From the NCBI GenBank assembly GCA_020848545.1, contig JADLHZ010000085.1, forward strand, positions 62,001-126,000: a DNA stretch of 64,000 nucleotides, given 5' to 3'. Shown here in pieces: positions 1-64,000 of this stretch; the first letter of the stretch is position 1; every line of letters begins with the position of its first letter. A program made the translations under genes and the position numbers. The notes under the pieces were generated by a model that saw only the letters and a list, made by a program, of their open reading frames with translations, ran no database searches and was not told where the DNA came from. The DNA comes from Deltaproteobacteria bacterium (GTDB lineage Bacteria > Myxococcota > JADLHZ01).

Positions 1-626
1 ATCGGGATCGTGATGTTGTAGTTGTACTTCCCCATCAGCGCGAGATCGTGATGGCTCTGGTGCAAGCGCTTCAGCCGCTGCATGCCCGGCAAGCGCGCCG
101 CCCAGTGATCGACCGGCAGGTGATAGATCGTGTGCAGGCACTCGTAGGCCATGTAGTAGCCGACGGTGACCGCGACGAAGAGCTTCGCCACGTTGAGGCC
201 GAAGAGAAAGTACACCGCCGTCGCGAGCGGCGCGTCGATGACGCCGAGGAAGATGAAGAGCAGCGCCGCCGGAAACAGCACCATGTGGAAATCGCGCGCG
301 CTCTCGGCGACCATCGCGTCGTGCGTATAGAAGTGGTGGTGCGAGAGCGTGTGGCGCTCGTAGGCGACGCGGAGGCCCGGACGCGGCCGATGCATCACGA
401 AGCGGTGAAAGAGGTACTCGACGATGTTCGCGGTGAGAAACGCCGCGGGAATCGTGAGCCATTCCACCGGGCGCACATCGCTCAAGGTGAGCAAGCAACC
501 GAGCACGACGGCGCCGGTCACCGACAACGTGGTCGATAAATGCAGGCGGCCGCTGTAACGGGGCCCGATCTTCTCGCGGCGATACCGTTCTCGAAACTGC
601 GCGACCGCGGCGGGGGGCTGGCTCAT
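1..626 (-). CDS. Fatty acid hydroxylase / sterol desaturase family membrane protein (3' end cut by window edge)
   Basis: The reading frame runs leftward from an ATG at 626 and leaves the window without a stop, giving at least 208 residues. It contains the His boxes of integral-membrane di-iron hydroxylases: an HX4H box (residues 74-79, HRFVMH), an HX3HH box (92-97), a later HTIYH stretch and an HX2HH box (RLHQSHHD). Hydrophobic segments lie between the boxes. This family oxidises lipid C-H bonds (sterol desaturases, carotenoid and fatty acid hydroxylases) at a membrane-bound di-iron site. The substrate cannot be deduced. It is divergent from mreB across 88 bp. The His boxes are seen directly; the lipid role is family knowledge. 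Confidence 0.85.
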   Translation of the reverse strand, partial: MSQPPAAVAQFRERYRREKIGPRYSGRLHLSTTLSVTGAVVLGCLLTLSDVRPVEWLTIPAAFLTANIVEYLFHRFVMHRPRPGLRVAYERHTLSHHHFYTHDAMVAESARDFHMVLFPAALLFIFLGVIDAPLATAVYFLFGLNVAKLFVAVTVGYYMAYECLHTIYHLPVDHWAARLPGMQRLKRLHQSHHDLALMGKYNYNITIP

Positions 627-1746
<1,120 letters not shown>

Positions 1747-1753
1747 ACGCCCT

Positions 1754-2752
1754 ATGTTCGACCTACTCTGGCGCTACCGTAAACAGCTCTTCGTCGCCTT
1801 GCTGTTCGGCCTCGCCGTGTACGTCGTCGCGCTGCGCGACAAGGACGAAGACGAGTACAACGCGTTCGATCACCTGCTCGTCAAAGTGACGGCCCCGATT
1901 CAAGCCGGGCTCACCTGGCTCGGCGACGCCATCGCCGACGGCTGGCACCACTACGTGGAGAACCGCCGCGCCGCCGAGCAGAACGACGCGCTCCGAAACG
2001 AGGTCTACGACCTGCGCCGGCGCTTGCGCGTGATCGACGAGGTGCGGCGCGAGAACCACCGCCTGCTCGGGCTGCTCGGGCTCGCCGAGCGCTCGAAGGA
2101 CGTCGAGTACAAAGCGGCGCGCGTCATCGCCAACTCGAGCTCGAGCCAGTTTAGGTCGATCCGCATCGATCAAGGCAGCGACGAAGGCGTCGTGCGCGGC
2201 ATGGGCGTCGTCGCCGAGGCGGGCCTCGTCGGGCGGGTGATGGCGGTCGAGACGCACTACGCGGACGTCATGCTGATCAGCGACGCGTCGAGCACCATCG
2301 ACATCGTCGTCGGTCGCACGCGCGCGCGCGGCCGACTGCGCGGGCTCGGCGACAGCACGCGCTTTCGGGCGCGCATCGATTATCTCGTGCGGACGGCCGC
2401 GGTCGAAGTCGGCGACGACGTGATCACGACCGGCGCCGGCAAGGTTTTCCCGAAAGGAATCTTCGTCGGCTACGTGGCGGCGGTGAACAAGAGCGAGCAT
2501 GGCTTGTACCAAGAGGCGATCGTCGAGCCGCCGGTGTCGCTCTTCGCCCTCGACGAAGTGTTCGTCATCGTCGGCTTCGGGCCGGAGGCGTTCGTCGATC
2601 TGCCGCCGCGCGAGAAGTCCGCGGAAGAGCTCTTGCCGTCGGCCGTCGATCCAAACAGCGTCAAGGAGCCGGAGTTCGATCCCGACGCGTACGAGCGCGA
2701 TCTCTTGTGGACGCCGGAGGAAAAAGGTCCCAGGGACCTTTTTGAGCGCTGA
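1754..2752 (+). CDS. mreC: Rod shape-determining protein MreC
   Basis: 332 residues. It has a short cytoplasmic N-terminus, one membrane segment (about residues 11-30), a periplasmic coiled coil (about 62-110) and the paired beta-domain region typical of MreC (about 115-270, with the IDQGSDEGV and GDDVITTGAGKVFPKGI motifs). An acidic, Pro-rich tail follows. MreC links MreB to the periplasmic synthases. The last ten codons are formed by a 23-bp palindrome (2721-2743), so the extreme C-terminus (KGPRDLFER) is repeat-derived and unlikely to be functionally conserved. No mreD follows directly; an MreD-like gene lies at 9081. Confidence 0.95.
   Translation: MFDLLWRYRKQLFVALLFGLAVYVVALRDKDEDEYNAFDHLLVKVTAPIQAGLTWLGDAIADGWHHYVENRRAAEQNDALRNEVYDLRRRLRVIDEVRRENHRLLGLLGLAERSKDVEYKAARVIANSSSSQFRSIRIDQGSDEGVVRGMGVVAEAGLVGRVMAVETHYADVMLISDASSTIDIVVGRTRARGRLRGLGDSTRFRARIDYLVRTAAVEVGDDVITTGAGKVFPKGIFVGYVAAVNKSEHGLYQEAIVEPPVSLFALDEVFVIVGFGPEAFVDLPPREKSAEELLPSAVDPNSVKEPEFDPDAYERDLLWTPEEKGPRDLFER
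2721..2743. terminator. Palindromic repeat copy 1 (bidirectional terminator-like), overlapping the mreC 3' end
   Basis: AAAAAGGTCCC-A-GGGACCTTTTT is a near-perfect 23-bp palindrome. As RNA, it would form a 9-bp stem ending in a U-run whichever strand is transcribed, as expected of a two-way intrinsic terminator between convergent genes. It lies inside the mreC coding sequence. Confidence 0.6.
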
Positions 2753-2758
2753 TGGGCG

Positions 2759-2780
2759 AAAAAGGTCCCAGGGACCTTTT
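2759..2780. terminator. Palindromic repeat copy 2 (bidirectional terminator-like)
   Basis: Same palindrome as 2721-2743, one base shorter, placed between the mreC stop and the stop codon of the convergent kinase gene, which it touches. Two identical copies 15 bp apart suggest a duplicated or inserted repeat unit that now serves as terminator for both genes. Confidence 0.6.
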
Positions 2781-4405
2781 CACGGCAGCTGCTTCACGAA
2801 GTCCACTTGCAACGTCAGCTCCTGGCCGCGCTTGACGTTGATGCGCTTCTGCCGCGCGCCGTAGCGATCGTTCTTCAGCTCTATTTCGTGGGCGCCTTCC
2901 GGCAGCGTCAACGTCGCCATGATCTGCTTGCGGCCGAACGACTTGCCGTCGATGACCACTTCCGCCCACTGCTTGAGCTGCAGGTTCAAGGTGCCGGTGC
3001 CGGCCTCCACGCGCTTCGGCCGCGGATCGTCGGGCTCGACGGCGGGCACCGGCTTCGGCACCGACACCGCCTGTGTCTCGGTCGGCGGCGGCAGATCGGC
3101 ATTCGCCGGCGGCAGCGGCACGGGCGGCGGCGGCGCTTCGACTTGTGCGACTTGCGGCCGCGGCGCGCTCTTCCTGGTGATCCAAAACGCGCCGATCATG
3201 ATCGCGACGAGCGCAAAGACGGCGAGCCCGATCTGCAGCGTGCGCCGGCGCGGTGCGCCTTCGGACGGCGAGGTGATGAGGTTCGTGCTCGGCGAAGTCG
3301 CGGCGACGGTGGCGGCGATCGTGGCGACGACGGTGTGCGACTCGCGCTCGCCGGAGATCGTCGTGACCGCGGTGTCGTGCTCCATCGACGGCGCCGTCGC
3401 CACCGTGACCATGGGCGGGGGCTCGGCCGGCGCGATCTTCACCGGGGGCGCGATCGCTTGCGCCACGTCCATTGTCGCACCGACGCTCGGCGCCGGCGGC
3501 TTCTCTCGCTTCTCGAGCGCGGATACGTAGCGGCGCAGCGTCGACTCGGCGTCCGGGAAGAAGCGCAGGAGCTCTTCGGCTTCGGTCATCGCGTCGTGCG
3601 CAGTCTTCGGGCGCTCGGCGACTTCGAACGCCATCAAGTGCTCGACGAACGCGACGGTCTCCTTCTTCAGCCAGTGCCCGCTTTGGGCGAGCGGCCGCCG
3701 CTGGTTCGTGCCGATCGCCGTGATCACCGCGAGCGGATTGTCGCCGATGAACGCGTGCTTGCCGGTAAGCAAAAAGTAGAGCGCGGAGCCGAGCGAGAAC
3801 ATGTCGCTTGCCGCGCTCAAGGTGACGCCGCCTTGGATCTGCTCGGGCGCAAAGTACTGCGGCGTGCCGATGAGCTTCGTGTTCAGCGTGCCGGCGAGCG
3901 TCTTCCCCGACTGCACCAGCGTCGATCGCGCGAGGCCGAAGTCCAAGAGCACCGCGCGCCCGTTGAAGCAGAGGAACATGTTCGCCGGCTTGATGTCGCG
4001 ATGCACGATGCCTTGCGCATGCGCGGCGCCGAGCGCGTGGAGCAGCTTCACCGAGAGCAAGACCGCGGCGCCTTCCGGCATCGGTCCGTGCGCCGAGATC
4101 GCTTGATCGAGATCGAAGCCGCTCAGGTACTCGATGACGACGAAGGGATCGGTCGTGTCGGACGAGTAGTCGAGCAAGCGCGGGATGCCCGGATGATCGA
4201 GCACCATCAACGCTTTGATCTCGCGCTTGAACCACGCGGTGAAGGTGTCGATGGAGTCGGTGTCGTCGATCACCATCTGCTTGACCGCGACGACCTTGCC
4301 CGAGCGCTCGTCCTTCGCCTTGAAGACGAGCGCCATGCCGCCGTGGCCGATCTGCTCTTCGAGCACGTAGCGATCGAGCAGGCGCATTCCCGGCGAAAAC
4401 GGCAT
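2780..4405 (-). CDS. Membrane Ser/Thr protein kinase with C-terminal PEGA domain
   Basis: 541 residues from the ATG that gives MPFSPGMRLLDRY. The Hanks-type motifs are complete: glycine loop GHGGMA (20-25), ATP lysine K42, catalytic loop HRDIKPAN (135-142, base D137), DFG (155-157) and APEQ ending the activation segment (E188). A Pro-rich juxtamembrane region leads to one membrane segment (about 388-408), then a periplasmic Pro-rich linker and a PEGA-type beta domain (about 470-541, PEGAHEIELKNDRYGARQK). The kinase is cytoplasmic; the outer part probably senses or anchors to the envelope. The frame stays open upstream to 5005, but that extension mirrors the divergent gene. A GTG at 4423 is an alternative start. 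Confidence 0.92.
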   Translation of the reverse strand: MPFSPGMRLLDRYVLEEQIGHGGMALVFKAKDERSGKVVAVKQMVIDDTDSIDTFTAWFKREIKALMVLDHPGIPRLLDYSSDTTDPFVVIEYLSGFDLDQAISAHGPMPEGAAVLLSVKLLHALGAAHAQGIVHRDIKPANMFLCFNGRAVLLDFGLARSTLVQSGKTLAGTLNTKLIGTPQYFAPEQIQGGVTLSAASDMFSLGSALYFLLTGKHAFIGDNPLAVITAIGTNQRRPLAQSGHWLKKETVAFVEHLMAFEVAERPKTAHDAMTEAEELLRFFPDAESTLRRYVSALEKREKPPAPSVGATMDVAQAIAPPVKIAPAEPPPMVTVATAPSMEHDTAVTTISGERESHTVVATIAATVAATSPSTNLITSPSEGAPRRRTLQIGLAVFALVAIMIGAFWITRKSAPRPQVAQVEAPPPPVPLPPANADLPPPTETQAVSVPKPVPAVEPDDPRPKRVEAGTGTLNLQLKQWAEVVIDGKSFGRKQIMATLTLPEGAHEIELKNDRYGARQKRINVKRGQELTLQVDFVKQLP

Positions 4406-4447
4406 CGACTCTGAGGATGACACAGGAGCGCGGCAGATTCGACTCGG

Positions 4448-4461
4448 CCGAGCCGGCTCGG
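4448..4461. promoter_or_regulatory. Perfect 14-bp palindrome between divergent genes (possible operator)
   Basis: CCGAGCCGGCTCGG reads the same on both strands. It lies 13 bp before the ATG at 4475 and 42 bp before the divergent kinase start, with a TACACT hexamer (4462-4467) next to it that could be a -10 element. The position suits a repressor or dimeric activator, but GC-rich palindromes arise easily in this genome. Confidence 0.3.
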
Positions 4462-4474
4462 TACACTCGATGCG

Positions 4475-5272
4475 ATGGCTCGATTCTTGGCTTGCTTGTC
4501 GTTGCTGGCGGCGCTCGCGTTGGCGTCTCCAGCCGCGGCCAAAGAGCCGCCCGCCGCCTACAAGAAGGAGAGCAAGCGCGCGATCGGGCTCTACGCCAAG
4601 GAGAGCTACAAAGACGCTGCGCTCGCGTTTCGCAAGGCGCTCTCGGTGATCAAAGACGGCGGCTTTCGCGAAGCGGAGATCGAGACGCGCAAGTACCTGG
4701 TGCTCGCGCTCTACGGCAGCGCGCAGAAGGACGAGGCGGTCAACGAGTTCCGCGCGCTGAAGACGTTGGCGCCGAGCTTCGCGTTCGACCCGGACGAAGT
4801 GTTGCCCGAGACGATGGAGTTCTTCGCCAAACGGCAAGCCGAGCTCGGTCCGCAGAAACCCGAACCGGCGAAGCCCGACGCTCCGGCGGCCGATCCGACG
4901 CCGCCCGCGAACGGCACCACCGACCCAATCGTCGTGAATCCAGACGCGCCGCGCGACATCAAGCCCGCGGCCGACGCCGAAGTGACGCCGCAGAAGCGCT
5001 GGCACTGGTACTACTTGGCGCCGCTCGGCATCGGTCAGTTTCTCGCCGGCTCGCCCGTGCGCGGCGCGATCTTGCTCGTGCTCGAAGCCGGCTTCGCGGC
5101 GTTGAACATCGTGGGCTACGTGCTCTACAGCCGCGAGTTCATCTACGGCGACACGACCGCGCGCGACGCCACCGCGGCGACGACCGGCCAGACGCTGATG
5201 AACGTGGGCTTCTTCGGCATCATCGGCAGCGTCGTGCTCGGGGTGATCGACGGCGCGGCGTTGGAGCCGTAG
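4475..5272 (+). CDS. Exported TPR-type protein with C-terminal membrane segments
   Basis: 265 residues. A clear signal peptide (MARFLACLSLLAALALASPAAA) is followed by TPR-like helices (about 27-120: YKKESKRAIGLYAKESYKDAAL, then LVLALYGSAQKDEAVNEF). An acidic Pro-rich linker follows, then two or three hydrophobic segments (about 180-260, around IGQFLAGSPVRGAILLVLEA) that resemble DUF5683-like tails. It is divergent from the PEGA kinase and may act with it at the envelope; that link is inference. No catalytic motif was seen. Confidence 0.7.
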   Translation: MARFLACLSLLAALALASPAAAKEPPAAYKKESKRAIGLYAKESYKDAALAFRKALSVIKDGGFREAEIETRKYLVLALYGSAQKDEAVNEFRALKTLAPSFAFDPDEVLPETMEFFAKRQAELGPQKPEPAKPDAPAADPTPPANGTTDPIVVNPDAPRDIKPAADAEVTPQKRWHWYYLAPLGIGQFLAGSPVRGAILLVLEAGFAALNIVGYVLYSREFIYGDTTARDATAATTGQTLMNVGFFGIIGSVVLGVIDGAALEP

Positions 5273-5301
5273 CGTGACGGCACGCGGCCGAACCTCGTGG
5301 C

Positions 5302-7857
5302 CTACGGCACGCGGCCATCATTGTTCAGCGGCGAGATCATCCGCACGTTCGTGATCGCGCCACCGCCAGTGACCGACGACAGCGCGCCCGTGCCGTGCCC
5401 CTGATAGGCGGCGATGTTCGGCGCGTGCACGCAGTCCTCGTTCGACTCGCAGAGGAAGTTGTCGTTGCCGATGTCGTCGCGGCCAACCTCGATCGCATGC
5501 GCCAGGAAGGTCGAGGTGCAGGTCGACGGCACGAACACGCCGCCCTCGATCGCGTCACACTGCCCGAGCACCGTCGCGTTCGTCCACACGTGCGCGACGG
5601 TGTCGGTGGCGGCCGGGAGCGCGAACTTCGCGCGCAGGGCATCCATCGCCGACGGCTGCAGCGACCAGTCGTAGATGCGGCAGCCGTTGGCCGGAGCGCA
5701 GGCGCCGCGCGTCACCGACGCCAAGAACGCTGCCGCCACGGACAGGCCGTACGCGCGCCACGGATTGACGAACGCGGTCCACCCGCCGTTCGCCGTCTGA
5801 TTCTGGAGCTCCGCGTAGCTCGTGAGGCCCGGCGACGCCACGGTGTCGCCGGGGTTCACGGTGTCGTTGACGAGCACCGGCCCGACGAAGGTCGCTTGCA
5901 ACGCCGCGACCGCGGTGTCCGTCGGCGCCGCCGGTGAGGCAAGGGTCAAAGTGCAAGACGACACGGCGTAGCCGCCGCTCGTCGCCTTGTCGCTCACGTG
6001 ATCGGTCAAGGCGATCGACCCGTTCAAGCAATCGAGCGCGGTCGTGTGCGAGACGAGCGCTGCCTGCATCAAGTGGTTGCCGTCGGCGGAGCTCGACTGA
6101 ACGCCCACGCTGCCGAGCGTCGCGGTCAGACCGATGACGACATTGCCGTCCGCGGTGTCCATGCGCAGCTGTGACTGTGCGTTGTTCGTGCTCTGCACGC
6201 GCGCGAGTCGGTTGTGATCGGAGAGCAAGAGGCTGACGCCGTTTCCGGTGTTGTTCGCGGTGCGGACGTCGCCGAGGCTGTTGTTCGACGAAGACGAGAG
6301 CACCATGCCAGCGCCGCCGTTCGCCGAGGACATGAGCTCTCCGACGTAGGAAGTCGTCACGTTGAGGAAGCGCACGCCGTCACTTGTGTTGCTGGCAGCC
6401 GCGACGCGCTCGAGCACGAGGCCGCTCGAGTTGTCGACGTCGACGCCGCGTCCGTTCTGGACCGCCAGCGCGTCGAAGATCGCACACGCCGCGCTGCCGC
6501 TGATCTTCACGCCGCCGCCGTTTGCCTTCTCGACGCTGACGCCGCGCAGAACAACGAAGCGCGAAGCCTGCACGACGATCGCGTCGGTGACCGTGCCGCC
6601 CGGCCCGGTGGAGGCCACGTACTTGCCGTCGATCCACACGTAAGTGCGTGAATTCATCGTCAACAGTGCGGCGCCGTTCGACGCCGGGCTCGCACCCGTC
6701 GCGGCGCTGACCACGACCGAGACCTTGTTCGCGGTGACGGTGAATGCGCCTGGCGCCGTGATCAAATAGATCGTGCCCGGCGTCGCCAGACTGCCCGGCA
6801 CGGCGTCTTGAATCGCGTTCGACCACCATTGGCTCGACGCGCTGGTCGCGACGGTCGCGTTCGCCGCGTTGGTGACCGTCACGGCGTTCGCGCGAATGGT
6901 GCGCGTCGTCGGATCGACGAGATCGCGCAGGCGTTTTCCGGGCGCCAGCCGCAACGACAGCATGCGCACATCGTTCGTCGCGTCGCCGGAGAGCGGATCG
7001 TCACACACCCACGAAAACGCCGCGAGCGTGTCGGTGGCCTTCAAGCCCGCGCACGCCTTGATGCCGTAGAGCACGAAGCTGCGCATCTCGCCGCCGTGCA
7101 AACAGCTGTCGTAGTCCTTGGCCGCGACCGCGTCGCACGCCGCCGCGTTCGGATCGGTGCCGACCGCGCTCGTGCCCTTCACGACGTAATCGTTCCAGCT
7201 CGGCGCGTTGACGAACGCGGGCTGCACCACGGCGCGGCACTCGACGAGCACGGTGTCGATCGCTTTACCGTTGAGCCGCCCTGAGCCCATCGTCACCGTG
7301 CAGATCTGCTGCGGAAGCTGCGGGTGCGTGGCGACCGTGACGTCGTACATCTGCAGATCTTCGACCAGCTGCTTGAAGGCGAAGGCGCCAGAGCTCGCGA
7401 CCGGCAAGCTCTCGGTGCCGAGCCCGAGCACGAGCCCGCTGCCGACGAGGCCGGTGACCTGGCCGCCGACTGGGAAGTGGTCGGTCGTGCAGGTGACGCT
7501 GACGCCGCCGACGTCGACGCCGCTCGCGAGGCCAACGCCGTTTTGCACCACGCAGGTCTGCGAGGGCAGCAGCGGCTGGCGTTGCACGCTCACCTCGTAG
7601 TCGGCGCCATCGTCGAGCACCGCGGGAAACGCGAACGCGCCGGCCGCGGCCACCGGCAGCTCGACGCCGCGGTTCAGCGACAGGATCAACCCCTGGCCGA
7701 TCAATCCCTGCACTTCGCCCGAGATGATCCGCTTCTTCGCCACGCCGGGCGCCGCGCCGGGAACGGTGAACGGATCGGCGACCGTCACGCGGCTCACTTT
7801 GGGCGGCTTACACGCGGAGAACGAGAGCAAGCACAGGATCGCGGCGGCGAATCTCAC
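5302..7857 (-). CDS. Large lipoprotein: two repeated N-terminal modules plus right-handed parallel beta-helix
   Basis: 851 residues with a lipoprotein signal (MRFAAAILCLLSFSAC, Cys 16). Two homologous modules of about 80 residues (about 47-127 and 128-208) share the pattern GQVxGLxGxGLxLxLxxxxLPVAxxGAFAF, ending in xPSQTCxVxxGxG and VxVxC. After these comes a pectate-lyase-like region (about 330-600) rich in short N/S/V turns (SSNNSLGDVRTANNTGNGVSL), typical of right-handed beta-helix repeats. The Cys-containing C-terminal part is unrecognised. Probably an outer-membrane or surface lipoprotein that binds polysaccharide or protein; no enzyme activity can be assigned. Confidence 0.75.
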   Translation of the reverse strand: MRFAAAILCLLSFSACKPPKVSRVTVADPFTVPGAAPGVAKKRIISGEVQGLIGQGLILSLNRGVELPVAAAGAFAFPAVLDDGADYEVSVQRQPLLPSQTCVVQNGVGLASGVDVGGVSVTCTTDHFPVGGQVTGLVGSGLVLGLGTESLPVASSGAFAFKQLVEDLQMYDVTVATHPQLPQQICTVTMGSGRLNGKAIDTVLVECRAVVQPAFVNAPSWNDYVVKGTSAVGTDPNAAACDAVAAKDYDSCLHGGEMRSFVLYGIKACAGLKATDTLAAFSWVCDDPLSGDATNDVRMLSLRLAPGKRLRDLVDPTTRTIRANAVTVTNAANATVATSASSQWWSNAIQDAVPGSLATPGTIYLITAPGAFTVTANKVSVVVSAATGASPASNGAALLTMNSRTYVWIDGKYVASTGPGGTVTDAIVVQASRFVVLRGVSVEKANGGGVKISGSAACAIFDALAVQNGRGVDVDNSSGLVLERVAAASNTSDGVRFLNVTTSYVGELMSSANGGAGMVLSSSSNNSLGDVRTANNTGNGVSLLLSDHNRLARVQSTNNAQSQLRMDTADGNVVIGLTATLGSVGVQSSSADGNHLMQAALVSHTTALDCLNGSIALTDHVSDKATSGGYAVSSCTLTLASPAAPTDTAVAALQATFVGPVLVNDTVNPGDTVASPGLTSYAELQNQTANGGWTAFVNPWRAYGLSVAAAFLASVTRGACAPANGCRIYDWSLQPSAMDALRAKFALPAATDTVAHVWTNATVLGQCDAIEGGVFVPSTCTSTFLAHAIEVGRDDIGNDNFLCESNEDCVHAPNIAAYQGHGTGALSSVTGGGAITNVRMISPLNNDGRVP

Positions 7858-7975
7858 TTCCCCTAGCTTAGCCGAGTCCCGAGGTGGCGCCTAGGCGGGG
7901 ATTGGCGCCCACCTGGAGGCCCTTGGCGCCGTGATGCGTCGCGCCATGCCGATATCAGCGGCGGAGGGAACGACC
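7858..7975. promoter_or_regulatory. Divergent intergenic region with three TGGCGCC repeats
   Basis: The 118-bp spacer between the beta-helix lipoprotein and the gene at 7976 carries TGGCGCC at 7885, 7903 and 7924, spaced 18 and 21 bp. The first two also form a GTGGCGCC...GGCGCCcAC dyad. About two helical turns between copies would suit cooperative binding of a regulator. A GGAGGG ribosome site at 7963-7968 supports the ATG at 7976. Confidence 0.3.
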
Positions 7976-9064
7976 ATGGCCACATCTCCTGCGACCGCAC
8001 CCGCGCCCCGGCTCGTACCGAGCTTCAAAGGCGAGATCCTGAAGGTCACGATCCTGCCGCCGCCAACACAGAGCGCACCACCCGCTGTCGATCGAGTGGG
8101 AGCTCCGCCCGCGATCACCGACACGCCGGCGCCAGCGGGCTTGGAGCTCGTGAAGCCCGCCAACAACCTGGCCGTTCCGATGACGCGCTCTTTGCCGGCA
8201 GCGGCGGCGCGCGAGGCGATCGCCGATCGCTTCTACGAGGAGATCCATCAGAGCTACTCGCTGATGCATCCGTCCCGACCCGACTACAAATACGAGCTCA
8301 CGAAGATCGGCAAGACCGTCGCCGCCAACCTGCGTGCCTCGACGCAAGCCGCGCTCGATGACGACAATGGCGTGCGCAAGCTCCGCGCGCGGCTCATCGC
8401 GTTGGCGCCACCGAACGTCGACGCGCAAGCGTGGTTCGTTGCGGTCGACGCCGCGATCGCGGCGATGGAGAAGGAGCTGACCTTCGTCTACCACCCGGCG
8501 ATGCGCGAGCGGATGATGGCGCACGACCCGACGTTCTGGGCGTCGGCGGTGGCGCCAGGTTACGGACGACAATACTACATGTTCATCGACTATTGGTCGT
8601 CGGTTGGCCCGAACGACGTGTCGCTCTCGGTTCGCGATCACTTGGCACGTGCGCAGGCGCTGACCGCCAGCGACGCGTGGACGTCCCTGGCGATCTCCTC
8701 GGTGGTCATGCTGCCGCTCTCGCCGGCGCAGCTCGAGCGCTACGCGGCGCGCATCGAAGAGATCAGCGCGCGCAACTTCATCGACGGGCAATACGGAGAG
8801 GTGGATCCTCGCCTCGAGGCGCTGAAGGATCTCTACGTCATCGCCTACTTCTCGCCCGAGGTGTTCGATCACGTCGAAAAGCTGCTCGAAACGACGAGCC
8901 TCGACCGCCTCGGTCTCTGGCACGACGAGCTGCGCGACCTGTCGTGGAACCGCATGCTCGGGATGTGGACGAGCCACAAGCCCGAAGGCGAAAAATGGCG
9001 CCAAGACAAGACCCTCACGAGCGCTGAGGTCATCGCCATCTTAGACCGCCTCGCGGCCAAGTGA
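7976..9064 (+). CDS. Protein of unknown function, 362 residues
   Basis: The start at ATG 7976 is chosen because GGAGGG lies 7 bp upstream; the frame could begin at 7931 but without a ribosome site. The first 80 residues are Pro/Ala-rich and low in complexity. The rest is alpha-helical with many aromatic residues (DRFYEEIHQSYSLMHP, GYGRQYYMFIDYWSS, SWNRMLGMWTSHKPEGEKW). There is no signal peptide, no membrane segment and no recognised catalytic motif. It may be a myxobacterial lineage-specific cytoplasmic protein. It is followed after 16 bp by a membrane protein gene. Confidence 0.65.
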   Translation: MATSPATAPAPRLVPSFKGEILKVTILPPPTQSAPPAVDRVGAPPAITDTPAPAGLELVKPANNLAVPMTRSLPAAAAREAIADRFYEEIHQSYSLMHPSRPDYKYELTKIGKTVAANLRASTQAALDDDNGVRKLRARLIALAPPNVDAQAWFVAVDAAIAAMEKELTFVYHPAMRERMMAHDPTFWASAVAPGYGRQYYMFIDYWSSVGPNDVSLSVRDHLARAQALTASDAWTSLAISSVVMLPLSPAQLERYAARIEEISARNFIDGQYGEVDPRLEALKDLYVIAYFSPEVFDHVEKLLETTSLDRLGLWHDELRDLSWNRMLGMWTSHKPEGEKWRQDKTLTSAEVIAILDRLAAK

Positions 9065-9080
9065 TACGCTCCTCGCCGGG

Positions 9081-9611
9081 ATGAACTGGCTGATCCTCTT
9101 CGGCACGACCTGGCTCTACCAAGTGATCCTCGGCGCCACCTTCGCGCGCGTGTTCGACGCCTCGCTCTTCCCGCGCCTGTCGCTGCTCTGGGTGTGCGTC
9201 CTCGCCGATCGCGCCGCCTCCAGCCCCGCGCGCGAGACCGAGACCTGGCTCTCCGGGCTCTTCGCCGCGTGCTTTCTCGGCTACATGCTCGACGTGCACT
9301 TCGTGGCGCCGCGCGGGATGCACATGAGCCTCTACGGCCTGTCGTTCATCGCCGTGCGCTTGCTCGTCACACGCCTCGGCCAGGCGCGGCGGGTCGTGAA
9401 GCTCGTGCTGCTCGCCGGCATCTGCCTCGGCGCCGACGTGACGACCTGGTGGGTGAAGGGGCTCTCGCTCGGCTTCGCCAACTTCAGCCAGTTCGATCTC
9501 GTGCCGCACCTCATCCGCGCGCTCGTCACCGGCATCTTCGGCGCGTTGCTCTTCGGCCCGATGAGCCGCCTCTTCGCCGAGCGCGAGGGTGGATCGTTCG
9601 GCCGATTGTAG
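9081..9611 (+). CDS. Membrane protein resembling MreD
   Basis: 176 residues with about five membrane segments and short loops. Residues about 69-95 (FLGYMLDVHFVAPRGMHMSLYG followed by a hydrophobic run and RL) fit the MreD pattern of G-x3-D, a few residues, P-x-G-x4-LYG. The length also matches MreD (about 160-180). MreD is the inner-membrane partner of MreC. The gene is 6.3 kb from mreC instead of next to it, and no PBP2 or RodA gene follows. It could be another small polytopic protein; the match is by eye. Confidence 0.5.
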   Translation: MNWLILFGTTWLYQVILGATFARVFDASLFPRLSLLWVCVLADRAASSPARETETWLSGLFAACFLGYMLDVHFVAPRGMHMSLYGLSFIAVRLLVTRLGQARRVVKLVLLAGICLGADVTTWWVKGLSLGFANFSQFDLVPHLIRALVTGIFGALLFGPMSRLFAEREGGSFGRL

Positions 9612-9618
9612 TTAAGCG

Positions 9619-11193
9619 ATGGCCATGCTCGCTCCCTTTCTCGCCGCGCTGTTCCTCGCTGCGCCTGCTCCCACGCCCGTCGTTGCCTTGGTCCCGCTCG
9701 CCGCGCCGGCCGACCTGCAGGAGCTCGCCTACGCCGTATCGCTGCGGCTGCAAGAAGGGCTCGAACGCACGCCGCTCTTCGTCATGCACCAAAAGCAGAT
9801 CTACGTCGTCGCCGACGCCACCCGAGTCAGCGAAGACAAGTTCGCCACGCTCGCCGACGTCAAGCGCATCGGTGAGCGCTTGGGAGCCACGCACCTGCTC
9901 TTCGGCGAGCTGCGGCACAACGACAAGGTGATCGAGCTCGTCTTGTCGTTGACGATCGGCGGCGCGGCGCCGAACCGGAAGCTGCTCACCGTGCCGAGCG
10001 GCGAAGCCCCGACGATCGTCGACGGCGCGCCCGGCCTGCTCGTCGAGGTCATCGGCGGCGTCCTCGACGCCGCCGCGATCAACCTGGTGAAGGCGACGCC
10101 GGCGTTCTCCGCGCGCGCTTACAAGGACTACGCGGCGTGTCACAAAGCGCTCACGCGCCAAGCCGTCTCGCTGCGCGCGCCCGTGCTGCTCGACGCCGAC
10201 AGCCGCGTCGCCGCCGTCCAAAAGTGCACGCAAGCCACCAAGATGGCGCCGCAGATGAAGCAAGCGTTCGCCGCCCTGGCGTTCGCGCGGGCCCTCGTGG
10301 GCGAGCGCGAAGAAGCGGAGGCCGCGCTGGCGAGCGCCAAGGGCGAAGGGCTGATTCCCTACTACGCCGTCGCGAAGTTTTGGGTGCTCAGCCGCTTCTA
10401 TGATCCGCAAAGCGCCGTCGCGTTTTTGAAGGAAGCCACGCAGCAGGCGCCGGGCTTCCTGCTCGGCCGCGGCTACTTGGGCGAGGCGCTCAACGCGATC
10501 AAGCGCTACGACGAAGCGCTCGAGGTCTTCACCGCCTACGCGCAAGACGTGCCGAAGCAACCCTGGGCGCGCGCGCAGATCGGCTACACGCAGGCGAAGC
10601 GCGGCGAGGTCGCCAAGGCGATCGACGAGACGAAGAGCGCGCTCGATCTCGCGCCCGACGATCAAGAGCTGAAGCTCGAGCTCGCCAGCCGCTTCATCGA
10701 CGCCCAGCGCTACTTGGAGGCGCAGCGCATGCTCGACGCCCAAGCGCGCGACCCGAACGTGCGCGGCGAAGTGCTCCTGCGCCTGAGCTACGCGCACCTC
10801 ATGCAAGACCATCTCGCGGATGCCGAGAAGTGGGCCAAGCTCGCGCTCGAACGCGCCACGAGCGCCCGCGAATGGCGCACACGCGGCCGCGCCCGCTACG
10901 ACCTCGCGCGGATCGCGGCGAAGAAGGGCAACAAGACCGCCGCGCTCGACGAGCTCGAACGCGCGTTCGCGGAAGGCTACAAAGACGCGGCGAAGCTCAC
11001 GAACGAAAAAGACTTCGACACGATCCGCACGGAGCCGCGCTTCACCGCCCTCGGATCGAAGCCGAAGCCGGCGCAGATCAAGCTGCCGCTCTTCACGAGC
11101 CCCTTCGCGCACGATCCGCTGACCGGCGGCGAAGCGCCGTTGGCGAGTAAGGATTCACCGCTGCAGAAGAAGGCGGTCGAAGTCCGGTTCTAA
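9619..11193 (+). CDS. Exported TPR protein with N-terminal TolB/FlgO-like domain
   Basis: 524 residues. A signal peptide (MAMLAPFLAALFLAAPAPTP) precedes a domain (about 20-160) with the order seen in proteins that compute a score for a system component: VALVPL, a segment of amphipathic helices, then GERLGATHLLFGELRHNDKVIELVLSL. From about 200 to 480 there are at least six TPR-like repeats (for example LGEALNAIKRYDEALEVFTAYAQ). The Pro-rich tail ends in KKAVEVRF. It lies 7 bp after the MreD-like gene, so probably co-transcribed. Its stop is 1 bp from the stop of the convergent TolC-family gene. Likely a periplasmic scaffold; partner unknown. Confidence 0.7.
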   Translation: MAMLAPFLAALFLAAPAPTPVVALVPLAAPADLQELAYAVSLRLQEGLERTPLFVMHQKQIYVVADATRVSEDKFATLADVKRIGERLGATHLLFGELRHNDKVIELVLSLTIGGAAPNRKLLTVPSGEAPTIVDGAPGLLVEVIGGVLDAAAINLVKATPAFSARAYKDYAACHKALTRQAVSLRAPVLLDADSRVAAVQKCTQATKMAPQMKQAFAALAFARALVGEREEAEAALASAKGEGLIPYYAVAKFWVLSRFYDPQSAVAFLKEATQQAPGFLLGRGYLGEALNAIKRYDEALEVFTAYAQDVPKQPWARAQIGYTQAKRGEVAKAIDETKSALDLAPDDQELKLELASRFIDAQRYLEAQRMLDAQARDPNVRGEVLLRLSYAHLMQDHLADAEKWAKLALERATSAREWRTRGRARYDLARIAAKKGNKTAALDELERAFAEGYKDAAKLTNEKDFDTIRTEPRFTALGSKPKPAQIKLPLFTSPFAHDPLTGGEAPLASKDSPLQKKAVEVRF

Positions 11194-11194
11194 A

Positions 11195-12538
11195 TTAGTC
11201 CCTGAGCGGCCGGCGGCCGATCGCTTTGTCGAGGGCCGCCCGCGCGAGGACGATCTTCAGCCGCGCCGCGACGAAGTTGTTCTCCGCCTGCAAGAAGTTC
11301 GTCTGCGCCATCGCGAGATCCGTCGCGGTGACTTGCCCGGCGCCGTAGCGGCCTTGCTCGTTGTCCAAGAATTCCTTCGCGGCTTCGAGCGCCACCTTGG
11401 CGGCCGCGGCGGACTCGGCAGCGATCGCGTGCCGGGTGTGCGCTTGGCGGACGTCGAGCAGGAGCAAGTCGGCGAGCTTCGCACGCTCCAAGCGCGCGGC
11501 TTCGGCCTTCGCCTTGGCGGCGTCGATCAAGTACCACTTGTTGCCCCACTCCCACACGTCCCAGCCGAGCGACGCGCCGAAGAAGACTTGGTTCTGCTGG
11601 GCGAACTTCTGGCCGTGCGTGAACTGGTACTGGCCGAGGATCGTGAGGTCCGGGATCATGCGTGATCGCGCGAGGTGCACGGCCGCGTCGGCTTGCTCCA
11701 AGCGGGCGTCGATCTCCAAGAGCTCGGGGCGCGCGGACTTCGCCGCGGCGAGTGCGTCGTCGAGGGCCGGCGGTGGCGGCCACTCGCGCGTCTCTTCTTC
11801 GAGTGAGAACGTCTCGTCGGGCGCGGCGCCCAGGTACATCGCGAGCGCCGCGCGGCTGAGCTCGACGCCGACGCGCGCGTTCAACGACGCTTCGCGGACG
11901 TTCGCGAGGTTCACCTTGGCGCGCAGAACATCGGCATTGGCGACGATGCCTGCCTTGGCGAGCTGCTCGGCGCGCTCCATGAGCTGCGTCGCGAGCGCGA
12001 TCCCACGCTCGGCGGTGCGCGCACCAGCCTCCGCCATCAGCGCCTGCACGTAGGCCTCCGTGACCTTGAACGCGAGCTCGATCTCGGCGCGCGATTGCTG
12101 CGCCGCGCTCGCGTCGACGCCACGCGCTTCGAGGCGACGTGCTTGCAAGAGCGCGTAGAGCGGCGTCAACGGCTGCGCCACGGTGACGCTCGCGTTCGCC
12201 GTGAAGGCGTCGCGCACTTGCGACGGCTCCTGCATGCGATCGAGCATCGAGCGAAACGACGGCGGCAGGAAGCTGAGGTCCGGCTGCTCTTCGCCCGGCG
12301 CCGCCTCTTGCGTGAACTTGACGGTCAGCGGCCGATCCCAGACCTGTAAGCCCGCTTCGACGCGCAAGCGCGGAAACAACGCGCCAGTCGCCGACGCACG
12401 CCGCGCGAGCGCCTCTTCGCGAGCGAGCGCCGCGATGCGCGTGTCCGGGTAGGCCGCGAGCGCGCGATCGATCGCCTCAGGCAAGGTGAGCTTCGAAGGA
12501 GCACCGGCGAACATCACAAGCGCGGCGAGCCACAACAT
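11195..12538 (-). CDS. TolC-family outer membrane efflux protein
   Basis: 447 residues with a short signal peptide, then two homologous halves of long alpha-helical hairpins typical of the OEP fold: LTLPEAIDRALAAYPDTRIAAL at the start of half 1, and YGAGQVTATDLAMAQTNFLQAENNF in half 2. TolC proteins form trimeric barrels with a periplasmic tunnel used by efflux pumps or type I secretion. No inner-membrane pump or adaptor gene is adjacent, so it may serve a system encoded elsewhere. Confidence 0.9.
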   Translation of the reverse strand: MLWLAALVMFAGAPSKLTLPEAIDRALAAYPDTRIAALAREEALARRASATGALFPRLRVEAGLQVWDRPLTVKFTQEAAPGEEQPDLSFLPPSFRSMLDRMQEPSQVRDAFTANASVTVAQPLTPLYALLQARRLEARGVDASAAQQSRAEIELAFKVTEAYVQALMAEAGARTAERGIALATQLMERAEQLAKAGIVANADVLRAKVNLANVREASLNARVGVELSRAALAMYLGAAPDETFSLEEETREWPPPPALDDALAAAKSARPELLEIDARLEQADAAVHLARSRMIPDLTILGQYQFTHGQKFAQQNQVFFGASLGWDVWEWGNKWYLIDAAKAKAEAARLERAKLADLLLLDVRQAHTRHAIAAESAAAAKVALEAAKEFLDNEQGRYGAGQVTATDLAMAQTNFLQAENNFVAARLKIVLARAALDKAIGRRPLRD

Positions 12539-12556
12539 GCGCGCGTTCTCAGCCCG

Positions 12557-13453
12557 TTACTGGCGGCGGTCAAGGCTCATGTGCTCGAGCAAGGCCGCGT
12601 TGACCCGCTCCGGCGCTTCTTGCTGCACCCAGTGCCCGGCCTCGGCGAGCGTGACGACCCGAAAATCCTTCGCCACCTTCTCGTAGCGCTTCTCGTCGGC
12701 GAACCACGGCCCGAGCGCGCCGTCCTGCAGGCCCCACACGAGCTGCACCGGCATCTCGAGCGGCCACTTCGCGCCCGCGATCTTCGGCGGCTTTCGCAGC
12801 GCGGCGCGATAGTAGTTCACGCCCGCGATCTTCGTCCGTTCATGCGCCCGCGCGTACGGCAGCACGTCGTCGGCGGTGAACCTCTCGCGCGTCTCTTTGG
12901 CGGCCGAGCCGCGAAAGGCGCGGATCATGAACGTGACCGGGTCACGCAGCATCACGCGCTCAGGCAGCCACGGCAGCTGAAAGAACACCATGTACCAGCT
13001 GCGCAGCGCTTGGCGGGGGTTCGCCAACAGCTCCTGGCGCATCATCGGGCCCGGCGGGCAGTTCAAGACGCTGAGCGTGCGAATCCGATCGGGATAGTTC
13101 CGCGCGACTTCCCAGGCGATGGCGCCGCCCCAGTCGTGGCCAACGAGATGCACGCGTTCGGCACCGACGGCGTCGATGATGCCGACGACGTCCGCCATCA
13201 ACGGCCCGATGGCGTAGTCAGCGACGTTCTTCGGCGCGTCGCTCTCGCCGTAGCCGCGCAGGTCGGGCGCCACGCAGCGAAAGCCATGCTCCGCCAGCCG
13301 GAACTGCGCGCGCCAGCTCAGCGCAAGCTCGGGGAAGCCGTGGAGAAAGAGGATGACGTCTCCCTTGCCTCGCTCGAAGTAACGAAGCGTGACGCCGGAC
13401 GCGAGCGTCGCGCGCTTGGCTTCGGTGCCTTCGGGGAACGTGGGCTCGCTCAT
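12557..13453 (-). CDS. Alpha/beta hydrolase, epoxide hydrolase-like
   Basis: 298 residues from ATG 13453, which overlaps the stop of the upstream methyltransferase gene (ATGA), so translation is probably coupled. The hydrolase elements are in order: oxyanion motif HGFPE (38-42), nucleophile D107 in GHDWGG, a helical cap, an acid (likely D in WGLQDGALGPW) and catalytic His in EAGHWVQQEAPE. An Asp nucleophile in GHDWGG together with HGFPE is typical of epoxide hydrolases and some dehalogenases. Cytoplasmic; substrate unknown. Confidence 0.88.
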   Translation of the reverse strand: MSEPTFPEGTEAKRATLASGVTLRYFERGKGDVILFLHGFPELALSWRAQFRLAEHGFRCVAPDLRGYGESDAPKNVADYAIGPLMADVVGIIDAVGAERVHLVGHDWGGAIAWEVARNYPDRIRTLSVLNCPPGPMMRQELLANPRQALRSWYMVFFQLPWLPERVMLRDPVTFMIRAFRGSAAKETRERFTADDVLPYARAHERTKIAGVNYYRAALRKPPKIAGAKWPLEMPVQLVWGLQDGALGPWFADEKRYEKVAKDFRVVTLAEAGHWVQQEAPERVNAALLEHMSLDRRQ

Positions 13454-14133
13454 ACTTCCACCTTCAACGCTTCCGCCCGCCGGCACTTCCGCTTGCTGAG
13501 CTCGACGCCGATCGCGTCGAGGCCGAAGGCGTTGGCGACGGCGAGCGTGGTTCCATAGCCGCAAAACGGATCGATCACGATCTTCTGCGGCGTCTCCTTG
13601 GCGATGAAGCGCACCGCGAGGGCGCACGCTTTGACGCCCATCGCCTTACTCCACGTCATCTCGCCGATGTCGCTCAAGACGTCCGGCGTGGAGCGAACGA
13701 GCGGCGGCCGCAGCGCACGTGAATAACAGAGCATGTGCGAATAGCCCGCGCGCCCATAGACCACGCTGCCCGCCGGCTTTCGGCACGCGATCTTGTGCCA
13801 AAGGAGCGCCACCCCCGCAGCCTCGGCGGCGGCGTGCACGAGGTAGCCTTTGTCGATCCACACGCCGTCGTACTTGATGTCGCTCTGATAAAAGATGGCG
13901 ACCCCGTCGTCGGGCACGCGCGCGAAGATCATCGCTGCGGCGCTCTGAAACCAAGCCTTCCACGCAGGTAGTGAAAGGTGCGGCACCTCGGAGATGTCGG
14001 GCAACGAGGTGATGACGCTGGCGTCCGTGAAGCGTGGCGTCGTTTGCATCCACGCGATGGCGTCGCCACAATAGACGTCGCGCCGCGGCGAGGGCGGCGA
14101 TGCTTCAGTTTTTGCGGGCAAAGCAGCGTTCAT
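13450..14133 (-). CDS. Putative permuted SAM-dependent methyltransferase (DNA methylase-like fold)
   Basis: 227 residues. The order of motifs is that of beta-class N-methyltransferases: a motif-IV-like SLPDISE (about 43-49) comes first, and motif I (DPFCGYGTTLAVANAFGLDAIGVE) is near the C-terminus. In true DNA N-methyltransferases motif IV is (D/S/N)PPY/W; here it is SLPD, so the substrate may be something else, such as RNA or a small molecule. No target-recognition domain is evident. The start is 17 bp from that of the divergent M23 gene, leaving little room for two promoters; a downstream start is possible. Confidence 0.6.
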   Translation of the reverse strand: MNAALPAKTEASPPSPRRDVYCGDAIAWMQTTPRFTDASVITSLPDISEVPHLSLPAWKAWFQSAAAMIFARVPDDGVAIFYQSDIKYDGVWIDKGYLVHAAAEAAGVALLWHKIACRKPAGSVVYGRAGYSHMLCYSRALRPPLVRSTPDVLSDIGEMTWSKAMGVKACALAVRFIAKETPQKIVIDPFCGYGTTLAVANAFGLDAIGVELSKRKCRRAEALKVEV

Positions 14134-14150
14134 ATAGGATGCAACGAGTG

Positions 14151-15419
14151 ATGCGCAGCCGTTTATCGATCGCGTGGGTTCTCGTGCTTAGCGCATGTGC
14201 CGCCGAGCCGATAGCGCCGCCGCCTCCGCCGCCGGTCGCCATCATCGAAGCCACGCCGGCGCCGCTGCCGGTCATCGCGCTCAGCGAGAGCACCGCGAAG
14301 ATCAAGCGGAACGGCACGCTGTCTCAGCTCCTGCGCGACGAGAAGATCGCCGAGCAAGATCAGTGGATCGCTTCGCTCGCGAGCGTGATCGATCTGCGCA
14401 AGCTGCGCGCGAGCGACGCCTTTCACCTGTTCCGCGACGAGACGGGCGCGCTCAAGAAGCTCGTGCTCGATCGCAGCGTCTGGGAGCGGGCGATCGTCGC
14501 GGTCGCGGCGCCCGACGTCGTGGTGCCGCCGCTCGCCGACGCGCCGGTGCCGCCGCTGCGCTTCCAAGGCGCGCTCGCGGCGAAGCTCGAACGCGACCCG
14601 ACCGTGGTGAAGACCGAGCTCATGGAGATCGAGATCACCTCGTCGCTCTACCAAGCGCTCGTCGACGGCGACTGGGACCCTGCGATCGCCTTCGATCTCG
14701 CCGACGTCTTCGCCTGGGACCTCGACTTCTACTCCGACGTGCAGCGGGGCGATCGCGTGCTCGCGCTCGTCGACGTGCGCAGACGTGAAGGCGAGAGCAA
14801 CGCGTTCATCGCTTACGGCAAGCTCCACGGCGCCATCTACGCCGGCGAGGTCGGCCGCTTCTCCGCCTACCGCTACACGACGCCGAGCGGAGAAGACACG
14901 TTCTACGACGAGAACGGCCGCTCGCTGCGCAAAGAGTTCCTGAAGAGCCCGCTGAAGTACGCGCACGTGACGAGCCGCTTTGGATCGCGCAAGCATCCCG
15001 TGCTCGGCTACACGCGCCAGCACGCCGGCATCGACTTTGCGGCGTCGGTCGGCACGCCGGTCTGGGCAGTCGGCGACGGCAAGGTGACCTTCGCCGGCTG
15101 GCAAGGCGGCTATGGAAAATTCGTGACGGTGCGCCATCCGAACGGCTTGGAGACCGCCTACGCGCACCTCTCGCAGATCAACGTACGCGTGGGCCAGCAC
15201 ATCGCGCAGAAGACCGTCGTCGGCATGTCCGGCAACACCGGCCTCTCGAGCGGGCCGCACTTGCACTTCGGCTTGAAGCGCGGCGGCCAGTTCATCAATC
15301 CGTTCTCGTTGAAACCGATCCGCGTCGAGCCGCTCGCCGCCGACGAATTGCCGCGCTTCAAGGAAGCGATCGACGGCGTCATGAAGCGCCTGGGCGAGGC
15401 GCTGCAGCAACGCACGTGA
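14151..15419 (+). CDS. M23-family peptidase lipoprotein (LytM domain)
   Basis: 422 residues from ATG 14151, chosen because it gives a standard lipoprotein signal (MRSRLSIAWVLVLSAC). The middle part (about 50-250) resembles the LysM/OapA-like region of DipM/MepM-type proteins (KRNGTLSQLLRDEKI). The C-terminal LytM domain has the zinc and catalytic motifs HAGIDFA (HxxxD) and HLHF (HxH), so it should be an active endopeptidase cleaving peptidoglycan cross-links. Its stop overlaps the GTG start of the next gene. In-frame ATG 14139 is an alternative start. Confidence 0.9.
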   Translation: MRSRLSIAWVLVLSACAAEPIAPPPPPPVAIIEATPAPLPVIALSESTAKIKRNGTLSQLLRDEKIAEQDQWIASLASVIDLRKLRASDAFHLFRDETGALKKLVLDRSVWERAIVAVAAPDVVVPPLADAPVPPLRFQGALAAKLERDPTVVKTELMEIEITSSLYQALVDGDWDPAIAFDLADVFAWDLDFYSDVQRGDRVLALVDVRRREGESNAFIAYGKLHGAIYAGEVGRFSAYRYTTPSGEDTFYDENGRSLRKEFLKSPLKYAHVTSRFGSRKHPVLGYTRQHAGIDFAASVGTPVWAVGDGKVTFAGWQGGYGKFVTVRHPNGLETAYAHLSQINVRVGQHIAQKTVVGMSGNTGLSSGPHLHFGLKRGGQFINPFSLKPIRVEPLAADELPRFKEAIDGVMKRLGEALQQRT

Positions 15420-16423
15420 CGGCCACGCTCACAGTCGATCCGGTGCACCCGGAGCCCGAGCTCATTCGCGTCGCGGCGCTGATCCTGAAGAAAGGCGGCC
15501 TCGTCGCGTTTCCGACCGAGACCGTCTACGGCCTCGGCGCGCTCGCGTTGCACGAAGAGACCGTCCGCAAGATCTTCGCTGCAAAGGGCCGTCCGGCGAC
15601 GAACCCGCTGATCGTGCACGTGCTCGACGAGGCGATGGCGAAGACGGTGTGCGCCACGTGGCCCGAGCAAGCGCGCGCGATCGCCGAAGCGCTCTGGCCC
15701 GGGCCGCTCACCTTGATCCTGCCGAGAAGAGACATCGTCCCCCTCGTCGTCACCGCCGGCCTCGCCGCCGTCGCGGTGCGCAGCCCGGCGCATCCGGTCG
15801 CGCGCGCGCTGCTCGCCGAGGTCGCCGAGCCGATCGCGGCGCCGAGCGCGAACCTCTACACCGAGATCTCGCCAACGCGCGCCGAGCACGTGCGCAAGGG
15901 CCTCTCGGGGAAGATCGATCTGATCTTGGACGGCGGCCCGGCGGGCGTCGGCGTCGAATCGACGGTGCTCGACCTCACCGGCCCGGTCCCGACGATCCTG
16001 CGCCCGGGTGCGATTGTCCCCTCGCAGATCGAGCGCGTCATCGGCCGCATCGCCGTCGTCAGCGAGCACGTGCGCGACGAGCACGCGCGGCCGTCGCCCG
16101 GGCAGAGCAAGAAGCACTACGCGCCGAAAGCGCAGCTTGCGATCGTGGCGATGGGCGACGCGGGCCTCATGCAGGATCGCATCCTGCGCGTCCGCAAATT
16201 GCGCGGGCGCGTGGGCGTGTTGATCCACTCGAACATCGCCGTCGGCCAAGACGGCCTGGTCCTGCGCCGCTTGCCGAAAGATCCCAAAGAGTACGCCGCC
16301 GCGCTCTACGATGCGCTCCACGATCTCGAAGACGCCGGATGCTCGCACATCCTCGTCGAGGCGGTGCCGCCCGGCGAAGCGTGGGACGCCGCGCGGGATC
16401 GATTGAAGCGCGCCTCGGCGTAG
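15416..16423 (+). CDS. tsaC: L-threonylcarbamoyladenylate synthase (TsaC/Sua5, long form)
   Basis: 335 residues, beginning with a GTG that overlaps the upstream TGA (GTGA). The YrdC domain covers about 15-210, with VAFPTETVYGLG, AKGRPATNPLIVHV and SANLYTEISPT, the nucleotide and threonine-binding motifs. After the linker KKHYAPKAQL a C-terminal Sua5 domain follows, making this the long form. The enzyme makes threonylcarbamoyl-AMP from threonine, bicarbonate and ATP for t6A37 of ANN-decoding tRNAs. Coupling to a cell-wall peptidase gene is a layout feature, not a functional clue. Confidence 0.95.
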   Translation: MTATLTVDPVHPEPELIRVAALILKKGGLVAFPTETVYGLGALALHEETVRKIFAAKGRPATNPLIVHVLDEAMAKTVCATWPEQARAIAEALWPGPLTLILPRRDIVPLVVTAGLAAVAVRSPAHPVARALLAEVAEPIAAPSANLYTEISPTRAEHVRKGLSGKIDLILDGGPAGVGVESTVLDLTGPVPTILRPGAIVPSQIERVIGRIAVVSEHVRDEHARPSPGQSKKHYAPKAQLAIVAMGDAGLMQDRILRVRKLRGRVGVLIHSNIAVGQDGLVLRRLPKDPKEYAAALYDALHDLEDAGCSHILVEAVPPGEAWDAARDRLKRASA

Positions 16424-16450
16424 TGAGCGACTGCCGGCGAAATCCATGAG

Positions 16451-16473
16451 CCGCAGGTGTTGGTTCCCTGCGG
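16451..16473. terminator. Weak GC-rich hairpin in the gap after tsaC
   Basis: CCGCAGG (16451-16457) pairs with CCTGCGG (16467-16473). A T-rich run appears only some 15 bases later, so termination is uncertain. The rest of the 105-bp gap (16424-16528) shows nothing recognisable. Confidence 0.25.
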
Positions 16474-16528
16474 TGGTCGCTCCTCTTTTCTCGCCCGCGC
16501 CCGCCTTTGCGTTTAGCCTTCGCTTCGC

Positions 16529-17347
16529 ATGCGTTCGTTCATCGTCGTCCTCTCGCTGCTCGTCGCCACGCCTGCGTTCGCTGCGAAGTCGAAGAAGCCC
16601 GAAGCGCCCGCGCCGAAGGACGAGACGAAGGAGCCCGAGCACGACGACAAGCCCGAGCCGAAGCACGTCGACCCGCGCGAGACGAACAAGCCCTCGCCGT
16701 ACGGAAGCGGCTACGCCTCCTTTGGCACGCGCGGCGGCGCGACGCTCGGCGGCGGCGGTGGGCTGCGCGTCAACGCGTTCGGTGGCACGCACAGCTTCGG
16801 TGACGGCTTCGGCAACGGCGGCCTCGAAGCGTTCTACTTCTTCGGCGGCGCCAAGAACTTCGACTTCGGCCTCGGCATTCGCCTGCCCGGCTTTCCGCTC
16901 GGCGCTGCGCCGGCGCTCGAGATGCGCGGCCGCATCGCCAACCACAAGGGCTTTCACCTCGCGCTCACGCTGCATGCGAACGCGCCCTTCACCTTCACCG
17001 GCATGTTCGCCGGCCAGTCGTTCGGCGCGCACGTCGAGGTCGGCATGCTCGCCTCGTACTTCTTCACCGACAACATCGAGTTCATCTTCGGGCCGACGGT
17101 GCAGGGTACGCTCTTGATGATCGCCTACAGCATCCCGGTGTTTCAGCTCGGCATCAGCGGCCGCCTCGGGCTCGTCTACACGCTGAAGAAGCACGACGTC
17201 GGCCTCATGCAGATCACCGACATCGCGCCCGGCTGGTACGCGCCCTATGGCAGGCCGCGGGCGACGACCTCGCTCGCGACCCAGCGCGCCGAGCCTTACT
17301 TTCGCGTGGCGGTGAACTTCCTGCTCGGCGTGCAAGTGAAGCTCTGA
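16529..17347 (+). CDS. Secreted beta-barrel-like protein of unknown function
   Basis: 272 residues. A signal peptide (MRSFIVVLSLLVATPAFA) is followed by a charged Lys/Glu/Pro linker (20-56), then a Gly- and aromatic-rich region with alternating hydrophobic stretches, suggesting an outer-membrane barrel (GGGGGLRVNAFGG, FYFFGGAKNFDFGLGIRLPG, final FLLGVQVKL). The terminal hydrophobic residue and aromatic girdle pattern support export to the outer membrane. No family is recognised. Confidence 0.65.
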   Translation: MRSFIVVLSLLVATPAFAAKSKKPEAPAPKDETKEPEHDDKPEPKHVDPRETNKPSPYGSGYASFGTRGGATLGGGGGLRVNAFGGTHSFGDGFGNGGLEAFYFFGGAKNFDFGLGIRLPGFPLGAAPALEMRGRIANHKGFHLALTLHANAPFTFTGMFAGQSFGAHVEVGMLASYFFTDNIEFIFGPTVQGTLLMIAYSIPVFQLGISGRLGLVYTLKKHDVGLMQITDIAPGWYAPYGRPRATTSLATQRAEPYFRVAVNFLLGVQVKL

Positions 17348-17440
17348 CAATGTAGGCCGAAGTGAGGCTGCGCCCATTTTTCGGTCGACCGAATCGCCGC
17401 AGGCCGCTAGAACAGAGTGATCAACGCGCAGGTGATCCAC

Positions 17441-19402
17441 ATGAGACTCTCACGTTTCGGCCGTGTCCTCGTGCTCGGTTTGCTCGCCTTGCCGCTGCTT
17501 GCCGGGTGCCAGCAGAAGACCCCGTGCAAGGCGGCTTGCTCGCCCTACTTCAGCGACCTCGAGCTCGCCGACTGGGACCAAACGCTGCGAAAGGCCAGCT
17601 TATCGATCGCCGGCCGGCTGCCCGACTCGATCGAGCGCGAGCTCGTCAAGCGGCAGGGCCAGGTCGGGCTCGAGAGCGTGCTCGATCAAATGATGACCGA
17701 GGAGCCGTTCTACGATCGCCTCAAGGAGATCTACAATGACGTCCTGCTGACCGATCGCTACCTCTCCGACGGCACGATGATCTTGGATCCCGAGCGCTTC
17801 CCGACCGCGCGCTACTTCGAAGAGTACGAGAACAACTCGCCGGACTTCATCGCCAACGCCTACGGTGCCAACTGGGGTATCGGCCGCGAGCCGTTGAACC
17901 TCATCGCCTACGTCGTGCGCAACAACCGAAACTTCGGCGAGATCCTGACCGCCGACTACACGCTGGTCAGCTCGTACACGGCGCAGTCCTACGGCCTCTA
18001 CGGCTACACCTTCGTTGGCGAGCCGTTCAGCAAGGAGAACCTGCTCGAGGCGCGCATCCCGGGCAGCGTACACGTGGGCTTGTTGACGACGCCGTCGTTT
18101 CTGAATCGCTTTCCGACCTCGGCGACGAACCGAAACCGCCACCGCTCGCGCTACGTGTACAAGCTCTTCTTGGACGTCGACGTGATGCTGCTCGGCACGC
18201 GGCCGCTGACGACGAGCAACATCGACGGCGACACGCCGACGATGAACGATCCGGCGTGCGTGTCGTGTCACGCCACGGTCGATCCGCTCGCGGGCATGTT
18301 TCAGAACTGGAACGACGAAGGCTTCTACCGTCCGCCCGAGCGCGGCTGGCACGACGACATGGTCGCGGCCGGCTTCAACGGCGAAAACTACAAGAAGGAC
18401 GGTCAAGAGCCGCTGCGATGGCTCGCGCAACGCATCGTGAAGGCGCCAGGCTTTCAGCGCGCGGCCGTCAATACGCTGTACAAGGGCCTGATCGGCGACG
18501 AGCCGATGGGCCTGCCCGAGGACGGCGAGACGCCGGAAGCGCTCGCGGCGATCGCCGCATTCGAGGCGCAGCAAGCGGTGCTCAGCGAGATCGGCCGCAA
18601 CTTCAAAGACTCGGGCTACAACCTGAAGACGGTGGTGAAGGGCATCATCCTCTCGCCGTACTTTCGCGCACGCAACATCAAGGAAGACGCCCCGGCCGAG
18701 CGCGATCTCGACTACGCGAAGATCGGCATGGGCCGGCTGCTGACGCCGGAGATGCTGAACCGCAAGATCAAGACTGTCCTCGCGCTCGATCGTTACTGGG
18801 GCGAGCCCGGCCGCCTCGAGCCCGAGCAGTATCTGCTGAGCGAAGATCGCTACCTCATTTATTACGGCGGCATCGACTCGGTGTCGACGACCACGCGCAT
18901 CACGCAGCCGAACGGCATCCAAGTGAACGTGGCGCGGCGCATGAGCAACGAGCTCGCGTGCCGCGCGGTCGCGCTCGACTTTTCACAGACGCGCAAAGGC
19001 CGCGCGCTCTTCCCGTACGTCGACGCTGGCACGCTGCCCGAGAACATCGAGGACGACACCATCGAGGGCGGCGCGAACCAAGACGCCATTCGGCTGAACA
19101 TTCAGTACCTGCACGATCGCTTGCTCGACGAGCGCAGAGTCATCGGCGACGACGAGCTCGAGCGCACCTTCAACCTGTACTTGGAGACGCTGCGCGACGG
19201 CCGCGAGCGCGTGGCCCGCGGTGAGACGCCGGCCGCGCTGCCCGGCGATTGCCAAGGCAACCGCGATCACTGGAACCCGCCGCCCGATGGCCAACGGCAG
19301 CAGCGGCGCAGCGGGATCACTGAAGACGCCGACTACAACGTGCGCGCATGGATGGCCGTCGTGTCGTACATGCTCGCCGACTACAAGTTTCTGTACGAGT
19401 GA
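17441..19402 (+). CDS. Lipoprotein with single CxxCH motif, DUF1592/DUF1588-like
   Basis: 653 residues from ATG 17441 (AGGTG upstream), with lipobox LLAGC. The region around ACVSCHATVDPLAGMFQNW matches the DUF1588-type motif, which carries one c-type heme-like CxxCH; conserved YNDVLLTDRYL and TTPSFLNRFPTSATNRNRHRS stretches also fit the DUF1592-type family. These proteins are common in Planctomycetes and Myxococcota, usually beside a DUF1501 gene, and the next gene is such a protein. They are thought to act in the periplasm, function unproven. Only one heme site is seen, fewer than in a true multiheme cytochrome. Confidence 0.75.
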   Translation: MRLSRFGRVLVLGLLALPLLAGCQQKTPCKAACSPYFSDLELADWDQTLRKASLSIAGRLPDSIERELVKRQGQVGLESVLDQMMTEEPFYDRLKEIYNDVLLTDRYLSDGTMILDPERFPTARYFEEYENNSPDFIANAYGANWGIGREPLNLIAYVVRNNRNFGEILTADYTLVSSYTAQSYGLYGYTFVGEPFSKENLLEARIPGSVHVGLLTTPSFLNRFPTSATNRNRHRSRYVYKLFLDVDVMLLGTRPLTTSNIDGDTPTMNDPACVSCHATVDPLAGMFQNWNDEGFYRPPERGWHDDMVAAGFNGENYKKDGQEPLRWLAQRIVKAPGFQRAAVNTLYKGLIGDEPMGLPEDGETPEALAAIAAFEAQQAVLSEIGRNFKDSGYNLKTVVKGIILSPYFRARNIKEDAPAERDLDYAKIGMGRLLTPEMLNRKIKTVLALDRYWGEPGRLEPEQYLLSEDRYLIYYGGIDSVSTTTRITQPNGIQVNVARRMSNELACRAVALDFSQTRKGRALFPYVDAGTLPENIEDDTIEGGANQDAIRLNIQYLHDRLLDERRVIGDDELERTFNLYLETLRDGRERVARGETPAALPGDCQGNRDHWNPPPDGQRQQRRSGITEDADYNVRAWMAVVSYMLADYKFLYE

Positions 19403-19413
19403 AGAGGTGCGCC

Positions 19414-20715
19414 ATGGCAATGGATAGACGCGAATTCTTGCAGAAGGCGGCGCTCACGGGCCTCGCCGTATTCGGTGCGCCGCTCACCGCTCGTGCACAG
19501 ACGATCAACGCGCCCTACGACGGACCGTTCTGGATCTTCGTCAACGCCAACGGCGGCTGGGATCCGACGGACCTCTGCGATCCGAAGGGGCGCGCCAACG
19601 AGCTCGCGCGCGATCCGGTGAATACGTACATGACGAGCGACATCTTGCAGGCGGGCAACATCACCTTCGCGCCGCACGCGCTCGCGCCGAACATCAGCCA
19701 CGCGGACTTTCTGGCGAAGTACAGCTCGCGCATGATGGTGATTCGCGGCATCGATCTTTCGACGAACGGGCACACCGAAGGTTTGCGCCACTCGTTCAGC
19801 GGGCGCCTGCCGGACGGCAATCCGTCGCTGGCCGCGATGATCGCCGCGACCTACGCGCCGTCTTTGCCGACCTCATACCTGACCGCCGGCGGCTACGATC
19901 CGACGATGGGCCTCGTCGGCGCCACGCGCATCGGCAACCCGAGCGTGCTGCAGACGATCGCCTTTCCGAATCAGGTGAACGCGACCGATCAGAGCATGCA
20001 GGCGAAGCGCAACTTCCAGGACGACATCGTCGTGCAGCGGGTGGAGCGGTATCGCGCCGAGCGCTGGTCGAGCCTCATGCAGCATCAGCGCTTGGCGCGG
20101 GTGCGCACGTCGATCGCAGAGCTGTACACCGCCGGGCTCGACCAGGGCACCTTGAAGAAGGTGAGCGAGCTGATGCCGAACCCGTTGTCGCGCGATCGCT
20201 TCGAGAGCCAGGCGCAGATCGCGTTGGCCGCCTACAAGGCCGGCGCGACGATCAGCATGTCGATGGGCTTTGGCAGCTTCGACACGCACGGCAACCACGA
20301 TCAGAGCCACATCCCGCAGATGGGCCAGCTGCTCACGAAGATCGACTTTCTATGGAACGAGGCTGATCGCCTGGGCGTCGCCGATCGGGTGATGTTGGTG
20401 CTGACGAGCGAGATGGGCCGCACGCCGAGCTACAACGCGGGTAACGGCAAGGATCACTGGAGCGTCACCAGCGCGATCGTGATGGGCCCGGGCGTGCCTG
20501 GCAACCGCGTGATCGGCGGCACGACGGAGCGCGTGGCCGCGATGAAGATCGATCCCGACACCTTGGCCACGGTCGACGCAAAGGATCCGAACGGCGTGAT
20601 GCTGACGCCGGCGATCGTGCACGATGCGTTGCGCGACATGGCCGGCGTGAACGACGACTTCCGCCGGCAGTTCCCGATCTATCCGGAGAAGAAGATCGAT
20701 CTGTTCAAGGCGTGA
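19414..20715 (+). CDS. DUF1501-family protein with Tat signal
   Basis: 433 residues from ATG 19414 (GAAGAGGTG upstream). The N-terminus DRREFLQKAALTGLAVFG is a twin-arginine signal, so the protein is exported folded, probably with a cofactor or metal. The core follows the DUF1501 / alkaline-phosphatase-like fold: GGWDPTDL near the start, FSGRLPDGNPSL in the middle, SFDTHGNHDQSH and TSEMGRTPSYN with KDHW near the end, where His and Asp could bind metal. It lies 11 bp after the CxxCH lipoprotein gene, the standard pair. The reaction is unknown. Confidence 0.88.
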   Translation: MAMDRREFLQKAALTGLAVFGAPLTARAQTINAPYDGPFWIFVNANGGWDPTDLCDPKGRANELARDPVNTYMTSDILQAGNITFAPHALAPNISHADFLAKYSSRMMVIRGIDLSTNGHTEGLRHSFSGRLPDGNPSLAAMIAATYAPSLPTSYLTAGGYDPTMGLVGATRIGNPSVLQTIAFPNQVNATDQSMQAKRNFQDDIVVQRVERYRAERWSSLMQHQRLARVRTSIAELYTAGLDQGTLKKVSELMPNPLSRDRFESQAQIALAAYKAGATISMSMGFGSFDTHGNHDQSHIPQMGQLLTKIDFLWNEADRLGVADRVMLVLTSEMGRTPSYNAGNGKDHWSVTSAIVMGPGVPGNRVIGGTTERVAAMKIDPDTLATVDAKDPNGVMLTPAIVHDALRDMAGVNDDFRRQFPIYPEKKIDLFKA

Positions 20716-20837
20716 TCGGCTGTTCAACGAGTTCGTGTTGACGGACAAGCACTTGCGACCCTCCCTGCTGCCGGCCGTTGACAAGCCGTGCACCAAAAAA
20801 GCACCAAGCCGCGCACACTCGGGGAGGGTTAGTTAGA

Positions 20838-21236
20838 ATGGCAACACGGGCACAGAAGAAGAAGGCGAAGTCGACGAGCGCACCAAGCAGCACCCGGCTC
20901 GGGCGGGTCGAGATCATGCTCGAGGATCTGGGCGGCAAGATGGATCTGCTCGCGGAAACCTTCGGCGCAAGATTCGACGCGACCGATCGCAAGATCGACG
21001 CGCTCCGCTCCGAGCTCATCGCGCGCATCGAGGTGCTCGAAGCAGTCGTCCGCGAGCTCGCAGCGGCCGTGCGCAAGAACAGCGAAGACATTCGCAAGAA
21101 CAGCGAAGACATCGCGGCCCTGCGCGCTGAGATGTCGGCGCTCAAGATTGAGGTAAGTACCTTGGCAACGCGGGCGGAGCTCAAAGTCCTCGACGAGCGA
21201 GTGACGCGCCTCGAAGCTCAGCTCGCCGTGCCCTGA
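20838..21236 (+). CDS. Small coiled-coil protein, unknown function
   Basis: 132 residues from ATG 20838 with GGAGGG 10-15 bp upstream. After a basic N-terminus (ATRAQKKKAKSTSAPSS) almost the whole protein is a predicted coiled coil with heptad periodicity; KNSEDIRKNSEDI is a short tandem repeat at about residues 78-90. Such proteins serve as oligomerisation or spacer elements. A spacer of 122 bp separates it from the DUF1501 gene. No family is identified. Confidence 0.6.
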   Translation: MATRAQKKKAKSTSAPSSTRLGRVEIMLEDLGGKMDLLAETFGARFDATDRKIDALRSELIARIEVLEAVVRELAAAVRKNSEDIRKNSEDIAALRAEMSALKIEVSTLATRAELKVLDERVTRLEAQLAVP

Positions 21237-21246
21237 GCGCAGGCGC

Positions 21247-21738
21247 TCAATTGCCGAGGCGCCAGCCACCGTCCTCGAACACGAAGTCGGCCGGTGGACC
21301 GCCCGGAGGACCGCCGAACTGAATCCGCTCGAAGCTCTGCTTCGTCGCCGACTGGAACACGAGCTTGCCGAGCGCCGGATTCAAGGTCGCATACTCGTCG
21401 CGTTGATCAGCAAGCAGGTACTTCAGCGCGCCCTGCGGTGCGATCGCGAGGAGGCTCGCGCGCATGTTCTTCGTCAAACATTGCAAGTACGTCGGCACGT
21501 CGCCCTTCTCGGTCGCGGCGAGGAAGGTCTCGAGGGTTTGCTGCGGCGTCGCGAACTTGCCGGGCGTCGAGAGGCCTAAGGTCTTCTTGTAGGCGCGGAT
21601 GTCGGAGCCGTTCGGCTCGCGCGCGCTCGGCTTCTGCGCAGCGCCGTCCGGCACGACCGCGGCTTTTTGCACGGGCGGCTCGGCGGTCGCCTGCGAAGGA
21701 ATCGTCTGTGCGGCGGTGGTTCTCGATTTGACGCTCAT
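21247..21738 (-). CDS. Small protein of unknown function, 163 residues
   Basis: From ATG 21738. The first 60 residues are Ala/Pro/Ser-rich and probably disordered. The core (about 70-163) has the pattern FATPQQTLETFLAATEKGDVPTYLQCLTKNMRASL, typical of small proteins that pair a SnoaL/NTF2-like cone with a helical start, ending FVFEDGGWRLGN. That resembles the DUF4878/lumazine-like NTF2 fold used for secreted or regulatory proteins, but no signal peptide is seen. Convergent with the coiled-coil gene. Confidence 0.55.
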   Translation of the reverse strand: MSVKSRTTAAQTIPSQATAEPPVQKAAVVPDGAAQKPSAREPNGSDIRAYKKTLGLSTPGKFATPQQTLETFLAATEKGDVPTYLQCLTKNMRASLLAIAPQGALKYLLADQRDEYATLNPALGKLVFQSATKQSFERIQFGGPPGGPPADFVFEDGGWRLGN

Positions 21739-21823
21739 ACAAAGAGCATCGCCGCCGAAACGCCCGCCGGTGTGAGTCTGGCGCGTATCCGCGGCCGCTT
21801 GGCGCTCATCGCCCGATGCGTGC

Positions 21824-22405
21824 TCATGAAAACGTCGGCGCGTTCGCAAGCTCATCGACGTCGGCGGCGGCGCGCGGCAACGCCGCTTGCAAGGTTGGCC
21901 GGAGCGCCAGCAGCGCCGCGACGAACGCGTCGACGTCGTCGCGCCTGACCGCCGCGCGCAGCTCCGTCGCAGAGATCTCGGGCGCGTTCAGGTCGCGCAC
22001 GATCGCCACGTCGCGCTCGAGCTTGGCCACGAAGATCAGCACGCCGGTGCGCCCGCGCGTTTGGCTGACGCCAAGCTCGACAAACGCTGCGCGCGCGGCG
22101 GTGAGCGTGTGCGGCCGGCGGATGAACAGCCGGCGCAACGCGGGCGTGCGCCGGCACACGAGCGCGCCGAGCCCGAACACGATCAAGACGTCCACAGGCA
22201 TCGCCGCCACGCTGAACGAGCGCGGGTAGAAGAGCAGCACGAGCAAGGTGAGAAACGCAGCCGCCGCGCCGAAACCCAGGTCGATCGCGCCGTAGTCGCC
22301 GGCACGCGCGCGCACCGCGACGACGATCTCGGCGGCCGTGACCTCTTCGACCGCCGCCACCGCGACGCTCACCTTCGCTTGTGCTTCTTTCGAGTAGAAG
22401 CTCAT
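21824..22405 (-). CDS. TPM-domain membrane protein
   Basis: 193 residues from ATG 22405, overlapping the preceding stop (ATGA). It fits the TPM (TLP18.3/Psb32/MOLO-1) family: an N-terminal KVSVAVAAVEEVTAAEIVVAVRARAGDY stretch, two membrane segments in the middle (about 54-105), and a second half with GRTGVLIFVAKLERDVAIVRD. Such proteins are membrane-anchored or secreted and act in envelope quality control or photosystem repair in plants. Translational coupling to the Tim44-like gene indicates joint function. Confidence 0.8.
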   Translation of the reverse strand: MSFYSKEAQAKVSVAVAAVEEVTAAEIVVAVRARAGDYGAIDLGFGAAAAFLTLLVLLFYPRSFSVAAMPVDVLIVFGLGALVCRRTPALRRLFIRRPHTLTAARAAFVELGVSQTRGRTGVLIFVAKLERDVAIVRDLNAPEISATELRAAVRRDDVDAFVAALLALRPTLQAALPRAAADVDELANAPTFS

Positions 22406-24030
22406 CCCCGGTAGACCTCGTCTTGCTCGATGCGGCTCAGCACCCAGTCGAAGCGACCCGAGCTCACCTTCGCATCGCACGCGGTGCAGCTGCCGGCCAT
22501 GTTGATGTCGAGCGCCGCGCCGCAATTCGGACACGTGGGCGCGTCCGAGGCCGCGCCGTGCTTCTCGGCGCTGCGGATGAAGGTCCAGTACTCACTGAAC
22601 GCGCGCTCGTTCTTCTTCGAGCCGCTCACCACCTTGCCGCTCGCATCGACCGTGTAGTCGAGGCCGGTGGCGAAGACGCGCAGCGTGAACGCGTCGTAGT
22701 ATTTGTCGCTCGTCAGGCGCGCAGGCTCGAAGCGGGTGATGCGCGCGTTCTCGCTCACGTTCGTCAGGCCGGCGCGCTTGTACGCCGCGATCCAATATTG
22801 CTGCGCCACGAACAAGCGGTCGCTGAGAAACGGGCGCATCGCTTTCAGATCGCGCTTCGTCCACGCCGCTTGGAAGGTGGCGAAGACGAGCCGCACGCGC
22901 CGGAACAAGCCTTCGACCTCGAACGCGGGATCACGCGCCTTCAGCTCGGCCAGCGCCTCGTTGAGCCGCGCGTCGACCACAGTCGGTTCGCCCGTGCCCT
23001 GCTCGGCGACGTTGCCGGTGAGCGCCGGCGCCTTCTCGCTCCGCTCCTGGGCGATGATGCTCGTGATGCGCCAGTCGAAGCGGCCGGTGTCGATGGTCTC
23101 GCGGCACATCCTGCAGACGCTCGACTGCTCCGGATCGAGCGGCGCGCCGCAGTTGGGACAGTGAAACGTGCTGACCCGCTCCGGCGGCCGAGACTTCGCG
23201 CCCGCGAGACGCATGAGCCTCCAGCGCTCGCGATGATAGTAGCTCTGCGTCTTGTCGCGCTTGTACTCGCTCAAGCTCGTCTCGAGCTCGATCTCGAGCG
23301 TGGCCGCGTCGTCCTTCACAGTGCCATCCACGATCGTCATGCTGCCGATCACCACGTCTTCGACCGAGGTGAGCTCGGCGTTCGTGATGGCGGCGCGCAC
23401 TTCGTCGCTCATGTATGGCTTCAGCATGGGGAGCTTCTGCGCACCGCGCGCGCGCTGCACCTCCGCATAGAGCGCATAGACGAAGTCGGCGAAGACCACC
23501 GGTGAGAAGTCGGGATCCTGGCGCGTGATCTTCTTGAACAGCGCCCGCTCGCTCGCCGGCGTCTTCGCGGATCCCTTCTTCTGCTGCGGCGCCGCGGTCG
23601 ACCACTCGCGCGGCTTCTTCTTGCCGCTGAACGAGCCGAGCACGACCATCATGGCGACGAGCACGAGGACGCCGATGACCACGTAGAGAAAGTTCGGCAC
23701 CCAGAGAAAGCCGGCCACCGCACCAGCAAGGCTGAGCGCTCCGAACAAGAAGCGCAGCGCGCCTTGCTTCGTCGCGGCGAAGAAGCCGAGACCGAGCACG
23801 ATGCCGACGACGACCACCGGCCCGGCGATCTCCGGATAGTTGATCAAGAGATCGATGAGCATGATCGCGATGTCGAAGAAGAGCTCGAAGCCGTCCCCGT
23901 CGCCGCCGCCTCCGCCGCCGCCGGAAAAGCTGTCGCCGCCGCCCGGACGCGCGAGCGCCTCGGCCGTCCAAAGAAGAGCAGGCATGAGCGTGAGAAGGGC
24001 GCGGCGTAGCAAGCACCGAGAGCGTAGCAA
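22402..24030 (-). CDS. Membrane protein with two Tim44-like domains and two zinc ribbons
   Basis: About 542 residues. The start is uncertain: TTG 24030 gives a signal peptide (RCLLRRALLTLMPALLWTAEALA); TTG 24072, TTG 24012 and ATG 23985 are alternatives, none with a good ribosome site. The Gly-rich segment after the signal (GGGGGGGDGDG) is typical of Tim44-domain proteins. Membrane segments follow, then two Tim44-like domains of about 140 residues, each ending in a Cys4 zinc ribbon (CPNCGAPLD with CRMC; CPNCGAALD with CTAC). The duplication suggests a tandem receptor or sensor at the membrane. It forms a unit with the TPM gene. Confidence 0.75.
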   Translation of the reverse strand: MLRSRCLLRRALLTLMPALLWTAEALARPGGGDSFSGGGGGGGDGDGFELFFDIAIMLIDLLINYPEIAGPVVVVGIVLGLGFFAATKQGALRFLFGALSLAGAVAGFLWVPNFLYVVIGVLVLVAMMVVLGSFSGKKKPREWSTAAPQQKKGSAKTPASERALFKKITRQDPDFSPVVFADFVYALYAEVQRARGAQKLPMLKPYMSDEVRAAITNAELTSVEDVVIGSMTIVDGTVKDDAATLEIELETSLSEYKRDKTQSYYHRERWRLMRLAGAKSRPPERVSTFHCPNCGAPLDPEQSSVCRMCRETIDTGRFDWRITSIIAQERSEKAPALTGNVAEQGTGEPTVVDARLNEALAELKARDPAFEVEGLFRRVRLVFATFQAAWTKRDLKAMRPFLSDRLFVAQQYWIAAYKRAGLTNVSENARITRFEPARLTSDKYYDAFTLRVFATGLDYTVDASGKVVSGSKKNERAFSEYWTFIRSAEKHGAASDAPTCPNCGAALDINMAGSCTACDAKVSSGRFDWVLSRIEQDEVYRG

Positions 24031-24171
24031 AATGCTGCGCGATGTCAGGGAATCGTTGACACCATGCGTCAACGCCGCGTGTCTTGCTTTGCGGCTGCGT
24101 CGTCAAAAACTTGTCTAGACAAGCCGAGGTGCGAACGTGCAAGAGAGCGCGGTCCGAAGGCGAGGGGCAAG

Positions 24172-25299
24172 ATGGCAGTGATTCACGTCGTGGACGATGA
24201 GACAGCGATCCGGCTCCTCGTCGGTTACATCCTGCGCAGCCTCGGCCACCAAGTCGAGCTGCACGCCTCGAGCGACGAGCTCTTCGCGAAGCTCGCGCAC
24301 GCGCCGGCCGATCTCGTGATCACCGACTTCATCATGCCGCGCATCGACGGCTTCGAGCTCTGCCGCCGCCTGCGCGCCGACGCCAAGACCGCGAAGGTGC
24401 CGATCATCGTCATGACCGGCTTCGAGCTCGAGCCGCTCGTCGCCGACTCGTTGAAGAACGGCCTCTCGGTGAGCGACATCCTGCCGAAGCCCTTCTTCGC
24501 CGAGCGCCTGATCGACATGGTGACGCGCTCGACGAAGCAAGCGCAGACGATCGAGCCCGTCACCGACCTCGCGCTCGATGACGTCAGCGAAGCGCGCATC
24601 GCCAAGGCCATCCGCGCCGTTGGCCAGCGCCTGCAACCGCGCATCGAAGCGAAGATCAACGTCTCGATCACTTGGGAGCAGCAAGCGCTCACCGCGTTCA
24701 CCTCGGACGTGAGCACGACGGGCCTCTACATCGTCGGCGAGCGCTGTCCGCCGCCGAACGCCGATGTGACGGTCGCGGTGGCCGCGTTCGAAGGCAAGGC
24801 GCCGGTCGTGCTGCACGCGGTCGTCGCGCACGTGCGCCAGCTCGACGACGGCGCCTACGGCTTCGGGCTCGCGCTGCAAGAGCCGCGCGTGCAGAGCTTC
24901 TACGCCTGGTACCAGCTCATCGCGCGCTTGCATCAAGTCGATCGCACAGCCCATCAGGCCGTCCGCCGCACCACCACGCGCGCGCCGATCATGGGCGAAG
25001 TGCGCGTGGACGTCGACGCGTCGCAGAGTGTCTTGTGCGCGCTCGGCGACATCAGCGCGGGCGGCATGCGCCTCTTCGGCGAGACACCGCTGCCGCCAGA
25101 GGCGCCCCTCACGATCCACTTTCAATTGCCGGAAGACGCTGGCGCGCGCAAAACTCGGGCGCGCGTGCGGTGGATGCAGAAGCAAGCGCCGGGGCGCTTG
25201 GTCTACGGGCTCGCGTTCGAAGAGACCGACGACACCGTGGCCGACGCGATCGCGCGCTACGTGAATGATCTCGCGTCGAGGCCGCTGCTCGAGATCTGA
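24172..25299 (+). CDS. Response regulator receiver with two PilZ domains
   Basis: 375 residues from ATG 24172 with GAGGGG 4-9 bp before it. The receiver domain (1-120) has acidic pocket D8/D9, phospho-acceptor D52, T82 and K106, all intact. Two PilZ domains follow (about 150-260 and 270-370). Both keep RxxxR (RLQPR; RTTTR) and the DxSxxG motif (DVSTTG; DISAGG), so both should bind c-di-GMP. The protein could join phosphorelay and c-di-GMP signals, perhaps in motility or polar localisation. Confidence 0.92.
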   Translation: MAVIHVVDDETAIRLLVGYILRSLGHQVELHASSDELFAKLAHAPADLVITDFIMPRIDGFELCRRLRADAKTAKVPIIVMTGFELEPLVADSLKNGLSVSDILPKPFFAERLIDMVTRSTKQAQTIEPVTDLALDDVSEARIAKAIRAVGQRLQPRIEAKINVSITWEQQALTAFTSDVSTTGLYIVGERCPPPNADVTVAVAAFEGKAPVVLHAVVAHVRQLDDGAYGFGLALQEPRVQSFYAWYQLIARLHQVDRTAHQAVRRTTTRAPIMGEVRVDVDASQSVLCALGDISAGGMRLFGETPLPPEAPLTIHFQLPEDAGARKTRARVRWMQKQAPGRLVYGLAFEETDDTVADAIARYVNDLASRPLLEI

Positions 25300-25309
25300 C
25301 TCTCGTCAT

Positions 25310-25331
25310 GCGCGTCGAGAGCGGGACGCGC
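25310..25331. terminator. Convergent-end hairpin
   Basis: GCGCGTC (25310-25316) pairs with GACGCGC (25325-25331) over an 8-base loop, between the stop codons of the receiver-PilZ gene and the PilZ gene. A short AGTTTC follows. Termination is plausible but the T-run is poor. Confidence 0.35.
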
Positions 25332-25335
25332 AGTT

Positions 25336-25725
25336 TCAGTCCCTGAGACCCGCGACGCGATCGTGCAGGATGCGCTTCTGCACGAAGCGGTACAAGCAGC
25401 GCGCCGACTCCGAGGTCAGCGTCTCGAACGCGAGGCCAACGTCGAGATCGTTCCCCGCGTAGCGCTGCGCCACGACACGCGCCGTCGCCTCGATCGTCTC
25501 TTCGGTGCCAGGCAGCCGAAAGCGCAGATGCAAGCGCTCGCCGGCAAAGTGCGCCACGCGGCCATCGCGTGACAGAGCACGCATGCCGGTGAGGCTGACG
25601 TCACGCGCGCGCAGCGCCTTCGACATATGCCACGGCAGCTCGACGCGTGCGTAGACCGGTACGCGCGGTGAGTGACGCTTGTCGTCCAGATCGCTGAGGT
25701 CGATGTCGAATGATTCTTGGTCCAT
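25336..25725 (-). CDS. Single PilZ-domain protein
   Basis: 129 residues from ATG 25725. After an acidic tail (FDIDLSDLDD), the PilZ domain has RHSPR (RxxxR) and DVSLTG (DxSxxG), so c-di-GMP binding is expected. The rest is a single beta-barrel. It is convergent with the double-PilZ receiver gene and is followed on the other strand by the DTW-domain gene. Role: c-di-GMP effector, target unknown. Confidence 0.9.
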   Translation of the reverse strand: MDQESFDIDLSDLDDKRHSPRVPVYARVELPWHMSKALRARDVSLTGMRALSRDGRVAHFAGERLHLRFRLPGTEETIEATARVVAQRYAGNDLDVGLAFETLTSESARCLYRFVQKRILHDRVAGLRD

Positions 25726-25791
25726 GCGATCGAATCTAATGATCGCGCGCGCGCCTGGCAAAATTCTGGCGCCTCTGTTTGAGTCCGCCGC

Positions 25792-26421
25792 GTGACGGAA
25801 ACGAACGCCTGCACGCGCTGCGGCAAACCTGAATCGATCTGCGTATGCGATCGCGCACCGACGCTGAAGTCGCCCGTCGACGTCTTGATCCTGCAACATC
25901 CGCAAGAGCAGGACGTCGACCTCGGCACAGTGCCGCTCTTGCTCGCTTCGCTGCCGCGCGCCGAAAAGGTCGTCGGCCTGTCGTGGGCGTCGTTCTCGCA
26001 AGCCCTCGGCCGTGACGCCGATCCCGCCGAGTGGCTCGTCCTCTATCCGTCGTCGTTGAAGCGCGAGCTCAGCGCCGCCGAAAAGGCGACACCGGTCGTG
26101 CTGCTCGATCGCAAAGGCGCGACGATGGAGCCAAAGCGCGTGAAGGGCATCGTCGCGCTCGACGGAACCTGGTCGCAAGCGAAAGCGTTGTGGTGGCGCA
26201 ACGCGTGGATGCTCAAGCTCGGCCGCGCGCTCGTGCACCCGAAGGAGCCGTCGATCTACGGGCGCATGCGCAAAGAGCCGCGGAAGGAATATGTGTCCAC
26301 GCTCGAAGCGGTCGCGATGGTCGTCGATGCGCTCGGTGGCGACCTAGGGCCGGAGCTGCGGAGGTTGTTTCGGACGATGGTGCAGAAGGCGCGAGACAGC
26401 GCACCGAAGACCGGGCGCTGA
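25792..26421 (+). CDS. DTW-domain tRNA-uridine aminocarboxypropyltransferase
   Basis: 209 residues, GTG start. An N-terminal Cys cluster (CTRCGKPESICVC) looks like a zinc knuckle, and the defining DTW motif is present as DGTWSQAKAL, with an SPOUT-like surrounding. TapT-type enzymes transfer the 3-amino-3-carboxypropyl group of SAM to U47 of tRNA (acp3U). The stop is 1 bp from that of the convergent mini-lipoprotein. Confidence 0.92.
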   Translation: MTETNACTRCGKPESICVCDRAPTLKSPVDVLILQHPQEQDVDLGTVPLLLASLPRAEKVVGLSWASFSQALGRDADPAEWLVLYPSSLKRELSAAEKATPVVLLDRKGATMEPKRVKGIVALDGTWSQAKALWWRNAWMLKLGRALVHPKEPSIYGRMRKEPRKEYVSTLEAVAMVVDALGGDLGPELRRLFRTMVQKARDSAPKTGR

Positions 26422-26422
26422 A

Positions 26423-26521
26423 TCACCCGCACCAAATCGACCAGATGCAGCGGCGCGGATACTCGCAGGCTTGAAGCAGAGGCAGCGCGATCACGGACAG
26501 GACGAGAACGTAGCGTTTCAT
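26423..26521 (-). CDS. 32-residue lipoprotein (small gene)
   Basis: A short frame with a strong ribosome site AAGGAGAT four bases before ATG. The protein begins MKRYVLVLSVIALPLLQAC, a standard lipoprotein signal with lipobox LLQAC; the mature part would be a 14-residue lipopeptide with three Cys and two Trp (CEYPRRCIWSIWCG). Small lipoproteins of this size include entericidins, lysis proteins and regulators, but the mature part is unlike any I recognise. It is convergent with the DTW gene (1 bp gap). Confidence 0.7.
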   Translation of the reverse strand: MKRYVLVLSVIALPLLQACEYPRRCIWSIWCG

Positions 26522-26525
26522 GAGG

Positions 26526-26533
26526 ATCTCCTT
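26526..26533 (-). promoter_or_regulatory. Strong ribosome binding site of the 32-residue lipoprotein
   Basis: AAGGAGAT on the minus strand, 4 bases before the ATG. It is among the best ribosome sites in the window and is the main reason to accept the short gene. Confidence 0.75.
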
Positions 26534-26612
26534 TGATGTGGAGCCTGATGATCGGCGCGCGCTCGCGACCGTTGCCTCGCCGTGCGTGAATGCGACGATC
26601 GCTCTAAGCCGC

Positions 26613-28496
26613 TCACCTCGAGCCTCGTGCTGAACCGAGCGCCTCGGCGATGAAGCGCTTCTTCACCTTCGTCTTCGGCACCTCGCGCGAGAACCACACG
26701 CGCACGTCTTCATCGAGGCCCAGGCCGAGCATGTAGTTGTACACCGCCTTCTTCAGTCCTTCGCCGAGCGTCGCGTGATCGGTGCCCGTCGGATCTTCGA
26801 AGGCGAGATCGTTCTCAGCGAACGTCGGCTTCTTCGCCGGCAGCAAGCGGATGCCGTACTTCTGCGGATCTTTTCCGACCGGCGAATGCGCCGTCGCGCT
26901 GAAGCGATGCCAGAACGCCGAATCGAGGCAGCCGGCAGCGAACAGTTGTCGCACCATCTCGAGCGAATCGATCGTCTCCTGCTCGGTCTGCGTCGGGAAG
27001 CCGTACATCAAGTACGCATGCACGCGGATGCCGGCGTCGCTGAACGCCTTCGTCACCCGCGCGACCTGCTCGACCGTGACACCCTTTTGCATCAGCGCGA
27101 GCAAGCGGTTCGACGCGACCTCCAGGCCGCCGCTGACGGCGATGCAGCCGCTCTTGGCGAGGAGATCGCAGAGCGCGGGCGTGAAGGTCTTCTCGAAGCG
27201 GATGTTCCCCCACCACGCGACGTCGACGTTCCGCTTCAGGAGCGCCGTCGCCAAGCCCTTCAAGCCCGCCGGCGGCGCCGCTTCGTCGACGAAGTGAAAG
27301 CCGCGCGTCTCGGTCTCTTGGATCAACACTTCGATGCGATCGACGAGCAAGTCCGCCGCGACCGGATCGTAGTTGCCGATGTAATCGAGCGAGACGTCGC
27401 AGAACGAGCACTTCTTCCAGTAGCAGCCGTGCGCGACGGTGAGCTTGTTCCAGCGCGTGTCGCTCCACAGGCGGTGCATCGGGTTCAAGAGATCGATGAT
27501 GCCGAGGTAGTCCTTCAGCGGCAGGCCCGCGTACGTCGGGGTGCCGGCGAGGCGCAGCGGCACGTCGTGCTCCACCGGCGACGAGTGCGTGATGATCGCG
27601 CCGCCTTCCCTGACGCGCGTGCGCAGGAGCCCGCTCACCGCGCGCTTGCCGGCGTAGTGCTCGATGAGGTTCACGAAGGGCCGCTCGCCGTCGTCGAAGG
27701 TGATCGCGTCGACGAAGTCGAACACGCGCGCGTCGGAGAGATCGCGCAGCTCGGTGTTCACGTAGCCGCCGCCCCAGACGATGCGCGTCTTCGGCGCCGT
27801 CTCGCGAATGCGCGCCGCCATCCGCAGCGCGCCGAGCACGTTGCCGGGAAAGGGCAGCGTCATGCCGACCACGTCGGGCGCGTGCTCTCTCAGCAAAGCG
27901 TCCGTCACCTCGTCGAGCCACTGCGCCGTCAGCGGCTTCTCCTGCAACGCGGCGAGCAAAGGGTCGAAGGTGGGTGTGCTCGCCGCGAGCGCTTCGCCGT
28001 AGCGCGAGAAGTCGAAGTGCGCATCGACGCCTTCGCGCACGGCGTCGGCGATGTCCTCGATGAACAAGCTGGCAAAGTAGCGCGCGCGATCAGCGAGCCC
28101 GTTCGTGCCGAACGCCCAGTCGAGGTACTGTTCCTCGTGCCCGGCCGGGCCCAGGTTGCTGAAGCGCGGCCCTTCGACCAGATAGCGCCGCGAGGCGAAC
28201 CGGTGCGCGAGGCTCGTGTCGCGCCCTTGCAAGAACGCGATCGCCGGCTCGACCGCCGCCGCGATGGCCTCCGTGTGCTTCAGAAAGTGCGCGACGCTCT
28301 TCGCCTTGCCCTGCATCGCTCCTGCGAGCGCACGCACGCCGTTGCGCGAAAGGATGCGCAGAATCCACAGCAGTCCTGGATCCGCCTGCACCGCCGCCAC
28401 GCCCTGGGAACGCAGAAAGCCCGTGAGATACGCCGTCGCCGGATACGGCGTATTCAGCTGGGTCATCGGCGGCGTGATCAAGAGGACGTTCATCAT
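26613..28496 (-). CDS. B12-binding-domain radical SAM protein
   Basis: 627 residues. The N-terminal part begins MMNVLLITPPMTQLNTPYP, as in cobalamin-binding radical SAM proteins, and has a Rossmann-like middle (VVGMTLPFPGN, RIVWGGGYVNTEL). The radical SAM cluster motif is CYWKKCSFC, with CX4CX2C spacing instead of the usual CX3CX2C, followed by a TIM-barrel segment including GGLEVASNRLL and YLMYGFPTQTEQET. Enzymes of this class catalyse methylations, ring contractions or unusual C-C bonds. The substrate is unknown and no biosynthetic partner is adjacent. Confidence 0.85.
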   Translation of the reverse strand: MMNVLLITPPMTQLNTPYPATAYLTGFLRSQGVAAVQADPGLLWILRILSRNGVRALAGAMQGKAKSVAHFLKHTEAIAAAVEPAIAFLQGRDTSLAHRFASRRYLVEGPRFSNLGPAGHEEQYLDWAFGTNGLADRARYFASLFIEDIADAVREGVDAHFDFSRYGEALAASTPTFDPLLAALQEKPLTAQWLDEVTDALLREHAPDVVGMTLPFPGNVLGALRMAARIRETAPKTRIVWGGGYVNTELRDLSDARVFDFVDAITFDDGERPFVNLIEHYAGKRAVSGLLRTRVREGGAIITHSSPVEHDVPLRLAGTPTYAGLPLKDYLGIIDLLNPMHRLWSDTRWNKLTVAHGCYWKKCSFCDVSLDYIGNYDPVAADLLVDRIEVLIQETETRGFHFVDEAAPPAGLKGLATALLKRNVDVAWWGNIRFEKTFTPALCDLLAKSGCIAVSGGLEVASNRLLALMQKGVTVEQVARVTKAFSDAGIRVHAYLMYGFPTQTEQETIDSLEMVRQLFAAGCLDSAFWHRFSATAHSPVGKDPQKYGIRLLPAKKPTFAENDLAFEDPTGTDHATLGEGLKKAVYNYMLGLGLDEDVRVWFSREVPKTKVKKRFIAEALGSARGSR

Positions 28497-28539
28497 TACT
28501 GGAGATTCGCTTCCTCAGAGGCAAACTGGGTGACGACGC

Positions 28540-29931
28540 ATGCGCACCGAAACGTTGGCCATCGTCTTCACTGACATCAAAGGCTACACCGCCGCGACTT
28601 CCTCGCAAACCCACGTGCAGAACGCGCGCCTCCTGAAGTCGATCGCCAAGATCGTCGTGCCGATCGTGAAGGCGTTCGACGGCCGGGTGGTCAAGACGAT
28701 CGGCGACGCCTATATGTTGGTCTTTCGCTCGCCCACCGACGCGGTGCGCTGCTCGCTGGCGATCCAGGACCGGCTGCACCAAGAGAACCAGGGCAAGAGC
28801 GAGAACGACGGCACCCACGTACGCATCGCCTGCAACGTGGGCGAAGTGCGCGTGCATCGCGGCGACGTGTTCGGCGAGCCGGTGAACATCGCCTCGCGCA
28901 TCGAGACGGTGACGCCGGCCGACGAGGTGTACATCAGCGAGGCGATGTGGCTGACGATGAACCGCTCGGATCTCTCGCTCGAGCGCGTGGGCGAGTACGA
29001 TCTCAAGGGCATCCCCGAGCCGGTGACAGTCTATCGCGCGCGCCGCTTCGCCGACGCGTCGGACGATCCCGAGCAACGCAAGAAGGCGCTGCCCTTCGGC
29101 GGCAAGCAGATCGCGCTCTGGCAACGCCAGCAGTGGGTGCGCCGCGCGAACCTCGGCGCGTGGATCTTCGCCGTCGTCGGCCTCACCTTCGCCGCCTACC
29201 TGCGCTATCGGCCCGAGAGCGACTACAGCGCGATCGTGCAAGCCGCGAAGGCCGCGGTCGAGCAGAACAACCCGACGGACGCCATCGCGCGCGCCGGCGA
29301 GATCCCGCCGAGCGCAGTGCAGGAGCGCACGCTCGTGCGCCGGTATCGCCGGCAAGCGGCGCAGCAGCTCTACGAGCGCGGCGAGATCGACACCGCACGC
29401 TCCGAGATCGACGCGCTGCTCGGCGAGGACGCACGCGACGCCGACGCGCTGCTCTTGCGCGGGCTCCTGTTGGCGAAGAAGGACGACCTGCGCGGCGCGA
29501 TCCAAGCGCTCAACGACGCGCTGAAGCTGAACCCGGCGCTGTCGACGAAGCCCGAGCTGATCCCGGTCGTCGTCAAAGGCTACAACGATCCGGCCACGCG
29601 CAAGGCGGCCGACGCCTTCGTCGAGGCCTACGTGCGCGATCAAGCGGTGCCGGCGCTCACGCGGCTCATGCAGACCTCGCAAGAGCGCAGCGTGCGCATG
29701 ACGGCGGCCGCCCGGCTCGAGAAGCTCGGCGCTGGCCAGGAGGTGGATTGGGTGCTGCTCGCGCTCGACGATCTGAAGTCGACGTCGTGCAAGACGAAGA
29801 AGCTCGCGATCCAGCGCTTGATCGCCGAAGGAGACGAGCGCGCGGTCGGCCCCTTGATGAAGCTCGGCGAGACCAAGAACTGTGTCTCGCAAGTGGCGCT
29901 GAAGGCTGCCGAAACGATCATGGGCAAATGA
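28540..29931 (+). CDS. Class III adenylate cyclase with membrane segment and C-terminal repeat region
   Basis: 463 residues. The cyclase domain (about 1-165) has every canonical catalytic residue: metal-binding D12 (FTDIKGYT) and D56 (KTIGDAYM), adenine-specifying K52 and D109, transition-state N116 and R120 (VNIASR). It should therefore make cAMP. One membrane segment (about 207-226) separates it from TPR- and HEAT-like helices (about 230-463) that would lie on the other side of the membrane. The domain order (catalytic first) is unusual. The stop overlaps the next start (ATGA). Confidence 0.93.
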   Translation: MRTETLAIVFTDIKGYTAATSSQTHVQNARLLKSIAKIVVPIVKAFDGRVVKTIGDAYMLVFRSPTDAVRCSLAIQDRLHQENQGKSENDGTHVRIACNVGEVRVHRGDVFGEPVNIASRIETVTPADEVYISEAMWLTMNRSDLSLERVGEYDLKGIPEPVTVYRARRFADASDDPEQRKKALPFGGKQIALWQRQQWVRRANLGAWIFAVVGLTFAAYLRYRPESDYSAIVQAAKAAVEQNNPTDAIARAGEIPPSAVQERTLVRRYRRQAAQQLYERGEIDTARSEIDALLGEDARDADALLLRGLLLAKKDDLRGAIQALNDALKLNPALSTKPELIPVVVKGYNDPATRKAADAFVEAYVRDQAVPALTRLMQTSQERSVRMTAAARLEKLGAGQEVDWVLLALDDLKSTSCKTKKLAIQRLIAEGDERAVGPLMKLGETKNCVSQVALKAAETIMGK

Positions 29932-31610
29932 TCGCGCTTTGCGCCATCCTCGCGCTCTCGGTGCCCTCCGACGCGAAGGGCATGAAGACGACGGGCTTTG
30001 CGGTGAGCGATCCCGGCGGGCTGCTCGACATCTCCGGGCTCTGGCTCTTTCACGCCGGCGACAACCCAGCGTTCGCACGCGCGAGCATCGACGACACGCG
30101 CTGGGATCAGAAGCGCGTGCCGACCGCCGGCGCCGCGTGGCCGTTTCGCTGGGCGGGCTACGGCTGGTACCGCTTGCACATCAACGTCGACACCGAGGTC
30201 GTCGGCACCGATCAGATGCTGAGCCTCGGGCCGGCGCGCGAGACGGTCGAGATCTATGTGAACGGATCGCTGGTCGCCGAGCGCGGGCGCTTCGGATCGC
30301 GGCCGAGGGGCGGCGCGCGCTTGCTACCGCTCGAAGCGATCGTGCCCGGGCGCCTCTTGCAGCCCGGCAACAACGTGATCGCCGTCCGCGTCTACGATCC
30401 CACCTTCGAAGGCGGCCTCACCAGCGGACCGATCCTGTTCGGCGCTCCGGCGCAGGTGCGGGCCCGCGTCGAGGCGCGCGCCACGACGGCGATCGTCTTC
30501 TCCATAGGCCTCGCGCTCATCTCGTTGTGCCTCGGCCTCGGCGTCTTGCTCGCGCGCACGCGGGCGCAGGCGCAGGAGTCCGGCTGGCTCGTCGCCGCCG
30601 CGTTCGCGATGGCGGCGCACCACTTGGAAGGCACCGGGCTCTTCGAGGCGTCCCTGCCGAACTTGGAGCTTGCCTCGCGCTTGCCGACCTTCGCCGCGCT
30701 CGTCGCGGCGGTGTGCTTCGGCACCTACTTCTCGATCCGCTACGACGTGCGCGGGCCAGCGCGCTTGCCGATCCCCTGGCTCTTGCTCGCCGCCGCGGTG
30801 ATCGTGGCGCTCTTCGTGCCGGCGGCGTGGTTCTACTTCGCCGCGCGGCCGATCGTGCTCGGCGCCGCGCTCGCGACGACGTTCTACGCGGCCGAGGTCT
30901 GCGGGCGATCGATCCGGCGCAAGGAGCCCGGCAGCTTCGTCGTGTTCGCGTCGCTCGTCGTCTTGATCGCGCTCGTCGTCGCCGACGGCCTCGCCGCGTC
31001 GAAGGAAGATCTCTTGCCCTCGCTCTCGTCGATCGGCGCCGTCGGCGTGGCGTTGATCGTGACCTTCGTCAGCGTGCGCCAGTCGTCGCGCGACTACACG
31101 ACGGTCGTGCAGAAGATGCAGGCGCTCGAGAAGGTGCTCGATGAGCGCACCGGCTTCGGCATCCTCGACGCCACGGTGCTCAGCATCAACAGCCGGCGCG
31201 CCTTCATGAACGTCGCTATCCACGAAGCCGCGCGCGAGCTCGAGGTGCGGCGGTGCTCGTTGGTGTTGGCGCACGACGACGGCACGCTGCACATCGAAGC
31301 GTCGGTGGGCTTGCCCAAACACGCGACGACGGCGCCGGTGCAAAAAGAGTCGAGCATCGCGCACTGGGTCTACGAGCAAGGCCAGCGCATCACGAACAAG
31401 ACGCTGCCGGCCGAGCTCGCGAGCGGCAAGCGCGCCGGCAGCTACATGACGAACGCGTTCGTCTGCCAGCCGATCGCCGTCAACGGAAAGACGATCGGCG
31501 TGCTCAACGTCTCGGATCGCCACGACGGCCGCCCCTTTGGCCCGCACGAGGAGAACGTGGTCGCGCAGGTCGGGATGAAGATCGCGATCGTCCTCGCGCG
31601 TGTGCAGTAG
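29928..31610 (+). CDS. 7TMR-DISM-like receptor with GAF domain
   Basis: 560 residues from ATG 29928, overlapping the cyclase stop. An N-terminal signal is followed by a jelly-roll extracellular domain (about 30-170: DISGLWLFHAGDNPAF, WYRLHINVDTEV, EIYVNGSLVAERG), then about seven membrane segments (about 185-385), a coiled coil (YTTVVQKMQALEKVLDERTG) and a GAF domain (about 420-560). This is a receptor layout of the 7TMR-DISM type. No kinase, cyclase or GGDEF output domain is attached, so its output may be the cyclase encoded just upstream. Confidence 0.82.
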   Translation: MIALCAILALSVPSDAKGMKTTGFAVSDPGGLLDISGLWLFHAGDNPAFARASIDDTRWDQKRVPTAGAAWPFRWAGYGWYRLHINVDTEVVGTDQMLSLGPARETVEIYVNGSLVAERGRFGSRPRGGARLLPLEAIVPGRLLQPGNNVIAVRVYDPTFEGGLTSGPILFGAPAQVRARVEARATTAIVFSIGLALISLCLGLGVLLARTRAQAQESGWLVAAAFAMAAHHLEGTGLFEASLPNLELASRLPTFAALVAAVCFGTYFSIRYDVRGPARLPIPWLLLAAAVIVALFVPAAWFYFAARPIVLGAALATTFYAAEVCGRSIRRKEPGSFVVFASLVVLIALVVADGLAASKEDLLPSLSSIGAVGVALIVTFVSVRQSSRDYTTVVQKMQALEKVLDERTGFGILDATVLSINSRRAFMNVAIHEAARELEVRRCSLVLAHDDGTLHIEASVGLPKHATTAPVQKESSIAHWVYEQGQRITNKTLPAELASGKRAGSYMTNAFVCQPIAVNGKTIGVLNVSDRHDGRPFGPHEENVVAQVGMKIAIVLARVQ

Positions 31611-31731
31611 CGACGGGCGCGGGTTGCAGCGCCACGGCAGCAGCGCGCTCTCGTTCGCGCGCGTCTCCGAACGTTGAAGCGCCTTGCATTCACGACCCAC
31701 TCGGGCAATCGTCTCGGCCCGGAGCGTGTCC
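31611..31731. other. Gap upstream of the redox operon
   Basis: 121 bp. It holds the probable ribosome site GGAG (31721-31724) for the next gene, and should hold the promoter of the six-gene unit that follows. No clear -35/-10 pair was seen. Confidence 0.3.
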
Positions 31732-32625
31732 ATGCACAAAGCGACGATCACTTGCGCCCTGACCGGGGTGCTCACCGATCCCAAACAGCACCCGGTCCCG
31801 GTGACCGCCAAGCAAATGGCCGACTCGGCGTACGAAGCGTTCAACGCCGGCGCCAGCATCATGCACTGCCACTTCCGCAAGCAGGAAGACGGCCTCGGCC
31901 ATCTGCCAACCTGGGAGCCCGACGTCTGCGCCGAGATCGTGCAAGCCATTCGCGACAAGTGCAAAGGCGTCGTCATCAACCTGACGACGGGCGTGATGGG
32001 CGATGACATCTCGGGACCGGTCGCCTGCTTGGATCGCATCAAGCCCGAGATGGCCGCGCTGAACGCCGGCTCGCTGAACTATTTGAAGCTGAAGTCGAAC
32101 AACACCTGGGCCTGGCCGCCGCTGCTCTTCGACAACCCGGTGAGCAAGATCGAAGGCTTCACCGAAGCGATGAAGCGAAACGGCACGGTGCCCGAGTGCG
32201 AGTGCTTCGACACCGGCATCCTGCGCAGCGTCGTCATGTTCGAAAGAGCCGGCTTGATCCCGAGCCCGCCGCACGTGTCACTGATCATGGGCGTCGCGAG
32301 CGGCATGCCGGCGAAGCCCGAGTGGCTGCCCTTGCTCGTCGCCGAGATGTCGCCCGGCACGCACTGGCAAACGATCGCGATCGGCCGCCAAGAAGTGTGG
32401 GCCGTGCACAGAAAGACGGCCGAGCTCGGCGGCGACTTGCGCAGCGGCGTCGAGGACACCTTCTATTTGCCGAATGGCGAGAAGGCGACGGGCAACGGCC
32501 AGTTGATCGAAGCGATGGCCAAGCTCGCGCGAGAAGTCGGCCGCGAGATCGCCACGCCGGCAGACGTGCGCGTCATGCTCGACGGCTACAAGAAACAGCA
32601 CGAAAGGCCGAAGAAAAGCGCATGA
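31732..32625 (+). CDS. BKACE family (DUF849) beta-keto acid cleavage enzyme
   Basis: 297 residues from ATG 31732, with GGAG seven bases before. The family markers are present: KATITCALTG at the start, MHCHFR (zinc-binding His pair), VINLTTGVMGDD, SLNYLKLKSNN, a Glu-rich ECECFDTG segment and GVASGMPAKPEWL. BKACE enzymes condense a beta-keto acid with acetyl-CoA and cleave it to acetoacetate and a new CoA ester, using Zn. First gene of the operon; the following four-bp overlap suggests coupling. Confidence 0.9.
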   Translation: MHKATITCALTGVLTDPKQHPVPVTAKQMADSAYEAFNAGASIMHCHFRKQEDGLGHLPTWEPDVCAEIVQAIRDKCKGVVINLTTGVMGDDISGPVACLDRIKPEMAALNAGSLNYLKLKSNNTWAWPPLLFDNPVSKIEGFTEAMKRNGTVPECECFDTGILRSVVMFERAGLIPSPPHVSLIMGVASGMPAKPEWLPLLVAEMSPGTHWQTIAIGRQEVWAVHRKTAELGGDLRSGVEDTFYLPNGEKATGNGQLIEAMAKLAREVGREIATPADVRVMLDGYKKQHERPKKSA

Positions 32626-33398
32626 GCCGTAGAAGGTCGTTCTGCACCGTCGTCGCCGCCTGCGCCGCGGCGACGATCGCAGTGAGCGCGCCGGCCTCGG
32701 CGGCGAAGAAGAAGCCCGCGGCCAAGGCTGCCGCGAAGAGCGCGCCGGCGCCAAAGCCGGTAGAGAAAGCACAGGAAAAGCCTGCGGAGAACGCGATCGA
32801 CGCCGCGCCAGCCGCCGCCGATAAGACGCCGCCTCCTCCCGAAAAGAAGAGCGACAACGCGCCGACCGAAGTGAAGAAGGACGATCTCGACTTCGACCTG
32901 CTCGGTGAAACCAAGCCGTTGAGCGCCGAAGAGAAGCTGAAGAACGAAGAGATCGCAAAGGCGAGCAAGACCCGCCGCGCCGTCCTGCAGACGCACACCG
33001 CGCTCGGCTTCGTGCTGCTCGGTGTGCTCGCGACCAACACGCTCCTCGGCACCTTGAACTATTGGGACAAGTTCGCGGGCGGCGGCTTCACGCAGCGCTT
33101 CGAGCTCGCGCACAGGATCAGCTGGATCACCGCGACCGCGGTCTTCGCGACGCAGGCGGGCCTCGCGCTCTTCGCACCCGATCCCTTTCCGAAGCCCGGC
33201 CGCTGGGACACCGCGCGCGTGCATCGCATCTTGATGACGTCGGCCGCGGTCGGCATGGGCGCTCAGATCGTGCTCGGCCTCATCACGGCGTTTCGCTACG
33301 GCAACCTCGATCAGCGCGATCTGGCGCGGGCGCACTTGGCGATCGGTTACGTGACTTATGGGCTCGCCGCCGCCGGCGCGATCACGTGGTTGTTTTGA
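32622..33398 (+). CDS. Cytochrome b561-like membrane protein with long exported N-terminus
   Basis: 258 residues from ATG 32622 (overlap ATGA). A signal peptide and a long Ala/Lys/Pro-rich linker (about 28-120) precede four membrane segments. Each begins near a His (QTHTALGF, LAHRISW, VHRILM, RAHLAIGY), the layout of a di-heme b561-type bundle. The next gene is yceI, and in E. coli the b561 homologue yceJ is also next to yceI, which supports the call. Likely carries electrons across or along the inner membrane. The long polar linker is unusual. Confidence 0.65.
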   Translation: MSRRRSFCTVVAACAAATIAVSAPASAAKKKPAAKAAAKSAPAPKPVEKAQEKPAENAIDAAPAAADKTPPPPEKKSDNAPTEVKKDDLDFDLLGETKPLSAEEKLKNEEIAKASKTRRAVLQTHTALGFVLLGVLATNTLLGTLNYWDKFAGGGFTQRFELAHRISWITATAVFATQAGLALFAPDPFPKPGRWDTARVHRILMTSAAVGMGAQIVLGLITAFRYGNLDQRDLARAHLAIGYVTYGLAAAGAITWLF

Positions 33399-33405
33399 AG
33401 GAGAG
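33398..33405 (+). promoter_or_regulatory. Ribosome binding site of the yceI-like gene
   Basis: AAGGAGAG four bases before ATG 33410, overlapping the upstream stop codon (33396-33398). It decides the start of the YceI-like protein in a frame that stays open upstream to 33062. Confidence 0.7.
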
Positions 33406-33409
33406 CTTC

Positions 33410-33967
33410 ATGTTGAAGACCGCATTCTTCGCGATCGCCTTTTGCGCGGCCGTTCCGCGCATCGCCGTCGCCGACGACAAGCTGTACTCGGTGGCGCCCG
33501 ACAAGAGCTTCGTCAAGTACACCCTGGTCCACAAAGCGCACACCTTCGTCGGGACTGCGGACAAGGGCATCGAAGGCAAGGTGAAGCTGTCCGGGACGAC
33601 CGCGCAGCTCATGGTGCGTATCCCCGTCGCGAACTTCGACTCCGGCAACAACAACCGCGACTCGAACATGCGCGACACCGTCGAGGCGACGAAGTTCCCG
33701 AACGTGGAGCTCAAGGCGGTGGCCGAAGGCGTCACCCCGCAAGACGGCCAGAAGACCAAGCACACCTTGAAGGGCAAGCTCACCTTTCACGGCGTCACCA
33801 ACAACGTAGAGGTGCCGGTGGACGTGACCTGGAACGGCAAGAGCGCCAAGGTCACCGGCAAGTTCTCCATCTCGCTCGAAGCCTACAAGATCGATCGGCC
33901 GAGCCTGCTCTTCGTCAAGGTCGAGGACAAGCTCGATCTCGACGTCGATCTCACCATCACCGAATAG
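33410..33967 (+). CDS. YceI-family periplasmic protein
   Basis: 185 residues with a signal peptide (MLKTAFFAIAFCAAVPRIAVA), then the YceI lipocalin-like barrel: VDPDKS-type start (YSVAPDKSFVKYTL), IPVANFDSGNNNRDSNMRD, ATKFPNVELKA and KLTFHGVTNNVEVPV. YceI proteins bind isoprenoid chains such as polyprenyl quinones in the periplasm and are often next to b561 cytochromes. Here it probably shuttles or holds a quinone-like lipid for the membrane cytochrome. Confidence 0.93.
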   Translation: MLKTAFFAIAFCAAVPRIAVADDKLYSVAPDKSFVKYTLVHKAHTFVGTADKGIEGKVKLSGTTAQLMVRIPVANFDSGNNNRDSNMRDTVEATKFPNVELKAVAEGVTPQDGQKTKHTLKGKLTFHGVTNNVEVPVDVTWNGKSAKVTGKFSISLEAYKIDRPSLLFVKVEDKLDLDVDLTITE

Positions 33968-33981
33968 CGGAGTCGTAGACA

Positions 33982-34782
33982 GTGTCGGACACGAATCGGC
34001 GCGAGTTCTTGGTCACCATCGCCGCTGGCACGGCCGCCGCGGCCACCACCTGCTTACTGCCGAGCTGCGGCGTCGATCCGGCCCCGGCCGCCAAAGCGGG
34101 CGCCGTCGACGCCGCCGGGCAAGTGAAGTTCGCGCCAGGAACGATCAAGCAGCTCGAAAAGATCGGCGGCGCCGTGCTGCTGTCTGCCGGTGGGATCTCG
34201 CGGCCCATCCTCGTCATGCGCGTCTCGGCCGATGAGTACCGCGCGACCAGCGGCATCTGCACGCACGCGTCGTGTCCGGTCGGCTACGTGCCGGAACGCA
34301 AGATCATCGAGTGCCCGTGCCACGGCGCGCAATTCAACCTCGACGGCAGCATCTTGCGCCGGCCGGCGACGACGCGGCTCTCGGCGTTTCCGGTGCGCAC
34401 CGATCCGGTCAGCGGCGAGATCGTCGTCGACACGAACGGCGACCGCGTGCCGGTGCTCGAGAACGGCCAAGTCGTCTTCGCGGTCGATCACTTCTCGTCC
34501 CTCGAGGTCGTCGACGGCATCATGATCTTCACGCCGATCGGCCTGCCGGATCCGCTTTTGGTGCTGCGCTACGATTCGGCGCATGTCTACGCCTACGACG
34601 CGCACAGCACCGCCGCCCGCTGCATCTTGGGCTATTCGCCCGATCGCCGCCGCCTCACCGACCCCTGCACCGGCAGCGAGTTCGACATCGACGGCACGAT
34701 CCGCAACGGCCCGGCGAAGGTGCCGCTGAAACGATACGCGACCACCTTCGATGGGACGACGATAACCATCCAGATCGCATGA
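33982..34782 (+). CDS. Tat-exported protein with one intact and one degenerate Rieske domain
   Basis: 266 residues, GTG start. A twin-arginine signal (NRREFLVTIAAGTAAAATTC) precedes a Rieske domain (about 60-170) with CTHASC and CPCHG, the full ligand (2 Cys, 2 His) and disulfide set of bc1-type Rieske proteins. A second copy (about 185-266) keeps the cysteines expected to form the disulfide (RC and PC) but has DAH and DPCT where the cluster ligands should be, so no [2Fe-2S] centre is expected. The Tat signal agrees with export of a folded, metal-loaded protein. Role: periplasmic electron carrier. Confidence 0.85.
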   Translation: MSDTNRREFLVTIAAGTAAAATTCLLPSCGVDPAPAAKAGAVDAAGQVKFAPGTIKQLEKIGGAVLLSAGGISRPILVMRVSADEYRATSGICTHASCPVGYVPERKIIECPCHGAQFNLDGSILRRPATTRLSAFPVRTDPVSGEIVVDTNGDRVPVLENGQVVFAVDHFSSLEVVDGIMIFTPIGLPDPLLVLRYDSAHVYAYDAHSTAARCILGYSPDRRRLTDPCTGSEFDIDGTIRNGPAKVPLKRYATTFDGTTITIQIA

Positions 34783-35975
34783 CCCGCCTGAAACCTCTGC
34801 TCGTCGCCGGCCTGCTCGCGGCGTCCACCTCCTGCGGCGCCGGGCCGCGGGCGGCCCCGTACGTGCCGAGCGGCTACGCCGAGACCGAGTGCGGCAACTT
34901 CGAGGATCTGGCGCCCGCCTTGATCAAGTCGCTGCACAGCGGCGGCTTCGACAAGATCGCCGAGGTCTTCCGCACCGAGCTCGTGCCTTCGGGCGCGCTG
35001 CGCACCGCCGTCGCCGCCGTGCTGCGCCTCGCCAAGGACGCGCCGCCGCCCGACGGACTTTTGACGCCGATCGGCAAGGTCATCGACAACCCGAGCGTCG
35101 AGCCCGTCGTGACGCTCGCGCTGGCAGCGTTGAAGTACTTGGCCGGCCGTCTGCCCGCGACCAAGACGCACTACGAAGTGACGACCGTGCTCAGCAAGCT
35201 GCTCGGCGAGTGCAGCGATCCGAAAGGCCCGTTGACGCTCGTCGAGGTGCTGTTGAAGACCCACGTCCCGCTCGGCTGCACACCGGGCGATGACGGCTGC
35301 AAGCTCGGCACGATCGCGCTCTTTCGTCCGCTGCGCGACTTGCTGAGCGATCCCGCGACGCGTGAGCTGCTGAGCGCGCTGCGCATCGAGGCGATCCCCG
35401 AGGAGTCATTCGTCGTGCTGATGAACCAGCTGTTCACGATCTTGAAGAGCCCGAGCTTCTCGTTCACGGACGTGCGTGCCGTGCTGCAAGCGAACGTGTA
35501 TCCGCTGATCGAGGCCGCGAGCTTGAAGACGAAGCTCGACGCGCTGCTCGACGTGCTCGATGAGCTCACCCGACCCGAGGTCGGCCTGCAAAGCTCGCTC
35601 AGAGAAACGCTGACCTGCGCGACGGCGAAAGATCCGAACGGCGACGTCAACCGCATGATCTACGCGCTCGTCGTGCAGCCGGAGTTTCAGGTCTCGGAGC
35701 TCGTCTCGGCCGTCAACGCAACCGACGACATCGATCCGGATGAGAAGGTGGCGAAGTGGCTCGCGAAGGTCATCGGCATCTTGAAGGCCGACCGCGCGTT
35801 GAACGACGCGCTCATCGGCGTGGTCGTCAAGATGCTGCAAGAGCGGAACGCGGCGAAGGTGATCCCGTCGCTGCTCGACATCAGCGCGAGCGGCGCCCTC
35901 GCGGATCTTCAGCGCCTGCTCGAGCGCGGGTTTTCGAAGTGCAGCCGGCTGCCGAAGGGAGCGCCGCCGACATGA
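34779..35975 (+). CDS. Large lipoprotein of unknown function
   Basis: 398 residues from ATG 34779 (overlap with the Rieske gene stop, ATGA). Lipoprotein signal: MTRLKPLLVAGLLAASTSC. The mature part is alpha-helical with many Leu-rich amphipathic segments (PLIEAASLKTKLDALLDVLDEL, KVAKWLAKVIGILKADRAL) and a few Cys (LGCTPGDDGCK). No catalytic motif is seen. Position between Rieske and FadL-like genes suggests it links the redox module to the outer membrane. Confidence 0.6.
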   Translation: MTRLKPLLVAGLLAASTSCGAGPRAAPYVPSGYAETECGNFEDLAPALIKSLHSGGFDKIAEVFRTELVPSGALRTAVAAVLRLAKDAPPPDGLLTPIGKVIDNPSVEPVVTLALAALKYLAGRLPATKTHYEVTTVLSKLLGECSDPKGPLTLVEVLLKTHVPLGCTPGDDGCKLGTIALFRPLRDLLSDPATRELLSALRIEAIPEESFVVLMNQLFTILKSPSFSFTDVRAVLQANVYPLIEAASLKTKLDALLDVLDELTRPEVGLQSSLRETLTCATAKDPNGDVNRMIYALVVQPEFQVSELVSAVNATDDIDPDEKVAKWLAKVIGILKADRALNDALIGVVVKMLQERNAAKVIPSLLDISASGALADLQRLLERGFSKCSRLPKGAPPT

Positions 35976-37303
35976 AGCGCGCATGGCTCGTGTTCTTCGT
36001 GGTGCTCTGCTCCGCGCGTTCGGCGCACGCGAACTGGTTCGACCTCTTCGGCGTCGGCGGCCGCGGCGCCGCGATGGGCAGCGCGATGACGGCCGCCGCC
36101 GATGATTGGACCGCGACCTATTACAATCCGGCGCTGTTGACGCTCGCCCCGACGCCGACCTTCGGCTTCGGCTACGCGTTGATGGCGCCGAAGCTCGACA
36201 TGGCGCTCATCAACACGTCGCCCGCGTACGAGCCAAGGCAGACGCAATTTCAAAGCGGCATCAACGCCGGCTTTTCGATGCCGATGCCGGGGCGCCTGGG
36301 CGAGCGCTTGCACATGGGGCTCGTCGCGTTCATTCCGATCGGCCCGCTGGTGCGCGTTCGCATGATCGACTCATCGATGCCGCACTTCTTCGCCTACGAT
36401 TACGCGCCAGGCACCTTCGTCATCTCGACGGCGCTCGGGCTCGAGATCACCGAGTGGCTGCGCGTCGGCTTCGGTGTGCATATCCTCGCCTCGCTCGTCG
36501 GCGGCGCCGACATGTCGCTCGACATCGCCAACGGCCGCTTCCCCCTGAAGAACATGGACGCCGCGCTCTTCATCACGCCCTCGCCGACCGCGGGCATCGC
36601 GGTGACGCCGGTCGCCGGCCTGAGCCTCGCCGTCAGCTATCGCGGCCAAATCAGCGTCGACGTGAACATCCCGGCGAAGGCGCACATCGAAGGCCTCGCC
36701 GCCGATCTCGATCTCAACATCAGCGGGACGACGCAATGGAAGCCGCATCAGATCAACTTCGGCGCCGCGTACATGATCCCGAAGTTTCCGCTCTTGCTCG
36801 CCGTCGACTGCACCTACGCGCTGTGGTCGCTCGCGCCGGATCCGACGCTGCAAGTCGCGCTGGCGCTCACCGGCGACGACATCGCGCGCCTCGGCCTGCT
36901 CGGCGTCCTCGACGCGCCGACGCCGGGCAACGAGCGCAAGCTGCCGCCCGGGTATTTCTCGAACACCTTCAGCTTCCGCGCGGGCGCCGAGTACCGCGCG
37001 ATCGACTGGTTCGCGATCCGCGCCGGCTACAACCTGCGGCCGAGCCACGTGCCGGTGCAGACGAGCGGCACGAACTTGCTCGACAACGACACGCACACCT
37101 TGAGCCTCGGCCTCGGCTTCCGCTTCAAGGACGCGACGAAGTTCTTCACCGGCTACTTCTCGATCGACACGACGGCGCAGCTCGGCCTCTTGCCGCAACG
37201 GCAGCACATCAAGGACACCGCCGACGATCCCGTGGGCGACTTATCGGCCGGCGGCTCGCTCTTCAACTTCTCAGTGATGCTCAGCTACCTCTTCGGTCCG
37301 TAG
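35972..37303 (+). CDS. OmpP1/FadL-family outer membrane protein
   Basis: 443 residues from ATG 35972 (ATGA overlap; GAAGGGAG upstream). The signal peptide is followed by the FadL hatch pattern (GVGGRGAAMGSAMTAAADDWTATYYNPALL) and a C-terminal barrel with the expected Gly/aromatic alternation, ending SVMLSYLFGP. FadL proteins import hydrophobic molecules by lateral diffusion. As last gene of the operon with BKACE, b561, YceI and Rieske, it may supply a hydrophobic substrate to be oxidised or broken down. It overlaps the convergent metallophosphoesterase gene by 33 bp at the 3' end. Confidence 0.88.
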   Translation: MKRAWLVFFVVLCSARSAHANWFDLFGVGGRGAAMGSAMTAAADDWTATYYNPALLTLAPTPTFGFGYALMAPKLDMALINTSPAYEPRQTQFQSGINAGFSMPMPGRLGERLHMGLVAFIPIGPLVRVRMIDSSMPHFFAYDYAPGTFVISTALGLEITEWLRVGFGVHILASLVGGADMSLDIANGRFPLKNMDAALFITPSPTAGIAVTPVAGLSLAVSYRGQISVDVNIPAKAHIEGLAADLDLNISGTTQWKPHQINFGAAYMIPKFPLLLAVDCTYALWSLAPDPTLQVALALTGDDIARLGLLGVLDAPTPGNERKLPPGYFSNTFSFRAGAEYRAIDWFAIRAGYNLRPSHVPVQTSGTNLLDNDTHTLSLGLGFRFKDATKFFTGYFSIDTTAQLGLLPQRQHIKDTADDPVGDLSAGGSLFNFSVMLSYLFGP

Positions 37304-38374
37304 CGTGAGGACAGCGATCTCGGCGCGGCTCATGAAGCGCATCGGTGGCCCCCAGTAGCCGGCGCCAGAGGTCACGTGTACGGTGAGCGCCCCTGATCTG
37401 CACACGCCGACCAGGCACCCTTGATCCCAACGGGCCAGCGCGCCGAGCGGAAAGATCTGGCCGGCGTGGGTGTGCCCTGAGAGCTGCAACACCGCGCCTG
37501 AACGCCGCGCGATCTCGTGCGACGCCATCGGTTGGTGCACGAGCACGATCGCCGGATGGGTGACGGCGCTGAAGGCGCGCTCGTAGTCCGGCGCGTGACC
37601 GCCCGAAAACTCTGGCGCCGACAGCTCGTCGACGCCGACGACGTCGAAGTCGCCTCGCGCCACGCTCTCGTTTTGCAGCACGGCGAGGCCGAGCGTTCGG
37701 AGATGCGCGACCCACGCGTCGGCGCCCGAGAAGTACTCGTGGTTGCCGAGCGCGATGAAGACGCCGTCCTTCGCCCGCAGCTCGCGCAGGGGCTCCACGT
37801 GCCACGCGAGCTCTGGAACGCTGCCGTCGACGAGGTCGCCCGTGATCGCGACGAGGTCGGGCTGCAGCGCGTTACATCTCGCCACGATCATCTCGACGAA
37901 CGCGCGATCGATCATCGCGCCGACGTGCAAGTCCGCGAGGTGGACGATGCGATAGCCGTCGCGGGGAAAGAGCGGCACCGAGATTGTGCGCTCGGTGATC
38001 GCGGGCGCGCGCAACGCTTGCCACATGCTCAGCGCCGAGAGCCCGAGGGCGACCAGAAGCGCGGCGCGCGGCGGTGCGCGCACGAGATCACCGAGCAGCA
38101 AGGTGCCCATCGCGAAGTACAGGAAGCCTGCCCACGTAAACGCACACCACATGAGCGGCGCGGCGATCGCGCGCGGCGTCAGCGTCATCAGCTCGAGCTC
38201 GACCATTCCGAGCGGCAGCAGAAAGAAGAGCGCCACGAACGCCGCACGCACGCCGCGAGAAGCCGGTCGCTTGGGACGCGCGTAGAGCAGCCAAAAAAGG
38301 TATCGATGGACGGCCGCGCTCACGATCACCGCTCCGCCCACGTAAGCGAGCCAGTCGACGAGCGGCGGAATCAA
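37271..38374 (-). CDS. Membrane metallophosphoesterase (YkuE-like)
   Basis: 367 residues, TTG start overlapping the upstream stop (TTGA). An N-terminal half of about four membrane segments (about 1-130) is followed by a calcineurin-like phosphoesterase domain: DLHVG, GDLVDG, GNHEYF, and late SGHTHAGQIFP, the full set of metal ligands. Proteins of this form include lipid-linked or UDP-diacyl-glucosamine-type phosphatases; the substrate is unknown. Last gene in a three-gene operon with a GT39-like transferase. Confidence 0.88.
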   Translation of the reverse strand: MIPPLVDWLAYVGGAVIVSAAVHRYLFWLLYARPKRPASRGVRAAFVALFFLLPLGMVELELMTLTPRAIAAPLMWCAFTWAGFLYFAMGTLLLGDLVRAPPRAALLVALGLSALSMWQALRAPAITERTISVPLFPRDGYRIVHLADLHVGAMIDRAFVEMIVARCNALQPDLVAITGDLVDGSVPELAWHVEPLRELRAKDGVFIALGNHEYFSGADAWVAHLRTLGLAVLQNESVARGDFDVVGVDELSAPEFSGGHAPDYERAFSAVTHPAIVLVHQPMASHEIARRSGAVLQLSGHTHAGQIFPLGALARWDQGCLVGVCRSGALTVHVTSGAGYWGPPMRFMSRAEIAVLTLRTEEVAEHH

Positions 38375-39999
38375 GGAGGCGGAAGCTGCCGGTAGGCGTC
38401 GAGCGCGCGCGGATTGTCGCCAGCCGCCGTTGCCGCATGCCCGACGAGCAGCAAGGTCTCGGGAGTCCCGGGAGCGCTTTCACTGGCGCGGGTAGCCGCT
38501 CGGGCGATGCGCGAATCCGGACGCGGGCGGGCGGCCTCCAAGCGCTGAACGATCTGCTGCGTGTAAAGGAAGCGCTCGCGCGGGTGTGGATCGGGCTTCC
38601 AGCTGAGCTGCCAGATGAGCGCAGCAGCGGCGATCAAGATGACCGAGAGCGTGCGCCCCGCGCCGCTGCTCTCTTGAGGAGACGCGCCGCCAGCGGCGAT
38701 GACATAGGCGATCGCGAAGAGCACGAGCCAGAAAGGCAGCACGGCGTAATACCCGCTGAGCCCAATGAGGTGGCCAACGCTCTGCGCGAAGACGCCCTGC
38801 TGAAACATCGCCCACGACAAATCGCGGAGCGGGTTCGCGAAGCTCTCCGGCAAATAGATATGCGTCGCCGCGACGAGCGCGGTGATGAGCAGCGACCAAC
38901 TCCCGAGCACACCGACGACGAACGCCCCGCCAGCGACCGACGTCATCGCCTCCACCCCGCGCGCGAGCGGCCACAGGCAGAGCACCAGCGCAAACGCCAC
39001 CGACGCGCCGTCTGCTGTGTTCGTGAACAAGAGCGCGACGCCGGCCGTGATCGCCAACACGGCCGACTCGCCGCTGTCGCCACGGCCGAGCATGAAGACG
39101 AAGCCGACGACCGCGATCGCCAGCAACGGCGCCGAGCGCAAGATCCCATCGCTCGCCACGAACAGGCGCCACACCCGGACGATGCCCGGCGCCGGAAGGC
39201 CCCAGAAGGTCGCTGCGCCGCTCGCGTGCGGCACGAAGAACGCGGAGCCGAAGCAGTAGTATTGATAGACGCCGAGGCCTACCGCGCCGAGCGCCGCGAG
39301 CCCGACAAAGGGGACGATCCAGCGCGGGTTGCGCGCGCGCCCGGCGCCATAGACGAAGAGCAAGGGCAGCGCGAAGACCGCCGTACGGCAACACACGACG
39401 GCGATGGCGAGGAGCAGGCCGGCGCCGACGAAGCTCGCTTGCTGCGGCCAATCGGTTTCGTCGCCGAGCAAGACGAGGCAGAGGAGCACGCAGAGCGCAG
39501 CCGTGAAGCCGCCGTCGAGCGTCGTCGCCGCGTGCATCAGCGGCACGAGCGCAGCGATCGCGAGCACGCCGAGCCGCGCCGCCTGCGCGTGAACGCCGCG
39601 TCGGACGAGGAAGAAGAAGAAGATCAGCGCGACGATCGCCGCCGGGAGCTGCGCGAGCGCGAGCCGCAGCCAGCGCATCGCCGTCGCGTTCGTGACCTCG
39701 GCGCCGAAGACCCACGCCACGACCTTCGCCGCAGCGAACGCCGGCACCGCCAAAAACGCGAGCCCCGGCGCGAGCGCGGAGTAGGACTCGCCGTCGACGA
39801 CCACCTTCGCCCCGAGATCGCCGTGCTTCTTCACTTGCTCGCTGATCTTGACGCTGCCCTGCTCGACGAGCGCGCGCGTGAGGTAAAGCGTGGCGAGCTC
39901 GTCACTAGAGAAGCCGCTCGGCGCTTCGTGCCGGAAATACGGCAGCGCCACAAACAGGAGCAAGATGGGCCACACCGACGCGCTCTTGCTCGGGCTCAT
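38371..39999 (-). CDS. Polytopic membrane protein, GT39/ArnT-like
   Basis: 542 residues from ATG 39999. About ten to twelve membrane segments. After the first segment there is an SSDELATLYLTRALVEQG segment: this region holds the acidic motif of lipid-linked glycosyltransferases of the PMT/ArnT fold. A C-terminal soluble tail with Arg/Pro-rich and TPR-like ends follows (LLVGHAATAAGDNPRALDAYRQLP). The frame stays open upstream to 40656 but that is a mirror of the next gene. It may glycosylate an envelope component; function is inferred only from fold. Confidence 0.7.
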   Translation of the reverse strand: MSPSKSASVWPILLLFVALPYFRHEAPSGFSSDELATLYLTRALVEQGSVKISEQVKKHGDLGAKVVVDGESYSALAPGLAFLAVPAFAAAKVVAWVFGAEVTNATAMRWLRLALAQLPAAIVALIFFFFLVRRGVHAQAARLGVLAIAALVPLMHAATTLDGGFTAALCVLLCLVLLGDETDWPQQASFVGAGLLLAIAVVCCRTAVFALPLLFVYGAGRARNPRWIVPFVGLAALGAVGLGVYQYYCFGSAFFVPHASGAATFWGLPAPGIVRVWRLFVASDGILRSAPLLAIAVVGFVFMLGRGDSGESAVLAITAGVALLFTNTADGASVAFALVLCLWPLARGVEAMTSVAGGAFVVGVLGSWSLLITALVAATHIYLPESFANPLRDLSWAMFQQGVFAQSVGHLIGLSGYYAVLPFWLVLFAIAYVIAAGGASPQESSGAGRTLSVILIAAAALIWQLSWKPDPHPRERFLYTQQIVQRLEAARPRPDSRIARAATRASESAPGTPETLLLVGHAATAAGDNPRALDAYRQLPPP

Positions 40000-40865
40000 T
40001 TCGACAGCTCCAGGTCGACGCAGACGCCGCGCTCGGCGGTGACCGCGAGCTCGACGCGCCGGCTGCCGATGCGCAACGCTTTGCTGGCTCGGTGCCAGCG
40101 GCCGCCGGCGTCGCTCGCGCCAAGCTCGGCGACCGCGACCTCGGCGTCGTCGACGCGCAAGACCGCCCGCGCGGGCGCCGGAGGATCGGCGTCGCCGCGC
40201 GCGAGGTAGAGCTCGGCGTCCTTCAGCGCATCGAGATCGGCGAGGCGAAGCTGCATCACGATCTCGACCCCGGCCGGCGCCTGCGCCCACAAGCAGCGGC
40301 TCTTGGCACCCGTGATCATCAGCTCGCGCCGCTCGACGACGACGTTTTGCCGCGGACACGAACGCCTGCGCGTGTCGCCTGCGCACTCGGCGACGCCCGG
40401 AGAATCTTCGACGAAGACGCGCGTCGTGGCGAAGTCGACCGAGAGCGAATGCGCGGCGACGCGCAGGACGGCCACCGCCTTGCCGACGAAGTCGCGCCAC
40501 TCTTCCAAGTGGAAGACATTTTCGACGAGCGCCTCGGGCGGCGCCGTCTCCGACGCGAAGAGCACGTCGCCGAGGCCGGCGAGGTCCAAGTGCTGGCGGC
40601 CGTCGACGAGGATGATCGGCAACTGCTGCATCCGATCGAGCACGTCGAGCTGCCACGCCGGATGAAAGAGCAGCACACGGCCCGTGCGCTTGTCCTTTTC
40701 ATCCTGCTTCTCGATCTGCTTGGCCGCCGCTTCCCATGTGCCCGAGCGCGCCGGCGCAAAACGCCAGTAGCTCGCGCCGAGGATGAGGCAAGCGACGACG
40801 AGCAAGGTTCCACCATGACCGCGCGCACGCCGGCGTCCGCTACCGAGTTGGAAGCCCTCGCTCAC
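39996..40865 (-). CDS. Membrane-anchored protein of unknown function
   Basis: 289 residues. One membrane segment near the N-terminus (about 20-33), then an exported part with a beta-rich, Cys-containing fold (SPGVAECAGDTRRRSCPRQN, SRCLWAQAPAGVEIVMQL, RLADLDALKDAELYLARGD) that resembles a jelly-roll sugar-binding domain, though not enough to name one. It overlaps the GT39-like gene by 4 bp, and is first in the operon with the phosphoesterase, so envelope glycan work is likely. Confidence 0.55.
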   Translation of the reverse strand: MSEGFQLGSGRRRARGHGGTLLVVACLILGASYWRFAPARSGTWEAAAKQIEKQDEKDKRTGRVLLFHPAWQLDVLDRMQQLPIILVDGRQHLDLAGLGDVLFASETAPPEALVENVFHLEEWRDFVGKAVAVLRVAAHSLSVDFATTRVFVEDSPGVAECAGDTRRRSCPRQNVVVERRELMITGAKSRCLWAQAPAGVEIVMQLRLADLDALKDAELYLARGDADPPAPARAVLRVDDAEVAVAELGASDAGGRWHRASKALRIGSRRVELAVTAERGVCVDLELSK

Positions 40866-40924
40866 TGAACAGACAATGTAGATCGCGGGGCGACGGCAGG
40901 TCTATTATTTGCGTGAGGAAACCC

Positions 40925-42016
40925 TCAGAACACGCCGCTCACCGTCGCGCGCACGGCCTTCTCTTCCTTGCCGCTGCCGGCGACGCCCGTGACGCTGTAG
41001 GTGATGCCGTTGCGACTGCCGGAGAACGTCGCGCTCGCGCGGACCGGCACCCCGGCTTGTGGCTGCACGTCTACGCCGCCTGCCATGCTGCCAACCGGCG
41101 TCCTGAGGCCGAGGCTCACGCGCGCGCCGGTGAGCGAGTCGCTCTCGTTCGGGGCCAGCGAGAGGCCGGTCGCCAGCGAGAACGGGCCGTAGCCGAGGTC
41201 GACCTGGGGTGTCACGAGCAGCACGCCGTCGCCGCTCGGGTCGAAATCGATCGCCACGCGATACGCGAGCTTCGTCCCATCCTTCTCGTCGACCGTGATG
41301 GCATGCGTCGTGGCCCTGAGCACGTCAGAGGAGCTCCACGTGAGCTCGCCGAGGTACGCGTAGGAAACGTCGCCGACCTTCAGCATCGTCGACAACCGCA
41401 ACCCTTGGAGGAAGAGGTTCTCGAAGTCCTGGCCGTGCAGCCACGCCAGCGCGCCTTGCTCGAGGTTCACCTTGCCGAGGTCGCCGTTCACCACCACGCC
41501 GGCCTTGATCGTCGGCTCCGCGAGCTCGGGCGCTGCCACGAGGCCGCCCGTCAAGCTCAAGCGCTTCGGGACGACCTCGAAGCTTTGCACCGTGTCGATG
41601 CCGGTCGCCTTCTTCACCGCGTCAGTGCCCTCGGAGTAGGCCAAACCGGCGAGGCCGCCCGCGGCGACGATCGCGGTGACGATCTTCACGGCGAGAGACT
41701 GCTTCTTCCAGTAGCCCACGATCTCCGTTTTCGGATCGATGCCGCTGAGCTTCAGCAGCAGCTTCAAGAAGATCTCGACGACCTTTTGCGCGTCGGCATC
41801 GTTCGCGTTTGCTTCCAGCTTGCGCAGGGCGTCGATCAACGCGCGAGCGTCCGCGGGAGCGAGCTGTGTCGCGATCTGCGCCGCCAGATCGGAGGTCATC
41901 GGCGGCCCGTTGCCCTTCGCGGTCTGCTCGAGCCAGCCGCGCAGAGCGTTCGAAAACGCGTTCGTCTCGGGGGCGAACGCCGGGGTTTGCTTCTTCTTGC
42001 CGACGGGGTCCGCCAT
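40925..42016 (-). CDS. Protein of unknown function with one membrane segment and beta-rich C-terminus
   Basis: 363 residues from ATG 42016; a TTG at 42070 would add 18 residues. After a helical N-terminal region (about 20-105) one membrane segment (about 110-130, VKIVTAIVAAGGLAGLAY) is followed by a beta-rich part with Gly/Asp-rich turns and alternating hydrophobics (FDPSGDGVLLVTPQVDLGYG, GARVSLGLRTPVG), ending in TVSGVF. The C-terminal half could be a small outer-membrane barrel, which would make the internal membrane segment odd. No family was recognised. Confidence 0.5.
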   Translation of the reverse strand: MADPVGKKKQTPAFAPETNAFSNALRGWLEQTAKGNGPPMTSDLAAQIATQLAPADARALIDALRKLEANANDADAQKVVEIFLKLLLKLSGIDPKTEIVGYWKKQSLAVKIVTAIVAAGGLAGLAYSEGTDAVKKATGIDTVQSFEVVPKRLSLTGGLVAAPELAEPTIKAGVVVNGDLGKVNLEQGALAWLHGQDFENLFLQGLRLSTMLKVGDVSYAYLGELTWSSSDVLRATTHAITVDEKDGTKLAYRVAIDFDPSGDGVLLVTPQVDLGYGPFSLATGLSLAPNESDSLTGARVSLGLRTPVGSMAGGVDVQPQAGVPVRASATFSGSRNGITYSVTGVAGSGKEEKAVRATVSGVF

Positions 42017-42107
42017 GCGATCGTTTTCGGCGCGGGACGTCGCCGCGGCGTCGGGCCCTGCGCTCGTCAAGCCGGCTTGACGCGGGCGGAAAGCATTCGG
42101 CTGCTCG

Positions 42108-43061
42108 CTAAAACGTAAGCGGCGAGCCGCTCAGGCGCGATCCTTCGAACTCTTCCTTGAACATGTGCCGCAGCATCGCCGCGATCGCGAGCGGGTTGCC
42201 GACCTCGGGCTGAAGAAACGGCGCGATCGCAGCCCGCATCGCCTGCGCGTTGGCGAAGCGCTTGTGGGCGGCGTGGGCGAGGCCGGTGTTCAACACCCAG
42301 GCGATGCCGGGCGGAATGTCGGGGTTCAGCGCGCGAAAGTCCGGGCGCGCGCCTTCGCCGATCCGCCGCATGACATCTTGATCGCTCTCTTGGCCTTGCG
42401 GGGCGAACAAGCGCCGGCCGGTGAGCGCTTCGGCCATGACAATCGTCATCGAGAAAAGATCGCTGCGCTGGTCGACGGGCTCGCCGAAGCACTGCTCGGG
42501 CGACAGGTAGCCGAGCTTGCCCATGGTCAGCCGCTGCAGCGCCGTGTCGTCGAGGCCCGGGAGCAGCGCGACGCCGAAGTCGCCGAGCAAGGTGCGCCCG
42601 TCGTACGCGATGAACAGGTTGTGCGGCGAGACGTCGCGGTGCACGAGCCCGAGCGCCTCGCCGGTCGCGCTCTTTGCCGTGTGCGCGTAGCCCAAGCCCT
42701 TCAACGCTTCGTCGATGATGAACAGGACGAACGGGATCGGGAAGCGGATCTCTTTTTTGCGCGCGCGAGAGAGCACCGCGTCCAAGTTCTGGCCGTCGAC
42801 GTAGTAGAGCGCGACGAAGTACGAATTCTCCGTGCTGCCGAAGTCGAGCGTCTTGATCACGTTCGGATGATCGAAGCGCCGGCACAAATCGATCTCGGCC
42901 ATGAAGCGATCGACAAAGTCGGGATCCGACGCCGCCGCCTCGGTGAGCTGCTTCAAGACGACGACCGGCGCCCGCGGATCGCGGCTGTCGCGGGCGCGAT
43001 AGACGATGGCCGTGCCACCTTCACCGAGCTTGTCGATGATGTCGTAGTGGCCGATGCGCAT
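42108..43061 (-). CDS. Ser/Thr protein kinase (no membrane domain)
   Basis: 317 residues, Hanks type: glycine loop GEGGTA (13-18), ATP lysine K37, catalytic loop HRDVSPHN (141-148, base D143), GDFGVA with D161, and a SPE motif. In this catalytic loop Ser-Pro-His stands where Lys-Pro-Glu/Ala is common, a variant common in myxobacterial kinases. It is a bare kinase domain. Its ATG overlaps the stop of the lytic transglycosylase gene by 1 bp (TGATG), so both should be made together; cell-wall turnover may be phosphorylation-controlled. Confidence 0.92.
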   Translation of the reverse strand: MRIGHYDIIDKLGEGGTAIVYRARDSRDPRAPVVVLKQLTEAAASDPDFVDRFMAEIDLCRRFDHPNVIKTLDFGSTENSYFVALYYVDGQNLDAVLSRARKKEIRFPIPFVLFIIDEALKGLGYAHTAKSATGEALGLVHRDVSPHNLFIAYDGRTLLGDFGVALLPGLDDTALQRLTMGKLGYLSPEQCFGEPVDQRSDLFSMTIVMAEALTGRRLFAPQGQESDQDVMRRIGEGARPDFRALNPDIPPGIAWVLNTGLAHAAHKRFANAQAMRAAIAPFLQPEVGNPLAIAAMLRHMFKEEFEGSRLSGSPLTF

Positions 43062-45364
43062 CAGTAGTCAATGATGCCCTTCGACGCGTCCGGCATCGGG
43101 TCGTAGATCCCGGCAAGCGGCGTCGCTTGGCGTTTGTAGATGAGCCGATACGCCGCGAAGTTCGCCGTCACTTTCTTCACGTAGTCGCGCGTCTCTCGGA
43201 ACGGGATCTCCTCGACGAAGACGTCGAAGGGGAGCTCACGCAGGCGCAGGAGCCACTGGTCGACCGAGAATGGCCCCGCGTTGTATGCCGCCGCCGCGAG
43301 CGCCGGGTGGTTCGAGAAGTTCGACATCAGGCGCGCGAGGTACGCCGTGCCGAGGCGGATGTTCACTTCGGGCTGTACGAAGGTCGACGGCGGCGGCTCG
43401 CCGATCTCACGCGCGATCCGCTGCGCCGTCTTCGGGATGAGCTGCAAGAGGCCTTGCGCGTCGGCCCACGATTTCGCCTCGGTCTTGAAGGTGCTCTCTT
43501 GGCGCATGACGGCGTAGACGAGCTCCTCCTGCACGCTGAAGCGATCCGACGCCGGCTTGACGTACTTGGCGAAGGCGCGGGGATAGGCCAGCTCGAGCAC
43601 GCTGCGCTGCTCTTCGTTGATCGACGTCGGCGAGAGCGGCTCGCGCAGCACGCGTCCGAACTTCGCCTTGGCGATGACGAAGCCGCGGAAGTGATCTTCC
43701 AGGCGCTCGTGCAAGTGCGCGAGCATCAGCGCGTCGTCTTGGTTCTCGGGGATCGGCACGTCGCGCATCGCCTTCGACGCGAGATCGAAGAGCCCGAGCT
43801 GCCAGAACAAGGACGCGCGCATGAACTGGCGCAGCCCGGCCGGAAATGCGCCACGCATCATCGCCATGACCTCGGTCGGCTGCAACGGCGACCTGGCGGC
43901 GAGCGGCGGCGGCACCGCGGGCTCGGGCGCCTTCGCTGGGCCACCGCTCAACATGCGCAGGCGCTCGCTCGACAACCAACCGTAGTACGCCCAAGGATCG
44001 TCGCCGCGCACGCGCTCATAGAGATCGACGGCCTCGTTCCTCTTGCCTTCAGCCTCGCGCATGCGGGCGATCCAGTATTGCAGGCGTGGGATCAGCGGGC
44101 TCGTCGGGTTCTTCTCGATGATCTCGCGCCACGTTTTTTGCGCCTGCGCGTTGTCGCCGGCGCGGTAGTAGCTCCAGCCGAGAAACCAGCGCGCGTCGTT
44201 CGCCTTCGGATCGCGCTGATTGTCGGCGATGAACTTTTGGAAGAGCTTGCGCGCTTCGACGACGTTGCCGCTGTCGCGCAGGAGGACCGCTTCGAGGAGC
44301 TGCGAATCGCGCTTGACCTTGGCGACGGTCGACTCGGTCGCGAGCGTGCTCATCACCTTCGCGGCCTCGGGGTAGCGCTGCAGCTGCGAGAACGCGCGGC
44401 CGATGACGCGCAAGACGTCGTGGCGCAATTCTTTGTTCGACTGCACCGGCGCTTGCTTCAACAGCAGCTCACAGAGCTCGACCGCCACCTCCGGCACCTT
44501 GCGGCGCAGCGCCGACGATGCGCGCCGGAGCAGCACGCCGGCTTTGCGCTCGGGCGTCAGCTCTTTTTTGTGCTCGGTGAGGACGCTGAGCAAAAGCGAC
44601 TCCGCCTCTTCGTCGCGGCCTAGGCGGGCGAGCTCTCTGCCGCGCGCAAGCTTCTCGTCGAGCGTGAGGCGGGCGTCCAGCTGGTGCTTCGTCGCGAGAT
44701 CGTAGGCCAGCGTGCGCGCCTTCTCGCCCTGCGGAAAGTGCGGATAGTAGATCCACACGCGCTTGTAGATCGCGAGCGCCTCCTTCGGATCGCCGGTGTC
44801 TTCGGCCCAGCGCGCCTGCAGGAGCAACAAGCGCACGAGGCGCGGCTCGTCGGGGGTGCGCACGAGGAGGTCGTTGAGCGTCTCGCTCGCTTTTTCGCGC
44901 CGGCCGGTGCGCAAGTACACCTGCGCCAACATCTCCGCAGCGTCTTCCTTCGTCGTCGTGTCGAGCGCGCGCGCCTGCAGCTCGACGAGCACGCGCTCGG
45001 CCGGCTCTTCGAGCTTGCCGCCGATCAACGCTTCGGCGAGGCGCAGCGAGATGAAGTCGTAGAGATCGGCGAGCTCGGCGCGGGCGAGCTCGAGCGAGAA
45101 CACGGCCTCGTCGAAGCGGCTGGCCTGCAGCTCGAGCATGCCCAAGAGAAAATGCGCGCGGCCGACGAGCGCCGACTTCGGCCGCTGTTGGATGTAGCGG
45201 CGCAACGCCTGCTCGCTCGGGTCGTCGACGAAGAGCAAGGCATCGCTGAACACGGAGTCAGCGTCGGCGGGCGCCGGTTGGGTCGTGGGCTTCTCCGCTG
45301 CGCTCCCGTCAGAAGGAGCGACCAGCATCAGGACGCTGAGACATGTCGCGGAGAGGAGACGCAT
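43061..45364 (-). CDS. Soluble lytic murein transglycosylase with TPR region
   Basis: 767 residues from ATG 45364 with a signal peptide (RLLSATCLSVLMLVAPSDGSA). TPR-like helices fill about 40-540, as in the U/L-domain superhelix of Slt70. The C-terminal SLT domain (about 590-760) carries catalytic Glu in AVMRQESTFKTEAKSWADAQGLLQLIP, then AYNAGPFSVDQWLLRL and ETRDYVKKV. It cleaves the MurNAc-GlcNAc bond of peptidoglycan, producing 1,6-anhydro ends. Coupled to the downstream kinase gene. Confidence 0.93.
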   Translation of the reverse strand: MRLLSATCLSVLMLVAPSDGSAAEKPTTQPAPADADSVFSDALLFVDDPSEQALRRYIQQRPKSALVGRAHFLLGMLELQASRFDEAVFSLELARAELADLYDFISLRLAEALIGGKLEEPAERVLVELQARALDTTTKEDAAEMLAQVYLRTGRREKASETLNDLLVRTPDEPRLVRLLLLQARWAEDTGDPKEALAIYKRVWIYYPHFPQGEKARTLAYDLATKHQLDARLTLDEKLARGRELARLGRDEEAESLLLSVLTEHKKELTPERKAGVLLRRASSALRRKVPEVAVELCELLLKQAPVQSNKELRHDVLRVIGRAFSQLQRYPEAAKVMSTLATESTVAKVKRDSQLLEAVLLRDSGNVVEARKLFQKFIADNQRDPKANDARWFLGWSYYRAGDNAQAQKTWREIIEKNPTSPLIPRLQYWIARMREAEGKRNEAVDLYERVRGDDPWAYYGWLSSERLRMLSGGPAKAPEPAVPPPLAARSPLQPTEVMAMMRGAFPAGLRQFMRASLFWQLGLFDLASKAMRDVPIPENQDDALMLAHLHERLEDHFRGFVIAKAKFGRVLREPLSPTSINEEQRSVLELAYPRAFAKYVKPASDRFSVQEELVYAVMRQESTFKTEAKSWADAQGLLQLIPKTAQRIAREIGEPPPSTFVQPEVNIRLGTAYLARLMSNFSNHPALAAAAYNAGPFSVDQWLLRLRELPFDVFVEEIPFRETRDYVKKVTANFAAYRLIYKRQATPLAGIYDPMPDASKGIIDY

Positions 45365-45422
45365 GACCAAGGTAAAACATGGTCATCCGAGGAAAGGCGT
45401 TTTGCAAGAAGTCCCGCGGTGA

Positions 45423-45731
45423 TTACCAGCGGTTTTGACGGCCACCGCCGCCCGCGCCGTCGCGGAAGCGGGGGGTGCGCGGCTCGATCGGACGGGCTTC
45501 GTTCACCGTCAACGTGCGGCCGCCGAGCGACTGGCCGTTCATGCCTTCGATCGCCTGCTGCGCTTCGTCATCGCCGCCCATCTCGACGAAGCCGAAACCC
45601 TTGGAGCGACCGCTGTCGCGATCCAGGATCACTTTGGCCGACGTGACCTGACCGAAGCGCTGAAACGCTTGACCCAGTTCTTCATCGGAAATGCTGAAGG
45701 GGAGATTGCCAACGTAAAGCTTCGTACCCAT
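45423..45731 (-). CDS. RRM-domain RNA-binding protein
   Basis: 102 residues. One RRM with RNP2 LYVGNL (5-10) and RNP1 KGFGFVEM (44-51), then an Arg/Gly-rich tail (FRDGAGGGGRQNRW). The ribosome site GAGGA lies about seven bases before ATG. Such glycine-rich RRM proteins bind single-stranded RNA and are often cold-induced in cyanobacteria and myxobacteria. A leader of up to 278 bp lies between it and divergent comEC. Confidence 0.93.
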   Translation of the reverse strand: MGTKLYVGNLPFSISDEELGQAFQRFGQVTSAKVILDRDSGRSKGFGFVEMGGDDEAQQAIEGMNGQSLGGRTLTVNEARPIEPRTPRFRDGAGGGGRQNRW

Positions 45732-46009
45732 GAACCATCCTCAAAACAAACTTTGCCGCCAACCACCACCAAGCACAGCGCGAAGCAGTGGGTGGCCTGC
45801 GAACGGGCGGCGGATTAGCAACAGGTTTTTCCTTTGTCACTGGACCAGTCACTTTTTTTCGTTCGTGGACGTCGACGATTTCCCGTGAGCGTGGCGGTGG
45901 AAAAGCAGCGGCCACGGGGATCGTTGATCGCGAGGCGAGACAGGGCGGTAGACGATCCGGAGCTGCGACGATTTGACGGCCCGATCGGAGTCGGCGATCG
46001 CCCCGCGCC
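45732..46009. promoter_or_regulatory. Divergent region between the RRM gene and comEC, with a dyad
   Basis: 278 bp without a gene. At 45836-45852 there is a dyad (GTCACTGGACCAGTCAC, core ACTGGACCAGT) next to a T-run (45853 on), AT-richer than its surroundings. It could be an operator, a weak terminator or part of the RRM gene leader. No riboswitch or known RNA was recognised. Confidence 0.35.
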
Positions 46010-48316
46010 ATGCGTGACGAATCTCTGCTCGCGATCGCTCTGCTCCTTTGGCTCGCCGCCGCGTTCGGTCTTTCGTTTTCGAGCGGCGCGGCGTGCGCGG
46101 CGTTCGGGGTCGCTGGCCTCTTCTTCGGCGCGTGGGCGCTCGCATTGCGACAGAAGGCCCCTGCCGTCGTTGCTCTGATCGCCTTTTGCGCCGGCCATGC
46201 CGCGCTGTTTTCGCACCGGGCGCTCACGCGTTTGGCGTCGATCCCTTTCGGCGAAGTCCGCGCCGAGCTCACCTTCGAAACCGCGCCAGCCCTCGTCGAG
46301 CCAGACGCGCCATGGATGCGCGCCGAGCCGGCGCCGCCTCGCTATCGCGCCCGTGCCCGGGTCGAGGCGATCGACGAGCGCCCGGTGTCGCCGTTTTCGA
46401 TCTGGCTCAGCGTGGCGAGCGAAGCGTGGCTCCCAGGCGATCGCGCGACGGTCATCGGCGAGCTGCGGGCGCTCCCCGGGCCGCAGTGGGCGTACGACTC
46501 TGATCCACAAACAATCGCGCTCCGCCGCGGCGTGTTCGCGACGGTCGCCGCGACGAACCCGGCGCTCGCCGAGCGGCTCGGTCCCTCGGCCGATTTTGCG
46601 ATCGCCCGCGCCCAGGCCGCCGCCAGCGCCCGGTTCATGGCGCAAGCGAACGGCGCCGGCGCAGCGACCGCCGCGGCGATGATCCTCGGCGACCGGCGCT
46701 TCCTCTCGCAGCAGGACGAAGAGGCGATGGCCCGCGCCGGGTTCGTTCATGTGATCAGCGTCTCCGGCTTGCACCTGAGCGCCCTCGGCCTACTGCTCTG
46801 GCTGGTGCTCCGCCGAGGGTTTCGCGCCTCACCAAAGATCGCGGCGCCGGCCGCGCTCCTCTTCGTGTGGGCCTATGCGCTCTTCTCGGGTGCCGAGGCA
46901 CCGGCGCTGCGCAGCGCGATCATGCAGACGCTGACGCTCATCGCGCTGGCGAACGATCGCGTCGCCGCGCCGAAGCGCACGCTCGCCCTGAGCCTCGCCG
47001 CGCTCTGCCTCGTTTGGCCGGAGTCGACCCGCGATCCGAGCTTCGCGTTCTCCTTCATCACGATGCTCGCGTTGATCGTCGTGACTCCGCGACTGCGCTT
47101 GCCGGAGCGGCGTTGGCTGAAGGCACCTGTCGCGCTCGTGGCCGCGGCGTGCATCGCCAGCATCGCCGCTTGGCCTCTGTCGGCTTGCTGGTTCGGCAAC
47201 ATCGCGATCGCCGGCGTGATCACGAACCTCGTCGCGGTCCCGCTGGCCACCTTCGTCATGCTCCCGCTCGGCGTGCTCTGGCTGCTGAGCTTCGGGGCGT
47301 TGCCTTTTCTTGCGGCTTGGCTCGCGCTCGCCGGCGAGGGGCTCGTCGCGATCGCGCACGCCGTGCCGATGACGCTGGCGCCGGACGTCCTCCTGCGCGA
47401 TCCAGAGGTGATCCTGGCCTACGCCGCGTTGGCCTGCGTCGCGAGCGCGCACCCTGCGCTGCGGCGGCCGGCGATCGCCTTCGCCGCAGCGTTCTTCGTC
47501 CTCTTCGCACAGCCGGCGGTCGCGCGCTGGACCTCGTCCGATCTGACGCTGCACACGCTGCCGGTCGGGCAAGGCGATGGCCATGTGCTCTTCTTGCCCG
47601 GGGGGACGACGATCGTGATCGACGGGGGTGGCACGCCCGACGGCCGCGTCGATCCCGGCCGTCGGGTGCTGCGCCCGTTCTTGCTCGCCCATCGCGTGCG
47701 ATCTTTGGACGCCGTCGTTCTGACGCACGCGCATCCCGATCACTATGGCGGCCTCGCCGATGTCGTCACGCACTTCGCCACGGACGCGTTCGTCTGGCCG
47801 GGCCAAGGCGGCGAGAGCACAGGCATGCGTCACCTCTTGGCGCTGGTGCGCGGCGCGCGGATCGACGAGCGCCTCGCCGCCGGCGCGCGCTTACCCGCGG
47901 CGCTCACCGTGTTGCATCCGCTGCCGGGCGGCGCCGAGCCGTACTATGGCGAGCTATCGCTCAACGATAACGCGATCGTCCTTCGCGCCGCGCACGCCGG
48001 GCGGTCGATCCTCCTCACCGGCGACGTCGAGGCGATCGGCGAGGACCTGCTGCAAACACCGCCCGCCGATGTATTAAAATTAGCACATCACGGCAGTCGC
48101 ACCTCGACCAGCGCGGAGTTTCTCGCGCGCGTGCGGCCCTCGATCGCCGTGGTGTCCGCCGGTCGCGACAGCCCCTTCGGCCATCCGCACGCCGACGTCG
48201 TCGCGCGGCTCGCCGGCGCCGGTGTGCCTTTGTTGCGCACGGACACGAGCGGGGCGGTCGAGGTCCGCATCGGCGCTGACGGCGTCCTGCGCGCTACGGC
48301 GTTTCACGAGGAGTGA
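46010..48316 (+). CDS. comEC: DNA internalisation protein ComEC/Rec2
   Basis: 768 residues. The order is that of ComEC: an N-terminal DUF4131-like membrane region, an OB-type domain (about 80-165), a competence membrane domain (about 200-500, with GFVHVISVSGLHLSALGLLLWL), and a C-terminal metallo-beta-lactamase-like domain (about 510-768) with THAHPDHYGGL (HxHxDH) and LAHHGS. It forms the inner-membrane channel for single-stranded DNA in natural transformation. No other com gene is near. Confidence 0.95.
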   Translation: MRDESLLAIALLLWLAAAFGLSFSSGAACAAFGVAGLFFGAWALALRQKAPAVVALIAFCAGHAALFSHRALTRLASIPFGEVRAELTFETAPALVEPDAPWMRAEPAPPRYRARARVEAIDERPVSPFSIWLSVASEAWLPGDRATVIGELRALPGPQWAYDSDPQTIALRRGVFATVAATNPALAERLGPSADFAIARAQAAASARFMAQANGAGAATAAAMILGDRRFLSQQDEEAMARAGFVHVISVSGLHLSALGLLLWLVLRRGFRASPKIAAPAALLFVWAYALFSGAEAPALRSAIMQTLTLIALANDRVAAPKRTLALSLAALCLVWPESTRDPSFAFSFITMLALIVVTPRLRLPERRWLKAPVALVAAACIASIAAWPLSACWFGNIAIAGVITNLVAVPLATFVMLPLGVLWLLSFGALPFLAAWLALAGEGLVAIAHAVPMTLAPDVLLRDPEVILAYAALACVASAHPALRRPAIAFAAAFFVLFAQPAVARWTSSDLTLHTLPVGQGDGHVLFLPGGTTIVIDGGGTPDGRVDPGRRVLRPFLLAHRVRSLDAVVLTHAHPDHYGGLADVVTHFATDAFVWPGQGGESTGMRHLLALVRGARIDERLAAGARLPAALTVLHPLPGGAEPYYGELSLNDNAIVLRAAHAGRSILLTGDVEAIGEDLLQTPPADVLKLAHHGSRTSTSAEFLARVRPSIAVVSAGRDSPFGHPHADVVARLAGAGVPLLRTDTSGAVEVRIGADGVLRATAFHEE

Positions 48317-48361
48317 TCGTCTGTGTTGACTAAGTCCCTAGCTAAGTTCAAGCTGCGAAGC

Positions 48362-48610
48362 ATGCGCCGCGTGAGCACACACCAGGCCAAGAGCCAGCTT
48401 TCGAAGCTCCTGGCCGGCGTCGAGCGCGGCGAGGCCGTCGTCATTCTCCGCCGCGACAAGGCGATCGCGAAGCTCGTTCGGGCCGAAGATAAACCCAGCG
48501 CGCGTCAACGTCCCCGCGTCGGCACGGTCACGTCTGCGAAGGTGACAGCGAGCGCCGACGCGTTCACGCCGCTCGACGCAGACGCGCTCGCCGCCTGGGG
48601 GATCGCATGA
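48362..48610 (+). CDS. Phd/YefM-type antitoxin
   Basis: 82 residues from ATG 48362; a GTG at 48323 would add 13. The N-terminus MRRVSTHQAKSQLSKLLAGV followed by VERGEAVVILRRDKAIAKLV is the Phd/YefM DNA-binding half. The C-terminus is a toxin-binding tail. Its stop overlaps the start of the PIN-domain gene (ATGA), a type II toxin-antitoxin layout. Likely represses its own promoter. Confidence 0.92.
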   Translation: MRRVSTHQAKSQLSKLLAGVERGEAVVILRRDKAIAKLVRAEDKPSARQRPRVGTVTSAKVTASADAFTPLDADALAAWGIA

Positions 48611-48993
48611 CGCGGCTACTCCTCGACACGTGCACCTTCGTTTGGCTGGTCGCTGAGCCACGCAAGCTCGGGCGCGCAGCCAAGAAGGCGATCGACGCCG
48701 CCGAGACGCTGGTCTTGAGCGACGTCACAGCCCTCGAAGTTTGCCTGAAGTGGCGCGCGGGAAAGCTGCGCCTGCCGGAACCGCCGCGGCGCTGGATCAC
48801 CGAGCAAGCCGAGGCTTGGCACGTCGAATGGCTGAGCCTTCGGCAAGAGCACATGTTCCGCGCGAGCGAGCTCGAGCCGATTCATGCGGATCCCTACGAC
48901 CGGCTGCTCGTGGCGCAAGCTCTCTCGGAGAACCTGCGCATCGTCACCCCCGACGAGGGCATCGCCCGTTATCCTGTCAGCACGCTCTGGTGA
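48607..48993 (+). CDS. VapC-type PIN-domain toxin
   Basis: 128 residues. The acidic set of PIN ribonucleases is complete: D7 (LLLDTCTFVWL), E44 (SDVTALEV), D95/D98 (ADPYDRLLVAQA) and D116 (TPDEG). Such toxins cut tRNA or rRNA in a Mg-dependent way and are neutralised by the antitoxin encoded just upstream. The pair lies between comEC and a PEGA lipoprotein, not in a mobile element. Confidence 0.93.
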   Translation: MTRLLLDTCTFVWLVAEPRKLGRAAKKAIDAAETLVLSDVTALEVCLKWRAGKLRLPEPPRRWITEQAEAWHVEWLSLRQEHMFRASELEPIHADPYDRLLVAQALSENLRIVTPDEGIARYPVSTLW

Positions 48994-49042
48994 CCGCGTC
49001 GAGAAGTCGTGGCCCGCGCGCGTCCATGTTAAACCATGATGC

Positions 49043-49825
49043 ATGCGCATGACGTTCGCCTTCGCGCTCATGACGCTCGCCGCCTGCGAGCAAGTGAAGG
49101 AAGCGAAGTCTTTCTTCCAAGCCCGTCCGGTCGACGACAAGACCGCGATCGAGGTCGACACGACGCCGCGGCTCGGCGCCGGCGTCACGGGCAGCGTGTT
49201 CATCGACGGCAACAAGGTGGCGGCGAAGACCCCGCACAAGGAGAAGCCGCTGCCGCCGGGCAAGCACACGATCCGTATCGAAGCGAAGGGCTACATCAGC
49301 CAAGAGATGGAAGTGGACGCCAAAGAAGGCGAGGTCACGCAGATCTCGCTCGCGTTGAAGCTGATGCCGCCTGCGCCTGGACAAAAATCGACGCAGACCA
49401 ACGGCGGACAGCCGAGCAGCGGCAGCGGCAAGAAAAAGGGCGGCAAGGTCGAGAAGGAAGAAGAGGACAAAGAGGAGGCCGCCGAGCCCGCGTCGCACAT
49501 CACGAAGACGCTGCTCGTCACCACGACGCCGGCGCAGCCCGTGTTCCTGGACGGCGCGTCAGTCGGCAACGGCACGGGGCTACGCCTGGATGTCGCACGC
49601 ACGACAGGCGAGCTGCGCCTGGGCGACGGCATCACCTTCACTTATTCGAACAAGCGCACCGGCGTGCGCATGCAGGTGAAGGATCTCGGCGATCGGAGCG
49701 TCGTCGTCGACGGCAACGCGATCACGGCGAAGAAGAGCATCGAGATCGACACGCGGCCGCGACGGATCGAGATCACGGATATTGAAGGGAAGCGGATCGT
49801 CGCGCTGATGAAGATCGTGGAATAA
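49043..49825 (+). CDS. PEGA-domain lipoprotein
   Basis: 260 residues. A short lipoprotein signal (MRMTFAFALMTLAAC) is followed by a PEGA-like domain (about 35-110: VTGSVFIDGNKVAAKTPHKEKPLPPGKHTIRIEAKGY), a Lys/Glu-rich linker (KKKGGKVEKEEEDKEE) and a second beta-rich module (about 150-260). Likely an outer-membrane lipoprotein; PEGA domains are also used by the kinase at 2780. No ribosome site is visible. Downstream lies a large imperfect hairpin. Confidence 0.75.
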   Translation: MRMTFAFALMTLAACEQVKEAKSFFQARPVDDKTAIEVDTTPRLGAGVTGSVFIDGNKVAAKTPHKEKPLPPGKHTIRIEAKGYISQEMEVDAKEGEVTQISLALKLMPPAPGQKSTQTNGGQPSSGSGKKKGGKVEKEEEDKEEAAEPASHITKTLLVTTTPAQPVFLDGASVGNGTGLRLDVARTTGELRLGDGITFTYSNKRTGVRMQVKDLGDRSVVVDGNAITAKKSIEIDTRPRRIEITDIEGKRIVALMKIVE

Positions 49826-49834
49826 CTCGTCAAC

Positions 49835-49985
49835 GATCTCCTGCTCGTGCTCGGATGCGTGCTCGTGCTCGTTGCCGTGCACGGGAACGGTCACGGTCAC
49901 CGTCACGAGATCGCCAACGGCTCCGTGTACGTTCCCGTGCAAGAGCACGAGCAGGAGCACGTTCCCGGGCACGAGCAGGAGGATC
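49835..49985. terminator. Large imperfect stem-loop between convergent genes
   Basis: Left arm 49835-49896 (GATCTCCTGCTCGTGCTC... to ...CACGG) is nearly complementary to right arm 49923-49985 (CCGTGTACGTTCCCGTG... to ...GAGGATC) with small bulges, around a loop of 26 bases. The arms use repeated CTCGTG and GTTCCCGTG words. It fills the 170-bp gap between two convergent stop codons and likely stops transcription both ways; a similar word set was not seen elsewhere in the window. Confidence 0.6.
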
Positions 49986-49995
49986 GAGGGCGAAT

Positions 49996-51213
49996 TCAGA
50001 TCACTCTGGCGATCGCCGCGACGCCAGGGTGCGCGGGCGCGAGCGTCTTCGCCCACTCGAACGCACGCAACGCCCGCCCGTGATCGTGCAAGTGGTGCAG
50101 CGCGAGCTCGCACGCCATCAACAACGCATCGAGCGCGTGCTGCTCGGAGGCTTCGGCCAGGCGCTCGCACGCCGCCACCGCCAGCGCGTAGTCGGCGTCC
50201 GCGATCGCGAGATCGATGACGAAGCGATGCGCGGCCGCCGAGCTCGGATCGAGACGCACCGCCTCCTCGCCGAGCGCGCGGGCCTGCGCCGCGTCGTCGA
50301 GCTCGTGCGCGAGGACGATCGCCGACATCAGAACGACGTCGCTCTTCTCCTCTCGCTCCCCTGCCGGCAACGCCAGCACGTGCTGCGCGTACGCTGCCAC
50401 GAGCTCTCTGTATCGCCGCCCGCGGCGCAGCGTCGCTTCGGTCGCCCGCAGCTCGTCGAGGTCGACGATCGCCCGCGCGACCTCGGCGGCGCTCGCGACG
50501 GCCGTGCTCGCGCCGAGCAAAGGCATGCCCGCGAGGTGCTCGAAGATCGTCTGCGCCCGCGTCGGATCGAGGAGCGGCCCGCGGCAGAGATCGTAGAGCC
50601 GCTTCAAGTAGCGGCGCTCGCCGTCACGCTCGCTCGTGCGCGTCGCCAGGTCTTCGAGCAGCGCCGCGAGAGCTTGGTAGCCCTGCGCCTCTTCGGCGAG
50701 CGCTTGCGCCTCGTCCCACAGCCGCTCGTCGGCAGGGCGCACGCGTATGGCGCGCAAGAGCTCGAAGAACGCGCGATCCGGCTGGTGCAAGCGCAGGTGG
50801 GCGTGGGCCGCGCGCCGATGCAGATCGACGCGCTGCTCCTCATGGCCGGGCCGGCGCAGCTGCAAGAGCCGTGCGGCGATTCCGCGCACGAGCGCGGCGT
50901 CGTCATGCTCCACCTCGGCGAGATCGAGCAGCGCGCGCGCCGACGCGATGTGCGAGGGATCTTCGTCGAGCGCGCGGGCATAAGTGCGGATCGCTCCGCG
51001 TGTGTCTTCGCCCTCCCGGTACGCTTCACCGATTTGAAACCATAGCGCCGCCCGTTGCGGTGGAAGAAGCGTCACCGCGGCGCGCTGCAAGAACGCGTCG
51101 ACCGCCTCGGCGATCTTGCGCTTATCCGCCGGGTTCTCGGTGGCGATGCGCAGCCGCTCGATGTCTTTGGCGGCGAAACCCTCTTTGAGCAGCGTGCGGA
51201 GCGCGTCGCTCAT
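49996..51213 (-). CDS. TPR-type helical repeat protein
   Basis: 405 residues, no signal peptide, helical throughout. TPR-like units recur, for example AALWFQIGEAYREGEDTRGAIRTYARALDEDPSHIASA and a final FEWAKTLAPAHPGVAAIA. Such proteins act as protein-protein scaffolds. It is the last gene of the operon that starts with the TonB-receptor fusion; 4-bp overlap with the lipoprotein gene. Confidence 0.75.
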   Translation of the reverse strand: MSDALRTLLKEGFAAKDIERLRIATENPADKRKIAEAVDAFLQRAAVTLLPPQRAALWFQIGEAYREGEDTRGAIRTYARALDEDPSHIASARALLDLAEVEHDDAALVRGIAARLLQLRRPGHEEQRVDLHRRAAHAHLRLHQPDRAFFELLRAIRVRPADERLWDEAQALAEEAQGYQALAALLEDLATRTSERDGERRYLKRLYDLCRGPLLDPTRAQTIFEHLAGMPLLGASTAVASAAEVARAIVDLDELRATEATLRRGRRYRELVAAYAQHVLALPAGEREEKSDVVLMSAIVLAHELDDAAQARALGEEAVRLDPSSAAAHRFVIDLAIADADYALAVAACERLAEASEQHALDALLMACELALHHLHDHGRALRAFEWAKTLAPAHPGVAAIARVI

Positions 51214-52214
51214 GGGGTGAAATTCAGCGTCTCCGGCCCGAGCTCGAAGTCACGCACGAGCACCGCCTCGCCGCCACGCCCGTCGCGCATGACCACGTGG
51301 ATCGCGAAGCGATCGTTCTCGGCGCCGAGCAGAGGGGGGTGAATCGTGACGATGTCCTGATCGAAGGTCGTGCGCTGATCGATGGTGCAGTCCGGCGAGC
51401 ATGACCAGGTGAAGCTCGCCTCTTCGACGAAGGTGAGCAGCTCGCCGTTGAAGTCGACGACGGCGTAGGTCTGCAGCGTCGCCGGATCGAAGAGCGGACG
51501 CAGCACGTAAGGATCGTTGCGCGCCAGCCGCGTCACCGCCCGATCGTCGCCGAGGTCGCGGCCTCCCTGCTCGATCATGAAGCCGGTGAACGCAGGGTTC
51601 TTGTTCTTCGGTCCGAACGGCGGCGTGATCACCAGGCGCTTCAAGCCGTCGATCGTGCGCTCGCCGTTGTCGCCACGAACGACGAAGGTCCGCTGCAGGC
51701 CGTAGATCTGCTCGAGGAAGCCGACGCCAGAGAGCGCATCAGCCTCGATCGCAACGTCGACGTCGAAGCGATGCAGATCCGTCGCGACGTTTTGCGCCGT
51801 GCCGGAAGACAGGATCTCGGTCGGGTTGTCGGCGTCGGGCGAGATGAGACAGTCCGCCGAGCCGCCCTTGGCGCAGCGATAGAGCGTCGCGACGACGGGC
51901 CGGCCGCCGCCGTCGGGATCGTAGAACCACGCCGTCACGCGCACCGTCGTTCCCGGCGCGGCCTCCGGCGGATCGACGACGAGGGCGATGACGCGCAGGT
52001 CACGCACGACGTAGGGCTCGGGCAACGCCGGTCCACCGCACGCAGCGAGGGTGACGAAAGCCAGAAAGCGGCAGAGTGCTCCGAATGCAAGGCGCGACCG
52101 AGCGAGCAGCGGAGGCGTAGCGATAGCCAAGCGGCGAGTGAGCGGCAACCTCCGTCGAGCAGCGGAGCGACAGAGCAACGCAGCAGTCGGGGCGCTATGG
52201 CGCTTTCTGGTCAC
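51210..52214 (-). CDS. Lipoprotein of unknown function with long N-terminal extension
   Basis: 334 residues from GTG 52214, which overlaps the stop of the receptor gene (GTGA). The lipobox LAAC sits about 60 residues in, much later than normal. TTG 52130 would give a 31-residue signal peptide (LAIATPPLLARSRLAF, then FLAFVTLAAC) and may be the real start. The mature part is beta-rich with Asp/Gly and paired Cys (CSPDCTIDQRTTFDQ), suggesting an Ig-like or surface fold. No family was named. Confidence 0.6.
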   Translation of the reverse strand: MTRKRHSAPTAALLCRSAARRRLPLTRRLAIATPPLLARSRLAFGALCRFLAFVTLAACGGPALPEPYVVRDLRVIALVVDPPEAAPGTTVRVTAWFYDPDGGGRPVVATLYRCAKGGSADCLISPDADNPTEILSSGTAQNVATDLHRFDVDVAIEADALSGVGFLEQIYGLQRTFVVRGDNGERTIDGLKRLVITPPFGPKNKNPAFTGFMIEQGGRDLGDDRAVTRLARNDPYVLRPLFDPATLQTYAVVDFNGELLTFVEEASFTWSCSPDCTIDQRTTFDQDIVTIHPPLLGAENDRFAIHVVMRDGRGGEAVLVRDFELGPETLNFTP

Positions 52215-54904
52215 CACTCCGCCTCCAACCCGAGCACGGGAAGCACGGGCAAGCCGCTGAAGTACTGCTGCTTCGAGAAGTCGAACGAGTACTGAAAGAA
52301 CTCGGCGTTCTGGTGGTTATAGACGTTCTGCACGTCGACGTAGACCGTGAGCCACCAAGTATTGAAGGTGAACTTCTTGTCCACGCGCAGATCGAGCTGA
52401 TGGAAGGTCGGCAGCCGCGTCGATCGAAACGCGCCGTTCACGCGCCGATACGAGCCCGTGTCTGAATCCCACACCGAGCCGACGACGGGCGTGCCGGGGT
52501 TGCCACTGACGACGCGAAAACGCGCGCCGACTTGAAAGCCGTAGGGCAAGATGTAGCTCGCGACGACGATGAAGATGTGCGTCTGATCCGATCCGAACAA
52601 GAACCAATCGCCGTCCGTCTTCCGCTCGCTGCGCGAGAGCGTGTAGGCGATCCAGCCGAAGAAGTTCTTGTATGGCTTGTGGCGCAGCAAGAGCTCGCCG
52701 CCGTAGACGCGCCCGATCGTATTGTTCTCGAAGAGCAGCGGCTGGATGTTGCCGTTGGTCAGCCGGACGCGCGAGCTGCCGCCTGGCTCGTCCCAGAGGT
52801 AATTGAAGAAGCCGCTCATCTCGAGGCTGAGCGCTTGCGTGATGTTCCACTCGAAGCCGAGCGTCGTGTGCAGCGCGCTCATCAGCTGCAAATCCGGGTT
52901 GCCGAAGTCTTGGATGATGTTGAGCGCTTCCGGCCGCTTCTGAAAGACGCCGACCGCGGCCTTCAAGTCGAGCGGCTCGGCCACTTTGAGCTTCGCGCTG
53001 AGCCGCGGCATGAACGCTTGTCGCGCGCGGCCGACGTACGAGATGTTCTCGGCACGAATGCCGGGGAGGAGCTTCAAGCGGCCGAGCTTCATCTCCGCTT
53101 CCACGTAGACGCCCGCTTCGATCGTGTCCTGCACGTTGTCGAAGTTCGTAAACGGCGGGCTCTCGGTGCCCGGGTTCGGAAACTGGGGGAAGCGCGGGAG
53201 CAACGGCAGCTTCGTCCGCAGCCAGGTGCGGTTGTACTGGATGTCGGTGCCGAGGATGAACGAAAGCCAGTCGTAGGGCTTGTAGCGGATCTCTTCGCGC
53301 AGCCCGAGGTTGAACTCGTTCAAGCGGAAGAACACGTCGGGCGTGTTGGCGCTGTTGATCTCGAACTCGACTTGCAGCGCCAAGGTGTTCGTCACTTCTG
53401 GCGAGAGCTTCAAGGTCCACATCGGCTGAATCGCGTGAAAGTCGAGGCCGACCTCGAGCTCCGCCGGGTTGAACGCCGAGGTCTGCTGCGTCGGCGTCTG
53501 CACGAACTTCAAGCGATCGTCCGAGCCGAAGATGAAGAGCTGAAACTCGCCGATGTTCTTCGTCTTGTGTACGAGCCGCGCTTGGTAGTCGTAGAACACC
53601 GGGATGAGTGTGGGATTCTGGATCTGCCCAGGCACCGGCGGGTTCGCGAGACGGAAGACGAGTGGCAGGAAGAGATCGTACAAGGACCGCCGAAAGCCGA
53701 CGTCGATGATGGTGTTCTCGGTGACCGGGATCTCGGTGAACAAGCGCACGATGCCGAAGTCGAGGGACGCCTTGCCGCTCCACTTCTCGTAGTTCGGCTT
53801 GCGCGTCGTGACTTCGATGATGCCCGCGGTCGCCCGGCCGTAGCGCGTCGAAAAGCAGCACGGCAGAAACGTGATGTCTTCGATCAGCGACTCTTGGATG
53901 ACGCTCGGGCCTTGGCCGAAGTGGTAGAGCGCCGGCAGCTTCATGCCGTCGATGTAGAACTCGGAGCTGTTCGGCGATGAGCCGCGGATGACGAGGTTGC
54001 CACCGATGAGCGGCGGCCGCGCGACGCCGGGCATGTTTTGGATCGCGCGCAACGGATCGCCGAAGCTGCCGGGAACCTTGATCAGCTCCTCGCGCGAGAT
54101 CACCCGCTTCGTCACCTCGCGTTGATCGCGCTTGCCCTGCACGATCGTCTCGAAGGGATCGATCCACGCGCGCTGGAGGTAGACCTTCTCGCCGGTCTCC
54201 ACGTTCTTCTCGAGCTTGTAGTTCATCGTCCGCGCGCGGTGCTGCGGGCTCGTCAACGTGAGCTTCGCCGGGCCGAGCGGCAAGTCGCGAAACTCGCAGC
54301 GGCCTTTGTCGTCGGTCATGCCTTCGATGTCGAGATCGGCCACCTGCACGCGCAGAACGACGCCGGGCAGCCTCGAGCGCGTGCCGGCTTCGCGCACGTC
54401 GATCTTGAGCACCGCCGTTCCGTAGGTCACTTTCTTCGGCTGCGAAGCCGGCGCCTCCGCGGTCGCTTGCGACGACGCCGGCTCGGACGCCAAAGAAGAA
54501 GACGGTTGCGTCGACGCGATGTCGTCGGTGAAGGTGTAGCGGTAATAGATGCCCATCGCCGCGGGTTTATTGTCGATCTCGCCTGGGATGAACTTCAGCT
54601 GGAGCGCCGCTTCCTCCGCCGCCGTCACGAACGCCAGCGCGATCTTCTCTTTGTCCTGCACGACCGCCTTCGTCACGTTGCCTTCGGCGTCGAGGTACAA
54701 GATCAGGACGACTTCGAGGTTGCCTTTGCCGCGCTCTTCTTCCGGATAGCGCGCGGGCACGTAGGTGCGAACGGCGGGGTTCTTGGTCAGCTCCGGCGCC
54801 TTTTGCACCGGCTGCGACGCGGGCTTCGCAAAGGTGCCGCCCTCGTACGCGAGCGCAGGCGCGCACACGAGGCTGACGAACACGACGACGAGGACACGCT
54901 TCAC
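52211..54904 (-). CDS. TonB-dependent receptor with fused TonB C-terminal domain and carboxypeptidase-like domain
   Basis: 897 residues. Signal peptide MKRVLVVVFVSLVCAPALA; then a TonB C-terminal domain (about 40-125: PARYPEEERGKGNLEVVLILYLDAEGNV, FIPGEIDNKPAAMG), a Pro/Ser-rich linker, a CarboxypepD_reg-type domain (about 165-235), a plug (about 265-370) and a beta-barrel ending in a hydrophobic residue. A TonB domain on the receptor itself is unusual, because TonB normally sits in the inner membrane. It may self-energise, replace a Ton box, or act as substrate recogniser. First gene of a three-gene operon. Confidence 0.88.
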   Translation of the reverse strand: MKRVLVVVFVSLVCAPALAYEGGTFAKPASQPVQKAPELTKNPAVRTYVPARYPEEERGKGNLEVVLILYLDAEGNVTKAVVQDKEKIALAFVTAAEEAALQLKFIPGEIDNKPAAMGIYYRYTFTDDIASTQPSSSLASEPASSQATAEAPASQPKKVTYGTAVLKIDVREAGTRSRLPGVVLRVQVADLDIEGMTDDKGRCEFRDLPLGPAKLTLTSPQHRARTMNYKLEKNVETGEKVYLQRAWIDPFETIVQGKRDQREVTKRVISREELIKVPGSFGDPLRAIQNMPGVARPPLIGGNLVIRGSSPNSSEFYIDGMKLPALYHFGQGPSVIQESLIEDITFLPCCFSTRYGRATAGIIEVTTRKPNYEKWSGKASLDFGIVRLFTEIPVTENTIIDVGFRRSLYDLFLPLVFRLANPPVPGQIQNPTLIPVFYDYQARLVHKTKNIGEFQLFIFGSDDRLKFVQTPTQQTSAFNPAELEVGLDFHAIQPMWTLKLSPEVTNTLALQVEFEINSANTPDVFFRLNEFNLGLREEIRYKPYDWLSFILGTDIQYNRTWLRTKLPLLPRFPQFPNPGTESPPFTNFDNVQDTIEAGVYVEAEMKLGRLKLLPGIRAENISYVGRARQAFMPRLSAKLKVAEPLDLKAAVGVFQKRPEALNIIQDFGNPDLQLMSALHTTLGFEWNITQALSLEMSGFFNYLWDEPGGSSRVRLTNGNIQPLLFENNTIGRVYGGELLLRHKPYKNFFGWIAYTLSRSERKTDGDWFLFGSDQTHIFIVVASYILPYGFQVGARFRVVSGNPGTPVVGSVWDSDTGSYRRVNGAFRSTRLPTFHQLDLRVDKKFTFNTWWLTVYVDVQNVYNHQNAEFFQYSFDFSKQQYFSGLPVLPVLGLEAEW

Positions 54905-54982
54905 GACCCGCCGTTCGTAGCGGAAGGCCTACCGGCGCACAAGCTGGACTGGCAGCGGACAAGGCGTTAGCCATGCGCCTCG

Positions 54983-55816
54983 ATGCTCCCCTACTACGAG
55001 ATCCCACCGCTGAAGATTTGGTTCCTCACGATTCATCCCTTCGGCGTGCTCGTCGCGACGGCCGTGCTCCTCGGCAGTTGGCTCGCGAACAAGCGCACGC
55101 GTGAGCTCGGGCTCAGCGAAGAGATCACCGAAGGCGCGGCCGGCTACGCGATCGTCGTCGGCTTCGTGTGCGCGCACTTGTACTCGGCGATCGGCTACTT
55201 CCCGGAGCGCATCGCGGCGAACCCGCTCTACTTGTTCAAGGTGTGGGACGGCATCAGCTCGTTCGGCGGCTTCATCGGCGGCATGATCGGCGTCGTCTAT
55301 TATCTCAGGAAGCGCGGCGTCTCGTTCTGGGCGTACGGCGACGCGATCATGTACGGCTGGTCCGTCGCGTGGATCTTTGGCCGCTTGGGCTGCACCGTCG
55401 CCTTCGATCACCCGGGCAGCATCACCGACTTCGCGCTCGCGATGCCTTACCCGGGCGACGCCGAGCTCCCGGCCGGCATCCGCCACAACCTCGGCTTCTA
55501 CGAAGCGATCTGGGCCGTGGGCGTGAGCCTGTTGTTCTACACGCAGCGCAACAAGAAGCACTTCTGGGGCTGGTACCTCGGCGTGTATGGAATTCTTTAC
55601 ACGCCGTTTCGCTTCGGCCTCGACTTCCTGCGCGCGGTCGACAAGCGCTACTTCGGCCTCACCCCGGCTCAGTACGCGGCGATCGCCATGCTCGGCCTGA
55701 CGATCATGCTCTTCGTCAAGCGCAGCAAGGCCGATCAATCGCTCGAGGTGCTCGACGACAAGCGCGCGCCGGCAAAGCCGAAGCCGATGGCGAAGGCGCA
55801 GGGGAAGAGAAAATAG
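54983..55816 (+). CDS. lgt: Prolipoprotein diacylglyceryl transferase
   Basis: 277 residues with about seven membrane segments and the Lgt pattern (FGVLVATAVLLGSW; DGISSFGGFIGG). It attaches diacylglycerol from phosphatidylglycerol to lipobox Cys of prolipoproteins, of which this window has many. The catalytic-region signature GRLGCTVAFDHPGS differs from the E. coli type (Arg-Ile-Gly-Asn) by having Cys for Asn. The family match in other parts is strong. Next gene starts directly after its stop. Confidence 0.9.
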   Translation: MLPYYEIPPLKIWFLTIHPFGVLVATAVLLGSWLANKRTRELGLSEEITEGAAGYAIVVGFVCAHLYSAIGYFPERIAANPLYLFKVWDGISSFGGFIGGMIGVVYYLRKRGVSFWAYGDAIMYGWSVAWIFGRLGCTVAFDHPGSITDFALAMPYPGDAELPAGIRHNLGFYEAIWAVGVSLLFYTQRNKKHFWGWYLGVYGILYTPFRFGLDFLRAVDKRYFGLTPAQYAAIAMLGLTIMLFVKRSKADQSLEVLDDKRAPAKPKPMAKAQGKRK

Positions 55817-57313
55817 ATGTTCGCCGACTTCATGGAAGTCTTCGATCCGAACCGCCTCACCTTCTACTTCATCGCCCTCGTCGCGCTCGCGCTCGTCGTC
55901 ATCGCGCTCGTCGACGTCACACAGAAGAACCACACGCTGCGCCACAACTTTCCGATCGTCGCGTGGGCCCGCTACATGCTCGAGTCGCAGCGCGAGAAGA
56001 TCCAACAGTACTTCGTCGAGATGCCGCGCGACGGCCGGCCGTACAATCTCCGGCAGCGGCAGTGGATCTATCGCAGCGCCAAGGCCCTCCCGAGCGCCAC
56101 CGGCTTCGGCAGCGACGCCAAGCTCGAGGAGCCCGGCGCGTTCTTCTTCCTGAACTCTCCCTTCGCCACGCTCGAGACCGAAGCGCCGACCGACGCCGCG
56201 CTGCCGAAGCCCATCGGCCCGCACCGCGCGCAGCCGTTCAACGCCAAGCAGTTCACCAACATCTCCGACATGTCGTACGGCTCGCTCGGGCGAAACGCGG
56301 TGAAGGCGCTGGCGAAGGGCGCGTCGTTGAGCGGCTGTTGGCTCTCGTCCGGCGAAGGCGCGTTGAGCGAGCACCACTTGAGTGAGCCCTGCGATCGCAT
56401 GTTCGAGATCGGCACCGCGAAGTTCGGCGTGCGCGAGCTCGACGGCAGCTTTTCGCTGGAGCGCCTGAAGAAGATCACGTCGACCTTCAACGCGATCACC
56501 GTGAAGCTCTCGCAAGGCGCTAAGCCCGGCGCCGGCGGCGTGTTGCCGAAGGCGAAGATCACCGAAGAGATCGCGCAGATCCGAAACATTCGCCGCGACG
56601 AGGACTGCCACTCGCCGAACCGCTTCATGGAGTTCACCGACGTGCCGAGCATGTTCGCGTGGATCCGCATGCTGCAGAAGGAGACCGGCAAGCCCGTCGG
56701 CTTCAAGTTCTGCCTTGGCGACCGAGCCTTCGCGCTGCGCGTCGCCGAAGAGCTCGCCAAGTGCAAACCCGGCGATCACCCGGACCACATCATCTTGGAC
56801 GGCAGCGAAGGCGGCACCGGGGCGGCGCCCGTGGGGCTCGCCGACAACATGGGCACGCCGATCAGGGAAGCGCTGCCATGGTTCGACAACTTGCTGCGCG
56901 AGCACGGCGTGCGCGATCGCGTGCGGCTCATCGCCAGCGGCCGCTTCGCCACGGCGAGCGAGGTCGCGTACGGGCTCGCGCTCGGCGCCGACTACATCAA
57001 CATCGCGCGCGGCTTCTTGCTCGCGCTCGGCTGCATCCAGGCGCTGCAGTGCCACACGAACCACTGCCCGACCGGCATCACCACGCACGACAAGTGGCTG
57101 CAGGCCGGGCTCGATCCGACCGACAAGGGCGTGCGCGCAGCGAACTACGTGAAGGCGTTGCGTGCCGAGCTGATGATGATCGTGCGCGCGTGCGGCTTGA
57201 AGTCGCCGGCCGAGCTCACCCGCCACCACGTGCGCGTCATGCAAGACAACGGCAAGAGCGTCTCGCTCGCGGACATTTGGCCGTACCCGGCGGCGTTGTC
57301 GAAAACTGCATGA
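55817..57313 (+). CDS. FMN-binding glutamate synthase family protein
   Basis: 498 residues, beginning at the base after the lgt stop. One N-terminal membrane segment (about 18-35) is followed by the GltB-type (beta/alpha)8 synthase domain: SDMSYGSLGRNAVKALAKGA, KLSQGAKPGAGG, DGSEGGTGAAP, and CIQALQCHTNHCPTGI with C-x5-C-x4-C for a [3Fe-4S] cluster. No GAT domain is present, so the nitrogen donor would be ammonia or a partner; many such homologues lack proved GOGAT activity. The membrane anchor is unusual for GltB but common in this subgroup. Confidence 0.9.
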   Translation: MFADFMEVFDPNRLTFYFIALVALALVVIALVDVTQKNHTLRHNFPIVAWARYMLESQREKIQQYFVEMPRDGRPYNLRQRQWIYRSAKALPSATGFGSDAKLEEPGAFFFLNSPFATLETEAPTDAALPKPIGPHRAQPFNAKQFTNISDMSYGSLGRNAVKALAKGASLSGCWLSSGEGALSEHHLSEPCDRMFEIGTAKFGVRELDGSFSLERLKKITSTFNAITVKLSQGAKPGAGGVLPKAKITEEIAQIRNIRRDEDCHSPNRFMEFTDVPSMFAWIRMLQKETGKPVGFKFCLGDRAFALRVAEELAKCKPGDHPDHIILDGSEGGTGAAPVGLADNMGTPIREALPWFDNLLREHGVRDRVRLIASGRFATASEVAYGLALGADYINIARGFLLALGCIQALQCHTNHCPTGITTHDKWLQAGLDPTDKGVRAANYVKALRAELMMIVRACGLKSPAELTRHHVRVMQDNGKSVSLADIWPYPAALSKTA

Positions 57314-57374
57314 AGCGTCGCGTTTAGGCACTTTTCGATTGACCGCAGCCTGACGCGCTGCCAATGGCCGCCCC

Positions 57375-58502
57375 ATGCGAAAGCTCGGCCTGCTCCCGGT
57401 CTTCCTCTTCGCTTGCGCCGTGGTCCCCGCCGATCCGACGCCCGAAACCAAGGGCCTCGAGCCGATCACGGAAGCGCCTGGCGACCCGGAAGCCGAGGAG
57501 ACGACGGATCCGGATCCCGCGCCGAGCCCGACGCCGACGCCCACACCCACCCCGACGCCGGATCCCAAGCCGACGCCGCAGCCGTTGCCGCCCGCGTGCG
57601 ACATGCTCTCGCCGCGCGACTCCGCGGTCGCCATGTACGCGACGCCGGAGGCCGGCGAAGCGCCGTTTCAAGCGGCCCTCGCTCGCGCCAAGTCGCGCAT
57701 CGACGTCATGGTGTACTTGATGGGCCGCGGCGCGATCTTGGACGCGTTGAAGGCGGCGCCTGCGCTGCACATCCCGACGCGCGTGATCCTCGACTACTCG
57801 CAGATCGACGCGAACCAAAAGTACTTCGACGAGCTCGTCGCCGCCGGCGCCGAGGTGCACTGGAGCGACAGCGCGTTTACGTACATGCACGCGAAGGTGA
57901 TGATCGTCGACGGCGAGATCGCGGTGCTGACCACCGGCAACTACTCGAAGCAGTACTCGATCGAAAAAGAGCGCAATTTCGTCACCGTGCTCGAAGACGC
58001 GCAGGACCTAGAAGACCTCAACGAGATCTTCGACGCCGACTGGACGAAGCGCACGCCGGACCTCGCCTGCACGCGCCTGATCGTGTCGCCGGTGAACTCG
58101 AAGGATCGCCTGCTCGCGCACATCAAGAGCGCCACGAGCACGCTCGACATCGAGTCGATGCAGTTCGCCGACACCTCGGTGCGCAACGCCGTCAAGGAGC
58201 GCAAGCTCGCCGGTGTCACCGTGCGCGTGCTGCTCGCCGACCCGAATTGGATCACCGCCAACGCGAGCGCGGCGACCTTCCTGAAGGGCCTCGGCATCGA
58301 AGCGCGCTGGACGAAGACGCCGCCGGTGCACACCAAGGCGATCAGCGTCGACGGCAAGACGGCGTACGTCGGCTCGATCAACTTGACCAGCACGTCGCTG
58401 ACGAAGAACCGCGAGGTCGGCATCGTCACTGACGACGCCGCCGCGCTGCACGTCGTGACGAACACCTTCGCTAAAGACTGGGCGAACGCAACGCCGTTCT
58501 AA
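57375..58502 (+). CDS. Phospholipase D-like exported protein
   Basis: 375 residues with signal peptide and a Pro/Thr linker (PTPTPTPTPTPDPKPTPQP). Two HKD motifs are intact (HAKVMIVDGEIAVLTTGNYS; HTKAISVDGKTAYVGSINLT), so it is probably an active phosphodiesterase of the PLD/nuclease superfamily, acting on phospholipid or nucleic acid outside the inner membrane. Convergent with the next gene. Confidence 0.93.
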   Translation: MRKLGLLPVFLFACAVVPADPTPETKGLEPITEAPGDPEAEETTDPDPAPSPTPTPTPTPTPDPKPTPQPLPPACDMLSPRDSAVAMYATPEAGEAPFQAALARAKSRIDVMVYLMGRGAILDALKAAPALHIPTRVILDYSQIDANQKYFDELVAAGAEVHWSDSAFTYMHAKVMIVDGEIAVLTTGNYSKQYSIEKERNFVTVLEDAQDLEDLNEIFDADWTKRTPDLACTRLIVSPVNSKDRLLAHIKSATSTLDIESMQFADTSVRNAVKERKLAGVTVRVLLADPNWITANASAATFLKGLGIEARWTKTPPVHTKAISVDGKTAYVGSINLTSTSLTKNREVGIVTDDAAALHVVTNTFAKDWANATPF

Positions 58503-58533
58503 CCCGCTCACTCGCCGCGAAGGCTGATGCCCG

Positions 58534-59226
58534 CTACTTCTTGGCCTGCTTCTCGCCGGAGCCCGTGATCAAGAAGCGCACGGCGCGGCGCGCCGCCTTG
58601 TCCTTGATGCAATCGAAGTCGCATGACGAGCCGAAGTCGCCTTCGTCGCCGACGAAGTCCGCGCTGGCGACGACCACGCCTTGGGTCACGTCGACGACGC
58701 GCAGGCGCAGCTTGTAGCGCCGCTTGGCCGCCTGCGCCGCCAAGTCGAGCTCGGCGTGGCGGTAGAGCTCTTCGTTCTGCGCTTCACAGTCGTCACGCTG
58801 GCGCTTCTTCGCGCGCAGGGTCTTCGCGTCGTCGTCAGCGCCGGCGGCGAACTTCGTGGCGCAGGACACGGGCTTCACTTCGCGCTTCTCCTTCGGCAGC
58901 TCGACGACGTTGCCGACGCCGACGAAGAGGTACATGGCGCCGAGCTGGCGGCCCATGCTCGCGATCGCGTCATCCGAGAAGTCGCCGGAGTATTGCAGCG
59001 ACTTTTCCTGGCTCAACGCACCTTGGTGATCGCCGCGGGCGAGGAGCGCCATCGTGCCCTGGGCCTCTTTCATGATGGCCGACTCGATGGCGTCGACGTT
59101 GACCTCGGCATTCCCGGCGGCGGCGACGCGCCCGAGGTTGCCGGGATCTTTGAGCGGAACGCCGCCGAGGTAACCGGGCGGCGCACAAGCGGAGGCGAAG
59201 ATCAGGAGAGGCACGCACCGTCGCAT
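58534..59226 (-). CDS. Lipoprotein of unknown function
   Basis: 230 residues. Lipoprotein signal MRRCVPLLIFASAC (Cys at 14). The mature part has a helical middle (AIESAIMKEAQGTMALLARGDH), a central basic, helical part with Cys (KKRQRDDCEAQNEELY) and a C-terminal beta-rich region (YKLRLRVVDVTQGVVVASADFVG, CDFDC). The layout (LR-VVDV-GVV-AS) resembles LpoB/CsgG-like lipoproteins, but the match is weak. It lies between a PLD gene and ffh. Confidence 0.6.
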   Translation of the reverse strand: MRRCVPLLIFASACAPPGYLGGVPLKDPGNLGRVAAAGNAEVNVDAIESAIMKEAQGTMALLARGDHQGALSQEKSLQYSGDFSDDAIASMGRQLGAMYLFVGVGNVVELPKEKREVKPVSCATKFAAGADDDAKTLRAKKRQRDDCEAQNEELYRHAELDLAAQAAKRRYKLRLRVVDVTQGVVVASADFVGDEGDFGSSCDFDCIKDKAARRAVRFLITGSGEKQAKK

Positions 59227-59274
59227 GCCTAGAGTCTATCGGCAGCGGCGTGGCGCTCAAGAAATCAGGACGTT

Positions 59275-60912
59275 CTAGCGGCGCCCCTTTTTCCGCGCTT
59301 GCTTCTGCGCCTTCCGCTTGGCCTTCTTGTCCTTCTGCGACGGTTGATTCGGCCGCGCGCCGCCGGCTCGCGGTGCCGCAAACCCCGGCGGCGTGAACCC
59401 GCGCGGCATCGCCTGCATCGCGCTCGCGAGCTCTGGCGGCATCCCGGCCATACCACCCATTCCACCCATGCCACCCGGCATCTTCGGCATGCCCTTCATG
59501 CCGCCGAAGACGTCGTCCATGCTCATGTTTCGGATGTTGCGCATCTGCGCGAGCTGCTTGAAGCCCGGCAGCTGCCCGAGCAGGCCCGGCGCTTGCCCGA
59601 TCTGCTGCATCATCGTCTGCATCATGTTGAAGCGGCCGATGAGGTCGGTCACCTCTTGGTCTTTGACGCCCGAGCCCTTGGCGATGCGGGCCGCGCGCGA
59701 CTTGTCGATCTTTGCGGGATCGTCGCGCTCCTTCTGCGTCATCGACTTGATCATCGCTTCGATGCGCACGAGCTGCTTGTCGTCGACGTTGACGCCTTCG
59801 GGCATGCCGCCGCCGCCAAAGAGCGGGAACTTGTCCAAGATGTCTTTGAACGAGCCCATCTTCTGGATGACTTTGATCTGCTCGAGAAAGTCGGTGAGCG
59901 TGAACTTGCCGGCGAGGAGCTTCTTCGTGTCGCGCTCGGCCTGCTTCTCGTCGACGACCTGCTCGAAGTCCTTCATCAGGCCGACGATGTCGCCCATGCC
60001 GAGGATGCGGCTCGCGAGGCCTTCGGGGCGGAACACCTCGAGCTTGTCGAGCGTCTCGCCCATGCCGAGGAACTTGATCGGCTTCTTCGTGACCTCGCGA
60101 ATCGAGAGCGCCGCACCGCCGCGCGCGTCGCCATCGAGCTTCGTCATGATGAAGCCGGAGAGCGGCAGGCGGCGGTTGAACTCGGCTGCGGTGCGGACGG
60201 CGTCTTGGCCGCTCATCGCGTCGACGACGAGAAAGATGTTATCCGGCTTCGACTTCTCTTTGATCTGCTCGAGCTCGTGCATCAGCTCGTCGTCGATCGC
60301 CAGGCGACCGGCGGTGTCGAAGATGACGACGTCACGGCCGCTGTCGCGCGCCTTGCGCAGGGCGTGCGCGCACATGTCTTCGGGCTTCACGCCCGGCTCG
60401 TGGAAGACTGGGACCCCGAGCTGCTCGCCGAGCACCTTCAGCTGATCGACGGCGGCGGGGCGATAGATGTCGGCGGCGACGAGCAGCGGCTTTCGTTTGT
60501 CTTTGAGCAAGTAGCTCGCGAGCTTGCCGGTGGTCGTCGTCTTACCGGTGCCCTGCAAGCCGACCATCATGATCGTCGTGACCGGCCGGCGGAAGGTGAT
60601 CGGCTGCGCTTCTTTTGCGTCCTGCGCGCCGAGCAGCGCTTCGAGCTCTTCCTGGCAGATGGCGATGAAGTGCTCTTCCGGCGACGCCTTCAGCTTCTTC
60701 TTCCCGTCGACCTCGGTCGCGACGACCTTGCCGATGGCCTTGTCTTTGACGCGGTCGACGAAGGTCTTGACGACGTTGATCTCGACGTCGGCTTCGAGCA
60801 GCGACACGCGCACGTCGCGGACGGCATCTTCGATGTTCTCGGCGGTCAGCTCGGTCTTGCCGGTGAGCTTGGCCTTCGCCGCGGAAAAACCCTTGGAGAC
60901 GATCTCTAACAT
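59275..60912 (-). CDS. ffh: Signal recognition particle protein Ffh
   Basis: 545 residues, longer than E. coli Ffh (about 450). N-domain (about 1-100); G-domain (about 105-300) with GLQGTGKTTTTGKLA, DTAGRL, TKLDGDARGG; M-domain (about 330-455) rich in Met with RGSGVKDQEV-like turn (RIAKGSGVKDQEV). The C-tail (about 460-545) is Met/Gly-rich (GGMGGMGGMAGMPP), then basic (KKAKRKAQKQARKKGRR). Ffh with 4.5S RNA targets membrane proteins. A basic tail is found in several myxobacterial copies. Confidence 0.97.
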   Translation of the reverse strand: MLEIVSKGFSAAKAKLTGKTELTAENIEDAVRDVRVSLLEADVEINVVKTFVDRVKDKAIGKVVATEVDGKKKLKASPEEHFIAICQEELEALLGAQDAKEAQPITFRRPVTTIMMVGLQGTGKTTTTGKLASYLLKDKRKPLLVAADIYRPAAVDQLKVLGEQLGVPVFHEPGVKPEDMCAHALRKARDSGRDVVIFDTAGRLAIDDELMHELEQIKEKSKPDNIFLVVDAMSGQDAVRTAAEFNRRLPLSGFIMTKLDGDARGGAALSIREVTKKPIKFLGMGETLDKLEVFRPEGLASRILGMGDIVGLMKDFEQVVDEKQAERDTKKLLAGKFTLTDFLEQIKVIQKMGSFKDILDKFPLFGGGGMPEGVNVDDKQLVRIEAMIKSMTQKERDDPAKIDKSRAARIAKGSGVKDQEVTDLIGRFNMMQTMMQQIGQAPGLLGQLPGFKQLAQMRNIRNMSMDDVFGGMKGMPKMPGGMGGMGGMAGMPPELASAMQAMPRGFTPPGFAAPRAGGARPNQPSQKDKKAKRKAQKQARKKGRR

Positions 60913-60954
60913 GCGGCCGCAGCTAGCAGCCTCGGCGCGCTTTTTCTAGCTTCT

Positions 60955-61611
60955 CTAAGTCATTGGCTCTTGCGGGTGGGCCTGCTCTTCGAGCTTCCAC
61001 ATGAGCTGCACGAGGCGCTTCTTGTCCTTCGGCGACGTGTCGGTGAAGCGCACGCCAAAGCTGCCCGGCGGGCCGTTGTCGCGCCAGACGACCTCGCCGC
61101 CGAGGCGCAGCGCCGTCAACGCGCGCGGGGGCCGCAGGTAGATGACGAGCTGCTTGCCGATCGGCGGCGGCTTATCGGACATCACCCGCAGGCCGCCGAG
61201 CGAGAGATCGCGGAGCATGTCGCGCGCCAGGCTGAACATCGAGTTGTAGCGGATCTTCAGCGCGATGGGCAGCCGTCGCGACTGCCGCTTCGACATCTGC
61301 ACACGCGGCTCGGACGCAAAGGAGAGCATGCGGCGGACGGCGTCGCTCTGATCAGCAGCGAAGGCGACCCCTACGCCTTTCTCTAGCCCGCCGCGCCCAG
61401 CGCCGCCCCGACGCGTGCGTCGCCACATCACCTTACCGCGCAGTTTGTAGGTCTCGGTGGCGAAGCGAATCAGCACGACGACTTGGGCGCCGGCGCTCAC
61501 TTGATCGTAGCCCGGCACGAAGATGCCGCCGCAGGGATCCACTTCGACGAAGTAGTCGTGCAGTTGGTTCGGGTGGTTGAGCCGGAGCTCGAGCTCGAGG
61601 ACGACGGACAT
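60955..61611 (-). CDS. Tandem PilZ-type protein (one canonical domain)
   Basis: 218 residues. The second half (about 108-218) has RQSRR (RxxxR) and DLSLGG (DxSxxG) and should bind c-di-GMP. The first half (about 1-95) has the PilZ-like barrel but lacks RxxxR and has VDPCGG in place of the second motif, so it probably does not bind. This is the third PilZ gene of the window. It is separated from ffh by 42 bp in the same direction. Confidence 0.85.
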   Translation of the reverse strand: MSVVLELELRLNHPNQLHDYFVEVDPCGGIFVPGYDQVSAGAQVVVLIRFATETYKLRGKVMWRRTRRGGAGRGGLEKGVGVAFAADQSDAVRRMLSFASEPRVQMSKRQSRRLPIALKIRYNSMFSLARDMLRDLSLGGLRVMSDKPPPIGKQLVIYLRPPRALTALRLGGEVVWRDNGPPGSFGVRFTDTSPKDKKRLVQLMWKLEEQAHPQEPMT

Positions 61612-61625
61612 GCGCTGCGAGGGTG

Positions 61626-62717
61626 CTAGAACGTGCGGTCACATCGACGCAAGCTGGCGTTGTAGGTGTTGTCGCTGAAGGTGCCCGGCCTGTCCTTGTA
61701 GTCGCAGGCGACGATCTTCGACGGCGGGTTCGGAATCTGCGGCTTCGGGGTCGTGCGACACCTCGGCATCGGATCGGCCTCGATGCGGCACTGCCCGGGC
61801 GTGCTCGTCTCGACGAAGGTGTTCGTCCAGCAGCTCGCCATCGGTGCGTTCGGGCTCGCGCAATCGGCGTCGTTTGCGCAGGGCTTGCTGCAGTAAGCCG
61901 AGAGGTTGTCGAGTCCCGCGGTGCACGAAAGCCCCCCGACGCCGCCGGTCGCGAGGGACTGATCGCACTCGCCGGCGCGCTGGCAGCACTCGTAGAGCCC
62001 GAGCTTTCCGGAGACGCAGGCGCCGCCGCCGTCCGCGGTCTTCGTGCACTTGCCGGCTTCGGCGCGGTTGCTCGTCGTCGCGCAGTCCGAGTCCTGCGTG
62101 CAGCGCTTCGGCACGTAGTAGCAGAACAGCCGCGGCCGACAGTAGTTCGTGAGGAACTGCCCCGAGCCATTCGTCTTGGCGCCGCTGTAGAGCCGCGTGT
62201 CGTGCGACGACAGCGACGGAAAGCAACAGAGGTTGTCGAAGTCGCGCTTGCAGTCGCCGACGCAGCCGATCGGCGCTTTGCCCCAGCACTCAGAGTCGGC
62301 GCTGCATTCGGTGGTGCACGACTTGACGTTGCCGAGATCGGGATCGCCGGTGAAGACGGCGTTACAGAGCGGCGCGCCTTCGCCGCAGGCGCCGAATTGA
62401 TCGGTCGCGGTCGAGACGCCGTTGTTGTTCGGCGAGGCGCACAGGTTGCCGAGCGAGGTGTCGTTGCTCGGGCTCTTCACCGTCTTCGGGATCTCGCTGT
62501 TGTCGAGGCAGGCGTAGATGTTTTCGTTCACCGGCGCGCAGATCGTCGTGCCGGCGCACTCTATCGGCGTCGAGCACATCTTGCGGCAACGGTTGAGCGT
62601 CGGGACGCACATGTGCTTTTCGGGGCACTCGGAGGTCGTCGAGCAGGTGGTGTTGCAGGCTTCCGAGAGGAACACGGTCGCGAGCACGGCGGCGTACAGC
62701 GCGAAGCGAATGAACAT
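61626..62717 (-). CDS. Cys-rich exported lipoprotein-like protein
   Basis: 363 residues. The signal (MFIRFALYAAVLATVFLSEAC) ends with a lipobox-like SEAC. The mature part has more than 35 Cys in short loops (CSTTSECPEKHMCVPTLNRC, CTQDSDCATTSNRAEAGKC, CANDADCASP), a repeated C-x(3-5)-DSDCA or similar pattern seen in many myxobacterial surface proteins. Likely disulfide-bonded and secreted. The two structured elements lie just upstream of its start, in its probable 5' region. Confidence 0.75.
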   Translation of the reverse strand: MFIRFALYAAVLATVFLSEACNTTCSTTSECPEKHMCVPTLNRCRKMCSTPIECAGTTICAPVNENIYACLDNSEIPKTVKSPSNDTSLGNLCASPNNNGVSTATDQFGACGEGAPLCNAVFTGDPDLGNVKSCTTECSADSECWGKAPIGCVGDCKRDFDNLCCFPSLSSHDTRLYSGAKTNGSGQFLTNYCRPRLFCYYVPKRCTQDSDCATTSNRAEAGKCTKTADGGGACVSGKLGLYECCQRAGECDQSLATGGVGGLSCTAGLDNLSAYCSKPCANDADCASPNAPMASCWTNTFVETSTPGQCRIEADPMPRCRTTPKPQIPNPPSKIVACDYKDRPGTFSDNTYNASLRRCDRTF

Positions 62718-62737
62718 GCGGGGGTTGATAGCGCGGA

Positions 62738-62850
62738 TTCGCGGGTTCGAAAAGGCGGCAGAGGGTGGAGGGACCGGGTGACTCGTAGGAGTTGGAGGGT
62801 GCCGTGCGAATCTATGTGTGGTCTCTCTGCCGCTTTTTCGAACCCGCGAA
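62738..62850. ncRNA. Structured element A: long stem-loop with conserved loop (novel)
   Basis: The left arm 62738-62763 is complementary to the right arm 62825-62850 over 26 bp with one G-T wobble. The 61-base interior includes GACCGGGTGACTCGT and GGAGGGTGCCGTGCGAATC, shared with element B. Could act as RNA on either strand, or as a folded DNA strand. Placed 21 bp upstream of the Cys-rich gene start, it may be part of its 5' leader. Only structure and repetition are seen; the class is unknown. Confidence 0.55.
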
Positions 62851-62867
62851 GTGTGGGGGGCCGAACT

Positions 62868-62963
62868 GGACGAAAAAAACGGTAGAGGGTGGAGGACGAC
62901 CGGGTGACTCGTGGAGGGTGCCGTGCGAATCTATGTATGGTCTCTCTACCGTTTTTTTCGTCC
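62868..62963. ncRNA. Structured element B: second copy with different but complementary arms (novel)
   Basis: The left arm 62868-62887 (ending ACGGTAGAG) pairs perfectly with the right arm 62944-62963 (starting CTCTACCGT) over 20 bp. The interior matches element A except for a 7-base gap, a 2-base insertion and a substitution. Arms differ from A by compensating changes: a C-G pair in A (62759/62829) is T-A here (62883/62948), and GG/CT becomes AAA/TTT. Confidence 0.55.
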
Positions 62964-63020
62964 CGCTCAGCGCCGCGCGCCCCGCGTTACAACTACAGTA
63001 TCGGTAAGCACTGTCAGGTG

Positions 63021-63049
63021 TTGTGCGAAAAAGTGGGTCCGTGTAGGAT
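63021..63049 (+). promoter_or_regulatory. Possible sigma-70-like promoter in the gap before queD
   Basis: TTGTGC (63021-63026) and TAGGAT (63044-63049) are 17 bp apart on the plus strand. It would drive transcription toward the GGTCCC palindromes and antisense to queD. Weak match; no plus-strand gene follows. Confidence 0.2.
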
Positions 63050-63072
63050 AAAGGATCACCGCCGCCTCCGCT

Positions 63073-63133
63073 CCCCGGTCCCTTTTCGACGCCATTCCTT
63101 CCCCGGTCCCTTTTCGCCGAAAAGGGACCGGGG
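63073..63133. repeat. GGTCCC-type palindromic repeat downstream of queD
   Basis: CCCCGGTCCCTTTTCG occurs at 63073-63088 and again at 63101-63116, followed by its exact reverse complement at 63118-63133 after a 1-base centre. The last two form a 33-bp palindrome, a strong hairpin or cruciform, in the spot where queD transcription should end. The GGTCCC/GGGACC core is shared with the palindromes at 2721-2780. The whole gap 62718-63168 holds only these elements, the A/B pair and no gene. Confidence 0.65.
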
Positions 63134-63168
63134 AGGAATTCGGAGGAATTCGGGGGATTCGGGGCGGT

Positions 63169-63525
63169 TTAGGCGGTGTAGACCGCGGCGGAGGTGCACG
63201 TTTCGGAGACGAGGATCTTCGAGAGCGACGGCAGGGTCGGCTTCAGGCGCGCCCAGATCCACTCGGCGAGCACTTCGCTCGTCGGGTTCTCGAGGCCGGC
63301 GATCTCGTTCAAATAGTAGTGATCGAGCTTCAGCCGCAGCGGCTCGAAGGCGTCTTTGATCTCGGCGAAGTCCATGACCCACCCGAGCTTCGGGTCGAGC
63401 GGGCCACGCACCCAAATCTGCACCCGGTATGAGTGCCCGTGCAGGCGCTGGCACTTGTGATCCAGCGGCACGTTCGGCAGCCGATGCGCCGCTTCGAAGG
63501 TGAACTCTTTGTAGATCTCGGTCAC
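63169..63525 (-). CDS. queD: 6-carboxytetrahydropterin synthase QueD
   Basis: 118 residues, GTG start with GGGAGG about six bases before, directly after the upstream stop. Zinc ligands H14, H29 and H31 and the catalytic Cys25 in CQRLHGH (Cx3HGH) are present, then VMDFAEIKDAF and the later Glu-rich stretch. QueD converts 7,8-dihydroneopterin triphosphate to 6-carboxytetrahydropterin in queuosine synthesis; some relatives act in pterin salvage. The neighbouring FolB-like gene also acts on dihydroneopterin-type compounds. Confidence 0.93.
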   Translation of the reverse strand: MTEIYKEFTFEAAHRLPNVPLDHKCQRLHGHSYRVQIWVRGPLDPKLGWVMDFAEIKDAFEPLRLKLDHYYLNEIAGLENPTSEVLAEWIWARLKPTLPSLSKILVSETCTSAAVYTA

Positions 63526-64000
63526 TCAGCCTCCCGTCCCGAACGCGTTGAAGAACCGGATCGGCTCGACGTCCGAGAGCTTCTCCGTCGGCACGTCGAC
63601 CTCGACCTCGTCGCTCGGAATGAACGCCGGCCGGTCGATGCACAGAAACGATTGCTCGGTCGCCGTCGGGTTGTCGTAGCGGTGCGCAAAGCCGCGCGGC
63701 CACGAGCGCCCGAGCCCAGGATCGACGCGGCGGCCCTGCAACAAGAGCCCGTCGCCGAGCACGAGCTCGCTCTCGTCGATCTGCGTGTGCACGTGCGTCG
63801 GCACGGCTTTCCCCGGCGCCACGCGCTCGCGATAGATGCCGCACTCCTTCGTCTCGAACAACACGTCGACGAAGCCGAACGCCTTCCTCTCGGTGACGTA
63901 ACGATAGTCCGACGCCTCGCGCACGATCTCGATCGCGGGGATGCCGGCGCCCGCGAGCGCCTGCGGCTTCACGAGCTTCACCTCGACGCGCTGGACTTGC
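63526..64000 (-). CDS. Dihydroneopterin aldolase-like / cupin fusion (5' end outside window)
   Basis: The frame stays open to the right edge; a GTG at 63981 exists but the sequence before it (QVQRVEVKLVKPQAL) fits the last strand of FolB, so the gene very likely starts outside. Residues after IEIVREA continue into a cupin-like domain (RERVAPGKAVPTHVHTQIDESELVLGDGLLLQG, then GFAHRYDNPT, CIDRPAFIP). FolB cleaves dihydroneopterin in folate synthesis. The cupin part keeps HxH and later His, so it may bind metal. It directly precedes queD. Confidence 0.65.
   Translation of the reverse strand, partial: QVQRVEVKLVKPQALAGAGIPAIEIVREASDYRYVTERKAFGFVDVLFETKECGIYRERVAPGKAVPTHVHTQIDESELVLGDGLLLQGRRVDPGLGRSWPRGFAHRYDNPTATEQSFLCIDRPAFIPSDEVEVDVPTEKLSDVEPIRFFNAFGTGG

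Follow-up and report, generated by a model that had tools for sequence, protein, structure and literature searches.

Two adjoining homologous hairpins before a predicted lipoprotein gene in a myxococcotal genome: candidate leader-RNA elements

The window analysed in this study is a stretch of 64,000 nucleotides from a Deltaproteobacteria bacterium (Myxococcota; contig JADLHZ010000085.1). Towards its end, two hairpin elements, A and B, sit in a 451-bp gap that runs from a queD-like gene to the gene for a Cys-rich predicted lipoprotein. The features of this locus, in window coordinates, are as follows.

61626..62717, minus strand: Cys-rich predicted lipoprotein gene, an orphan, downstream of A and B
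62738..62850, minus strand: hairpin element A, 113 nt, with a 26-pair stem and a 61-nt interior
62764..62824, no strand assigned: interior of A, near-identical to that of B, with a single substitution, 7 inserted nt and a gap of 2 nt
62860..62971, minus strand: hairpin element B, 112 nt in its minus-strand extent, with a 56-nt interior
62888..62943, no strand assigned: interior of B, between its inner arms
63169..63525, minus strand: queD-like gene of the 6-pyruvoyl tetrahydropterin synthase family (PF01242, E 1.4e-37), upstream of A and B and in the same direction

Both flanking genes are on the minus strand, and the end of A is 20 nt from the ATG of the lipoprotein gene. Therefore, a leader RNA fits this layout best, in agreement with the earlier note, which had proposed a 5' leader RNA of the Cys-rich gene as one candidate. 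A signal peptide and a lipobox are predicted for the lipoprotein from its sequence. It has no Pfam match, no homologue among the genomes of the phylum, and none in a GTDB scan, which detects close relatives only; thus, no homologues were found through which the leader could be aligned. A sigma-70-like promoter was not found, and no Shine-Dalgarno sequence is evident before the lipoprotein ATG.

A and B are paralogous hairpins with long stems, near-identical interiors, and arms that differ in a paired fashion. The arms of A (62738-62763 and 62825-62850) are 26 nt each with one non-Watson-Crick pair, while the inner arms of B (62868-62887 and 62944-62963) are 20 nt each and pair perfectly. On the minus strand, the stem of B continues beyond these 20 pairs with one mismatch (G-A) and then seven outer pairs, formed by GCTGAGC with GTTCGGC, two of which are G-U; pairing as good as this outer extension arises in about 0.9% of draws of random 8-mers from the window. 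The coordinates, arms, and shared interior reported previously were all reproduced on re-analysis, and the span 62868-62963 given for B holds for its inner stem but falls short of the minus-strand extent, which reaches 62860-62971. A spacer of 9 nt separates the two elements. Folded together they have a z-score of -7.5, which none of 200 dinucleotide shuffles equalled, and folded singly as RNA they range from -4.4 to -8.5. Across a surveyed 1.2 Mb of this genome, stems in the same length class that enclose loops of 20-150 nt turn up at roughly one per 60 kb. Therefore, long hairpins are by themselves common enough, and it is the side-by-side position of two homologous ones that is unusual.

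When the full minus-strand stems of A and B are compared, both partners differ at five pairs, two single-pair indels have their counterpart on the opposite side, two pairs are altered on one side via G-U, and sixteen pairs are unchanged, with one unpaired position in each copy and two additional outer pairs in B. In an explicit alignment of the inner arms, five of the six differences are matched on the opposite arm (three double substitutions and two single-pair indels); the sixth is an A-T pair in B against G-T in A, as read on the plus strand. Independent arm changes placed at random 200,000 times never produced this many compensated positions. The alignments thus bear out the matched changes described before (C-G to T-A, and GG/CT to AAA/TTT) and add further ones. 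The earlier note had also argued that chance copying of a repeat would not preserve pairing and that the structure therefore seems selected; this step does not follow, since the paired changes come from two paralogues only, and template switching between arms would give the same pattern neutrally.

The minus strand is weakly favoured as the transcribed strand. The outer stem of B has its two wobble pairs on this strand only; these are stem differences from A (T-A to T-G and G-C to G-T) that keep pairing. A and B share one fold topology on the minus strand (z -8.5 and -7.3), whereas on the plus strand their interiors fold differently and the extended B has a z-score of -4.4, compared with -7.3 on the minus strand. 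Against the minus assignment stands one inner pair in A, which reads A-C there but G-T on the plus strand.

Over the 54 positions aligned, the interiors of A and B show a single substitution; in addition, A carries 7 inserted nt and B carries 2. Substitutions are fewer in the interior (1/54) than in the arms (7/38), with a Fisher p of 0.008 that overestimates the contrast because both arms are treated as independent although they are not. On the minus strand, the helices GACC/GGTC and GATTCG/CGAGTC are available to the B interior as they are to that of A, though no better than in shuffles. By themselves, the interiors fold no better than shuffled sequence, whichever strand is taken (z -0.95 to +0.20). 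Therefore, the conservation of the interior is one of sequence, or of recency, rather than of a demonstrated fold. A coding explanation was rejected because the 7- and 2-nt indels make the reading frames of A and B differ. No clear homology was found by alignment in the flanks of A and B.

BLAST and a covariance model identified A and B as the sole copies in their own genome, and the two methods found no copy in 194 further genomes from this phylum. An absence of further copies in related genomes, which the earlier note named as speaking against a selected structure, is thus what was found; it weighs little, since the nearest relatives searched share only the phylum and their lack of copies says little on closer kin. 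Weak matches in two of these genomes, G044 and G007, are short segments resembling coding sequence. With a 19-base two-part core as the pattern, an exact scan of GTDB, in which each of 84,980 species was represented by one genome, returned 35 matches, none of them with the arms or the hairpin context, and exact scans of IMG/VR with four core patterns gave none. A and B match no plasmid; a 24-nt match between an arm of A and two Stenotrophomonas phages (E 0.02) was judged to be chance. The whole window has no match in Rfam 15 at the gathering threshold, and over A and B there are sub-threshold matches only, to miRNA-type hairpins; this accords with the previous statement that no described family is known to match. 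A CsrA sponge or CsrA-binding sRNA was rejected since no CsrA match was found in the genome while controls were positive. A recombination hairpin of the Xer/dif type obtained no support either: no site within three mismatches of the proteobacterial dif consensus was found in the genome, so there is nothing to compare A and B with. In attC sites, the ends are conserved and the middle is variable, which is the reverse of A and B.

The explanation that we tentatively prefer, at somewhat less than an even chance, is that A and B are lineage-specific tandem leader-RNA hairpins, encoded on the minus strand, that control the lipoprotein mRNA. As tandem paralogues of one hairpin, they would be transcribed within the leader, or gap, from queD to the lipoprotein gene. 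Their long stems, maintained through base pairing, would display an almost invariant apical segment of 56-61 nt, and the apical sequence would be the recognised part. Their likely task would be to control or insulate the lipoprotein mRNA at leader level, through read-through, stability, or ribosome access. The homology of the two hairpins, the paired changes in their arms, the conserved interior, and the gene layout are observed, while transcription from the minus strand, selection for pairing, and a regulatory role are inferred. It is unlikely, yet conceivable, that A and B belong to a novel tandem leader-RNA class whose freely varying long stems present a near-invariant 56-61 nt apex, recognised by sequence and not by fold.

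The main rival, less probable but able to account for the pairing nearly as well given only two known copies, is neutral quasi-palindrome correction: an imperfect hairpin was duplicated locally, and template switching during replication then copied arm onto arm in different directions in A and B, leaving stems that are near-perfect yet unlike, with no need for selection on RNA. That such switching within imperfect palindromes yields compensated differences in the absence of selection has been argued for RNA genes (PMC8794818). Published work documents the mechanism for the evolution of RNA hairpins (PMC8794818) and for imperfect inverted repeats (PMC7202029, PMC8604942), including work in E. 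coli on quasi-palindromes (PMC7202029). A and B resemble such template-switched quasi-palindromes in their long near-perfect arms and in the compensated way in which the copies differ. One or two events per copy account for all of the inner arm differences together, the near-identity of the interiors would then mean just a recent duplication, and in the outer arms one side is alike in A and B (CCCGC, right side, plus strand) and the other is unlike. However, a recent tandem duplication should leave homology in the flanks or spacer, and none is clear, unless exactly the hairpin and nothing more was copied. The unpaired positions are also unexpected from perfect copying alone, and so are the two wobble-keeping changes in the outer B stem on the minus strand; since perfect template copying would leave no wobble pairs, these changes speak for pairing in RNA. 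With so few sequences, the comparison does not decide between RNA selection and template switching, and for this reason kept pairing by itself does not imply selection.

Two other explanations appear improbable, each to a similar degree. A and B could be ordinary terminators or insulators of the bidirectional intrinsic type that close off queD before the lipoprotein promoter. As in such terminators, an A-tract and a T-tract flank a GC-bearing stem: tracts of this kind pair within the stems (in B, AAAAAAACGGTAGAG ... CTCTACCGTTTTTTT), B has T7 right after a GC-bearing 8-bp stem on both strands, and A has T5 on the plus strand. A terminator function is therefore possible, though the conservation of the interior would be left unexplained, and loops of 56-61 nt far exceed the short loops of intrinsic terminators. 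Moreover, on the minus strand A has no more than T4, a repeat hairpin at 63071-63135 already follows queD, and a terminator predicted at 62818-62833 uses a different short stem. Alternatively, A and B could each be a copy of a small mobile element with hairpin ends, or of a REP-like one. Their homology ends near the hairpin ends, other dispersed hairpin families are present in the genome with one adjoining (63065-63135), and there are four Y1 transposase matches. Intergenic hairpins that form a pair and share their genome with Y1 transposases and dispersed palindromes recall REP/BIME and RAYT-associated palindromes. What lowers the odds of such an origin is that the copies are few and adjacent and that their ends are the variable part: there are two copies only, and a conserved interior with variable arms is the reverse of REP/BIME and MITEs. 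For the same reasons, the earlier dismissal of a simple MITE stands. The flanks show no target-site duplication, and beyond short runs A and B share nothing with the dispersed families.

As candidate leader-RNA hairpins, A and B are comparable to tandem cis-regulatory leader RNAs of the riboswitch type, in which two homologous structured elements stand in series before one gene and variable stems with paired changes surround a conserved inner sequence. They differ from these in having no Rfam match or homologue in other genomes, no visible expression platform or ligand-linked gene, and an interior fold that is no better than chance. If A and B are transcribed and kept in close relatives, they would add a hitherto undescribed tandem leader RNA, in a lineage that is poorly sampled. 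They also offer a clear small case of the question whether compensated stem changes come from RNA selection or from template-switch mutation, as perfect paired changes and wobble-keeping changes are both present in a single pair of hairpins.

Other palindromic elements were observed in the same genome. The segment at 63065-63135 belongs to a dispersed intergenic repeat made of CGAAAAGGGACCGGGGA units in direct and inverted tandem, often placed directly after stop codons; this family has 185 BLAST matches in the genome, and 43 exact units in 20 clusters were counted in 1.2 Mb. A second palindrome family, AAAAGGTCCC(A/T)GGGACCTTTT, is represented in the window by a tandem pair at 2722-2780 and has 17 units in 1.2 Mb of the genome. 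The four Y1-transposase matches (PF01797; L047-L050) are a possible source of palindromic repeats. Further long-stem hairpins with loops of 47-67 nt, whose interiors are unrelated to those of A and B, are located at L080:8401-8507, L092:6241-6329, L107:8777-8886, and L123:3374-3476.
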